Below are positions 1 to 64,000 of a stretch of 64,000 nucleotides of DNA, piece after piece. The DNA comes from Monosiga brevicollis MX1 (lineage: Eukaryota; Opisthokonta; Choanoflagellata; Craspedida; Salpingoecidae): NCBI RefSeq assembly GCF_000002865.3, contig NW_001865046.1, positions 3,113-67,112 on the forward strand. The letters run 5' to 3'. The position numbers were made by a program, and so were the translations under genes. The stretch's first letter is position 1. Each line of letters begins with the position of its first letter. The notes under the pieces are model-generated. The model was not told the DNA's origin and did no database searches. It was given only the letters and a program-made list of their open reading frames with translations.

Positions 1-540
1 TCCCTTCTTATTCCAACCTTCATCTCATCTTATCTCCTTATTTTTTACCTTCAACCCCCATCCTTTTCTCCTCTTTATCCATACCCATACTTTCCTATTT
101 TCATTTAATTTTCTCACATTTTTTCCTTCCCCCTCCCTTCAACTCTTCTCCCCTCATCCATTAACCTTCACTTCTCTTTTTTTTCCTACTTATCTTCCTT
201 CCTATACCTCTCCCACTTTCACTCACATTCTTCTCTCCAATCTCTCCTTCTTCCCACCTCTCTTTTCCCACCTCTCTTTTCATTAATCCAATTTTCATCA
301 AATCAAACTCTTATCCACACCATGACAACACCACTTTACCCCCGCACCTTTTATCTTCTTTCTCTCCCTCCTCCTCTACCTTCTCCTCACCTCCTTCACA
401 TTCTCAATACCTTCACCACCCCTATTTTTCCATCCTCCTTTTTTTCTCAATACTCCCCCTCAACAACTTTCAATTCTTTTTCCATACCTTTCCCCTACAC
501 TACATTCCTCTTCCCATTCCTTTTCCTATTTTATTCTCAT
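1..540. repeat. Almost G-free (C/T/A-only) tract
   Basis: The + strand contains only two G residues in the first 540 nt (at about 324 and 344); the rest is C, T and A in irregular, non-tandem order. G reappears gradually from 541 onward while the strand stays pyrimidine-rich to about 1250. The open frames here are a by-product of this composition. No gene is recognised. Confidence 0.85.
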
Positions 541-1388
541 GATGTTAATTCCCCCTTTCACCATCTCCTGACCCCTTCCCCGCTCCTTCTCTTCTCCTCC
601 TTTCCTCCGTGCCCCTTTTCGTCTCTTCCCCTTCCAACCCATCAATGCCCCTTTCATTTTCACCCATGCTTTTTGTTTTTTTTCCTCGCTTCGCCGTCTG
701 CTTGTCCCACTGCTCATGCTGTTCGCCACTCGCTCGCTCCCATCTCTTTCAATCCTTCCCCTTCGTTCAATATCTTCCGTTTACCTTTCCCATCCTTCTC
801 CTCTCTCGCCCCATCTCGCACCTGTATTTTTTATTTTTATTTTATTGATCTTTTACCTTCCCGCTCGTCCCACCCGCCACCTGTTGCGCTTCCCCTCTCC
901 AAATCTCTCTTCTCCTGAAAGTCGACTTTCCAAACCGATCATCTTTCCCTCTACTCTTGTTGCTCTTTCAATCACACATTTTGCCAAACGCTGCCTCCCC
1001 ATTCTGCTCTCTCAAATTCCTCTGCTTTGCATACTTCCTAATTTTTACCTGATTGCCGCATCTTCATCTTCCCCTCCGCCGCTTTGTTGCTTCCTACTTC
1101 ACGCTCAATGATCCTGTACCGTGCTCGCGTCACCTGCTTCCCTTTCTCTCGACTTGTATCCTTGCACGCGTTTCAAACTTTTGCTTCCTCGCCTTGATGT
1201 TATACATTGATGTCTTTCCACAATCCTTTCACCAACGCATTAGCGGTTAGCCTCCGATCGTGTCGCTGTTAGCGGTTGCGATGAACCCACATGACAATGA
1301 ACATCCTGAAAGTTGCGATTGAGTATCAACAGTACAGCGCACCAAAAGCTCGAACGTTGACTTGTCATGTAAAATCAATGGCCACCCC
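541..1388. other. Pyrimidine-biased intergenic DNA
   Basis: This stretch continues the pyrimidine-rich bias of 1-540 but regains G residues step by step and reaches ordinary composition near 1200. I see no domain-bearing frame, splice pattern or RNA gene in it. Confidence 0.6.
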
Positions 1389-1417
1389 AAAAAAAAAAAA
1401 AAAAAAAAAAAAAAAAA
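1389..1417 (+). repeat. Poly(A) run of 29
   Basis: An uninterrupted run of A sits directly before the tandem-repeat block that starts at about 1440. It could be the scar of a retroposed sequence or a simple microsatellite; nothing recognisable as a retroposed gene lies 5' of it. Confidence 0.8.
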
Positions 1418-1461
1418 GCCAAAACTTAACAAATGTGAGCGACGGGGCATTCACGAAGAGC

Positions 1462-1985
1462 AAATGGCAGCCGGGCCCTTGGTCGCAATTTTTGGCGCGA
1501 ATCAAAACAAAGCTCACCACGCATTCTTCACACGCTTCCGGTGCTCAATATGGAGTCCTCATCCATCTGCGGCCACCCTGTGACCCGCCAGCCTCATCAT
1601 TAGCACCCCCCTCTAGCCGGCCAAAACAAAGCAAACGGCACGTCTTGGCTTCTCATCCAACACCAAATGGCAGCCGGCCCCTGGTCACAATTTTCGACCC
1701 ACAGCTCACCTCGCATTGTTCACACGCTTTTGCTGCTCACTTTGGAGTCCTCATTCACCGGCGTCTACCCTGTGACACGTTATCCCACCATTAGTACCCT
1801 CATCAACGGCCAAAAATAAACCAAAGGCGCGCCTTGGCTCCTTGGCCGACACCAAATGGCAGCCGGCCCCCTAGTCACAATTTGCGGCGCACATCAAAAC
1901 AAAGCTCACGTCGCATTCTCCATGAGTTTCCGCTGCTCACTGTGGAGTCCTCATCCACCTGCGGGTCTCCCTCGAACGGTTCGAC
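1462..1985. repeat. Three diverged tandem copies of a 190-200 bp unit
   Basis: Each copy opens with AAATGGCAGCCGG (at 1462, 1665 and 1854). It continues through matching blocks such as TCACAATTTT, AAAACAAAGCTCAC, CGCATT, TGCTCA and GGAGTCCTCATCCA to a CTGTGAC-like end. The periods are about 203 and 189 nt. Copies have drifted by substitutions and small indels, so the array is not recent. No coding function is evident. Confidence 0.75.
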
Positions 1986-2731
1986 GCGTTTGCCTGAGAT
2001 ACACTTTAAGGGTCACGGGCTACATGACGCATCTGAATACAGTATCGGCCTAGACGGTACGGGGTGTAAAGACTTTGATTTGAGAGTCGAGGGGCAGCAG
2101 CCACTTGATCGCGCTCATCACGCTTGCTGGCCAGTTGGGCATGGCAGAGAAGTTGGTCAGACGAGGTCGCTTACAATGATGGTGCTTCATTTCCTTCTTC
2201 TTGTCTTTTTGGTGCTCGCTTGCTCCGTTTCTCCTGCGGCTCGCCGCCGTCTTTATTGGATTGCGAGCATCGACCACCTGCCAGAACCCTCTGAAAGGAT
2301 TGCATAAATGTACTTGACGATATGCAGCTGCCGCCGCCTGTCGAGGAACCCTCTCGTACACTCTGGGTGTGTTTAGCCACCGGATTATAAGTACGGTCCC
2401 GCTGACCGTGGGTGGCATTTTCTTTTGGATATTTCCCTTCCTGTTTTCTATCGTTCTCTCCTGTGAGAGAAGTGCAATTGAACAGCTTTAATGTCTCAGC
2501 TCAAATCGTCTTTCAATAGTCTTCACCAGCTCGCGCAGCACCGCAACCGCCATATTGAGACACCATTGCCATGAGTCGATGTCATGGCGAATGAAGACGG
2601 GGCGGTTTCTCACTCTTTTTCGATGGTTATTGGACTGTTCTGCTTCGGACATTTGGGAAAGCCCACCCTACTCTTTGAGTTTATTTCTGTTTGCATAGCA
2701 ATCGACAAGCCCACCACAAGCGTCGCGCATT
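1986..2731. other. Unassigned DNA, possible 3' part of the ankyrin gene
   Basis: A minus-strand frame at 2050-2418 has a weakly ankyrin-like end, but I find no clear repeat or stop context. This may be the 3' end or 3' UTR of the ankyrin gene, or intergenic DNA. Confidence 0.3.
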
Positions 2732-5272
2732 TCAATTCGTAGGTGTAGCTTGAGCAGCGCACGTTAGAGCGGTCACACGGGCACCGAGGGTTTGTAGATC
2801 TTGGATATTGAACAAGTGAGGATCCACGCGCCAGCCGATGCTATAAAGAATAGCAGCAGCGCACGACCCGCGCCTGACCTGCTCCGCAAGAATCAAGCCT
2901 TGAACTGACACCACGTTGAAATCCGATGAGAACAAGACAATCCGTACAATGATATGGAAATCAGGTTCGCACCAGTGAGATCTGAAGTTTGGTAGGAGTA
3001 AAGGGTACGAGTTGCGCCCAATAGTTCTTCAATCGGCTGTCAAGTGAAACAGGTTCATCGGTGAGCAAGCTTGCCTCTGCGGTCAATACCAAAATGACAA
3101 AACGACGCACCTCCAGGTCGATGCGACTCTTGCGAAGGAGCAGATCCAAGGGGCGTGCACCCGCCTGCCACAGCAATCCATCGCGTATCAATCGCAGGCG
3201 CAGCAGAAGAGCGCAAAAGTACGGCGTCGCGGTGAAGAGCTTACACAGTCTCTCGCATCTGGGTCGGCATCGTGCCGCAAGAGTTGGTCGATAACCTTTC
3301 GGCTGGCAGAGAAGCCAGCGCAGGCTGCATGAAGCGGCGTTTGGCCGTCCTACGTGAGAATATCAATGTGCGGAAACGTGAGGCCTGTTTGCGTTTTTTT
3401 TTTTTTTTTTTTTTAAAAGCCGGGGGTGATCATCGAATGTGCCGGGGTAAAGCTGAGGGAACGTGTTTTTGTTTTTTCATTTGGGAGGGGGCGTGGGTGG
3501 GTGGGTGGAAGTGAGCGTCGAGTGTGTCGGGGTAAAGCTGAAGAAACGGCCACCGAAAGCCGCTCGAGCGTGCGAGGGAGGCAGAGGCGCGATGGCAAAG
3601 GGTGGAGTGGTGCCCGGATATATCAGAAAAGGGAAGGGCGAGCACGGCAAGGGGGAAGAGATCAGCTGGGAACAGGGCGGGGAGCATTGAGCACCGACAA
3701 AGCGCGGACGCAAAACGGGGGTAGGAAAGGAATGGCGGAAAGAAGACAAGGAGCAAGAGGCAGAACGACCGTGCACGGTAGGCAGGGTGTAGAGGAGAGC
3801 GGGACGGGGCAAAGGCGACGAGCAGCTGGAGCAGGAGCAGCAGCCAGAGGGGTAAAGGGGGGAAGAGGGAGATACTGTACTGACGTTGGTCTTGGCTTTG
3901 GCATCAGCACCGTGCTTCAAAAGCATGTCCACCATCTTGACATGACCCTGATAGCAGACCCTGTGCAGTGGTGTACGGCCATCCTATGGTATGATGCATC
4001 AGCATGACGTACAGGTACAGCATCATCATAATGATGATGATATGGTACAGGTGCACCATCATGAGGGGCCAAGGAGGGAGGAGAGAAGTACTGTACTGAC
4101 CTCGTCCTTGGCTTTATCATCAACATCGTGCTTCAACAGCATCTCAACCACCTTCACATGGCCACATTCGCAGGCACAGTGCAATGGTGTCTTCTTCCTC
4201 TGTGAGATGATGCATCAGCATGAGGCACAGGTACAGCATCATCATAATGATGATGATATGGTACAGGTGCACCATCATGAGGGGCCAAGGAGGGAGGAGA
4301 GAAGTACTGTACTGGCCTCGTCCTTGGCTTTAGCATCAACATCGTGCTTCAACAGCATCTCCACCACCTCAACATGACCGCTACTGCAGGCCATGTGCAG
4401 TGGTGTACCGCTATACTGTGGGATGATGCATCAGCATGACGTACAGGTACAGCATGATGATGATGATGATGATGATGCACCATCATAAGGGGGAAAAAAA
4501 AGCGGGGAAACTGTGGTACTGTACTGACGAGGTCCTTGGCTTTAGTATCAACACTGTGCTTCAACAGCATCTCCACCACCTTCACATGGCCACATTCGCA
4601 TGCACAGTGCAATGGTGTCTTCTTCCTCTGTGAGATGATGCATCAGCATGAGGCACAGGTATCATCATCATCATCTTGATTCTCATGTGGTACAGGTGTA
4701 CCAGCACAGGGGAGGTAACGGGGGAAGAGGGAGGCACTATACTGACGTGGTCCTTGGCTTTAGCATCAACATCGTGCTTCAACAGCATCTCCACCACCTT
4801 GTCATGACCTCTAAAGCAAACAACGTGCAGTGGTGTCACGCCACCCTGTGGGATGATGCATCAGCACGACGAACAGCATCAGCATCATCAACATGTGGTA
4901 CAGGTGTACCATCATAGGATGGTAAAGGAGGAGGAAGGTACTGTACTGACGTTGCTCTTGGCTTCAGCATCAACACCGTGCTTCAACAGCATCTCCACCA
5001 CCTTGACATGACCGGTGTCGCAGGCCCAGTGCAGTGGTGTCCAGCCATACTGTGGGATGATGCATTCAGTCATGTAGTTTATCCCATGTTATACCACATC
5101 GAAGTGTGGCCAACTTCGCACGATAACATACCAAACAGCACATACGTACCATATTGCGGAATCTGGCAGCATCTTGAACACGTTGTTGGTCCCAACTGGT
5201 CACCAGCTGCAACGCCTCTTGTGGATCTGATGAACAACACGCCCAGTACAGCTGCTCTCCATCGTCACGCAT
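2732..5272 (-). CDS. Ankyrin-repeat protein with tandemly duplicated repeat exons
   Basis: This encodes a protein of at least seven ankyrin repeats, a protein-binding scaffold with unknown partner. The likely first exon starts at 5272 ([20 protein letters not shown]). Six following exons are each exactly 99 nt (33 codons): 5049-4951, 4845-4747, 4627-4529, 4415-4317, 4199-4101 and 3983-3885. All read [27 protein letters not shown], the canonical ankyrin consensus. A diverged repeat exon starts at 3349 ([18 protein letters not shown]) and is followed by degenerate ankyrin-like sequence to about 2961 and possibly 2732. Introns between the 99-mers are 105-119 nt and are duplicated along with the exons. 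A 535-nt intron separates the array from the diverged repeat. The 3' end is uncertain. No kinase, SOCS or membrane domain was seen. Confidence 0.8.
3482..3508 (+). other. Potential G-quadruplex in ankyrin intron
   Basis: The + strand carries five G runs of three or more separated by 1-2 nt (GGG A GGGGG CGT GGG T GGG T GGG). This fits the classical G3+N1-7 quadruplex rule. It lies on the strand opposite to the transcript inside the 535-nt intron. Confidence 0.65.
3885..5049 (-). repeat. Six-copy tandem array of exon plus intron (about 204-218 bp units)
   Basis: Exon starts on the + strand at 3885, 4101, 4317, 4529, 4747 and 4951 give periods of 216, 216, 212, 218 and 204 nt. The introns match too, with shared blocks such as GATGATGCATCAGCATGA, GGTACAG and GATGATGAT microsatellites. 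Units 4101 and 4317 are nearly identical, so at least one duplication was recent. Confidence 0.9.
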
Positions 5273-5464
5273 GGTAACGGTATCTCTCTCTATTCACCAT
5301 CCGCTTCAAACCGCTTTCTTGCTTCTCTATCCACCACCAATCTCATGAGCCCCCTCCAAGTACAACTCGTCTGACAACCCAAATTTCGGACTGGGCTTCG
5401 ACGTGTTTGCAGTTCCAGAACGGCAGTCGGTCAGCGGGTCTTGCTCTTCTCTGCCTGGTGCGCC

Positions 5465-5812
5465 ATGCGACTCACCTTTGTCCAACAGTTCTTGTTCACA
5501 GTTGCTTTAGTTGCCCAAGCGTACGTTGTCGTCAACTGCGAGGAGGCTAGATCAGTGGCCTCACTGAAAGCAAAAAATTGGCAGCAGTGCTTTCAATCAA
5601 ACTTTCTGGCGTCGCTGCAAGGCCCCGACCAGGAGAGTCCCGTACCAAGCACGAGCGATCAGTCACCACACACACGAAGCAAGACACATCAAGCAGCCCG
5701 CCGATACCGAGATCGAGACCGATGCCGATGCCAAAAAAGGGCAACACCAAGAAGAAGAAGAAGATCAAAAGCAAATCAATGGCAAAAAAGCCAAAGAGAG
5801 AGGAAAGCTTGA
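5465..5812 (+). CDS. Possible small secreted protein, unrecognised
   Basis: An ATG at 5465 opens a 115-codon frame whose first 25 or so residues look like a signal peptide (MRLTFVQQFLFTVALVAQA). It continues with CEEARSVASLKAK and ends in an Arg/Lys-rich stretch. It lies about 190 nt from, and divergent to, the ankyrin gene. The Arg/Lys-rich tail could be intronic read-through, and a parallel frame over 5578-5955 is also open. I do not recognise the family, and the call rests only on the signal-like start. Confidence 0.25.
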   Translation: MRLTFVQQFLFTVALVAQAYVVVNCEEARSVASLKAKNWQQCFQSNFLASLQGPDQESPVPSTSDQSPHTRSKTHQAARRYRDRDRCRCQKRATPRRRRRSKANQWQKSQRERKA

Positions 5813-7091
5813 ACCAGACAGAAGAAGGAAAATGCAAGCAACACACCACACACACTCTTACTACTTTGGGGGAAAAGTCAAAGCAGCAACAGTCCTACAA
5901 GCAAATTCCAAGCCTGTGCACGTATCAACGTGTACTGCCCCTTTGCCTGCCATGACCCGTTACGAGCAGCTTCTAGAGCACCACGAAGCTGCTTGTACGT
6001 ACAACGTGTACTGCCCCTTTGCCTGCCATGGCATTACAAACCCGTTGGCTCACTGCCCCTCCAGTCATATCAATCTTATCCCCCCGCCCGGATGCAAGCG
6101 ACCATTCCTGACGGCGAGCGAGCTAGCTCTAAGCTCTTGACAACAAGCGTCCAAATGGGACGAGCGGCATGATCCCCCATTTTATCGCTCCCAACGACGG
6201 CACGACTCGAAGCCTTTGACCGCATCTGTCGCCGAAAAGCCTGAGCGGCGAGGCCCAGATGCTCGCAGAGCCAGTCAACACCGCCTGTGAGGTGCACGGA
6301 TGTATGCGTGCCAAAGACTGGTTGTACAAGAAGGTCTCAAGCACATGGCCTGGCCTCCCGTTCGGCACGCTTGGCAGCTGGCAGATCATCGTGTTCAATA
6401 GCATGCAGGCCCATTCACGATGATTGCACTGGCCTACTTGCCCGTGACGTGTGCAGCGCGTGGCTCAAGAATATCCGATGCAACGTCGGTGTGGCGTTTG
6501 AACGATATAATGTTTTGAAAAGACAAGGCATGTCACCTGGCGTGATGTAAAACGCCAGAAGCTGTTGAAGCACAGCATAAAAGTCTTGGTCTGTTATGCC
6601 CACTGACAGCCTTGAAGAAGTGTGGCGTCCAGTTTTGGTTACGAGGAACAGTGCATTCTAGAGAGGAGGGTGAAGATGCAAGACATTCATATGGGGTGTT
6701 TGAATCCATTCTGGTTGCTGTGTGTTTTTGGTCCAAAAATAGTTTGCACCCATTGAAAGCTGCAGCCCGTGCGTAAATGTGCAAAGCTCCAAGCCCGTTA
6801 GCGCTCCGATTCAACACCATCCAGCAACGTCAAACATATCCCCCACCCACCCACGCAAAAGACCATGTCTGACGGCGAGTGAGCCATCTTAAATTAATGA
6901 CAACTCGCTGATCTATGCCGTTGACAAGGGCGTTCCTTGGTTGAATTCGGAGCGTTGTGGCTGATAGCCACAGTACTGATCGGCTTTTCAATAAAACAGA
7001 CATTTTGTGGAACTAACAAGCACTGCATGTGCCATTTGTGATATCGTGACAGGTGCCGACATCATACAACACAGTGGGCACTGCTGATGAG
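5813..7091. other. Unassigned intergenic DNA with a short direct repeat
   Basis: The block AACGTGTACTGCCCCTTTGC is present at about 5927 and again at about 6004, a 77-nt spacing. A weak minus-strand resemblance to L-domain repeats around 6760-6810 (GLGALHIYARAAAF) suggests decayed repeats of the neighbouring gene. Nothing else is supported. Confidence 0.4.
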
Positions 7092-9523
7092 TTTAGTTGG
7101 GTGTTCAAACAAAAGTGCACGGTGTCACCAACATGACGGAGATTACCCAGCCCATCAACGTTTGTCAGATTGGCGTTGCTCTATGCGTGAACAAGAAAGG
7201 GATAGAAGAAGCACACCGGATGACAAGCGGTGTGCGACCAAGAGGAGACACGTGGAGGCATTGAGTCCATTGAATCGCGACGTTTACATACATTGATGAA
7301 AAGGTAGTCACCGATGTAAGTCAGGCTGCTTAAGCCAAGGGTGGTCAATAAGTCATTTTGCTACAAAAAGAAAGACGGCATGCCACACGCCGAGCAGCGT
7401 CAGCAATAGCTTGAAACTCTCGGGGAGCCACTCGTTTCACCAACTTGGATAAATAGATAGTCTTTAATGTAGGAGAGACGATGCAAGCCATCGATGGTCG
7501 CCAATTTCGAGTTGCCCTAATTCAAGAAAAGAGAACGGGTGCCCATGCAGCAACTGGTGGGTGGGTCTATTGTGATGTGCGAGGTGTACTTTTGAGGCAC
7601 CCGAGCAAAATCGATCACAACGTTTGTGTCAACCACATACGCCAATATAGAGATGATCTCCAATGTATGAAAGGTCATCAAACCCATGGAGGGTGACCAA
7701 GGCAGCGTTACTCTGCATGCACCCAAAGCCAGCTCAGCGTTTACGCCAGATCATCGAGGTGTGCGGTGCCTGCATGACCTACTGCAATGCTGACGTAGGT
7801 TCCAACTTGGGTGATGCCACCGAGGCCATCTAGGGTGGTCAACTCGTGGTTGTACTGCCGTTGGAAGGGTTGGGCATGTCCATCAGGATGGTCAAGAACA
7901 ATGCGAGAACCAAGCTCCACCCAGCGAGGCTTACTTTGATGTCAAGGCTTTGGGTAATGTTGGTGAGGCTGCTGAGGCCACCGATGCTGGCTAACCCAAG
8001 GTTACTCTACGAGAGAAACCCAGCGAGCTTCAGTTTCATAGCACGCATCCCTCCACCAGACAGCCCCACTGCCTTGGGTCTGCATGCGCACAATAAAACA
8101 CGGGCAGACCCAATAGTGGGGCCGCTGATAGTATTCAAAAAGCGCAACTTGTGTTTGAAGGCATCGTCGTAGATGCGATGAGGTCTCTGACGTGCTTCTC
8201 TTGAGACATACCGCGATGTTGAGATGTGCTCCGAGAAAGATCAGGCTGCGCAGGCCGTCAATGTTCCTCAACGCAGGATTATCCTATCAAGACGGCAAGA
8301 GGAAGGTGCCAGACTCCACGGCGTGTGGGAGTACGAATTCGAATTTGACGCTAACAGAGGGCATTTGTATGCTCAAGGACAAACAAGCGGTTGACTCTTT
8401 GACGCACATTAATTTGAAGGTGGCCTTGGATGTGGGTGAGGCTGTGCAGGCCCTCGATGTCGGCCAACCCAGAGTTTCTCTATCAACAACGAATACAGAA
8501 TGAATTGTATACAATGCAAAGCATGTCAGTCGGTCATTGCCAGCCGCCTGAAGTGCGGCTGGGCTGTTTGTGTGGTGCTGCAACCCGCGTACCGATATGA
8601 CCATGGCTTCGCCGACGAAGGACAAGTTACCAAGGCCAGCGACGTTGGTCAGGGCAGGATTGTTCTACACGTCAGCTTCAATCAGCTTCATGACTCAATG
8701 GAAATGAAGAGTGTACAGTGGTTCGATATCGTACGTTGATGCGCACACCGCCGTCGATGCGCGTGACGCGGCCAAGACGCTGTAGTGCAACGGCATTGAG
8801 GGCAGCACCACAGCTGTCGAGGTTCAGGTTTCCTTGGATCACGGTGGTAGCGGGAGAGAAAGCTGAAAGATTACAAGTGACGTCACCCGTGTGGATCACA
8901 GGGACGGGTGTTGGGTTGGGCGAAATCTCCTCCAATGCATCCACGAGACGACGCAGGTCATCCAGCGCTTGAAGAAAATCGACGCCGTTGAGCCAAATGC
9001 GCTGGTGAGACTGGCTGACATTGAAAAATACGTTGCCGTGCTCGTCAACCTTGATCGAGTTGTGTAAACTCAAATCTGTCTGTGGGGAGCACGGGGCTGC
9101 ACCAGCGCGGGGCGATGCCGCTGGCGTTACTTCCGGCCCCATCATGCTCTCGGCGGCGTGCTGCAAGACGGAAAGCTCGGCTAGAACGTCCATGCCATTG
9201 AGAAGAACGCGACGGCCGCTGCTGCTGTTGAGAGTGAGGTCGCCGCATTTACCAGGTTGCAGCACCGTGTCCCCAGACCCGATGCCTGGCTCGGCCAGAA
9301 CAGGGATCTGCCCCCCTAGGCTGGTGATGGTTTCACGGGCGCCTGAAAGGGCTGCCACGGCGTCGACGTCACCAAAAAGGACTCGCGTAGGCCCATGGGC
9401 CTGCGAACTATTGACGCACAAGTCACCATCTTCATTTGACCAGACGTAGGCGTCATCCCCCGTCGCAATGACCAAAGCATTGACAAGCGCAAAGGCCCAA
9501 ACGCGCCGCTCCACCCCAATCAT
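7092..9523 (-). CDS. Receptor L-domain/LRR-like repeat protein, one repeat per exon
   Basis: The product is probably secreted or cell-surface: the start at 9523 (MIGVERRVWAFALVNALVIA) looks like a signal peptide. Exon 1 runs 9523-8735 (263 codons), and its C-terminal part already forms L-domain-type strands. It is followed by 24-residue repeats of the form NNPALTNVAGLGNLSFVG, which resembles Receptor L / bacterial-type LRR repeats. Their exons are 8664-8593, 8479-8408, 8283-8212, 8006-7935, 7854-7783, 7712-7641 and 7516-7445 (all 72 nt), 7360-7292 (69 nt) and about 7180-7109. Boundaries are GT-AG and phase 0. The terminal exon was not found, so the end is approximate. There is no kinase domain or clear membrane helix in the part read. 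Binding partner unknown. Confidence 0.75.
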
Positions 9524-9791
9524 GCTCCTGTCAAGGTTAGTCCTGCTGACCCGATTCACCCAAAACCCAATACAAGCATTGCCCCACAAGCCAGGCAACT
9601 TCACAAGCCCGGGCCCACCCCGCAACAATAAACTCAGCAAGAGCAACGACCCCTCGCCAGCAACCCCTGAGCCACACCAAGTCCAGTGACCCCACCTAAC
9701 ATCGGATCTAAAATGCAACCCAGTCAGGCTTGATTGATCCAGTTGTCCCACGGCCTATGCAATTCCCGCCCACGCCATTCCCTCTCTCGTA

Positions 9792-9792
<1 letters not shown>

Positions 9793-9831
<39 letters not shown>

Positions 9832-9853
9832 CTCTCTCACTCTCTCTCTCTCT

Positions 9854-9890
<37 letters not shown>

Positions 9891-9899
9891 TCTCTCTCT

Positions 9900-9936
<37 letters not shown>

Positions 9937-9945
9937 TCTCTCTCT

Positions 9946-9994
<49 letters not shown>

Positions 9995-10083
9995 ACACAC
10001 ACACACTCTCTCTCTCAATCTCTCTCTCTCTCTCTCTCTAACACACACTCTCTCTCTCAATCTCTCTCTCTCTCTCTCTCTCA
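9793..10083 (+). repeat. (TC)n tract with AATCTC and ACACAC interruptions
   Basis: About 290 nt of TC dinucleotides are broken at intervals by AATCTCTC and by short ACAC stretches, giving a higher-order repeat. It lies in the shared upstream region of two divergent genes. Homopyrimidine mirror-like DNA of this length can form triplexes (family knowledge). Confidence 0.9.
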
Positions 10084-10230
10084 ACAAAACCAAAAGAAAA
10101 AAGGGTTTGTCAGACGAACGACGATCAATCGCCGTCCCACACACATCTCTCGCCAGTACACGCATTTCTCTTTGATTTTCTCACACCTACACACACGTGT
10201 GTGTGGAGGCCGTGGAGCGACTTGCTCCGA

Positions 10231-10272
10231 CACCTGCTGCTGCTGCTGCTGCTGCTCCGACACCTGCTGCTG
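10231..10272 (+). repeat. (CTG)n with duplicated flank
   Basis: About eight CTG units are flanked on both sides by the same CCGACACCTGCTGCTG block. They lie just 5' of the ABC transporter start, presumably in its 5' UTR, because the chosen ATG is at 10332. Confidence 0.7.
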
Positions 10273-10331
10273 GTGGTTGCTCAGCCCGTCATGCATCTGG
10301 CGGCTTGCTTGGGGTGACGTTTGGGGGTGTC

Positions 10332-16995
<6,664 letters not shown>

Positions 16996-17310
16996 ATAGA
17001 TTTAGCCTGACTTTAGAGGATAGTAGCTTCCAATCAAATCGAGTAGTTCTAGCAATGGCTTGCTGCCTTTTCTTCTCTTCTCTTCTCTTCTCTTCTCTTC
17101 TCTTCTCTTCTCTTCTCTTCTCTTCTCTTCTCTTCTCTTCTCTTCTCTTCTCTTCTCTTTCTCTCTTTTTTGTTCTTCTTTCGAGCGCAAGCCCCTGCAG
17201 AATCATCACATCTTCAATGCATACTACAAGACTTCAATTGTCCTGGCCCAGCTGACGACTGGTTGCTACAAAATATAATAGTCAAAACCTTGAATATTGC
17301 TTTGATGTTC
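16996..17310. other. Short convergent intergenic region
   Basis: This region separates the convergent 3' ends of the ABC transporter and the first PPC-repeat gene. Apart from the pentanucleotide repeat it holds nothing recognisable; both 3' UTRs are expected here. Confidence 0.6.
17071..17160 (+). repeat. (TTCTC)n microsatellite
   Basis: About 18 nearly perfect TTCTC units lie between the two convergent genes. Confidence 0.95.
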
Positions 17311-20300
17311 TCAACACTGCACGATATTCATGTTCAGCGTGTAAGTGTTGGTGGCGTTGCGAAAACCGAAGATGTACAGCTGCGCAAGTTGGTCGGATGT
17401 GCTGATACCCACATACACCTCATTGTCAGTCGCGGAATTGACGGGTGTGTTAACGCCATTCAAAGTGACCGCCATGTCCAGGTCGCCAACGGCGTGTTCA
17501 AACTCAAGCAGAATATCAAGGCCACCGGATTGGCAGACGGGAATGATGAACACGTCCACGTCACCGTATTCGCAGATGGCTAGTCCTTGCAAGGCCACGT
17601 CGGTGGCAATCATTGTGGCCGTGGCCACAGAATCATTTGGCTCGAGTGCCGAGTCGGGACAACTTGAACTGCTTGTTGTCGCTGCCATTGTCGTTGTCCT
17701 ATCTGCTGAAGCATTGGTTGCCAAAGGAAGCGTGCGCTCCTGAGTGGTTGATGATTCTGGGGTCAGGCTGGGCGTCATGACGGTTGGGACACAGCCCGTC
17801 GTGATGATCGAAAGGTTGTAGGTGTTTGTATCGCCGAGAAACCCAATGACGGATATGGTCGCATCCGCATCCCGTCCAAGGGTGTTTGTTAACATGACTG
17901 ATTCATCGTCTGTTTCTGATAGACTTTGATCGAGAAGAGATGCAAGTCTGAGCGTCAGGTCCAGGTCACCAAAGGAGTGCAAAAAAGCTATGGTCACCTG
18001 GACTGTCCCGCCCGCACACACTGGAACAACATAGGTATCGTCGGGTTCATTCGAGCACACTGTGAGTCCAGTCATAGCCAGGTTGGGACTCAGCAGTGCT
18101 GGTGATGTAGGGCTGTTTGGTTCCAGCACGTCCGGGCTGCATGAGCATCCTGGGGCAGGAAAGGTGGCTGCACACGATGAACTGGTTGTGCTGCTTGGTG
18201 ATGTATTTGCGGTCGTTGTGCTTGCTGGCATGTTCGTTGATGCCATCCCTGTGGGCGACATGGAGGTGACGGACGTGGTGCTCGCGATGCTCGATGTGGT
18301 CGATGTGGTAGATGTGGTTGATGTGGTAGATGTGGTGGTCGTGGCAGATGTGGTCGATGTGGTGGTCGTGGCAGATGTGGTCGATGTGGTGGTCGTGGCA
18401 GATGTGGTCGATGTGGACGAGGTGGTCGATGTGGTAGAAGTGGTTGATGTGGTAGATGTGGTCGATGTGGTCGATGTGGTCGATGTGGTCGAGATGGTCG
18501 AGGTGGTCGAGGTGGCAGATGTGGTCGAGATGCTTGATGTGGTAGATGTGGTAGAAGTGGTAGATGTGCTTGATGTACTCGACGTGCTCGAGGTGCTTGA
18601 TGTGCTTGATGTACTCGAGGTGCTCGAAGTACTCGAGGTGCTCGAAGTACTCGAGGTGCTCGAAGTACTCGAAGTGCTCGAAGTACTCGATGTACTCGAG
18701 GTGCTTGATGTGCTTGATGTACTCGAGGTGCTTGATGTGCTTGATGTACTCGAGGTGCTCGAGGTGCTTGATGTGCTCGAGGTGCTCGAGGTGGTAGATG
18801 TGCTTGATGTACTCGACGTGCTCGAGGTGCTTGATGTGCTTGATGTACTCGAGGTGCTCGAAGTACTCGAGGTGCTCGAAGTACTCGAGGTGCTCGAAGT
18901 ACTCGAGGTGCTCGAAGTACTCGAAGTACTCGAGGTGCTTGATGTGCTTGATGTACTCGAGGTGCTCGAGGTGCTCGAGGTGCTCGAGGTGCTCGAGGTG
19001 CTCGAGGTGCTCGAGGTGCTCGAGGTGCTCGAGGTGCTCGAGGTGCTCGAGGTGCTCGAGGTACTTGACAGCGTGGTTGTCGTAGACGTGGGCTCAATGC
19101 CAGGCAAATCTTGCGCAAACAGACTGATAGAACAGGCGCCTTGGTTGAGCAGTGTCGATGCCGAGTTTTCAATACATTCCTCCACTTGTCGTGCCACCTG
19201 CTTGTCGACAGGCGCCGAGCATGAGCACATCGGACAGGTTGCCAGCACCATAAGCAGGGCAAAACGCTGACCTTGCTTTTGCGGACAGGGACTGATACTT
19301 TGTATTGGGAAAAGCCAGTTGCACTTGGACTGGCAAAAACGAGGTCAGTCGCGTTCCTCAACATCACCTGACAGGGCTGAGGCAACAGTGTTGGCATCAA
19401 GGCTGATTGATGGTGGTTGTAACATGACTGGCACAGGCAGTACGGACACAAACCTTTTTGACAGAGATGCACTTGTCCACCACGCTGCGAGACAAGTTGA
19501 AGATGGCCAGTTGATCGTTGGCAGTCAGCTGAGCTCCACGCCTTCCGTCACAGACCGCCGCAAAGCTGGCCTGGGTGGCATTTAAGTTGACGCAGCAGAG
19601 AGTCAGATCGGACACCCATCACCTCGCTTGATTGATGCAAGTGCAACGGGCAAGTCTTTTACCTGAGTTTTCATGCGAGTGTCATCGCGTTGAGTGCAGG
19701 GTTTGAACCAGACGCAAGCTTGAGATGCTTCATCACTAATGCAGTAGCGGGCGCGCAGACACGAGAGTCCTTGCGGGTCGCGGCACGGCACCAAGGTTGT
19801 GCACTTGCAGCGCCCAGCTAGAATCAAACACGAGCGAGTCAAGGAGAGGCTGTCGTGGTCAGGCTGAAGATGCGCCATTGTTTTGCTCAAAACTTGACGA
19901 GCACGACACGCGGTATACATAACAATAACAAAAACACTTGCGCCCACACGGGCGAGGGTGAGCATCGTACCAACAGCGGCAAAGGCAAAACCGCTGGCAA
20001 AGCCAGTCTCCACGGTGTAGCCGCCTTCGGCGCGTTTGATTTTGAAGCCTTGACCGTTGTTATCCTGTCGGAACGGTAGCATAAGCGGCGTGAGCTACAC
20101 ATACAAGAGCGCAGCCCATGACTCGATGGACGTTCGACAGGACACGGCTCCTGACCTCAAAGGCAATTAGGCGCTCGAGGGAAACGAAATTATCGCCAGT
20201 GTGAGCAGTTGGGCTCGGCGTGGTAGTCGAGGGCACATGAGTGGTTGGGAGACGGGTAGCGGTGGTGGTGGGTGAAGCTTGACCGAGAATGCAGAGGCAA

Positions 20301-20368
20301 GCGAGGAGGAGGCTCAAGACGCGCCGCGCACCAACGCACGGCAAAGCATGCACAGCAGCCCAAACCAT
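17311..20368 (-). CDS. Secreted S/T-stalk protein with two PPC-like domains (paralogue A)
   Basis: Likely an extracellular or cell-wall/theca-type protein (inference). The start at 20368 gives an N-terminal hydrophobic segment (ARRVLSLLLACLCILGQA). Exon 1 runs 20368-20156, exon 2 20064-19971 (YTVETGFASGFAF), exon 3 19817-19663 (RCKCTTLVPCRDPQGLSCLR), then an FAAVCDGRRGAQL exon, a PCQVMLRNATDLVF exon and the last large exon ending at 17311. The last exon holds VARQVEECIENSASTLL, then about 260 residues of STS and TTS repeats. Two domains follow with the bacterial pre-peptidase C-terminal (PPC) pattern: LEPNSP...YVVPVC...FGDLDLTLRL and LEPNDS...DVDVFIIPVC...VGDLDMAVTL. There is no protease domain and no C-terminal membrane helix. 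All modules are shared with the gene at 21222-23499, so the two are tandem paralogues. Confidence 0.75.
18293..19065 (-). repeat. 9-nt tandem repeat encoding a Ser-Thr-Ser stalk
   Basis: On the coding strand the units AGCACCTCG / AGTACTTCG and relatives repeat with a 9-nt period, each encoding Ser-Thr-Ser. Higher-order blocks of 30-60 nt recur. Toward the C-terminal side the units change to ACCACATC-type codons encoding TTS. The opposite strand stays open as a DVV/LEV repeat because the unit length is a multiple of three. Confidence 0.9.
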
Positions 20369-21221
20369 GCCGACGAACAGACTCAACACGCCAAGAACGA
20401 GATGGGCAAGTCACTCATCCAAGGCCAGGCACACTTTGTGGGACACAACGTTGATAGGATCAAGAAAGCGCCGATCGAACAGAGTCGCGGCCATTTGCTG
20501 TCGGAAATGGCGAGGCTTGGTCCATGACGCGATGCCACATGCGCACCCCGCGAGGCACGCACAAGCCACCGCAACGCATGACTCCTACCCCCACCCACCA
20601 CCACCACCACCCCTTTCCTTGCCCACACACACACACACACAGCAACTAGACCAGCCGTACCCTGCACCGACCCCGACCAGCTGACGCACACTTGCCCGCC
20701 AACCACAGGCATTTCCTTGCAACCGAGTCAACTGGCACCGCCCCTCCCTCGTATTGTCAGCATGTCATACTTTATAGCCGTTACAAAATGGGCTGTTCTG
20801 CCATCTGGGCGTTATGGCGAGGTGTCGGGTGTTCGGTGTTCGGGTCATGGATGCTGTTTACAATCCCGATGTTGTTCATGATCTTGACCTAGGTCAGCTT
20901 GCGCCCCTGGATGAGGCGGGGGGCTTGTATCATTCTCAAAACCGGGGACAGGTGTTTTGTCGCAGAAAACCGACACGGAGACACAAACACACACGTGTGC
21001 ACACCAACACAACACACTCGCGCCGAATTGCGACCATTAGATGGACGCGAGCAAGCGTCGAGCCCAGTGAAACTTGGTGGCGGGTTTTAGCCACGCAACC
21101 AATTCAACTATACAATGGACCTTTTGGAGCGTTTCATTCATTCGATTTCATGCGCGATGGCGGTCAGAATAATTAAAATGAGAATTGTGCGCTTGGACCC
21201 TCGCTTGGCTGGTCGCAAGCT
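20369..21221. other. Intergenic region upstream of paralogue A
   Basis: This stretch must hold the promoter of the gene at 17311-20368 and the 3' UTR of the gene at 21222-23499. A short (CA)n run lies at about 20623-20641. No further element was recognised. Confidence 0.5.
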
Positions 21222-23499
21222 TCAACAGCCCAAGAGACGAACATCGAGTTCATAGGTATTAACGGCATTAACGTAGCCATAGACCTTGATGAGGGCGGTT
21301 TGATTAGAGAAGCTGGGACCAATAAAAGACTCGTTGTCCGAGGCCGAGATGCCATTGGTTGTCAATCCGTTGAGGCGGACAGTCATGTCCAAGTCGCCGT
21401 CGGCATGCCGAAAGCGGACGTCCACTTGAAGCTTGCCATTGGCACAGACGTCCACGACATAGACGTCCTCATCGCCGCTGAAACAAATTTCCAAATCAAA
21501 CCATGAAGTGTTGCCGAGAAGTGTCGTGGCGGTTGCCTCCGAGTCATTTGGTTCAAATTGGCTGTCTGTGCAGACCTTTTGTTGGCAGTGCGAGACGGTG
21601 ATGCTGAGATTGTACGCATTGGTTTTGCCACCAAAGCTGCCAATCTCGAGGAGACCGGTCGTTGGAGTTTGCAATGGGCTCACGACAAGGGCAAACTCAT
21701 CATCCGTGGAGCTGGCCCGATCAATGACAAGATCGGCCACTTGCAAACGCATGTCAAGGTCACCCAAAGCATGAGAGAAGAAGAGTCCAATTGCAACGCG
21801 CCCTCGCGCGCATATGGGAAACTGGAAGGCGTCCACATCATGAGGACCACAGATAGAGAGCCCAGTGGCTGTCAGATTGGGACTGACTGAAAGTGGGGCG
21901 AGTCTGTCGTTTGGCTCAAACCTATCTTCAGCGCAAGTCGGAGCGGGCAGGGACGTGGACGTAGGCGCGGGTTCCGTGGGTCGAGACGTCAACCTCGGCG
22001 TCGGCGTTGGCGGAGACCTTGACGTAGACTTGGGCCGAGACCATGATGTGGACGTAGGCGTGGGTGTAGCTTCGGACTTGGGTGTTGGTGCAGTAGTCGA
22101 CTTGGAAACGGACTCTGCTGTAGATGTGGACGTGGACGTGGACGTGGACGTGGACGTGGACGTGGACGTGGACGTGGACGTCGATGTCGATGTCGATGTC
22201 GATGCCGATGTCAATGTCGATGTCGATGTTGATGTCGATGTCGATGTCGATGTCGATGTCGATGTCGATGTCGATGTCGATGTCGATGTCATCGAGGTCA
22301 GAGTTTTTGGAACGTCTGGGAGTGAGGAAGGATGCGCGCTGATGGTGCAGCCTTGACGCGTTCGTAGGCGGGCGCTAGCTTTGGCCAGGCACTTGAACAG
22401 GCGGCGAGCATCCTGTTCATCAAAAGACAAATGCATCAGGCGAATGGGGATAAAAACAAGGACTTGCACACATGCGTGGGGTGCGGAGAAGGTGAAGAAC
22501 CAGTTTGCCAGCTGCATAGTACTCCATGCACACGGGCAATGCGGTACCTTGGCAGCCAGAACGGCGACTTGGAGAGTGTAGATGCCCCCGACGTTGGCAT
22601 TGGCAAAGTGTAGATGGTCCTCACTGCCCAGCGCAACACGGCAGGGCTAAACAGGAGGGTTGGCGGCCCACAACAATACGCAGGTACGAATGGGTCAGCG
22701 CCAAAGGACCTTGTCAAAGCGTGGCACAGGACACCTGAGGTTTTGGTTGGCATCAATTATTTACCTTTGTGAGACGCCGACATTGATCAAGAACCGCACG
22801 CAGGCGCCCGTATATGTGGGAGCGTTCGATGGCCATGAGCGTAGACCTGTCCGCACCAACACAGGCGGCGTAGAATGTAAACTGCACGGCACGGGACGGG
22901 CAAGGTTAGCCGGCAGCGAAATCTGAGATGCTGGGCGTGTGATCCCGCCACATTTCTGCCAAGGAAGGTTGGCATAACAAAATCAAGAACAAAATCAAGG
23001 GTTGAGGGATGTACCAAGACCTACCGTGCTCGACATTGGGGTATCGTCGTCTTGCGTGCAAGGCTTGAAGTCGATACAGGGCTTGCTGTCATCGCCAAAG
23101 CAGTGGCGGGCACGCAGGCAGGTCAGGGTATCGGGATCATGACAGGGTACGAGGTTGGTGCACTTGCAGCGTCCCACTGTGACGCAGCCGAGGGCGTTAA
23201 AACGGTGAGACCTTGTGGCAAGCGTACGGCCAATGCGGCAGGGGCATTGAAGTACTTACGTGCTGGGGCGAGGGTCCAGCCGGTTGCAAACCCATACTCG
23301 AGCGCATAGCCGGCTCGGCTGGCGCGCAGCTTGACGCCCTGGCAGCGGTTCTGGTCGTTGCAGCAGCGGCTCTGGTCGTTGCAGCAGCGGCTCTGGTTGT
23401 GGGCAGGAGCCTTGTCGCGTCGCTGCTGCCGCGCCCAGTGTCGAGCCAAAGGGCGACCAGTAGCGCCAGCAACAGGCAGCGCACAACCGACAATGCCAT
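21222..23499 (-). CDS. Secreted S/T-stalk protein with two PPC-like domains (paralogue B)
   Basis: This has the same module order as its downstream neighbour. The start at 23499 gives a signal-like MALSVVRCLLLALLVALWL. The next exons read CQGVKLRASRAGYALEYG, then RCKCTNLVPCHDPDTLTCLR (about 23177-23030), then FYAACVGADRSTLMAIE (about 22880-22760), then a CRVALGSEDHLHFANA exon. The terminal exon begins near 22520 (LANWFFTFSAP) and contains DARRLFKCLAKASARL, a Ser-Thr dipeptide stalk and a Pro/Ser/Thr linker. Two PPC-like domains follow: FEPNDR...VDAFQFPIC...LGDLDMRLQV and FEPNDS...EDVYVVDVC...DGDLDMTVRL. It ends at 21222. Exon 1 runs into an AGAGCCGCTGCTGCAACGACC repeat where the splice site is ambiguous. 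Confidence 0.75.
22120..22289 (-). repeat. 6-nt tandem repeat encoding a (Ser-Thr)n stalk
   Basis: On the + strand GACGTG units give way abruptly to GATGTC units at about 22182, with a few variants (GATGCC, AATGTC, GATGTT). The coding strand reads CACGTC / GACATC and encodes alternating Ser and Thr. Confidence 0.9.
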
Positions 23500-24937
23500 C
23501 TCATCAACTCTCCTCCGTGCGTCGGGCAAAAGAAAAATTGCGGGACACGCTGCGGCGCGCGGTGCGCGCGCCGTTTGCTTGAGCCAGCCAGCTTTGGTAA
23601 CATGAGCAAACCCTTGCCTCGACCCTTCTCGACCCACCATGCCCGTGCACTTGCGCATGTCTGATGGTGGACTCTTGCCAGCCCAAACTCTACCGAGAAG
23701 TACAAGCCTAGGCCTCATTGCGGCGTTTGTAAAGAGTCTGGACAAGACCTTGACTCCTTTTGACCTACGACGCGACTGTCACGGACAAAGTATTGCTGGT
23801 TTTGAAAATCATTTCGTTAAGAACGTTGCAACCACGGTTGACCATGATCCAGATCTCCATGTGTGGTGGTGGGTGAGGCGGTGAGGAAGCAGCAGCTATC
23901 ACGGGGGGATGCGGCGCTTCTCTTGATGGAGCAGGGCCTCCGCTGCACGCAGGCACCACCGACTTGCTTGCAGCGCACGGGCAAGTCATCCGCGTCTTAT
24001 TGTTAACAACCCTCTTTAAGTTGTATTTGTGCCCACCAAAACTACCAAATGTACCACCGTTATGGAATGTAGGTTTGTTTTGTCACACATCGTCACACTT
24101 TTGTGATAAAATCTGACTTTTGACACACTTTTTTGATGTTGATTCTTCATGATGATTGCAAACACCGCTTGTTGTACGCTTTTCAGGTGTTGCCCCCTCA
24201 CTCCTTCTCTGTTTTCCTTACTCTCTCACGCCTTCTTGCTCTCTCTCTTCTTCTCTCTCTCTGTCTTTCTTTATTGACGTGTTCACACTCGAGTGACATG
24301 TTTTGCTGGGATTGTTACCGTGTTTGCCACACTTGTATGCAGATGTGACAAACATTACACCGGCATCAAACACAAACATTTGCGAACGACCTGATGCTTG
24401 ACACTTGCAGGTGCTCACCCTCACGCTCTTCCACCACCACCCCTGCTCACCTCAACCTCTGCTCACAACGCAAACTTCATGCCAAAACACCCTAACCCTT
24501 CATACCAACCTCACCCCCCTCTAAACACCCGACCCCCGCTCATCCACCCCTCTGCTTGCTTTGCTCCCCGTGGTGATACTTTTTTTTTTGGTCGTTTTTT
24601 ATTTGCGCGCGATAAGGTACGGCCCCCCTCGATCGTGTGCCCTTCGCCCCGCCTCCCTCTCCCGCCTTCCTCCGTGCGAGCCCAGCAAGCTCTGTTTTCG
24701 AGGTTGCCTTCGTCTTCGTCCTTGTCTCTGTGCCTCCCTTCTTTTCCCCTTCTCTTCGGCTTCTTCCTCGCCGATCGCTTTTTCTGCTTGATTCCGCGCG
24801 GGGGAGGAAGCAACATTGCCTTCTTCGATATCTGCCTCTTGCCGTCTTTGCCGCGCTCACTAGGGCCCCCGATCGCGTCTTGCCGCTGGTGGTTGGTGGG
24901 GTTCAACGTGGCAGGGAGTGTTGCCGACGTTTTCAAC
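23500..24937. other. Intergenic region, no gene recognised
   Basis: It separates two divergently transcribed genes. It contains short open frames on both strands, a pyrimidine-rich part (about 24200-24300 and 24640-24800) and an A/T-rich patch near 24050-24150. A + frame at 23639-23884 has no recognisable domain. The last 250 nt are probably the 5' UTR/promoter of the esterase gene. Confidence 0.5.
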
Positions 24938-26650
24938 ATGCTGACCAAGACCTTTGTTGCCCTGGCCTGCCTGGCTGCCACTGCCGTATGTTGCTGCTCC
25001 CCCGACGCGGCTCCGAAATTTGATTCGCGCCGCCATGGACACGAGGTCACCTCGGCCCTGCCCTAAACTCACAACGCCACCCTACGCTCACCATGCTCAT
25101 GCTGTGCAATCGCAGACGGCCTCCTGGCCCGATATTCAAGTGAGCTCGCAGAATGTGACCGTCTCGGGTCTCAGTGCCGGCGCTTTCTTTGCCGTGCAGT
25201 ACCATGTGGCCTTTTCTGCCTCCATCACCGGCGCCGGCATTGTGGCCGGCGGCCCCTACTACTGCGCCGAGGACGAGATGGCCGAGGCCCTCACAAGTAC
25301 GTTTCCCGAAATCCCAACCGCTCCCGTCTAAAACGCCGACTAGTCCTTGCGTCGCTCACCTTTGTACCTCAATGTGCGCCACAGTGTGCATGAACACTCC
25401 CGAGATGATCAACCTGGAACGCCTCTACTCGGCCACCGAGGGTTTTGCGGCCAGCAAGTCGATTGATGCCACCTCCAACATGGCCTCGGACAACGTCTAC
25501 CTTTACTCAGGCACCAACGACCACGTCGTCAACTCGGCTGCCATGCACAAGCTGCAAACCTGTGCGTGCTCCGCGCATGCTCCCATCTTGTCGGCGCTGT
25601 GTTGCCCGGTGCTTATCGCCTTGCCGTGCCATCGATACGCTCTCTAGACTACGAGCACTACGTCACCAATGGTAACATTACTACCGAGTACACTGTCGAC
25701 TCGGCCCACGGCATGCCCACCCTTGACTACGGCAACCCTTGCAGCCTTCAGGGCGAGCCCTACATTCAGAAGTGCGAGTACGATGGTGCTGGCCACATCC
25801 TCCAGGTGCGGCCTGTCAAGGGATCTCGAGCTTGATCTGCCACCTTTTTGTCTGGATTGTTTCACAAAGCACTTACAACCCCCTTGCTTCTGACCACCCC
25901 TGTTCCCTCTGCGTCAGACCCTGTACGGCACTCTGAACCCCCGTGGCACCGCCTCGGACAGCAACATCATCTCCTTTGATCAGACGGCCTTTGGCAGCGC
26001 TGATGCCCTCCTTGGCCCGACTGGGTATGTTCTTCGCCTCCATGACATGCCTTGGCACCTGCCTGGAAAGGCCAGCTCACAAAGGAAAACCCCCCAAATC
26101 ATGCATGTGTTGGCGCGCAGTTACATGTATGTGCCCACGGCCTGCCGCAATGCTTCTGCTTGCCGCCTCCACATTGTCTTCCACGGCTGCCAGCAGCAGA
26201 TTGAGCGCATCCATGTACGTTGACCCCTTTGATCAACAACGGCTGGAGAGTGAGGCGCGCGCCGACAACATCACTTGATTGCCACCACCCAAACTCACCC
26301 TGACATGTTTGATCGCGTGACGCGCAGGAGGACTACATCAAGCACACCGGCTACAATGAGTGGGCTGAGTCCAACAACCTCGTCATTCTGTACCCTCAGT
26401 GCAAGGCCACCGAGCTCGTACGTCATGGCTTGGCAACCGCTGGCTGCAAGTGTGACTCACGGGCTTTGCTGTGTTTTGTGTCGATGGGGCTCACGCTTGC
26501 GCCTCGTGTGTGCCCGCGTTACAGGTTGGCAACCCCAACGCCTGCTTCGACTGGTGGGGCTACACCAACAAGCAGTACGCCACCCAGAATGGCTCCCAGA
26601 TGAAGGTTATCCGCGCCATGCAGGACAAGCTCACTGGTGCCTCCAAGTAA
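24938..26650 (+). CDS. Secreted PHB-depolymerase-type serine esterase
   Basis: An alpha/beta hydrolase of the esterase/PHB depolymerase family, expected to cleave short-chain polyesters or similar esters outside the cell. Eight exons: 24938-24985 (signal peptide MLTKTFVALACLAATA), 25116-25296, 25385-25561, 25648-25805, 25918-26024, 26121-26214, 26327-26417 and 26525-26650 (TAA). The nucleophile elbow is SGLSAGAFFA in exon 2, the acid is in LYSGTNDHVV in exon 3 and the histidine is in DSAHGMPT in exon 4. This order and spacing match the fungal single-domain PHB depolymerase pattern. The C-terminal half carries RLHIVFHGCQQQ and ACFDWWGYTNKQYATQNG, a conserved block of PHB depolymerase-like proteins. 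There is no separate substrate-binding domain. All junctions join in frame. Confidence 0.88.
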
Positions 26651-26943
26651 AGACTTGACCCCACCTGTTCTTCCCTTGGCTTGGGAAGAAGCCCTGCGCG
26701 CTCCATATACTGCCAGCGCCAGCCCTACAAACCAAATTGAAAGCCTTAGAGTTGCCTTCCGCTTCCCGTCCCGTCCCCTCCAAACGATGACCCCTTGCCC
26801 AAAGATGAGCATGCCCTCCTGCCCTTCCTTGATCTGAGATACCACTGGCTTGAAGCCTCCTTCCTCCCCATTCCATAATAACATGAAGCTGTTAGAAAAA
26901 AACTCGAGTTGATCTCTTTCTCTCTTCTCTCTTCTCTCTCACT
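26651..26943. other. Intergenic flank before the gap
   Basis: The 3' flank of the esterase gene, ending in a CTCTT-rich run that abuts the gap and probably caused the assembly break. Nothing else was recognised. Confidence 0.5.
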
Positions 26944-27717
26944 NNNNNNNNNNNNNNNNNNNNNNNNNNNNNNNNNNNNNNNNNNNNNNNNNNNNNNNNN
27001 NNNNNNNNNNNNNNNNNNNNNNNNNNNNNNNNNNNNNNNNNNNNNNNNNNNNNNNNNNNNNNNNNNNNNNNNNNNNNNNNNNNNNNNNNNNNNNNNNNNN
27101 NNNNNNNNNNNNNNNNNNNNNNNNNNNNNNNNNNNNNNNNNNNNNNNNNNNNNNNNNNNNNNNNNNNNNNNNNNNNNNNNNNNNNNNNNNNNNNNNNNNN
27201 NNNNNNNNNNNNNNNNNNNNNNNNNNNNNNNNNNNNNNNNNNNNNNNNNNNNNNNNNNNNNNNNNNNNNNNNNNNNNNNNNNNNNNNNNNNNNNNNNNNN
27301 NNNNNNNNNNNNNNNNNNNNNNNNNNNNNNNNNNNNNNNNNNNNNNNNNNNNNNNNNNNNNNNNNNNNNNNNNNNNNNNNNNNNNNNNNNNNNNNNNNNN
27401 NNNNNNNNNNNNNNNNNNNNNNNNNNNNNNNNNNNNNNNNNNNNNNNNNNNNNNNNNNNNNNNNNNNNNNNNNNNNNNNNNNNNNNNNNNNNNNNNNNNN
27501 NNNNNNNNNNNNNNNNNNNNNNNNNNNNNNNNNNNNNNNNNNNNNNNNNNNNNNNNNNNNNNNNNNNNNNNNNNNNNNNNNNNNNNNNNNNNNNNNNNNN
27601 NNNNNNNNNNNNNNNNNNNNNNNNNNNNNNNNNNNNNNNNNNNNNNNNNNNNNNNNNNNNNNNNNNNNNNNNNNNNNNNNNNNNNNNNNNNNNNNNNNNN
27701 NNNNNNNNNNNNNNNNN
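26944..27717. other. Assembly gap (774 N)
   Basis: An unbroken run of N. It hides the 5' exons and promoter of the cullin gene and the rest of the intergenic region. Open frames through it are meaningless. Confidence 1.
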
Positions 27718-27848
27718 TTCGCAACCGCACACGCACCGTCGGCCCGTTCGCAGGCACCTTCGTGGCTGCTGCTCTGATGCCCGGCGCGCCCAAGCTTGCC
27801 GTCCCTCCTCTGCTTGACCACTGCACCCGTTTGCCTGCTGCCATTAGC

Positions 27849-30800
27849 TCATTGAGGCAGCGCCTGGCGAGCAGCGCCTCGACGCTTACCGAAATCATTT
27901 TCAGGAATATGCCAGTGGCATCACCTATGCCAACATGGCCTTTGAGTGCGTGTTTATGACTCGAAGTCTGCCTCTCAGCTCACGAGATTTTTTTCCCTTG
28001 CTCGGCCCTTTGGCAACGTCTCACATCCTCGCTGCCTGCCATTTCCTTCACTCGCCTGTGTACGGTCGCCACGACTTGTCCGTGCCTTTTTTTGTTGTCG
28101 TGGTGGTCATTGTTCGCGTGCTTGTTCTTGTCGCGCCTGCGCGTCGGGCTGCATGTCAGTCATTTAAATAAATCTGTGTCCCAGCAAGACACCTCCGCTC
28201 TGCCCAGCCCGCTTACCGGGAGCTCTGCTCGTTTGCCCGTACGTCCTGCTGGTTTCGCCGCCCGCCCCACCATCCATCCAGTCAGCTCCGCTGCCTCGTC
28301 GCAGCTGACGCCTCATCTTGTTCCTCCGCCCGGCGGCTGCTCTGATGATGGTCATTAGCTGAACCAACTCGGCATGAAAGTGTGGCGAGAAACCATATAC
28401 ATGCCCATGTCCAAACAAATCATCCATGCCTGCATGATCGAGGTTCGTTGTGCGAGGGTGTTTTTTGTTTGTTGTTGTTCTTGTTCTTGTTGTTGTTGTT
28501 GCTGCTGCTGCTGTTCTTCCCTCGCTTCTGCCTGCAACTGAACCTGCAGATGTCCTCGCTGACCAAATATTGCTTTGTATACAGCTGGAACAGCATCGCG
28601 AAACTGGCAACGTGGAACTCTTCAACGTGCAGGCGACACTGCGCTCGCTCACCGACATGTGCACAGACCGCAAAAATTCGGAACAGCACCAACTGTACAT
28701 TGATGAATTTGAAACGCCATGGATCAAAAATACCGACGACCATTACAAAGCGCTGGGCCTGCGCCTCCTCGAAGGCGAGGATCGCTCAGCCTATCTGGTC
28801 CGCGTCACGGAGATTTTGGAACAGGAAGAACAACGGTTCGCTCGTTTGAAATTCTCGCTATTGTTGTTTGTCAACTCTGCCGATGCCGAAAGAGCCTTTC
28901 GGCACTATGTTACTAGCCTGCAGCTCATCAACTCGATGCATCTTGATTCGTGGCTTTCTGTGACTTTTGTGACACCAGACTTCGCTCGGCAGTCCCGACC
29001 ATCAGCCATGAGAAAATTTTGGCCGTGTGCCACCGTTGCCTCATTTCGAATCACCAGGCCCAGCTCGAAACCCAATTTCAGGTGGGCATGTATTTTGCTA
29101 TTCCGCACGACCGAGTCCATGATCACCCGTTGACCTGTTGTCTGTGCCTGTGGTGCGCCGAGTCCTGACCATCATTGCTTGCACGCCAGGTTTCCTTGGA
29201 GCGCGACAACCGCAAGGATCTGTCTGCGTGCTACAAGCTGCTGTTGCGTGCCGATTGTCTCGACGGTATAACCAATCTGTTCCAGGCCCGGATGACAGCT
29301 GTGGGCATGCAGGACGTCCAAGCCCTCGGTTGTTCTGCCGCGACACCCCCGGTCCGTGCATTCATATGGTCTCGGCCGCCTTCCTGCATCATGACCAAGA
29401 GACTGGCCAGCCTTCTCACCGACTGACGACCATACTCTCCACAGAATCCAACAGATTTCATTGCGCGCGTCGTGGACCTGCATGCCAAAGGTCGCGAACT
29501 GACAAATGATTGCTTTCAAAGCAGCAGCAAATTCAGTGAATCATTGGACCGGAGCTGTGCCACCATCGTCAATACCTCGCTTCCCAAACGCCTCTCGGTA
29601 CATGCACGGCCAATGTTCGAGAGTCAGCTCTTAGCCCATCCAAGCAATCGCCCACCAGGTTGCTCACGGCCTGCATCATCGTGTTTCCACCCGGTCTAGC
29701 CGGCCGAGCTACTGGCCAGGGGCTGTGACCTAGCCCTACGCAAGACCAAGGGTGCAGTCGAAGAGGAGCTGGATAGCCGTTTGGAAGATATTGTTCGTGG
29801 TGATCAGCTGGTTTTGCAGCATGCTCCACTTGACCCAGTGCTCACGTCGCTGTGTCTGTTCGTGACGCCGGCTGCATGAACCTGGTACCATGGGCTGCAG
29901 ATGCTCATCTTCTCTTTTTTACAAGACAAGGACGTGTTTCTCAAGTTTTTCACGAAAGCTTTTGCCAAGCGACTGATTCATGGCACCTCTGTTTCCGAAG
30001 CAGTTCGTTTCTTGGTCCCAAAATTCGTCTCCAAACATCATCGAATAGCCTCGTTGGGCGGCCTCGAGCTCATCCATCCCCTTTGCCTGTTTAGATGGAG
30101 GCAAACATGATCGGGCGCCTCAAAGCTGAGTGCGGCTTTGAGTACACCCTGAAGTTGCAACGCATGCATCAGGATGTGCAGGTCTCCACAGACTTTCTGC
30201 GCAACTTTCGGCAGTCCAACATGGGCCGAACCTTGCCCTTTTCCTTTGAGGCCTTGATCCTGCGCACCAACGCATGGCCCTTCGGCAGCAATCCCCCAGC
30301 CATTTTGCTGCCACCGCCCTTGAGCGACGCCATTTACAAGTTTGAGCAGTTTTACACGGTAGGTGCAGCGATACCCACGACCAGACTATCGCCATCCACT
30401 GAAAGCCAACCTCACCCCGTGTTTTCTGCTTTGTGTCCGACTTTCCACAGCATGCTCATTCAGGTCGCAAGCTCAACTGGTTGTACCACGTGTCGACTGG
30501 AGACATCAAAGCCAAGCTGCCCAAGGGAGTGTACGAGTTGAGTGCCACCACTTTTCAGGTCGGTGTCCAAGAGTTGCGAGTTGTCCTTTATCAAACTGTG
30601 CGTACCCGCTCTTGACGGCAGCCATCAAGCTGACGCATCCTCCCGAATTGCTCTCTCGGCCTGGCGGTGGCAGATGTGCACACTCTTGGCCTTTAATACG
30701 CAAGAATCATTTTCGTCCAAGGACATTCAGAATCGATTGGGCATGTCCAAAAAGGATGCAGATCGTGTTCTTCAGTCCCTGATTACATGCCGGCTGCTGA

Positions 30801-31583
30801 TTGGACCTGAAACAAATGACAAGGCTGCTGATCTCGGTGCGTCTTTGAGCATGCACTGTCCTGCGCTGCGTGCCCCCATTTTCCTTTGAGCTGGGGATTG
30901 CTCGCCGCCAGAGTGATGGATGCATTGCTTACCATCGCCACCCATCACCTCACCGTTGCTGACCCACCTGACTCATCGACTTTCTTGTGACCGCATGACC
31001 ACCGTGCAGCGGATGACGAACCGCTGACGCTCAACCTGCGCTTCAAAAACAAGAAGCGCAAGTTGAAGATTTCCACCCCGCTCACCAAGGAAACGCAGTC
31101 GGAAACCGCGCAGACCCACAAGGCGGTCGATGAAGATCGCCGCATGGTGTTGGAGGCCATCATCGTCCGCATCATGAAAACACGCAAGGCTCTCAAGTAT
31201 AATGAGCTTGTACAGGTATGGACGCTTGCCCCCAGTGACATGCTTCACAGCTCAAACAAGAGCACGCTCATGACCTCATGACTTCGGGGCTGGCTTTGCG
31301 GTTTTGGGTAGGAGACGATCCAGCAGTCCAGTCGGCTGTTCAAACCGACAGTGCCAAGCATTAAAAAGTGTATTGAGGTTGGTGATTGCTGCTTTTTTCC
31401 CGTGTGATTGAAGTCTGAGTCGCAGGCCTTGAGGCTTTCCCTGACCATGTTATGCTTTTCGGCGGCATGCTCACGCTGTTGTTGTGGTGACTGGACTGGA
31501 TGTGCCGTGAGTAGGGTTTGATTGATAAGGAGTATATAAAGCGGCTCGAAGAAGACCGCACGCAACTGCACTACTTGGCATAG
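27849..31583 (+). CDS. Cullin, scaffold of a cullin-RING ubiquitin ligase (5' end missing)
   Basis: Cullins hold the substrate adaptor at the N-terminus and the RBX RING protein at the C-terminus. The first readable exon begins near 27849 (DAYRNHFQEYASGITYANM), then LNQLGMKVWRETIYMPMSK (about 28352-28440). Cullin-repeat exons follow, including LDSRLEDIV (about 29750). The cullin homology domain begins at 29901 (FLQDKDVFLKFFTKAFAKRL), with RLKAECGFEYTLKLQRM near 30110 and LNWLYHVSTGDIKAKLP near 30470. The winged-helix/neddylation region ends the protein: IIVRIMKTRKALKYNEL (about 31160-31215, carrying the expected neddylation Lys), RLFKPTVPSIKKCIE and IDKEYIKRLEEDRTQLHYLA, stop at 31581-31583. 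The C-terminus mixes Cul1-, Cul2- and Cul3-like positions, so the subtype is open. Upstream exons lie in the gap. Confidence 0.88.
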
Positions 31584-31792
31584 GCAGAGCGCGATTATTT
31601 TCACCATCGCCCCCGAGGCTGAGCCTAGGGGCGGATGTTGTTATCTTTCATATGGCACAAAAATTGCGACGGAATCTCTGCAAGGACCGCCTATGGCACC
31701 GAGTGCATGTTTTCAGCAAGTGTAAGGAACATATTTAATAGCAGCCTGTGAGGGCAGCAGGCGGGCCTTTTCCACAAGTCGGCTTGTGCTGG

Positions 31793-34467
31793 TCATACCT
31801 GTGCCAGAGCGGGTGGGCCTTGCGATGCATACTGGCGAAAGGGAACAAACTGTACAATGTCGCGCTGGGCACGCATGCCGTTGTGGCTTAGAGCCTGGTG
31901 ATCGCTATCCAGCTCCTCCATGGAACTGAAATCAGCACCTCCAACCCCGATGATCACAATGGACATGGGCAGGCGGGATGCCTAAAGTCGGGCAGAGGTG
32001 GGGCGGATCCCCGAGTCAGGCATATGGGCATCAACACCTGAGCGCCAGTTGAGGTGGGATTCTAGACCAAAACCTACCTTGATGATCGCCATCTTGGTAT
32101 CGGCCATGTCGGTGATCTGACCGTCTGTGATGATGAGCAGGACGTGGTATTGGCGCTCGCTGTGTGCTTCGGCAATGCCGGCCATCCGCGAGATGATGGG
32201 GGCAAAGTTGGTAGGGCCCCAGAGATCGACAGTGTGCAAAGCCTGTTGGTAGGCGGTGATGACGCCCGGGACGCCGGAGCAAAAGGGATTGTCACCGTTG
32301 CCATTGAGGGCAAAGTCATGGCTCACGGTGCCATTAGGAAATTTGGCACCATAGCCAAACGCAGGAAAGAGCTTGTCCGAGTCGTAGTCGGCCAAAATGG
32401 TACCGATGCCCATGATGGCTTGCATGTACCTATAGAAGGTCCAGCAAGTGGCAAAGGCCCAGAATAAGTCGTGAGTTGGAGAAGCACTCGCTGGCGCGAC
32501 TTTCCCTTCTCTTGCGGAATGTTGGGTGAGCAAGGAGTATGGCAGTGACATGGCAGTGTCAAGGGCTTACTCGTTGGGTGCCATTGGATTCATGTAATGC
32601 AGCGAGGAGGGCATCTTGGGGCTTCCTGGATGTTGCAAAAGCACATGTATTATTAGAGCCTGTCAACACCCCCTCCTTCCCCCCCTTCAGCGCCTTTGGT
32701 GACCAGTCCCGTGTCGGGTCATTTGCATGCGTACCGTTGCTGCCCGTGAAATCGACGGCAAAGCTGACATTGATGCCGTAACCATTGCGCAAAAAATCTG
32801 CCGAGTCGGGTGCCAATCGCCGGACCGGATGCGGTGAGAAGCGGAGTAAGCGATGTACAGATTCGATTTGGCGCCGCACGGGTAGCCCTACCCAGGAAGG
32901 TGAACGAGGCCTCAATGCTCGTGCTGCAGAATGTGTCCGAGTTTGCACAGGTGGGACCAAATAGCAGGGCCCGAATGAGGAGGCAAAGAACCAGCCGTGT
33001 ATTTCAAGCAAGGGAGTGGTGCATTTCAAAACGAAAGGGGTAAAGGCGCAGAAAAAAAGCGAGCCTCAGACCGAATGGTAAGCACGCCCGAGTTGGTGTA
33101 GTTCTTGCGACCGACTTTCTTGGCTCTAATGAGCTGAGGAAGGGAAGAGCCCTTGGATGAGAACACGCAAAGATGGTGGACGGGGAAAGTGTCGCGAAGG
33201 GCCAACCTCGAGTTTCTGTGTGCCACTCTTGAGCTGGGCAAGCGTGGTCTCGCAGATGCCAATGAGATCGTGGCCTATGAATTATGCATGTGTTGACACG
33301 GTGGGTCTGTGCGCAGATGTGGAGTCCCATCGGGGGATTGGAGAAGCACGCACCACCATCGGAATCCCAGTCGTAAACCTCAAACTTGAGGGGACGTTGA
33401 TCGTCGCCATTGCATAGTTTGCCGATGGCCAAGCGAAAGGGTTGCCAGACGGGATCGAGGTTCTTCATGATCACCTCGGACGTTCCCACGCAGGTCCATC
33501 CGCCCCCGCTTTGCCTGGTGAAAGGATGATGGTGGCAGAGGACGGCACAGCAGGGCGAATTGAATGCAGATGCGAAGGCGATGCCATGAAAATCAATGAG
33601 GGACGGTGTTGTATGGTTTGAGATGTGTGCCTGAGAGCGGGTGAAGTTGAGCCAAGTGAGCCGGAGCCGGACCTAAAGATCTTGAAGAAAGGATCGGATT
33701 TGCCGAAAAAGTCTTTTTTGTCAAGCTTGGTGCCTTGAATCTGGAAGATGGCTTCGCCGGCCGCAGCCTTGACCTCTTCGGCAACGACGGTCAGGGAGCC
33801 ACGCTCTCGCTTCTTGCCCTTGTAGGTCAGCTGTTCATGCAAGGTGCCGCCGTGCTCGCCAACCAGAGCCCCAATGGTGGTTTCGCACTCGCCAATGAGG
33901 TCGTGGTCGCGCAGCTCTTGAGATGAGCCATCCATGTCATACCTAGATTCAATGATGGACGGGATGACCGGAAGGAAGTGTTAGGGAGGACAGAGAAGAA
34001 GAGGAGTATTCGGCAAAGACAGGGTGGTGACTGCTGTGTTTGATGCGTGTTCCGCACTGGCATATGGAAGAGAGTCGGCTGGAGACCACACAGTACGTAC
34101 ACGGCAAAGCGCACGGGTTGACGTCGCTCAAAAAAGTAGGGCGTGGTGAGAACGGTTGCAAACTGTGGATCCGAGGCATTCTTGATGCGCTCAGTGCGGC
34201 CCAGCTCGGTCATCTTGCCAGCCACCTCGTGATACATGATGACCACTGTCTCCAGCGACCGTCAGCGCCAGGAGTGGTGACCAGGACCAGGAGTATTGAC
34301 CATGGTACACGTGCACCGATGAGGAGAGTGCCGTGGAGTGTGGTGGGTGGCTATGGTGAGATACAAAAGGCGGGGGCTCGCGTACCGGGATCAGACTGGG
34401 ACGTGAGATCAAGCTTCTTGAGGCCCTTGCAGGCAAAGCTGAGTTGCAGCGTCGTACTTGGTTCCAT
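31793..34467 (-). CDS. Copine (two C2 domains plus vWA-like copine domain)
   Basis: Copines are cytosolic proteins that bind phospholipid membranes in a calcium-dependent way and recruit partners through an A domain. The start is at 34467: [20 protein letters not shown] begins C2A with its SDP calcium-loop motif. C2A continues at about 34246-34090 ([20 protein letters not shown]). C2B is at about 33930-33660 ([18 protein letters not shown]) and about 33490-33350 ([20 protein letters not shown]). The copine domain begins near 32810 with a MIDAS-type VDFTGSNG, then [33 protein letters not shown] and [14 protein letters not shown]. The last exon reads [19 protein letters not shown], and the stop is at 31793. 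The order and length fit a complete copine. It converges on the cullin gene with only about 210 nt between stops. Confidence 0.92.
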
Positions 34468-34789
34468 GATGCTGGTGTCTTGGCTCGCGCTCCACCGACC
34501 CTACGTGCAAAACATCGAGGCCGATCAGGTCCCACTGATGCGCCCAAGTCGCCGCAAGCGGAACCGTCCACGCCACCCGAGCCAGCGCCAGAGCCAGAGA
34601 ACGATCCTCAACAAGCACGTAGTGGACCACCACCCCAAAAAATCAAACACGCCACTACAACCCAGCCATGACCTCTCCCACTGCCTCTTTTTATGCCATG
34701 ACCCACTGCCACTGCCTCTTTTTATGCCAGCCATGACCCACTGCCAGTGCCAGCCATGACCACTCCCACTGCCCCTTTTCCATGCCATG

Positions 34790-34790
<1 letters not shown>

Positions 34791-34875
<85 letters not shown>
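34791..34875 (+). repeat. (CA)n microsatellite, about 42 copies
   Basis: A pure CA dinucleotide run 85 nt long. The minus-strand frame across it reads as an artefactual Cys-Val repeat. Confidence 0.97.
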
Positions 34876-34878
<3 letters not shown>

Positions 34879-35338
34879 CTCATGCACATCAAAGGGGCGG
34901 ACGCTCTTACGCCGGAAAAAAAAAATCGTCAGAAAAATAAAAGCAAAAAGTGTCACGGTCCTTTTCTTGGGGGGGAAAGAGGACAAGGAGGTGGTGTTGA
35001 CTTCTGAACCATTGGATCGCGGATATGCTGCCTTGGATGTGCTGCTTTGGATGTGCTTTTGGAGAGTTGCGTCTCTGGCTTGACATGTGAATGTGCCTAT
35101 TGCCTCTTGCTCGCGACATGTGAATCTCTGATAGCCACCAGTGGGCATTGAAGGGTTAACCATACTTGCAAAGACTGTGTGCTGGTCGTAGACCAGGCAT
35201 GCTTGACAACAACAAGCCAGATGGGTCGACCTGTGATGGCTCGCTTCCGACCTGCAATGTGCCTCGGCAAGAACGGTCCGCTCCACGGGGACCAATGGCC
35301 AAAAAATTTGCCATGACGGAAAAGGGTTGAATCAAAGT

Positions 35339-35359
35339 GATAATAATAATAATAATAAA
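35339..35359 (+). repeat. (TAA)n microsatellite
   Basis: About seven TAA units lie shortly downstream of the RPL30 stop codon. Confidence 0.9.
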
Positions 35360-35436
35360 TGGTGTGCTCTGGGGGCTTCCAATTGGCGGGCGGTTGCGAT
35401 AAAAGGACCACAACACGTCCTTAGTCAAAAGGGAGC

Positions 35437-35913
35437 TTATTGGGCATCAGCGACGGAGCGGATGATGTCCGAGTCACCAGCGTCAGTGATGGCCATGGTG
35501 CAGACACGGAAGTACTTGCCGCAAGCGGTACCGAGGGCAATGTTGTCACCCTTGTAGTGCTCGACGAGGGAGCGACTGAGGAGAGCGTAGTACTCAATCT
35601 CAGACTTGCGGAGAGGAGGGGTGTTGCTGGCCAGGATGACGAGCTTGGCCTTGCCAGAGCGCAGCGCCTTGAGGGTGCTCTTGTAGCCGAGGACGTACTA
35701 ATCAAATTGCAAGCAGGCATGGTGAGATGACCAGGTGTACTCTCTACACAACATCACGTGGTCACATGGACGTCCAGCTTCGGACCGAACCCCAAGTGTT
35801 GGAGATCAATGCGCAGTCAAAAAAAAGAACAAACATACCTTGCCCGACTTCATCACCAGAGCGAGCTTCTGGTTGATGGATTCACCAGACTTCTTGGTCT
35901 TGGAGCCAGCCAT
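35437..35913 (-). CDS. RPL30: Large-subunit ribosomal protein eL30
   Basis: A conserved eukaryotic/archaeal 60S component of the L7Ae/L30e RNA-binding fold. Exon 1 runs 35913-35839 (25 codons, [20 protein letters not shown]). A GT-AG intron runs 35838-35698, and exon 2 runs 35697-35437 ([20 protein letters not shown] ... ADAQ stop). The total is about 111 residues, the usual size for this family. The block [18 protein letters not shown] is the eL30 hallmark. A pyrimidine tract precedes the start, as in growth-regulated translational genes of animals. Confidence 0.97.
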
Positions 35914-35926
35914 TGTGATGGTTGTT

Positions 35927-35940
35927 GAAAGAAGAAAAAG
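35927..35940 (-). promoter_or_regulatory. TOP-like pyrimidine tract upstream of RPL30
   Basis: On the minus strand CTTTTTCTTCTTTC lies 14-27 nt before the RPL30 ATG. This fits a 5' terminal oligopyrimidine motif if transcription starts at its first C. The transcription start itself is not visible in the sequence. Confidence 0.4.
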
Positions 35941-37606
35941 TGGCTACGAGCAACGGGAAGAAGACAAAGAACAATCACACAAGGCTCCAGGGATCCGTCC
36001 CCCTTCTCTGCCTAAACAAGGCCCTGAGACCCGCACGCTCAAAGCGCGAGTGCCACGACCCAAAAAAAAAACAGGCATGCGAACCAGCGCCGCACTGAAG
36101 CAAACATGCTTCCAGCAGCAATGGCAGCAGAGGCACGAGAACCAGCGTAGCGACAACAAGGCAGGCGCATGCACGGAAGTTGTCCAGCATTGTGCCACCC
36201 CAGCCCCGCCCGTCCGCCCATGGAGAGCCGGGCCGTGACTGGCCAGCACGCTGCCTTGACACACAACCCCGACACATGCGCACAACTCGTGTTTCCGTTT
36301 TTCCGTGACACTTTCCAAGCCTCGAGGAAACGCTAGCTCAAACAGCCTCGACCCCTCCGCTGCCATCGCCACCAGCACAGCACCGGTACACACCCTCACA
36401 ACACCAACGAAAACGCGGACCAGCAACAGCCGTTTCCCTCGGCTGGGCGCGCTGCCCGGCTGCCATTCGAGTTGGTGCACTCGGCACGTACCTTGAACAG
36501 TCAAAGGGCGCTAAAAAGGAAAAGTGCCACATCATGTGGTTGCGATACATCATACACGTTTACCCAACGTGTTGCTGTTTGATCGGTTCGTTTGCAGCCG
36601 CGTGTGGGGATAGTGTACCCAAAGGTACACTTTGATGTTTCCGCCTCGGCCCAGAGGATGTTGAGAATTTTGTATAAAGCAGATGGTGAAAAAAGGTTTT
36701 AAATCTATACCGGCAGTAAGATAAACGCGTATTGTGTTTGTCTGGATTTTCCCGCTTAAACTTTTCAGAATTTTCCCCCTTCCCCTTCCTCCGCCTTTGC
36801 CTTCACCGTTGCAACGTGCCAACACAAAGGGGCAAAGGGCTTTCTCCTTTTTTTTTTTTTTTGCCCCCCCTCTGTTTGCCGCACAAGTGGTGCAGCAGGG
36901 TTCAAAGGTCCAACACCCTCCTGCTTCTCTCCGCTTCTCTCCTCCCTTTTTCTTTTTTTGTCGTGTGTGGTCAGCATCAGCCACTGACCCATTTGGCAAG
37001 CTCACCCTAACAGGTAACCAGCAGTGTGTTGGCGGCTTTGACCATGTGTTGTGTGTTGCTCTCTGTGGCTTTGCTCGGGCAAGCTCCAAGGGGTCGTTCG
37101 GCTGGCCGTCGTGCCGAGCGGGCGGAGCAAACAAGACGCGTTCAGTGAGGGTACATCTGTCGTCCGACACTGGAAGGGCAGCCTTTTTCTTTATTCCTTG
37201 TTGTCGGTTGGTTTGCTGCCAAGGGAACAAGCAGCTCGGGTCGGCGGCTCGCTTCTGCTCCTTTCGGCCGGCCAGTCTTTGTGCCATGGACGATACAGCC
37301 TTGGAGATGGGGTCGTTAGCTGCTCGGGCTGCCTTTCCGCACGGCAGCACTTGTTTGGACTTTGGGCTTCCGTGTGTGGGAGTGCTTGATTGACTGCCTC
37401 TGCCGCTCTGCCAGTTCTCTTGATTTGTGTTGTCGACTGGCGCCACATTGCCACACGAACCTTGGAGGGACAGACCGTTTTCTTGTCTTGTGTGCATTCT
37501 GTGCATGTGCCGTCTGCTGCTGTGCACTCAAGCTGACAGTTCCCACGGCAGTTGCACTCACTTTTTGTGATCCTCTGCAATCGTTGGGCTCGTTTGGCAG
37601 GCCACC
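35941..37606. other. Intergenic region between divergent RPL30 and ATP synthase genes
   Basis: It contains the promoters of two highly expressed genes. An A/T-rich part lies near 36650-36730 and a pyrimidine-rich part at 36740-36960. The long minus-strand frame at 36550-37527 has no domain and is not believed. A 5' non-coding exon of the ATP synthase gene is possible but unproven. Confidence 0.5.
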
Positions 37607-39534
<1,928 letters not shown>

Positions 39535-39872
39535 ATTGTTCCTCTAGCGCATAGGCTTTTTTGTGCTCCTCTACTTTTTTTACCTTTTCTTTCTTTCCTC
39601 TCTTCCCTCTCCGCTCTCGCGCCTTTGTTTTGCCTCGGACAGTCGGCTTTGTTTTTCTGCGGGGGTTTTTTCTCTGTTCCTGCAGTGCCAATGATGACCG
39701 CTTCCCTTTAAATTGGCAAAGCCAGTGTTTTGGTAGTGCGACCTTCTCCCATTCTTTTGCCTTGGTTTGCTCCTTTGCCTTGTCGTTCAGCTTTGAACCG
39801 CACTGGTGCTTGAGTAAATCTCCTCTCAAATTAACAAAAATTTTGTTTACCTTGTCAACTCGACAGCCACCA

Positions 39873-40105
39873 TTGCATTTGATGTACCTGTGCCATCCTT
39901 TGGCTGCTTCCTTGACACAAGAATGTGCGTAGTCGGAACTTGAGCCTGGCGTCTACAACCACATTGCATTTGAAAGTTCTTCCTTTGGCTGCCTCCTTAA
40001 CACAACGATGTGCCAAAGTCGTGTGATGCGTAATGACAGGTTCACGCACAAAAAAAGATGTGGGTCAGGACTTGAGCTGAGCGTCTTGTGGTTGATGGTT
40101 TGTCC
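39873..40105 (+). repeat. Two diverged direct-repeat copies upstream of U2
   Basis: The blocks TTGCATTTGA, TCCTTTGGCTGC-TCCTT-ACACAA and ACTTGAGC-GAGCGTC / GGCGTC occur in the same order in both copies, about 91 nt apart at their starts. The second copy carries an insertion before its last block. Function unknown. Confidence 0.6.
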
Positions 40106-40184
40106 CTGCCAGAGCTGCTACCAGGTTCGAGATAACAAAAACCATAAAAATTCACCCACAAGTCACTTTTACTTTTACATGGTT

Positions 40185-40190
40185 TATAAT
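40185..40190 (+). promoter_or_regulatory. TATA-like box 24-29 nt before the U2 5' end
   Basis: TATAAT within GGTTTATAATAG is placed where a core TATA element would lie if the U2 RNA begins at 40214. Spacing is the only support. Confidence 0.45.
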
Positions 40191-40213
40191 AGAAAACCAA
40201 ACTTTGAATCAGT

Positions 40214-40395
40214 ATCGCTTCTAGCCTTTTGGCTATGATCTTTAGTAGTAAACGTTTATTGTTCTTTGACAAGAACAAGCCCATCTCCGGATGGGTAACT
40301 TGTCAAGTCAATATTTGGCAGCGGTGAGGCTTCTAGCTTGCTAGAACCTCACAAGCATGGCCTCGGAGCTGCACTATTTCCGAGCGCTGTGCACG
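40214..40395 (+). ncRNA. U2 spliceosomal snRNA
   Basis: U2 snRNA pairs with the intron branch site in the spliceosome. The 5' end ATCGCTTCTAGCC-TTTT-GGCTATGATC matches U2 stem I and the U6-pairing region. The branch-pairing core GTAGTA is present at about 40245-40250, though its flanks differ from the animal sequence. A CCCATC-TCCG-GATGGG hairpin corresponds to stem II. AATATTTGG at about 40312 fits the Sm site. Stem III is a long perfect hairpin GTGAGG-C-TTCTAGC-TT-GCTAGAA-CCTCAC that keeps the AGCTTGCT loop. Stem IV (GCATGGCCTCGGAGCTGCAC ... GTGCAC) aligns with the 3' domain. The length of about 182 nt is near the usual 188. There is no downstream T-run, so Pol II transcription is likely. 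Both ends are set by homology. Confidence 0.85.
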
Positions 40396-40466
40396 TATTC
40401 TCCTTCTTATGAACATTAAATGAAGAACTTGACAGAATAATGCGTCTACTATGCTCTGATCAAATC

Positions 40467-42672
40467 TCACTGTGCGAGCAGTAGTAGTCTATAGAATGAA
40501 TTCGACTTCGAGTGGATTTCGGGGCGATGATGCAAAAGCACACACAGGCAGGAAGAACACAATGCCAACTGCAAGAGATCAGTCTCGTCGTATTCAGCCG
40601 CGAGACGTCGTATGAAGTCACGTTTTGAGAGGCCAAGCTGTTTGCGAATTGGGGATAATGCTTGGCGCAAGCGCAGCGCCTCGGTGTCAGGCAGACATGG
40701 AGAATTGGAGCGCGTTGAAGTGGTGTCGTCCTCAATGGTTGTATCCATCTCCTCGTCAGCGGTCAAGTGGGCCAGGATACGCTCGTGTTCCCTATACATC
40801 ATGTCAAGTGATTGAACCTCCACTACGTATGCATGAGTGGGCGTGTTGCTGCTCTCTTGCAAGCGGGGAAGATCGGCCTGAGAAGCTGTAACGGGTGACG
40901 GGGATGATAGTCTTTGCATGCTCTTGGCGAGCGCACTTGTCAGCTCGTGAATGGCCTCTTCGTCCTCTCTGCGCATCTCATCAAGTTGTTGTTGGCCGTT
41001 GGTCGCTGCTTCTCGAAGACTTGTCGTCAAATGCTCTGGGAGGCAGTCGGCTCGGGTCCAACAGTGAATAATGGCTTCTCGGCTCACATCTTGCCAAGCC
41101 GTGGCGAGCAACCGACAAACATCGAGCATGTTTGGGGTATACGCGAAGCTGCAGCCCGGCGTTGACATGCGACTCCCTGCTTCGCGCAGTTCGTCCCAAT
41201 TGGACCATGCCCATTTCTTGGCAGACAATAACCGCACATAGCGATTCTTCAAGGTGCTAATTACACCCTGGTCAAGAGGCTGCAGCTGTGCCGTCGTGTT
41301 CTTCGGTAGAAATAGACAATGTAACCGTCCTTCTGATCGGTGATCGATGTCCTCAAGCATTTCCTTCGTAAGCATGTGAGCTGGCGCGCTGTTCCAAATC
41401 AGAACAACGTGCTCCTTCCGATCGAACAGACGATCATGAGACCACGGAATGAAGCTATCCGTGATCCAGGTGTAGCAAATGTTGATCGCAGTCCAACTCT
41501 TTGTTCGTCCAACATAGCGAACACCAAAGTCTTGAGGCCGTACGCCCTCGCGCTTGAAGCACGTCGGCCTCGCAGATTTGCCAATGACCGTAAGAGGCAT
41601 ACGTTCGCCCGTGGCGCTGGCACAAGCAATGACCGTGACGCGGCTCGTGCTCTGCACGTCCTGCACGCCCTGCACCAGGCACTGGTGTTCTATTGGGGCG
41701 ATTGTGTACTTGGGCGTGGCCTGGTAAAATAGTTCAGTCTCGTCCATGTTGAAAATGTTTTCCAATGGAGCCCCGAATGCCGTGCGGTCGTTAACAAATT
41801 GAAGCAGCTCTGTGTCACGAGCACCTTGATCAATTGAGATAGCCTGCCCATGGCACTTGACCCTGGTAAGTGCATGCCGCCGCAGAAAGCGATCAATCCA
41901 CGCATCTCCTCCTTGGAGTATGGCGGGTTGCGCCTCATCAGCGCGATGCAGCCCCTCCTGAATCTGGGCAGCATGGGCTAGTAGCTCTCGACGAGACAAA
42001 GAGAGAGGGCGTCCGTTTTCTCCTGCAGGGGATTGGGAATTCTCCAACCAAGCCAACAGCTTTTGCTCCAAGAGTAGGTATTTGCCTGTCATGTGGCACG
42101 ACACAAGTTCCATCAAAGAGAGCACATCACCAGCACCAAAAGAAAGGGCGAGACCAACCTTGACGCGGGCGTTTTTGAGTGGGCTCCCGCTCGAGCAAAG
42201 AGTGCTTCTGCTTCATCCAATAACGCACGGAGCCGGGTGCCACCCCGACATGACGAGCCACCTCGTTGACTTCAGCAGTCGTTGGCCGTTCTCCGAGGAT
42301 CGCGAGCGCGTTGAGCTTGGCACTATTTGGAAGCTGGTGATACTTGTTCAAGGGTGCACGGGTGATCGTGCGCTTCATGGGACGTGCGACGCCTGTGCGT
42401 TGCAAATCTTGTTGACTGCCACTAGTTCTCCGAGTGCGTTGTCGGCCCTCGAAGGATGGATGGCGTGTGACCCGCATGGCTGAACCCAGGGCAGCGGGCA
42501 AGTCGAGACCTGCAACCGATTCGCGTTGTTCATCGTCACTGCTGAGCCCCAAAGGCACATCCTCTGCCACTCGCAGCACAGTCATGAGCACGCACTTCAT
42601 GTGTGTTTTCCAACTGCCGACTGCCAGGTTGCTCGAGCAAAGGCAAGGAGCCCGCCCAGTCGCATCGAGCAT
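40467..42672 (-). CDS. Pogo/Tigger-type (CENP-B-like) DDE transposase gene, catalytic residue changed
   Basis: A DNA-transposon-derived protein of about 710 residues in two exons (42672-42159 and 42085-40467), split by a 73-nt GT-AG intron. Exon 1 ends with a helix-turn-helix (TTAEVNEVARHVGVAPGSVR). Exon 2 opens with a CENP-B/Tc5-type DNA-binding region (KYLLLEQKLLAWLENSQ ... GGDAWIDRFLRRHAL). The DDE core follows: FNMDETELFY (first Asp, residue about 286), HVVLIWNSAPAHM where the second Asp of the usual DNAPAH is Asn (about residue 403), and LPKNTTAQLQPLDQGVI (third Asp, about 443). The C-terminal 200 residues are not conserved family sequence. No terminal inverted repeats were seen by eye. 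An intact frame with a lost catalytic Asp suggests a domesticated gene or an old non-autonomous copy. Confidence 0.85.
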
Positions 42673-42934
42673 TCTCAGATTGCGCCATGGCGGGCAGTGA
42701 CCACGTCACAAAATGCCCGTCCGCCATGAGACTACTCGTGTTGACAGCTGGGAAGACCAAGAAGGCGCGTTGATGAATCGATTGCGTAACAATACATGGA
42801 ACTAGTCACAACACGTGTTCTCGACTTTTTGAGCACTGGTCGTGACAAGATGTTGTTCGGCGTGAATGCCCACTCGCTCGCTCGTGCGCCAATGATGTTC
42901 TGGCAAAAGAGACGTAAGGGCTTTCCTTATGTCT

Positions 42935-43016
42935 CTTCTCTCTTCTCTCTCTTCTCTCTTCTCTCTTCTCGCTTCTCTCTTCTCTCTTCTCGCTTCTCTC
43001 TTCTCTCTCTCTTCCT
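42935..43016 (+). repeat. TTCTCTC-type imperfect microsatellite
   Basis: TTCTCTC and TTCTCGC units alternate, so the block is a mixed pentamer/heptamer repeat. Confidence 0.85.
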
Positions 43017-43220
43017 TGTCCAGTGTCGTGGCCAATACTGACCGGAGGGACTGAATGGCAGCGGGCTTTGCGCCCGGATAGCATTTATCAATACACACAT
43101 ACAGGTTGACAGAACACTGCTTCGACCTCTGGATAGCATCAACGCTCTCTTTTTTCCCCTCTGCCTTTCCTTGGCGATTCATTTTCTCTCAACACCTCCA
43201 AAGCACTGTGCTGTGCTGAT

Positions 43221-43336
<116 letters not shown>

Positions 43337-43618
43337 ACTCTTATGCTCCATCATTTTTTTCTCGTTTTTTTTTTTTTACTGTTCGCACTTGCCCCTGAGC
43401 GTCACGCCTTGAGCACTTGTGCGTGCTGGCCATGGCTGGCCTGGCCGTTGCCTAACACTACCACAAGACCAGGTCCTTTACTCCAGTACACGCCCTTACG
43501 TCCTTCTCCTGCCTTGTTTCGCTTCCGTCCTTCCCTCCCCCTGGTGGCCCTTCCTTTGTTGGCCCGCGCGCGAGCATCTCGCTCGGGCACCCCTGAGCGA
43601 CTCGAGAGAACCAGCAGC

Positions 43619-46600
43619 ATGGATCTGACCGATTCCCACGACAACGTTGAGGACCCTGTCCTGGCCTCGCTTGAAGATGGCGCCGCCCTGCTCTCCCGCC
43701 TTAGCGATGAAGCCCTGGTCATCCCCCCGGCACCCGCGCAGTCCTCCGGCCCACACTTGCCCCCTGCCTCCGAGCCCTTGCCGTCGGACAATCACAGAGC
43801 GCCGGTGGATGCGGGGTCAGCTGCCACAGATCCTGTGTGTGCTGCTGAATCTGCCATTGCCGAAGCAGATGAACACCCATCCCCTCTTCACACAGATGTG
43901 CAGACGCCATCTATCCCCAGCATTCGCCTCGAGGCCTCCACCTCTGCCAGCCAGCGCCGCTTTTCCAGTGCCAGCGACGAGGTCACCGTCCTCTACGGTG
44001 ATTGGGCTCAACCCCTCAAGGTCTGAAGAACCCTCTGCAGGCTCGATCGTGAGCCTGCTTCCTCCACCCGACCTTCCCTCTTGAAGGCCGCGCCTCCACA
44101 CCCACCATTTCATTCTGACCCGCCCGGTTCCTTCCTGTGCTCTTGTTGCTCAGCTCCAAAATCGTCGCGTCTCCCTCTCCAAGCTTGTCACTGCCTTTGA
44201 TCTACCGGTGGACGCTCGCATTGAGGTCTGTTCACCATGCATACATGGTTTCCCTGAACTTTTTCGCTGTCCCCGCCCTTCCTGGTTGCCACACCCCAAC
44301 CTTACCACTCTCCTCAACAACGTGCATGGTGTCTCTTCTCATCCTTACGCCCCTCCCTCTCCTTGCCTTCCTACTCAGCTCCATGGTGATGGCGGCACCC
44401 ACCTCCCCACCTCGGATCAACTTGTACCCGGTACTGCCTACGATCTGGTGCGTTCCCCCATTCCTTGAGCACAGCCGCTCAGTCTCTTGCAAAATGACGC
44501 GCCGCACCCCCTGACTTATGTATATGACCTTGCCTTGCCATGGCCAGGTCGTTCGCCGCTCGCGCCGGCTGCGAGGCCGTGACAATCGTCCCCAAACCAT
44601 CGCCAGTGCGTACCAGCGCCAGCACATCCGACGCCCCAACCATGTCAGTTGACCCACACTCGCACTCACACACACACACACCTGCACCTGCTATTGCGCG
44701 TGCTAGACCTGTCGCCGCTGCAGTCGCGCTTGCTACATGGCTCGTTTGGCTCGGATGACCCCACCAAGTTTGATCGCGTCTGGGAAAAGTACCGGCAAGA
44801 CCTTGAGCCGGATGGCACTTCTCCCATTCGCATGCGCCGGTACGCCACACACAGTCCTTTTACCTCGTATGGAGCTGTACCAACCCCGCCTGCCTCTCAT
44901 CTGGTCCCGATTCTGCCAGATCCTCCTCCATGTCCACACTCAATGAGGGCAGCCTGGGCCGCAATTCGCGGGCCTCCACCATTTCTGGCAGCCATGCCCT
45001 CAGAGAGCTGCGCGTAAGTTTCCGCCACAATTGTGACACACATGCTCATCAGCCTCTTGCTTTACACATGCTTGCTCCTTTCCACCGACGTGTCTGTCGC
45101 AGTCCTAATTTTGTGCTTCTCATGGCTCTGCTTCTTTCAACTCACCACAGCTACGGCTACACAAGGTTGCTCGCAAAAATGTCAGCGAGAACCTCATGCA
45201 CGTTGACTACGAGGTGCGCGCCCTGTTTAGCCTACTCGCGCCTACGTTGCAATCACGCCCATCAAAAAAAATCTGTTCTTTTTTTTCCGCGTGTCCTCTT
45301 GGCCACGGCGCGTGCTTTTTTGGGAGGACTCCATGGTTGGTGCTGGACCTGATTTCTTCTTTTATCTGTTGGTGTGTTTGCGCAGGCTAAGCGCACAACC
45401 ACACTTCGTCCGCGTCAGCGTGGTGACTACGGTCTGACTTTACGAAAGCTCCAGGTGCACAAGCAGCAGCTGGTGTACCCGCGCACATCGGAAACAACGG
45501 TGCGTTTTATCGAGCATGCCCCTTGCCCCTCTACCCCAAACGTATGCCTCAAGAACCGCCCACTCACGCCGAACCGGTATAGAGCGTGCCTGGTGGACCA
45601 GAAATCAGACTTTTTTTCAAGAATCAAAGCAATCGCATCTCGGTATGCCTAAAGAGTGCTGATTGGACTGGTCTGAATCTGGTCCGGGCCATGGCCTTTT
45701 ATATCCTCATTCCATCCGACGTGCCATCCACATAGCGCTTGGGAATCATGGATGATGATATTTCAGGTCACGTCTTTGTGGCCAGCGTCGATGCTCAGCA
45801 AGCATCAGCGGCCGAGGTTTCGCCCGGTATGCCTGCCCACGTCCCCCACCCTTTTGATTCTCCCCCAGCAATCTGTCAAACTTCTGACACGCGGGCCCGG
45901 CTTGTTTGTTTTTGATTGTTTGGTTTTTGTTTTTGCTTGGTTTTTGTTTTTGCCTGGTTCTTCGATCTTTTCTGTCCGGCCAATGAAGGTGACCTTCTTC
46001 ACTCTATCAACGGCCATGAAGTGTCGCGCCTCACCGTGGAGGAAGTCGAGATGATGCTCCGCGATGCCACCGGCACTGTCATCCTTGAGATCAGGTAATT
46101 CTTTCCTCCTGCTGTGATGTTATTGGTCTTTTGCATGTCGCCGTTCCTAAATTCATACTTCTCCCGTGGCCAGTCACATCAAGCCAGAGTCCACCGTGGA
46201 GTCTATTGACGAGTATCCAGCACCAATGGCGGTGAGTATGACTGGAGCATCTTGGGAGTGTCTGCCCACCTGCCGCGCCCGTGCGAATGCCAGTGTGATT
46301 GGCGCCGCTGTACCTGACTGCCTGGTGACGGGGATTGTTTTTGAACCCAACAGGAAAGCAATCCATCCTCGCCACCAGGTGTTTCCCCTCGGCGGTCGAC
46401 CGAACATTTCCAGGACCTTCTCAGACAGCCTTCGGCCGAGCCAGCAGACAAGGTCGAAGAAGGGGATGCCATGCTCAACACCGGGCTCAAGATTGTTCGC
46501 GTGGGTACGCTGCATGTCAAGCACGTGCTTGACTCTGGGGGCCGTAAATTCAAGATGGTAAGTCCTCACCCCAGCCTTGCCTTTGGTCACTCGCCCGAGC

Positions 46601-47536
46601 CGAGCCTCGCACCGGATTGACCATGCGCGATTGGTGTGTGTTTCTAGCGGCCCTGGCGCACTTATTTTGCAACGCTGCGAGGCCACCTGCTGTTTCTCTA
46701 CTCGCCCAAGGACAAGACCGAGAAGGCCCAAGGCGCAGCTCCCTCTGGTCAGTAAAGTTGCACTTTGCTAAGCGAATACACGGCGTGTGCTGACGCTGGC
46801 GTTGACCTCATGGGCGTTGCCTGTGCCCCAGGTGGTCGTATCAGCATCAAGGGCTCCATCTGCGACATAGCCCACGCATACACAAAGCACCCCAACGTTT
46901 TTTACATCAAGGCCTTCAACGGTTCAGAATCCCTGCTGCGCGCTGACACCCGTGAGGATATGCTCAAGTGGATCCAAGCCATTCAGGTACCCAAGACAAT
47001 CAGTCGTTGTCTATCACTGCCTTTGCTCGGTTTTCTCGGCCCCTGGTGTTTGTCCCTCCCCCTCTTCTCAGTGCACGATCTTGCCCGAGTAGGCGCATAG
47101 CAACCCGGACCAAGACTTGGTTCCAAGCCACGCCTTTATCAAGAAGATGACCGAAGACCGCCGTCTCTCTCGCCGGGCATCGGGCTCTATGCTTCTGCCC
47201 GGGTTGGTTGCTGCCTCGTGTCCCGCTTCTGCATCAACTTGCCTCCCCAATTGCCTTTTGAGGCGGCGCTCCGATGGCTCACTCAAATCACGTTCACCCC
47301 ACCTTGGTAGAACGGCAAGCCGAAGCCAGCTCTTCAAAACTAATCGTCCCTCGGCCAAAGATCTGATGGCTGGTAGCAATGGGGGCAGTGGTGCCAGCAG
47401 CGCCGGCAGTGGCAAGAAGCTGCTGCGCATGACCTTTAAGCGTGGCGACAAGGTGAGTGGGAGTACGAAACGGCCGCCGGCAATCTTCCCTTTTGTTTAA
47501 AGTCAACGCGGGATGATTTGAAAACTTGGCTTTGCT

Positions 47537-47577
<41 letters not shown>

Positions 47578-49667
47578 TTTGTTTGTTTGTTTGTTTGTGC
47601 TGATAGTCAACCAAGGAAGGCATGCTGGATGATCAGCTTGACATCTTCACGGCCCCGATCGCGACGACCTGTGCGCGCTACGGCACGCAGGTGCCAATTC
47701 ATTTAACGCGGTTGATTGATGAATTGGAGCGTCGAGGTGCGTGCATGTGCTTGGACATCAACCAAAAGCCCTCTCAGAGTCCTCACTTTGTTTTTTGTTT
47801 TTGTTTTTTGTCCTGACGTGCAGGTCTGCATGAGGATGGCATTTATCGCCACGCGGGTAGTCAATCACAGGTTTGTCGCGCCTCGTTGGGCTTTTCTCGT
47901 CTAGTCTGGTTGAGGAGCTATCACCCCTCCCATAAGAGGTGTTTAAGGAAACAAACGCAGCATCTCACAACTGTTTTCATCGCCCCATTTCTTCGTTTGG
48001 CAGCTGGAGAACTTGAAGCGCGCTATCATCCGAGATCCAGTAAACTGCCCACTCGATGAGGATGCGTATGCTGATACCCACGTGTTGGCCGGCACCATCA
48101 AGTTTTATCTCCGCACTACGACTGAACCTCTGCTCACGGCTTCTGCTTATGAACCCGTACGTATGATCGGCTTGCCCCTTTCGCCACGTTTCACGTGAAC
48201 AGGGCTCACCCTCATTGGTTTGCTCCCGCATGATCTTCCTTCTTTTTACTCGTGGATGTTATTGTGATGCCTCTGTGGTGCGCACAGCTGATGCAGGCCA
48301 TGAAGGGGGCCGATGAGGATCGGGTGGCCTCCGTGGCCGTCCTATTGGCGACCCACATGCCCCTGCATCATCGACTGACACTCGACTTTTTGTTGGCCCA
48401 CTTGGAGCGAGTGGTCAAGCTGAGCGACGAAAACCGCATGTCTCTAACCAACATTGCCCTGATTTTTGGGCCTACGGTCGTCCGCCCCCTGGTTGAAACC
48501 CCGATGACCATGGTGCGTTGATGTGCCTGTGCCTGCCTCTCTGCTGCTTTGACCTTCTTGCCGTGCAACCCATGGCATGTCTTGTAGTTCTTTGCCCCTC
48601 ACGTCGTCATGTGATTTGCTTCTTGGGGGCTGACCTGCGACTGTCTGTAGCTGCATCACATGTCGCACCAGAACAAGTTGATGGAGCTGCTGATTGCCCA
48701 TCGCGAGACCGTCCTCAGTGGCGTGGCGGAGCTTGATGAAGACGCCGATGGGCTGCAAGTCATGACCCCAGAGCCGCAGGAGGTTGAGGGCTTTGAAAGC
48801 AGCGATGACGAGGCAAGCGATGTGTCGGGCATGGAGCCAGGTTTTGGGGCGCTCAATCTGCGCCATGATGCATACCAGCGCCACTCGCGTCGACAACGCC
48901 TCGAGCCCGCAGCTGATTTCGGGGAGGCTTCCAGTGACCATCTTCAAGCGTCATGGGGCGCCCGGCCCGCCTCGGCGCCACCGTCGCCCAACTCGGCACG
49001 CGAACAATTTTCGCGTGTGGCCCTCAGCGTCGATATTACGTCGAGCAGTGACGAGAGTGCAGACGAGAGTGCAGACGAGTCTGATGATGAATCGCCCGAC
49101 CAAGACGAGGGCGGCGCAGCCACACAGCGGGATGAATACGTAGAGGTCGAGGGAGATGCGGTGCCGGCGCCAGCCACTCCTTCCAAGTCCGCAAGCCTCT
49201 CCGCATCTCCCTCTGGATCCCGGCCGAGCAGTGCTGAACACCCCAAGCCAGACCAAAGCCCCACGGCCAATCGCTTGCTTGACGAGGCCGCGGCTGTTTT
49301 TCAGCCCTCTGACTCGGTCAGGAGCGCTGAGGGGCCTGTGGAAGGAGACAAGGTCACTGTGACCGAGCTCAACGGTAGTGGGGCACGGAGCTCGCAAGTC
49401 CCGCGACGTGATTTGACACGCATCTCACGGGGCAGCGTGGACAATCTCAACCTGAATGCTTTGTTGCGGTCATCCAGCCACGCCGAGGCGCCATTGCGCA
49501 ACGCGTCCTCGATGCATACCCTTGATCGTCACCAAAGTTCACCCTCACAGACTCAGTCCATCCCGTCATCCCCGGATCAGAGCCCTTCGTTGCGTACCTC
49601 GAGCCTGGGGCAATCATCTCCGCGCAGCCGAGTGAGCAAGTTTTTTGGACAAGAAACTGTTATTTGA
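43619..49667 (+). CDS. PDZ-PH-RhoGAP protein (ARHGAP21/23-like)
   Basis: A GTPase-activating protein for Rho-family GTPases with targeting domains. ATG at 43619 (MDLTDSHDNVEDPVLASLED). The PDZ domain is spread over exons from about 45387: DYGLTLRKLQVHKQQ, then GHVFVASVDAQQASAA, then GDLLHSINGHEVSRLTVEEV (about 45988-46094). The PH domain follows at about 46650-46986 (RPWRTYFATLRGHLLFLYSP ... REDMLKWIQAIQ). The RhoGAP domain runs from about 47607 to 48513: VPIHLTRLIDELERRG, arginine finger in HEDGIYRHAGS (about 47825-47870), LAGTIKFYLRTTTEPLL and NRMSLTNIALIFGPTVVRP. The C-terminal exon (about 48652-49667) is an acidic, Ser-rich tail without a fold I recognise. The order PDZ-PH-RhoGAP is that of animal ARHGAP21/23. 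A poly(T) run lies in one intron. Confidence 0.9.
47540..47598 (+). repeat. Poly(T) (37) followed by (GTTT)n in RhoGAP intron
   Basis: A pure T run followed by five GTTT units lies in the intron just before the exon that opens the RhoGAP domain. It may serve as a long polypyrimidine tract for the following acceptor. Confidence 0.9.
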
Positions 49668-50723
49668 AACACACCCAGCCTCTTACCACACCTCACCATC
49701 CCCCGATCTTCTGTAACTGAACCTTATTTATGCTGTCAATTGAGATTGGCTGCTATACGCGACCCCCCTCCCCCATCTTCGGGCCTTTCGCTCATTCTTG
49801 TCGGCAAAGCATGCCATGATAACAATCATGAACCTAGCTGGAATACATTAAAATTCAGCCTCTCTGACACACCTGCTCCGAGTTTTGATCGCACGCAACG
49901 CCTAGCCTTGATCAACCTGAAACCCTCAGCCGCTTGGCCTGCCTTTAATTGTTCTCTCTCCGTGGTGGTGGTCGCCGCTTTTGAGCAGCTCCTGCCCGTG
50001 TCCCACTCTCTCCCGCCGAGCGACCCAAGTTGATGAGGATCACGTGCCAAAAACAAAAAAAACTGATTTTGTTGACATCTGACCCTTCAATGTCAGAGAT
50101 ATGACGCGGGGCGCAGTCAAAAGCAGAGATACTTTGTAAGATCGGGATGTTACCAGAGAGTGTATCAGCTTGAACCAACTTCTAGAGCAAAAATAGAGGC
50201 AAATCAGAGATAATCCACACGCTTCCGAGATACATAGACCTAGAAACAAAAGCGTACCCGGTTTGAGAGAAAGACGTGACTCCACCATTTTGGAGCGCAC
50301 ACCACACACACACACACACTTCAGAACGCGAATTTTTTTTTTTTTTCTGGCGCTTGTGCTTCTTCTGATCCAGCCGTCGTCGTCGTCGTCATCGTCATCG
50401 TACCCTGATACCGGACGCCACGCGTGCATGTGTGGTGACCTGATTGTCATCGCACTGGTATTGCATTGGCGGTGATTGGGTGGGGGCGAGGGGAGCGCAA
50501 GTCTCGCCTCAAAAACGACTGTGCAGTCTTGATCATTTGAGCGGGGTCGGCGGGCTTGTGGACCAGCGGGAGGTATGTCACAGCGACACTGACGCTCACC
50601 AGGCGGAAACCCAACCGAGCAGGCCACGACGCCAGGGCCCTTTTCACACGGCCTAGCCAGCCAGGCTCGCTTGAAATCCTTGCCCAGACGCTGCCGTCAC
50701 CATCAGCTCCACGCGCCAGCGCC
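49668..50723. other. Intergenic region, no gene recognised
   Basis: The 3' flank of the RhoGAP gene and the upstream region of the piggyBac-like gene. It includes a short CA run (about 50302-50320), a T-run at 50333-50346 and a (GTC)n / (ATC)n block at 50373-50400. The frame of the next gene stays open upstream to 50556, so a longer N-terminus is possible. Confidence 0.5.
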
Positions 50724-53012
50724 ATGTCACAAACACCTCAGCTGCGCGACCATGTCGGGGCCAAGCGGCGAGCCCTTTACCCTTCAGAATTGGCTTTGCC
50801 GCTGGCCGACGCGCCCTCAGCCACGGTTCGTGACCTGATCGTCGTGGGCTTTGGCCAACGTAACATCAAGGGCAAGACGCTGCGCGCCGTGTTGCTGGCC
50901 CACCCCAATACGCATGGCGTCATGTGGAGTCGCCGTGTCCATGTCCAAACTGACGAGCCCAGCCCTAGCGCCGTTGCCGCTGCAGAGCAGGCTCTTGCCA
51001 ACTTGGCCGCCACCAGCAAGCCTGCGCCTGCGCCCGCACCCGCGCCCGCGCCCGCACCCGCTGCCGGGGCGGCCCCAGCCCCACTTGCAGCCTCCACCAA
51101 CAACACACCTGACCCTGCTTCTTCGCTGTCTGAAATCCCGATACCCGATGTTGCCGGCCCGACAGACCCCGTGATCTCGGATGTGACCGATCTCTTTTTT
51201 GAGCCCCCGACGAGACCAGACCTCGTGCCTTGGCCCGATGCCCCCTCTTCCACTGACGTGGCGCCGTCTCAGGATGGTTCGCCTGCAGCCAAGCGAACAG
51301 CCACGCCATCTGTCACCTTTGATGCCTGGGGCTCGGCCAGTGAGGTCTTGGCCACTGCCGAGATTAATCGAAAGGCGCCAGAGTTCACCTTTGTTCGCAC
51401 ACTGCCCGAGAGAGATGCATTGGATCCTGTGACACTGTTTCAACAGTTGTTTCCAGACAAGATATTGGATCGTCTCCTGCACAGCACCAACGCCCAGCTC
51501 AAGGGCGGTGCGCCCCTAGCTCGCAGTGAGCTCATGGCGTTTTTTGGCGCCACCCTGCTGTCCACAACGGTGCGGGGCCCCGTGAAGCACGTCTGGGAAC
51601 CATCAGAGACCCGCTTTGAGGCACGCCTCAAGCTCGGAGACATCATGCCTCGTGAACGCTTTGAGGCCGTGGTGGCTGCCTTGGCCCTGGCGTCCAGTGC
51701 AGATGATGTGCAGCCCCCGGGCGAGGATGAGACTGGCCCGCTGCTAGAGGGTTGGCAGCTTCTGGACGAATGGAACGCCAACATGGCCCGTGTCTACAGT
51801 CCATCACACCTGATCGGCATCGACGCGTCCCAGGCAGCGCGGCGCTCCTTTGCCGATACACACATTCGTATTCAACACGTGCCCTGCGTCACCTCACAGG
51901 CTCACGTGGTAGCATGTGATGCCGTGACCAATGTGATACTGGCCATGGAACGTCTCGAGGGTCCTGCAGAGCGTGCTGCCATGGGTAAGGCGCGGGCGTT
52001 TGACGATGAACACGACCCTACCACTGCCAAGGTGATGCGCCTGACTCGCAGCTTGCGCCAGCAACCCGTGCCCCGGGTGGTCGCCCTGGACAGTGAGCTG
52101 TGTGTCCCACATACACTGCGGGCCCTGGCCACTGCCGATTTACACGCGTGCGTGGGAGTGCAACAGCGCGAGGGCCATTGGCCGCCTCAGATCCCGGGTT
52201 CTGAAGCACATGCCTTTGCCACACACCAACCTCTTGGTCTGCTCTCTGGTCGCCAGGGCCAAGTGGAGGGCACGCCCTTGCATTTGTATGCACTGAGGCG
52301 ACCAGGACAAACATCACTGCTACTCTCGACGTACGGCTCACTCGCACAGACGGGTGCACCTCGCCAGTGTCGGGCTGGCAATGACCTCATTACATACCAT
52401 TTCAACGCCCCATTTGAGGACTACGTGGCGGGGCGGGGCGCCGCTCATGCCGCGGTAGGCTTGTGGGAAGCTGAAGTTCAAGCCGTGTTGGAAAAGTGGA
52501 CCACCGCGTCGTGGCTCGGACGCCAATTGGCAAGCGTTTTGACGGCTTCGTTCATCAACGCGTTTTGGAGCTTTCACCGTGATCGCCCGATGGCTCGTGG
52601 AGTCACGCTGACCGCGTTATTGGCCGTGTTTCGACACGATCTGGGTGTGGCGCTGTGCCGCGATTGGCTTTCTGTGCGGGAGACACCCCTTGCCCCGACG
52701 GCCAAGCCGGTCTCAGCTCCCACACCCACGCGCCGCACTTCGTCGACCGAGGGCGCCTTTCGCGGACCAATGGCCAACGCAGCCTCATCTGTGCTGCACG
52801 TGCTTCGGCCCGTGCCCAAGCACGAAGGTGTGCAGCCAGGCAAGCGAACCAAGGCGGCCGCACAAGCTTGTCGGTGTCGCGGAGAGGGATGCACCAAGCG
52901 CGTGCGCACGTATTGTCAATGTGACCGCCGCCTGATCCTGTGCAATGGCTGTTTTGCAGTGCACATGGCCAATGCTCTCCGTCAACACTCGCCTCCGCTG
53001 GCCGCGCCTTAG
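50724..53012 (+). CDS. Intronless piggyBac-like transposase-derived protein
   Basis: A single open frame of about 762 residues in an otherwise intron-rich region. The N-terminal 200 residues are low-complexity, with an (Ala-Pro)n run at about 51025-51060. The middle resembles the piggyBac (DDE_Tnp_1_7) fold: DPVTLFQQLFPDKILDRL and LARSELMAFFGATLLSTTV. LIGIDAS (Asp at about residue 367) and VVALDSELCVPHTLRALAT (Asp at about 456) match the first and second catalytic regions. The third motif (usually GGVDxxDQ) is not recognisable; NAPFEDYVAGRG is in its place. The C-terminus has a Cys-rich finger CRCRGEGCTKRVRTYCQC followed by LCNGCFAVH, typical of piggyBac proteins. The start at 50724 was chosen because upstream residues look non-coding. 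Likely domesticated or immobile. Confidence 0.6.
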   Translation: MSQTPQLRDHVGAKRRALYPSELALPLADAPSATVRDLIVVGFGQRNIKGKTLRAVLLAHPNTHGVMWSRRVHVQTDEPSPSAVAAAEQALANLAATSKPAPAPAPAPAPAPAAGAAPAPLAASTNNTPDPASSLSEIPIPDVAGPTDPVISDVTDLFFEPPTRPDLVPWPDAPSSTDVAPSQDGSPAAKRTATPSVTFDAWGSASEVLATAEINRKAPEFTFVRTLPERDALDPVTLFQQLFPDKILDRLLHSTNAQLKGGAPLARSELMAFFGATLLSTTVRGPVKHVWEPSETRFEARLKLGDIMPRERFEAVVAALALASSADDVQPPGEDETGPLLEGWQLLDEWNANMARVYSPSHLIGIDASQAARRSFADTHIRIQHVPCVTSQAHVVACDAVTNVILAMERLEGPAERAAMGKARAFDDEHDPTTAKVMRLTRSLRQQPVPRVVALDSELCVPHTLRALATADLHACVGVQQREGHWPPQIPGSEAHAFATHQPLGLLSGRQGQVEGTPLHLYALRRPGQTSLLLSTYGSLAQTGAPRQCRAGNDLITYHFNAPFEDYVAGRGAAHAAVGLWEAEVQAVLEKWTTASWLGRQLASVLTASFINAFWSFHRDRPMARGVTLTALLAVFRHDLGVALCRDWLSVRETPLAPTAKPVSAPTPTRRTSSTEGAFRGPMANAASSVLHVLRPVPKHEGVQPGKRTKAAAQACRCRGEGCTKRVRTYCQCDRRLILCNGCFAVHMANALRQHSPPLAAP

Positions 53013-53991
53013 TATTCACTCCCAGGCATGATTGGCGTCACGGGCGCGCGATTGGTACACAAGCGACAGCGACCATCTTTTCGTCGGCAGCTCTTCCTTT
53101 TTTTTTCTCCTTCTTCTTCGGTTTTGGCTCCTGTCTTTTCGCTTTTTTTTTTTTTTTTTTTTTTTTCTTCTTCTTCTTCTTCTTCTCGCTCTCTCTTCTA
53201 GGTGTTTTTGTGTTTTGGCCACCGCTTTCCCCGTTTATGTGCTTGCGCTCTGCAAGCCTTCTTCTTGCCCCCCTCCCTCTGGGACAGAAGGTGTCGGACG
53301 GGAGCGTTCTTTGTGGTATCGCAGTTGTCGTCGCAGTAGTAGTTATAGTAGTAGTCGCACGAGTGGTGTGCGAGCTCTTTAAGGCAAGGCAAGGTTTGAC
53401 TTGGTAGATCATGGTTGCAGCATCGATGGTGCACGTTTGTGTGCTGCCAAACACAATTTTAGCAGTTTATTCAGCGTGTGCGACCTGTCCTTCAAAGACA
53501 TTCTCAAAAACCAGCAGCCAAACCGCACGGTAGGGGAGGGAGGCATGGCTTACTTCGGGCAGTGTGGGACTGACTTCTTCTACACCATGCACACAAGGCT
53601 TTTCCAAAAAACGAGACTTGCACCAAAAAAAAAAAAAAACGCCATTGCCGTTGGAAGTATGTGCATGCATGCAAGGGACGTCCGCTGTGCAGTCAAGCTC
53701 GTGGCAGCTGGCTGACCAACCACAAGACTCCTTTTTGGGCCCAACGGCCTCAGCAACGATCAGATCTCCGAAGGGAGCCACACTGGGTGGGGGTCTCTGG
53801 TGTTGATGCTGGTGTTGTTGCAACGGCTCAGGCCAATCCTTCCAAAATTTCAAAAGAGAATCATTTGACTTGAAAAGCACGACGTCGTCTCTGCCTTTTC
53901 CTCGAGTCGGACGAGCTATTCTTGCCCCGCTTGTGCCGCTTGTACCGCCTTGACTCTATAGCGCCCTGCCCGGTGCCCTGTCTTGACGATA
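53013..53991. other. Intergenic region with poly(T) and (TTC)n
   Basis: The 3' flank of the piggyBac-like gene holds a 23-nt T-run and a (TTC)n block at about 53144-53184. A second pyrimidine and (TAG)n-like patch lies near 53320-53360. Short frames beyond 53400 have no domain. Confidence 0.5.
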
Positions 53992-55404
53992 ATGGAAACG
54001 GCATCAACCCTTCATCTCGAGGTGCGTTCCAAAAGGCCTTGCTTGCACATCATCCACACCTCGCCGTCTCACGCCGATGCCTTTTTGCGCAGGCGCTGCT
54101 CTCGCAGCAGGCCGAGTACCGTGACCAGCAGCGCGCCGCACTTCAACCCGTTCAGAATCTAAACACAAGAGGTATGCAGTCAGCACTACTCCAATGGCAG
54201 TCGCCTAGCTGCCTCGTGTGCTGCCCTGCATCGACCTGACGTGCATGCACCGGTGCAGGCCAACGAAAGCGTAGCAAGAGTTTTCGACAGACCAAACACG
54301 ATCATGTGGGCGAAAGCCCTCTACGACCCTCGGTATGCGTCCCTTGACCAAGCCTCCTCCTCCCAGAGCGCCCAGTTCTGGATCACACCTTGTTTTCTGA
54401 CCAAAGATTGCCATGCCGCCATGGGTGTAGCCGGCTCGCTTAGCCTTTGGGGAGGAAACAAGCACAGCACAGGCCTTGCTGCTGCCCTCCGCACCCATAC
54501 CAGCTCGGCTGGTACAGCCCACCTCTTTGATGCAGCGAAACAATGGGTCCCGCGAATCTGTAGACCTGGCCCACTTTTTCATGCAAGCCTCTCAGCCCCA
54601 ACCCAAGTGGCGACCGAACCATCAGGATGGCAAAACTAGCACAAGCAACTCCTCTCTTTCCACATCATCCATGTCGTTGACGCGACCGCTGTTCCCCACC
54701 GGGGAGGATCCCAATGAGTCTCTCCCTCTGCGCTGGCCCGAGACTCAGAAGCAGGGCGGTGTAACGGGGCCCACGATCGCTCAGCAACTCTCGTCACGGG
54801 GCGAGCGCTCAACCACAGGAACACGGTCGACCGCGGAACCTCAAACCAACACTTCTACCTGGACCACTCGAACAGATCGCTCACACCTCGGCGCCTCGAT
54901 GGACTTGAACTTGAGCAATGACTCGATCAACGAAGAGCCTACCCTCATGGCTCGCACCAACACCATGTGCAGCATTGCCGAAGGTGAGCCGGGCCTGACA
55001 TGATGCTGGCCAAGCGCGTGTTCACAAGCAACCGTGCCTCCCTCACCGAATGCCCGCCTGGCCATCTGCCATCTGCTTCTGCAGGCTCCGTTGACGACGA
55101 AAACATGGTCCAGGATGCGCTCAAAGTGGAAAATAATGCGGTAAGAGACAAACCGGTGACAAGCAATGACGCAACGCGCACGTTTGCAGCGACTGGCCCG
55201 CTGCATGATCCTTATGATCCACCATCCCACCCCATTCCACTGGCTTCGCTCCGATTGCACCTCCAGCTTCAGCAGGAGAATCAGGCTTTGCGGCGACAGC
55301 TGGAGCAACTGCAGATGCAAAACAGCCGCCTGCGAGTGGTCAATGAGGACCTAATGGACCGCATCACAGCTCTGACCATGCGCGACGGCGCTGCTGAAGT
55401 CTAA
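53992..55404 (+). CDS. Unrecognised Ser/Thr-rich protein with C-terminal coiled coil
   Basis: I do not recognise a family. A start at 53992 (METASTLHLE, donor GTGCGT) leads into an exon with ALLSQQAEYRDQQRAALQPV. An exon around 54540-54983 reads SRESVDLAHFFMQASQ and continues as a Ser/Thr-rich, disordered segment. It is followed by SVDDENMVQDALKVENNA (about 55087-55141). The final exon (about 55190-55404) gives a clean heptad coiled coil: LQLQQENQALRRQLEQLQMQ and NSRLRVVNEDLMDRITAL. The stop is at 55402-55404. The coiled coil suggests oligomerisation or a scaffold role (inference). The 5' exon is the least certain part. Confidence 0.5.
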
Positions 55405-55865
55405 GCACAAACTCCTCGGGCGCAGCCATCGTCGTGCGCGCCCTCCTGTACACTCCCAGACTTATGCCCTTGTTCAATATCCCCCCCTTTTTTTGTTCTC
55501 CTTTTAATGACACCGTGCCCTTGTTCTTATTGTCGTCGGCAGTTTTCCTCCTCCGTTGTTGTGCATCTGATGGCCCAGCCAGCCAGTTTCGCTTTTCAGC
55601 GGTAGCTCCCCGCGTCTTCCTACCACTGGACTGTTCACTGCCACGGCAGCTCGCCTTGCCAAGACAATCGAAAGCGTCACCGACCCAAGGCACCCGGCAC
55701 ACCTCCAGCGTCCGGTCCTGTGTAACTCCTCCCCGACACTATGTTCATCTTCTTCTCATTTATAATCACAATTCAACGTTAAGCTCTCCTTCAAATATAC
55801 ATCTTCTTCATCTTCTTCTGCTACTTCTCGTTCGCTTACATTTTTTCCTCAAGCCACTGAGCGTC

Positions 55866-58785
55866 ATGGAGCCGGCCGATGGCAGTGGTAGCGCTGACGC
55901 GGGCTTGGAGCAGCCCGATGCTGAGCAGCTGATTGCAGTAGCGGAAGGCCAGGATGGCATGGCAAGCTTGGCACCCGAGGCTGAGCCGATGCATGTGGGG
56001 TCAGATGAGGTGGTGGCAACCCCCGAGTCACCAGCAGCAGAAGCCTTGGCCCCACCCGAACCGAGTCATTCGGGCGTCGCCGTGGATAGTACCGAAGAGG
56101 AGGCTGCCCGCGGCTCTGCTGACATGCAGCCATCTGTCGATGACCCTTTTGCCCTGGGACTGGCTTCAGACGCTTTGACGGCACAAGACTCGACCATGGC
56201 CCCAAGTGCTGAGGCAGATGCGGCCGCCCAGCCAGTTGAGCTCACACCGCCTGCCGCCCGGATAGCTGAGAGCAGCGACCCCGTAGCTACAGTGCTGGAA
56301 ATGCATGCCACCATTGATCAGCAGCCTCCCACATTGGCAGAGGAGCTGCACCAAGGGCTGGATAGTGCGGATGGGATGGCGGACGTGGCCTTGAGTGACG
56401 GTGAAGAAGAGGATGCTGATGATGTTGCCTCCAGCTTGGCCATGACAGCTCCCTCTGAAGCCAGCTTCCTGGCCGGAGGTAGTGAGGTTGCCCCATCCCC
56501 TCACCTGGTCCGAAACGACAGCCGTGTCTCCACCACGAGCAACCATTTTAACCATGCCGCCACTGACTCGAGCCACAGTCCAGGGCGCCACAACTCGATC
56601 ACCACTGCACCCGGCCGCCCAGTTTTGGTACGTTTGCTGACCTCGCTGCCCTCGATACCAGCAGTACCAGCCCTGCTCATGACCCAGTGCTCATTTCAGC
56701 GCCCTTCGCCCCTCGTTCCTATTCATGGCTTGCCTGATCCATACCCGCAGCAAGCCCCGGCATCCCTACTGGCTTCGGGCGACTCACGCGCAGCTGATGC
56801 CCCGGAGGCAACGAACACCCCGTGAGTGATTCGAGGCTGCAAGGGCATCGCTCAAGGCCCTGCGCGTTTGTTTCATGTTGTCCTTGTATTCTGATTGTGA
56901 CATGCTGTTTTCCTTGTTCCCATTTCTTCCCACTCAGGGTGACCGAAGCCCCTGACTTTGGTGACGTCCGTATCCAAGGTCCGATTCAAACGCCCCTGCG
57001 CATCAGCTCTCCGTTTCTACCCGGGCGACATGCTCACCTCCCGTGGCTATGCGCGATGCGGTACAGCCCCGGACGAAGATAATGCGCGGACCGCGAGGGC
57101 GGCAGGTCAAGTCCGGCGCGAAACCGTATTTGAACGCGCAAGCCTCCAATTCCGTTCTCTTTACAACGTACGGATGCCCCCGGCCCAGAAGCACACATGC
57201 ATGTTAATTATTGCCCCTTGATTCCAAGACGACCTCGGGCCAGGTGGATGAAGCTGCTTTGCCGGGCCCGGCTGGTTCACTCGTGACATTTTGTGTCCCC
57301 CGTACACGCACAGAGCGCAAACAAGCCCGTGGATGAGGAACTGGACGCATTACACCAGGTTTGTTCAGAACTCTCCCTTGCAGACCTTAGCATTTTTTTT
57401 TTTTTTTTCCAAGACTTTTTGTTCATCACTGATTTGGCATTGTATCCATAGGCTGTCAATGGTCGCCGAACGCAAGCCAAGGAGATGGCGATGGTCCTTC
57501 GCAAATACCAGCGCTGCATAAACGGCAAGTCTCATCCTCACACACACCGTGCTCACCGTGGTCCCTGAATTGTGCTGACATTGTAGCGCTAACCGCTCGA
57601 TAGATCTCAAAGCAGCCGAGAAGAGCATGAGCCACTTTCTCTTGACCCAGGGCGTGCGCGTACGTCCACGGTTTAACCCGCTTCAGATGCATCCGCGTCT
57701 CACTTCGCGCTTGCCCGCTTGTTGCCAATCGCAGACCCCGGGTCCCATTGGCGAGTGCATGCAAATTCTAGGGAGCACCCAGCGGGTATGTCGTGACTGG
57801 TGTGCCGTGGCTTCAACCCCGCCCGCACTTCCACCTTTCATCCCGTCTCAGTGTCTTGTACGATCATTTTTCTTGCTCAAACTTTGAGTTTGCTACCTCT
57901 TCACGTTGTTTCCGCCTTTGGTCGTGTTTCTGACAGACCATGGGGCGAAATGTTGAAGACCATACTCTTCCGGCCCTGGCCTCGGCCTTGGAGCAGCTCA
58001 ACGTTTATCAGCAACGGTACGTCTCGTTGAAGCCCTTCCCGGCACCTACGTGGCCTCCGTCTGGTTGCGTCAAAGTGTTTGCTTCAGGATATGCACTCAC
58101 TCCGACTGCGCACAAATACGGTAGCGTTTTGCCACCGGTACAGGCTGCCGCCAAGGCAGCCTCAAAGGCCTTCGTGCAACACGAGGCGGCCAAGGCCGTG
58201 GCCAGCAAGGTACACTGCTACAGCGGCGCTCCTTGCAGCAGCATGGTGACGCTCAACGTGTTGCTCTCGCTGTGGCAATCTAATGCAGCTTGGACTCTCT
58301 CTCCCTGCACGTAGGCTCGACAGTCAGAAAAGCATCGCGAGGTTGCCGAAACTCGTGCGCAGGAAGCCGAGCTGGAGTTCACCCAGCGCAAGGATGATGC
58401 CCGGGCTCGCAACTTGATTGTGGAGGATCATCGCATCCAGATGCTACTCAGCCAGCTCGAGGCCACACAGGTGGGTACATGTTGCGCAACGTGTTCCTTC
58501 AACTCGCTAATATGCCCTGCCTGGCCGATACTAACAGTCTTCGTGTCCCGAACAATCGTCTTCTAGCGGGCCTGGGGTACTGTTTTGAACGATAATGCCA
58601 ACGCCCTTCTGGTAGGTACTTCGTTGAAGTTCTCCTTCTTGGTATTTATCTGTTTGCATGTTTCAAACCAGAATCCTCATTTGCAATCGTCATTGCGCAT
58701 CTTAGAGCGCCGAGGCCCGATCGAAAGCCACCTATACCGAAGCGGCTCACACGGCCGTCCTTTAAAGCGCTTCAGTCTTAAGTAA
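55866..58785 (+). CDS. Acidic protein with a predicted BAR-like helical region
   Basis: The start at 55866 (MEPADGSGSADAGLEQPDAE) opens a 250-residue acidic, Ala/Glu/Ser-rich disordered region in the first exon. Later exons are short and strongly helical: FERASLQFRSLYN (about 57130), VDEELDALHQ, AVNGRRTQAKEMAMVLRKYQ (about 57452), DLKAAEKSMSHFLLTQGV (about 57605), MGRNVEDHTLPALASALEQL (about 57938) and ARQSEKHREVAETRAQEAEL (about 58316). Helix length, spacing and the amphipathic charge pattern resemble BAR/arfaptin-type membrane-curvature domains, but I cannot assign a subfamily. The end at 58785 assumes the last exon reads NPHLQSSLRILERRGPIES. A plain coiled-coil protein is the alternative. 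Confidence 0.5.
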
Positions 58786-59554
58786 TTGATCTCAAACCAA
58801 TTTTTGACGATGCTCAGTGCGGTGGCCTCCTTCCTGTCTTGAGGACGTGCTCGTGTTGATGGCCCAGACAACGAGAATGGCCTCTGATTTTGCCACAGAT
58901 GAGCTTCTCATAGCATATCAAACATGACCCCGACGCAGAAGGTATTGCGTGCCTAAATGAACATCTTACCCCAAAGCTCTCTACCTTTTCCTCGTCGTCG
59001 TCATCAAGTAACTAGACCGTTTTAAATCATGACCTCGAGGAAGTATTACTGTCTTGTAGAGAAAGTCTGTTCATAAGAGGTTCAATTTTGAGGCATGAGC
59101 TTCAACAAACATTCGCAATGTGACTTGCACTGGCGGCGAGAAGCGGCCACGTTCCCACGGGCGACGACAGCGAAAGTGCCAACCATAGAAGGATCAGCAA
59201 CGGTAGCCGCATCAAGATCAAGATACGTGGAAAAGAATAAAAAAAATCAATGAAAATACACAAAAATTATTGAAAAATTATCACACCCATTTTGGCACAG
59301 CAGCCGACTCACTCACATACAAAAGAGTCTCGACGACTCATCAATCTTTCTGCATCACACGGGGGGAGGGCACGAGGCGCGCTGTTTACTCTGTCTTTGG
59401 TCAACGCTCCAAGATAACCACAACACAAATGACTTGGCCATTTAACACGAGGCCCAGCCAACTGGAACGGGACTCGGCGGGAACAATGGACAAAACGAGG
59501 CCATTAGAAACAAACATGAAAACACTCAACGAGGCCCAGACCACCAGAGGGCGC
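58786..59554. other. Convergent intergenic region
   Basis: It lies between the 3' ends of the BAR-like gene and SMC4. It is A/T-richer than the flanks, especially at 59230-59285. No RNA gene or protein frame was recognised. Confidence 0.5.
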
Positions 59555-62500
59555 CTATGCAACAAGGAGGGAGGCATCAGCCACAGGACCGGCCAAGGCA
59601 GCACTCTTGGCAGAGGCCTGCTGTGCAATGGCCTGCTCGCGAGCCCGCGCCTGTGCAGCAACGAGTGCCGGGTCGATCGTCACGCTCTTCGTGGCGTTGT
59701 CAGTCTTGTAGATACCAATAAGACGATCCGCCAACTAGAAAAATAAAACGCAAATCACCGTGCCGGTTGTGTGAGGAGAATACTGCCGAGTTGCATCGCG
59801 GCCGTCAAGACTACGAGGGCCAGGCCAAACCTACCTCGAACATGTTGTTGCGCAGGCTAATGATGATAAACTGGGCGTTTTTGGTGCGCTCCTTGATATA
59901 GTTGGCCACGATAGAGACGTTCTTAAAGTCAAGCGCGGCATCAATCTCGTCCATGACGTAGAGTGGCGTGGGCTTGAAGTGGTGCAGGGCAAAGACCAGG
60001 GCCAGCGAGCTGAGCGTCTTCTCGCCACCAGAGAGGTTGGAGATGTTCTTCCAAGACTTTTTGGGCGGGCGGACCTGCGCATGTGCAACACCGAGAGGAG
60101 GGTGGGCGGTGTGAGAGGTTCATATGTTTATGTGCTGCACCAGAGTGGCGTATGTGACGAAATCAGAAGCCAAGAGGCGAGCACGTACCGAGAACACGAT
60201 GCCCTCTGAGAAGGGGTTGAGGCGATCAACGAGCTCAAGCTCGGCATCGCCACCCAGAGTGATCATTTGGTACATCTCCTTGAGCTTGTTTGTGATGATG
60301 CTGAAGCCGCCCATGAACATGTCCAGACGCTGCTTGCGCAAGTCCTCATAATGTTTACGAACGCCATCACGCAGCTCGGTGACCTCATCCAGTTCCCCCA
60401 CGCGTGCTAGGTAATCCTTCTCCTTCTTGTAAAACTGCTCAATGGCGGACATGTTGGGTTTGCGGCCTTGCAAGCGCTCCGAAAGAATCGTGATATCATA
60501 CTCGAGGGCATCCTTGTCCAGGGCAAGCAAGGCGGCCTCATCCAGTGTCTCGAGCTGAGTGGGAGCTGCCGACTTGACCTGCTCCGACTCTTCATCCAGC
60601 TCATCCATGTCTTCATAACCGATACTGCATACCAGCCAAGAAGTTGGGAGCGGGTGAGCAGAACGAGTGAAGGAAGACTCAACGCATGGGCCACAGCCAA
60701 GCACGTGCAGGCAGAGTAGTTTGTGAATGGGGCGGGGTGATTTACCGGTGGAGGCTCAGGCCGGAGAGTTTCTTTTGCCAATGCTTATTCTTGGCTGCAC
60801 TGTCTTTCACTGTTTTGGTCAGCTCTTCGACCTGGTGCTCAATGTCAACCATGGTTGACTTGAGCTGCGACATGGCATCGAGGGCATCATCATGGGCTCG
60901 CTTCAGCTCAGTCAAAACCTCCATGTGCTCTTGCAGCATGCGCTCGGCTTCTTCGCGTTGCTCGATGACCTCGATCGCTCCTTCCTCAATCTCCTTGAAC
61001 GACTCTTGCAGCTTGACCAAAGCTTCCTCATTTTCAGCCAGTTCCTCTGCAACAAATTCAGTGAGTCAGGAGTGGCACGAAAACAGCCCGCTTGTGTACC
61101 GTCCTTTTGGAGCCCCGACGAGGTGAGGAAATCATTGACTTACTTTGGCTCGCTTCAACGCGCTTGGACAACTGGGTAGTCTTGCGCGAGCATGCCTTGC
61201 CATCAACAGCGCCACGGGTAATCTGCTGCTTGAGGTCAACAATGGCTTGACGCAGGTCATCGACCTTGCTGCGCTTGGCCTTGAGCACAACACCACCCAC
61301 GTTGGCAAGGGCCTCCTCGCCATCCCGCACGGCCTGCTCATACTCGGCGGCGCGCTGTTTGGCTTCTTCAAAGGCAGCTTCGAGTTGAGCAATTTCCTTT
61401 TCAAGAGCTGCGCACTGCGCGACATCCTTGGAAGCAGCCTTGCTGCGCTTGGTGAGGTCCGCAATCTGGGTTTCGAGAGCACCCTTCTTTTGACCCAGGT
61501 TCGCAATCTCCATCTGGAGCCGCTTAGCCCGAGCCGTGCAATCAGCCGCCTGTTCTTGAAGCGATTCCACAAGCTGGGACAGCTGTTGCTGGCGTTGGCG
61601 CAGGTCGTTGAGCTCGCGAGTCAAGGTGGACATGTCGGTTTCCATCTCTTCGAGCTCGCGCTCGGAAAGCTGCGGTGTCAGGGAGGAGGACATGCCACCA
61701 CGCATCACCTTTTTGCCACCACCGGACATGGTACCCGAGGTATCAATGACCTCACCCTTAAGGGTGACAACGCGGTGCATGGCACGCGAGCCCTGGTAAA
61801 GACGACACAAAGCGAGGATATGAGCATCATGTTGCGAGCAGACTAAGCAGTCAACCCCCTCCCCGCCCCCCCGCCCCCACACACACACTCTGTAAAAGGG
61901 TCAACACACCTTGTATGCCACAGTTGTGGCCTGGTTGAGGTCTTTGGCCACCAACGTATCGCGCAGGGCCCAGTAGAAAGCCGCGACAAAGTGCTGGTCA
62001 CGAGGCTGAACCAAGTCAAAGAGGCGTTGAGTGCCCGAGGGTGCGGTGAAGGCAGCTGCGGCACGATCAGCCATGGCCGTGATCTTCTCCATGATGATGA
62101 AGGATGCACGGCCTACGTTGTGCTTGCGGAGAAACTCCACGCACAGCTTGGCCTCGCGGGCCGTGTCAACGACCATGTTGTTTAAAGCGCCGCAGGCCGT
62201 GGTGACGGCAACGTCGTAGGCATCGTCAATGGTACCGAGATCACCGAGGCGGCCATGGAAACCACTGAGGTTGTTCTTGGCCGCAAAGCGCTTGAGTGCC
62301 ACAAGAACGGCACTTTGAGCCCGAGACGAGGAAGAAGCTGCCCGTGCCTCCTCAAGCGTGACGCGCTTTGCGTTGCAAGACTGTTCGAGGGGGGCCAGTT
62401 GAGCCTCGACATTCGCCAGCTCCTTCTTAGCCTTGCCCAGCTGCTTGAGCACCTTGGCTTCCTCCTGCTGTACCTCGGCCAAAGCCTGAGTCTTGGTTTC

Positions 62501-64000
62501 TTCGTCAGCCTCGGCCTGGGCAGGGAATACAAACGGACAACATTAGCCCACGCACGTCACCACGAGCATGATTCGGTGCGCCTGTGCTGATTGAATCGAA
62601 TCGAGGCAAAAACGCAAACAAAACAAAACAAAACAAAAAAAACAAAACAAAACGAAACGAAACAAAACGAAACGAAAAGAGCGAGGCAGTGTGCAAGTAC
62701 CTGTTGTTGGCTCTGTTGAGCAGATTCGAGCGTCTGTGCCAGTTCGCGGCTGCTGCGGGTGAGTAGCTCGAGCTCGCCTTGCTTCACCTCCAGGTTGGCT
62801 TTGGCTTCGGCACGGGCCTGGCTGAAGGGGGCCAGCGCTGCCTGACGCGTCGCGAGCTCGTCTTGCTGGGCCTGCATCTCGCCTTGAAGACCCTCAAGCA
62901 TCTCTTCAAGACTCTTCTCTTCGCTGTCAAGCTGCTGCTGGGAGGCCTGAAGCTCTTCTTGCCAGCGCCCGCGGTCTTCCTCGAGGGCAACGTCCCGGGA
63001 AGCTTCTTGATTGAGTTGCTTCTGGTCCTTGGCAATGGAAGCCGTCAGCTTCTTGATCTTGTTCTTGAGAAACTTGTGCTCCTGAGGGGTGATGCAAACA
63101 AGGGTTCAGTGCAACACAAGGACGTGAGTTGAAGCGTCGGTGGCGATCGAGTAGGTCCGCCAGATGGGAGCGTAGGTGTAAGAGAGACAGCGGACAAAGT
63201 TTTGTTTGTGTGTGGATTGGCAGCAGGCCAAGCGTACCTCTTTGTGTTTAATATCCTTGCGTTCAAAGGCGATAAAGTCGGCCTTGGCCTGCTCGCAGGC
63301 TGTCTGCAGCTGGTTGACCTGCTTTTGTTCGACTTTGAGCTCTTGTTCCTGCCAGGCAGCAAGGCGGGGTGTAATGAGAAGCGGTTAGTTATGGACGTGA
63401 ACGTGGGCCAAGGGGTTAGGCCAGGTTGAGAACTGACCTTGATCTTAACGTCCTTTTGGAGGGCGGCAAGCTGAGCGCGTTGCTCGCTGGCTGACTCATT
63501 GACCTCGTTCAACTTGGTCTGGGCGTCTTCGAGCTGCTTGGTGCTCTGAAACTGAAAGAGCTGGTACAGCTTGGATTGAAGCATGGTCAGCTACAATGGG
63601 ATTCAAGACCGAGTGAGGTTGCCATGAGATCAAGAAAACGGAAGGGGAGTGGTGAGCCAGGGCGTGGCGGGGAGGGGCGGCTCTCCCGCGGCAAGCGACA
63701 AAGGTGGTTCGAACCTCATTCTCTTCTCCCAAGTAGGCCTCGGCTTCGTTCTTGCCACCCTCGAGCTTGTTCTTTTCCGTCTCCACAACCTTGACGCGGG
63801 CCAACTTCTCTGAGCGCTGTTCGTTGAGCTCGGCCAACTGGGTCTCGTCCTTGACAATGTCTTCCTTGAATTGATTGGAGCTGCAGCAGGTCGTGAGGCC
63901 CGGCGGCGATCGTTTTGTAAGCGAAGACGAGAAAGCCGAGGATGAATAGGACAAGAGGGGAGGCGCCGTCCTACCCAATAATGTCTTCGAGGTACTCCAG
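59555..64000 (-). CDS. SMC4: Condensin subunit SMC4, C-terminal part (runs off the window)
   Basis: SMC4 pairs with SMC2 to form the ATPase core of condensin, which compacts mitotic chromosomes. Reading down the minus strand, exons from 64000 to about 62560 encode the long N-terminal-side coiled coil. The hinge lies at about 62500-61730 (FHGRLGDLGTIDDAYDVAVT ... RVVTLKGEVIDTSGTMSGGG). The returning coiled coil fills about 61730-60200. The ATPase tail begins near 60075: VRPPKKSWKNISNLSGGEKT (signature motif) and PLYVMDEIDAALDFKNVSIV (Walker B). The last exon has LADRLIGIYKTDNATKSVTI and stops at 59555-59557. The VRPPKKSWK and IGIYKT blocks are specific to SMC4 among SMC proteins. The N-terminal P-loop lies beyond the window. 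An (AAAAC)n repeat sits in one intron (about 62620-62680). Confidence 0.95.
62617..62680 (+). repeat. (AAAAC)n / (GAAAC)n microsatellite in SMC4 intron
   Basis: Units drift from AAAAC to GAAAC along the block. It lies within an intron of the SMC4 gene. Confidence 0.85.

Follow-up and report, generated by a model that had tools for sequence, protein, structure and literature searches.

Which kind of protein is encoded by two adjacent minus-strand genes that combine a cysteine-rich N-terminal module (N-module), a Ser/Thr-rich stalk and two C-terminal domains resembling PPC domains is the question raised by this locus of Monosiga brevicollis MX1, analyzed within a stretch of 64,000 nucleotides (the window). 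The gene model derived from the sequence for gene B (17311-20368, minus strand) predicts a protein of 857 aa encoded by six exons and interrupted by five GT-AG introns, with a single open frame from the ATG at 20368 to a stop ending at 17311. Its signal-like start (best hydrophobic 10-mer mean, 2.99) is in frame with the body, and its stalk DNA is composed of 9-bp and 18/27-bp repeats. The features of gene B, with their basis in brackets, are:

20276..20368, minus: start of exon 1, putative signal peptide MVWAAVHALPCVGARRVLSLLLACLCILGQA (gene model and hydrophobicity)
20156..20368, minus: exon 1 with signal, T-rich linker and ...SLERLIAFE; donor GT, phase 0 (gene model)
19971..20064, minus: exon 2 (GFASG), N-module starting at 20064 (gene model; conserved phase-1 intron before G-x-C)
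19663..19817, minus: exon 3, seven-cysteine segment GRCKCTTLVPC...KPC (gene model, module alignment)
19454..19570, minus: exon 4 (FAAVC) (gene model, module alignment)
19272..19376, minus: exon 5 (PCQV...DLVFAS) (gene model, module alignment)
17311..19200, minus: exon 6 with the end of the N-module (to 19099), stalk, two PPC-like domains and stop (gene model)
18181..19098, minus: stalk, 306 aa, 92% Ser+Thr (translation)
17791..18141, minus: PPC-like domain 1 (alignment, four-domain profile)
17314..17661, minus: PPC-like domain 2, modelled at pLDDT 78 (profile and predicted structure)

Gene A (21222-23499, minus strand) has the same modules as gene B, and its body is open over four GT-AG introns from 23350 to 21222 (549 aa):

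23428..23499, minus: ORF of the putative signal peptide, in a frame other than that of the gene A body
23260..23350, minus: equivalent of exon 2, NRCQGVKLRASRAGYALEYGFATG; the upstream limit is a guess (module alignment)
23025..23176, minus: seven-cysteine exon (GRCKCTNLVPC...KPC) (module alignment)
22765..22881, minus: exon (FYAACV) (module alignment)
22548..22646, minus: exon PCRVALGSEDHLHFANA (module alignment)
21222..22412, minus: last exon with DARRLFKC segment, stalk, two PPC-like domains and stop
21936-22313, minus: stalk, 126 aa, 68% Ser+Thr (translation)
21585..21935, minus: PPC-like domain 1 (alignment; low-confidence tandem model)
21225..21572, minus: PPC-like domain 2, which gave the best match to Pfam PPC (E 0.018, under the cut-off)

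The modules named in the earlier note thus occur in both genes in the proposed order and at the proposed positions, as judged from the gene models and their GT-AG introns. Its statement that the two genes share every module is not supported, because the signal-like ORF starting from the ATG at 23499 lies in a frame different from that of the N-module exon of gene A; a signal-like start holds for gene B but not for gene A, whose 5' end is therefore unproven or broken. Decay of gene A as a tandem duplicate, with gene B alone working, would agree with the unjoined signal and body frames, with the failure to find in gene A either the intron-1 donor known from seven other copies (gene B and six paralogs) or the D/E...LE segment, with the 21-bp tandem repeat (23342-23397) located at the frame break, and with the presence of an in-frame stop in one other paralog (C4). 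We nevertheless consider it somewhat unlikely: past the break, 549 codons are open, GT-AG introns, the 12 cysteines of the module and the eight cysteines of the PPC-like domains are conserved, and the break could be accounted for equally well by an error in the assembly or by unusual splicing.

The N-module is a domain of about 185 aa in which twelve cysteines are invariant in all eight close copies, each of which has the cysteines in register and the layout of exons 2-6. As the earlier note had supposed, this 12-Cys module is, to judge from its sequence, apparently an undescribed domain: nothing in Pfam, NCBIfam or PDB sequences matched it convincingly. The Pfam scan, which comprised the eight modules other than those of C47 and C32b, returned a BT_3535-like match for two of the eight (best E 0.0044) and no inhibitor family. 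A PP2C-like likeness of the FAAVCDGRGG stretch, which appeared at E 1.3 and which Pfam listed for one of the eight, was discarded as noise. Among the open-access papers searched, no title or abstract start describes such a family. Single-protein scans for close relatives outside the genome yielded 32 pattern matches in viral_contigs and 134 in prokaryote genome_contigs, none of which was confirmed.

Within the genome itself, at least ten module copies are distributed over seven contigs, six of them forming three tandem pairs. The pair in the window is real, but the module is not peculiar to it: about eight further genes use the head of genes A and B, most of them joining it to another kind of tail. 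Leave-one-out profiles recovered the eight close copies with E values between 3e-79 and 6e-33 in a one-sequence database. The score of the distant C47 copy was 76 bits by profile, whereas 2000 shuffles gave at most 13.5. C47 and C32b each carry a module with ten cysteines, the second and the seventh being missing from both. C32b, the most divergent copy, was missed in searches with gene B and C45a and spotted by eye next to C32a; a genome search with its own letters returned C32b alone. Its score of 14.2 bits was reached by none of 1000 full shuffles and by one of 1000 Cys-fixed shuffles, and its membership also rests on exon layout and neighborhood. Intron positions and phases are conserved among the copies, including the phase-1 intron preceding G-x-C and, in gene B and six paralogs, a phase-0 intron 1, which follows LE in five copies and DD in C45b. 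Intron-poor copies read through joins 3-6, confirming most of the exon joins. Chance or a reader artefact as the source of the likeness is ruled out by the distribution over seven contigs, the shared splice positions, and the lack of any shuffle reaching the score of C47.

In all nine copies with an N-terminal module, the last N-module exon continues in frame into a Ser/Thr stalk; one copy has the module at the C-terminus, and another is truncated by a contig end. What follows varies, and the sequences indicate a swapping of tails. The two PPC-like domains form the tail of genes A and B, whereas four genes have as their tail a Cys-rich domain with a weak resemblance to the C-terminal part of glycosyltransferase 18 (GT18). 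Two genes, C32a (PF01079, E 2.7e-15) and C32b, carry Hint, the self-cutting domain of animal Hedgehog signals, one of them together with an HpiC1-like domain, which we take to be possibly carbohydrate-binding. The five Hint matches include none on contig C49 and none in the window, where both genes end in a PPC-like domain. The neighbor of the module in C47 consists of short Cys-rich repeats; the label “VWC-like” considered for them was dropped, the repeats having no Pfam match at E<=0.5 (the Pfam scans covered the tails other than that of C46:420k). The resemblance to GT18 is based on a Cys-rich pattern, SC...C...C...RxCxC, common to the tail of four paralogs and the C-terminus of human MGAT5. 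A six-row tail profile retrieved from the PDB at E<=10 five MGAT5 sequences only, aligned near their C-termini at weak E values of 0.34-0.43, and Pfam listed GT18 for three of the six rows (best E 0.0017, under the cut-off where bits were shown). With a four-row profile, MGAT5 was absent at E<=1, the sole match being to an unrelated deaminase (0.74). No enzyme domain was seen attached to these tails.

The PPC-like domains of genes A and B start with EPN and have four invariant cysteines each. All seven PDB matches of a four-domain profile at E<=1 were collagen-binding domains (CBDs) of collagenases (best, 5iku, E 1.7e-5), pointing to homology, as the earlier note had suspected; a single gene B region as query found no collagenase CBD in the PDB. 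Pfam listed PPC for one of the four domains at E<=1, and the best score of 16.4 bits (E 0.018) is below the curated cut-off of PF04151 (25.9 bits), so the domains are termed PPC-like and not members of PF04151. The predicted fold agrees, being a PPC/CBD-type beta-sandwich whose model matches the same collagenase domains at 13-21% identity in structure alignments. TMED/GOLD as an alternative identity ties with PPC in Z by fold, but the sequence profile lists PPC-type domains only, and it was rejected. The tandem model is of low confidence (pLDDT 67.9, pTM 0.47) and is set aside for domain orientation. The last domain contains no 19-mer with a mean hydropathy >1.6 (gene A, 0.64; gene B, 1.52). 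ColG s3a/s3b, ColH s3 and 5sv5 share the beta-sandwich and the EPN start, and those of ColG also form a tandem pair, but unlike the bacterial collagenases, genes A and B have no catalytic module and possess the four invariant cysteines per domain. According to PMC6168687, bacterial collagenases bind collagen through their PPC domains, and Ca2+ dependence varies even between bacterial PPCs.

No peptidase catalytic family was matched by the N- and C-terminal regions of genes A and B (Pfam, E<=10), as anticipated. The occurrence of PPC domains without a peptidase thus holds for these two genes, but not for the genome: a metzincin-like ORF at C45:866k carries Cys-containing PPC-like domains like those of genes A and B, and two further metzincin-like ORFs at C42 have PPC domains above the cut-off of Pfam. 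This suggests that, within one genome, peptidases and stalked non-enzymes have exchanged a PPC-type domain.

The reading we prefer, tentatively and as a little short of an even bet, is that of secreted mucin-stalked proteins in which the 12-Cys module is the constant head and the other end an interchangeable docking or tethering device. Gene B would give rise to a secreted modular glycoprotein composed of the disulfide-rich module, a stiff O-glycosylated Ser/Thr stalk and, at the far end, two PPC-like beta-sandwich domains, and so would gene A, provided that its 5' end is intact; such an extracellular-type stalked architecture, also envisaged previously, is supported. The interchangeable end would dock and keep the head at a distance. 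The PPC-like pair might bind a matrix or polymer, the GT18-C-like module may be glycan-related, and the Hint module would cleave itself, possibly leaving a lipid adduct by which head and stalk would be held at a membrane, as for Hedgehog. This reading draws on the twelve invariant cysteines, the conserved introns, the in-frame stalk join and the several neighbor domains, on the matches of profile and model to collagenase CBDs, on the hydrophobic signal-like starts and the low hydropathy of the last domain, and on collagen binding by bacterial PPCs. The likely role would be one in the cell coat, an attachment matrix or a capture surface, and the adhesion, matrix or prey-capture function suggested in the earlier note stays at the level of inference. 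If the head is a new extracellular domain on matrix-binding, glycan-type and Hint tails, the family provides a protein set for studying how a cell coat is built and varied, and raises the question of whether Hint-tethered secreted heads existed outside Hedgehog in the unicellular relatives of animals. A further idea, which we consider doubtful, is that the module is a choanoflagellate extracellular recognition or signal head on combinatorial tethers (PPC pair, GT18-C-like, Hint); if true, the sister group of animals would possess an independent, non-Hedgehog ligand with a Hint release-and-tether mechanism.

The polarity might also be reversed: the 12-Cys module would anchor the protein to the theca or cell coat, and the C-terminal domains that vary (PPC pair, GT18-C-like) would face outward, for instance to recognize prey bacteria or a substrate. 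A constant module with a variable partner would suit an anchor combined with recognition parts that change, and PPC domains are binding modules elsewhere; however, the C-terminal partner in C32a and C32b is a Hint domain, which in known proteins leaves a tether on the fragment formerly attached to it and is not a recognition part, and we regard this arrangement as improbable. Very unlikely is a soluble secreted accessory of extracellular digestion, whose PPC-like domains, common to genes A and B and the metzincin-like ORFs, would deliver a module that is Cys-rich and perhaps inhibitor-like to the substrate of these peptidases, given that seven of ten module copies lack an attached PPC domain, one more is truncated by a contig end, and the eight scanned modules match no inhibitor family.

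For the favored reading as stalked, docked heads, known choanoflagellate proteins offer parallels: what is new here is apparently the domain, the kind of protein being already represented by Hoglet and Rosetteless. Rosetteless of Salpingoeca rosetta is, as described in PMC4381721, a secreted protein with a signal peptide, folded domains and long mucin-like Ser/Thr runs, as proposed here, and is located in the rosette core. Its folded domains are C-type lectin-like, unlike those of genes A and B; Pfam listed no such domain for the eight N-modules or the two PPC regions. Hoglet of Monosiga ovata, as described in PMC2362128, has a long Thr-rich stretch, as in the present stalked family, and a C-terminal Hint domain like that of the two paralogs C32a and C32b (one with the HpiC1-like domain) and unlike genes A and B. 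Its N-terminal region is described there as cellulose-binding-like.

Adjacent genes A and B on the minus strand had been described in an earlier note as a tandem pair with modules in common. They and other features of the window are as follows.

17067–17167: CTTCT microsatellite, 20.6 copies, directly downstream of gene B
17311–20368, minus strand: gene B
21222–23499, minus strand: gene A
about 24900–26650, plus strand: divergently oriented neighbour gene
26944–27717: run of N, an assembly gap or masked stretch
40214–40399, plus strand: U2 spliceosomal RNA gene, 102 bits

Gene B encodes a protein of 857 aa in six exons separated by GT-AG introns, from the ATG at 20368 to a stop codon ending at 17311. 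The body of gene A (549 aa, 23350 to 21222) contains the same modules, confirming the pair; however, its signal-like ORF, which begins at 23499, is in a different frame from the N-module exon (region of the break: 23340–23499). Neither an intron-1 donor nor a preceding segment was found in gene A, whereas both exist in seven other copies of the module. A 21-bp repeat (2.7 copies) coincides with the frame break, which may reflect a broken gene, unusual splicing or an assembly error. The neighbour gene resembles a secreted esterase of the PHB-depolymerase type, and the low G+C at 26–28 kb is due to the run of N.

The eukaryote assembly that contains the window comprises 57 contigs (39.47 Mb); in a cadherin search, 150 cadherin repeat matches were scored among 288 candidates, consistent with a choanoflagellate. 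Searching it exon by exon for the N-module, a domain of ~185 aa, yielded copies on contigs C45 (C45a and C45b), C32 (C32a), C17, C4, C30 and C47, the last recovered with a second query only. Another copy, C32b, was spotted by eye beside C32a. The ten copies, including A and B, are a lower bound, since only the best candidates were scored; six of these at least ten copies form three tandem pairs. The earlier interpretation of the pair as a possibly undescribed surface-protein family is supported in part and has to be widened, as the module is re-used beyond A and B.

The eight close copies scored 100–251 bits in leave-one-out profile scoring, and all of them have twelve invariant cysteines. C47 scored 76 bits against the profile, higher than all 2000 shuffles, while the 14.2 bits of C32b (a partial row with no recognisable exon 2) were reached by none of 1000 full shuffles and by one of 1000 Cys-fixed shuffles. 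Both have ten cysteines. Since the second and the seventh cysteine are absent from both, these two residues may pair as a disulfide, albeit C47 and C32b are the most divergent copies. A gap at the ninth cysteine column of the C47 row, next to an unaligned column holding one of its ten cysteines, is taken as a local misalignment. In the C4 copy (locus L035, 1919–1954), exon 2 is interrupted by an in-frame TAG; the rest of the copy is open.

No convincing Pfam match was obtained for any of the eight close modules (best: BT_3535-like, E 0.0044, in two of the eight), and NCBIfam gave none at E≤1. The module profile had one match to PDB sequences at E≤10 (E 1.3). The previous statement that the module resembles nothing known holds for these three collections, and as far as they show, it would be a new domain within a known kind of protein.

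The last N-exon and the stalk lie in a single open frame in all nine copies with an N-terminal module, a join which needs no RNA because one frame spans both; the C30 contig ends shortly after the stalk start. Intron-poor copies read through the joins of exons 4–5 (C45a), 5–6 (C45b and C32b) and 3–6 (C47). Joins 1–2 and 2–3 are based solely on conserved splice positions: intron 1 is in phase 0 in seven copies, B among them, and intron 2 is in phase 1, before G-x-C, in all nine copies read on both sides. As far as can be judged from the DNA, the N-exons appear to be joined to the stalk exon, as had been proposed.

Tails of the module copies
A, B: a pair of PPC-like domains in each
C45a, C45b, C17, C4: Cys-rich domain, GT18-C-like
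C32a: Hint domain (E 2.7e-15)
C32b: HpiC1-like domain (sub-cut-off match, E 2.6e-5), then Hint
C30: beyond the contig end
C47: signal-like start, a pair of short Cys-rich repeats carried by Thr-rich stalks, module as C-terminus

The stalks, measured in seven copies, comprise 88–410 aa with 68–99% Ser+Thr. A six-row profile of the Cys-rich tail (C45a, C45b, C17, C4 and relatives at C51 and C32:546k) matched only MGAT5 (GT18) sequences in PDB, weakly (E 0.34–0.43) and near their C-termini, and Pfam lists GT18 for three of the six rows (best 0.0017); with a four-row profile, MGAT5 was absent at E≤1. In the relatives at C51:1308.8k (L052) and C32:546k (L053), both stalked genes of secreted type, the GT18-C-like domain forms the head, and no module was found. 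The tested domain of the C51 gene had no Pfam match; in the C32 gene (546–549k), an HpiC1-like domain exceeds the Pfam cut-off and the last domain is Hint. At C32:460500–470400 (L034), two adjacent genes differ in their N-terminal regions, yet by eye their Hint domains are very similar, which suggests that the Hint end was recently copied or converted. Two more short Hint-domain ORFs of related type occur at C33:469.6k (L039) and C52:224.6k (L042).

The architecture combines a signal-like start (in A out of frame with the body), a folded domain at either end and a long Ser/Thr stalk, and the last domain lacks any clear membrane-spanning stretch; judged by sequence, this is how a secreted mucin-stalked protein is built. 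PMC4381721 and PMC2362128 indicate the same architecture for Rosetteless and, in part, for Hoglet, respectively. Because the module is constant while the other end varies, one alternative end being Hint, we prefer the reading in which the module is the head and the opposite end a dock or tether. However, in C47 the module sits at the opposite end of the chain, and constancy is equally expected of an anchor, which the module could as well be.

All four PPC-like domains of A and B start with EPN and have four invariant cysteines. The Pfam PPC model lists one of them, below cut-off. At E≤1, all seven PDB matches of a four-domain profile were collagen-binding domains of collagenases (best 1.7e-5), and the PPC region of gene B as a lone query matched nothing. 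The structure predicted for PPC-like domain 2 of B (pLDDT 78) matches these collagen-binding domains and, equally, GOLD domains. The sub-cut-off Pfam score, the profile matches and a model fitting PPC and GOLD alike led us to the name PPC-like. According to PMC6168687, the PPC domains of M9A collagenases have four cysteines in common, a likeness to A and B in the number of cysteines, and the ColG domains, unlike the Grimontia domain, require Ca2+; because of this difference, Ca2+ use by the domains of A and B is not predictable. Since the second PPC-like domains of A and B pair in the tree (support 80/81, modest) and their modules group together (92/91, modest), the two genes are probably duplicates of a gene already bearing two PPC domains.

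As far as ORFs show, seven genes of the genome have PPC or PPC-like domains: A, B, C32:650k, C46:420k, and metzincin-like ORFs at C45:866k and C42 (two); of these, A and B alone have gene models. Each of the metzincin-like ORFs shows a whole or partial zinc-site motif by eye, and C45:866k, the sole one run against Pfam, gave metzincin matches below cut-off. Both C42 PPC domains (559k and 562k; L056) exceed Pfam's PPC cut-off. The first PPC of C45:866k (L038) is Cys-free and below this cut-off, and beside it are two Cys-containing PPCs on Thr-rich stalks; this gene may stand midway between a peptidase and a stalked protein.
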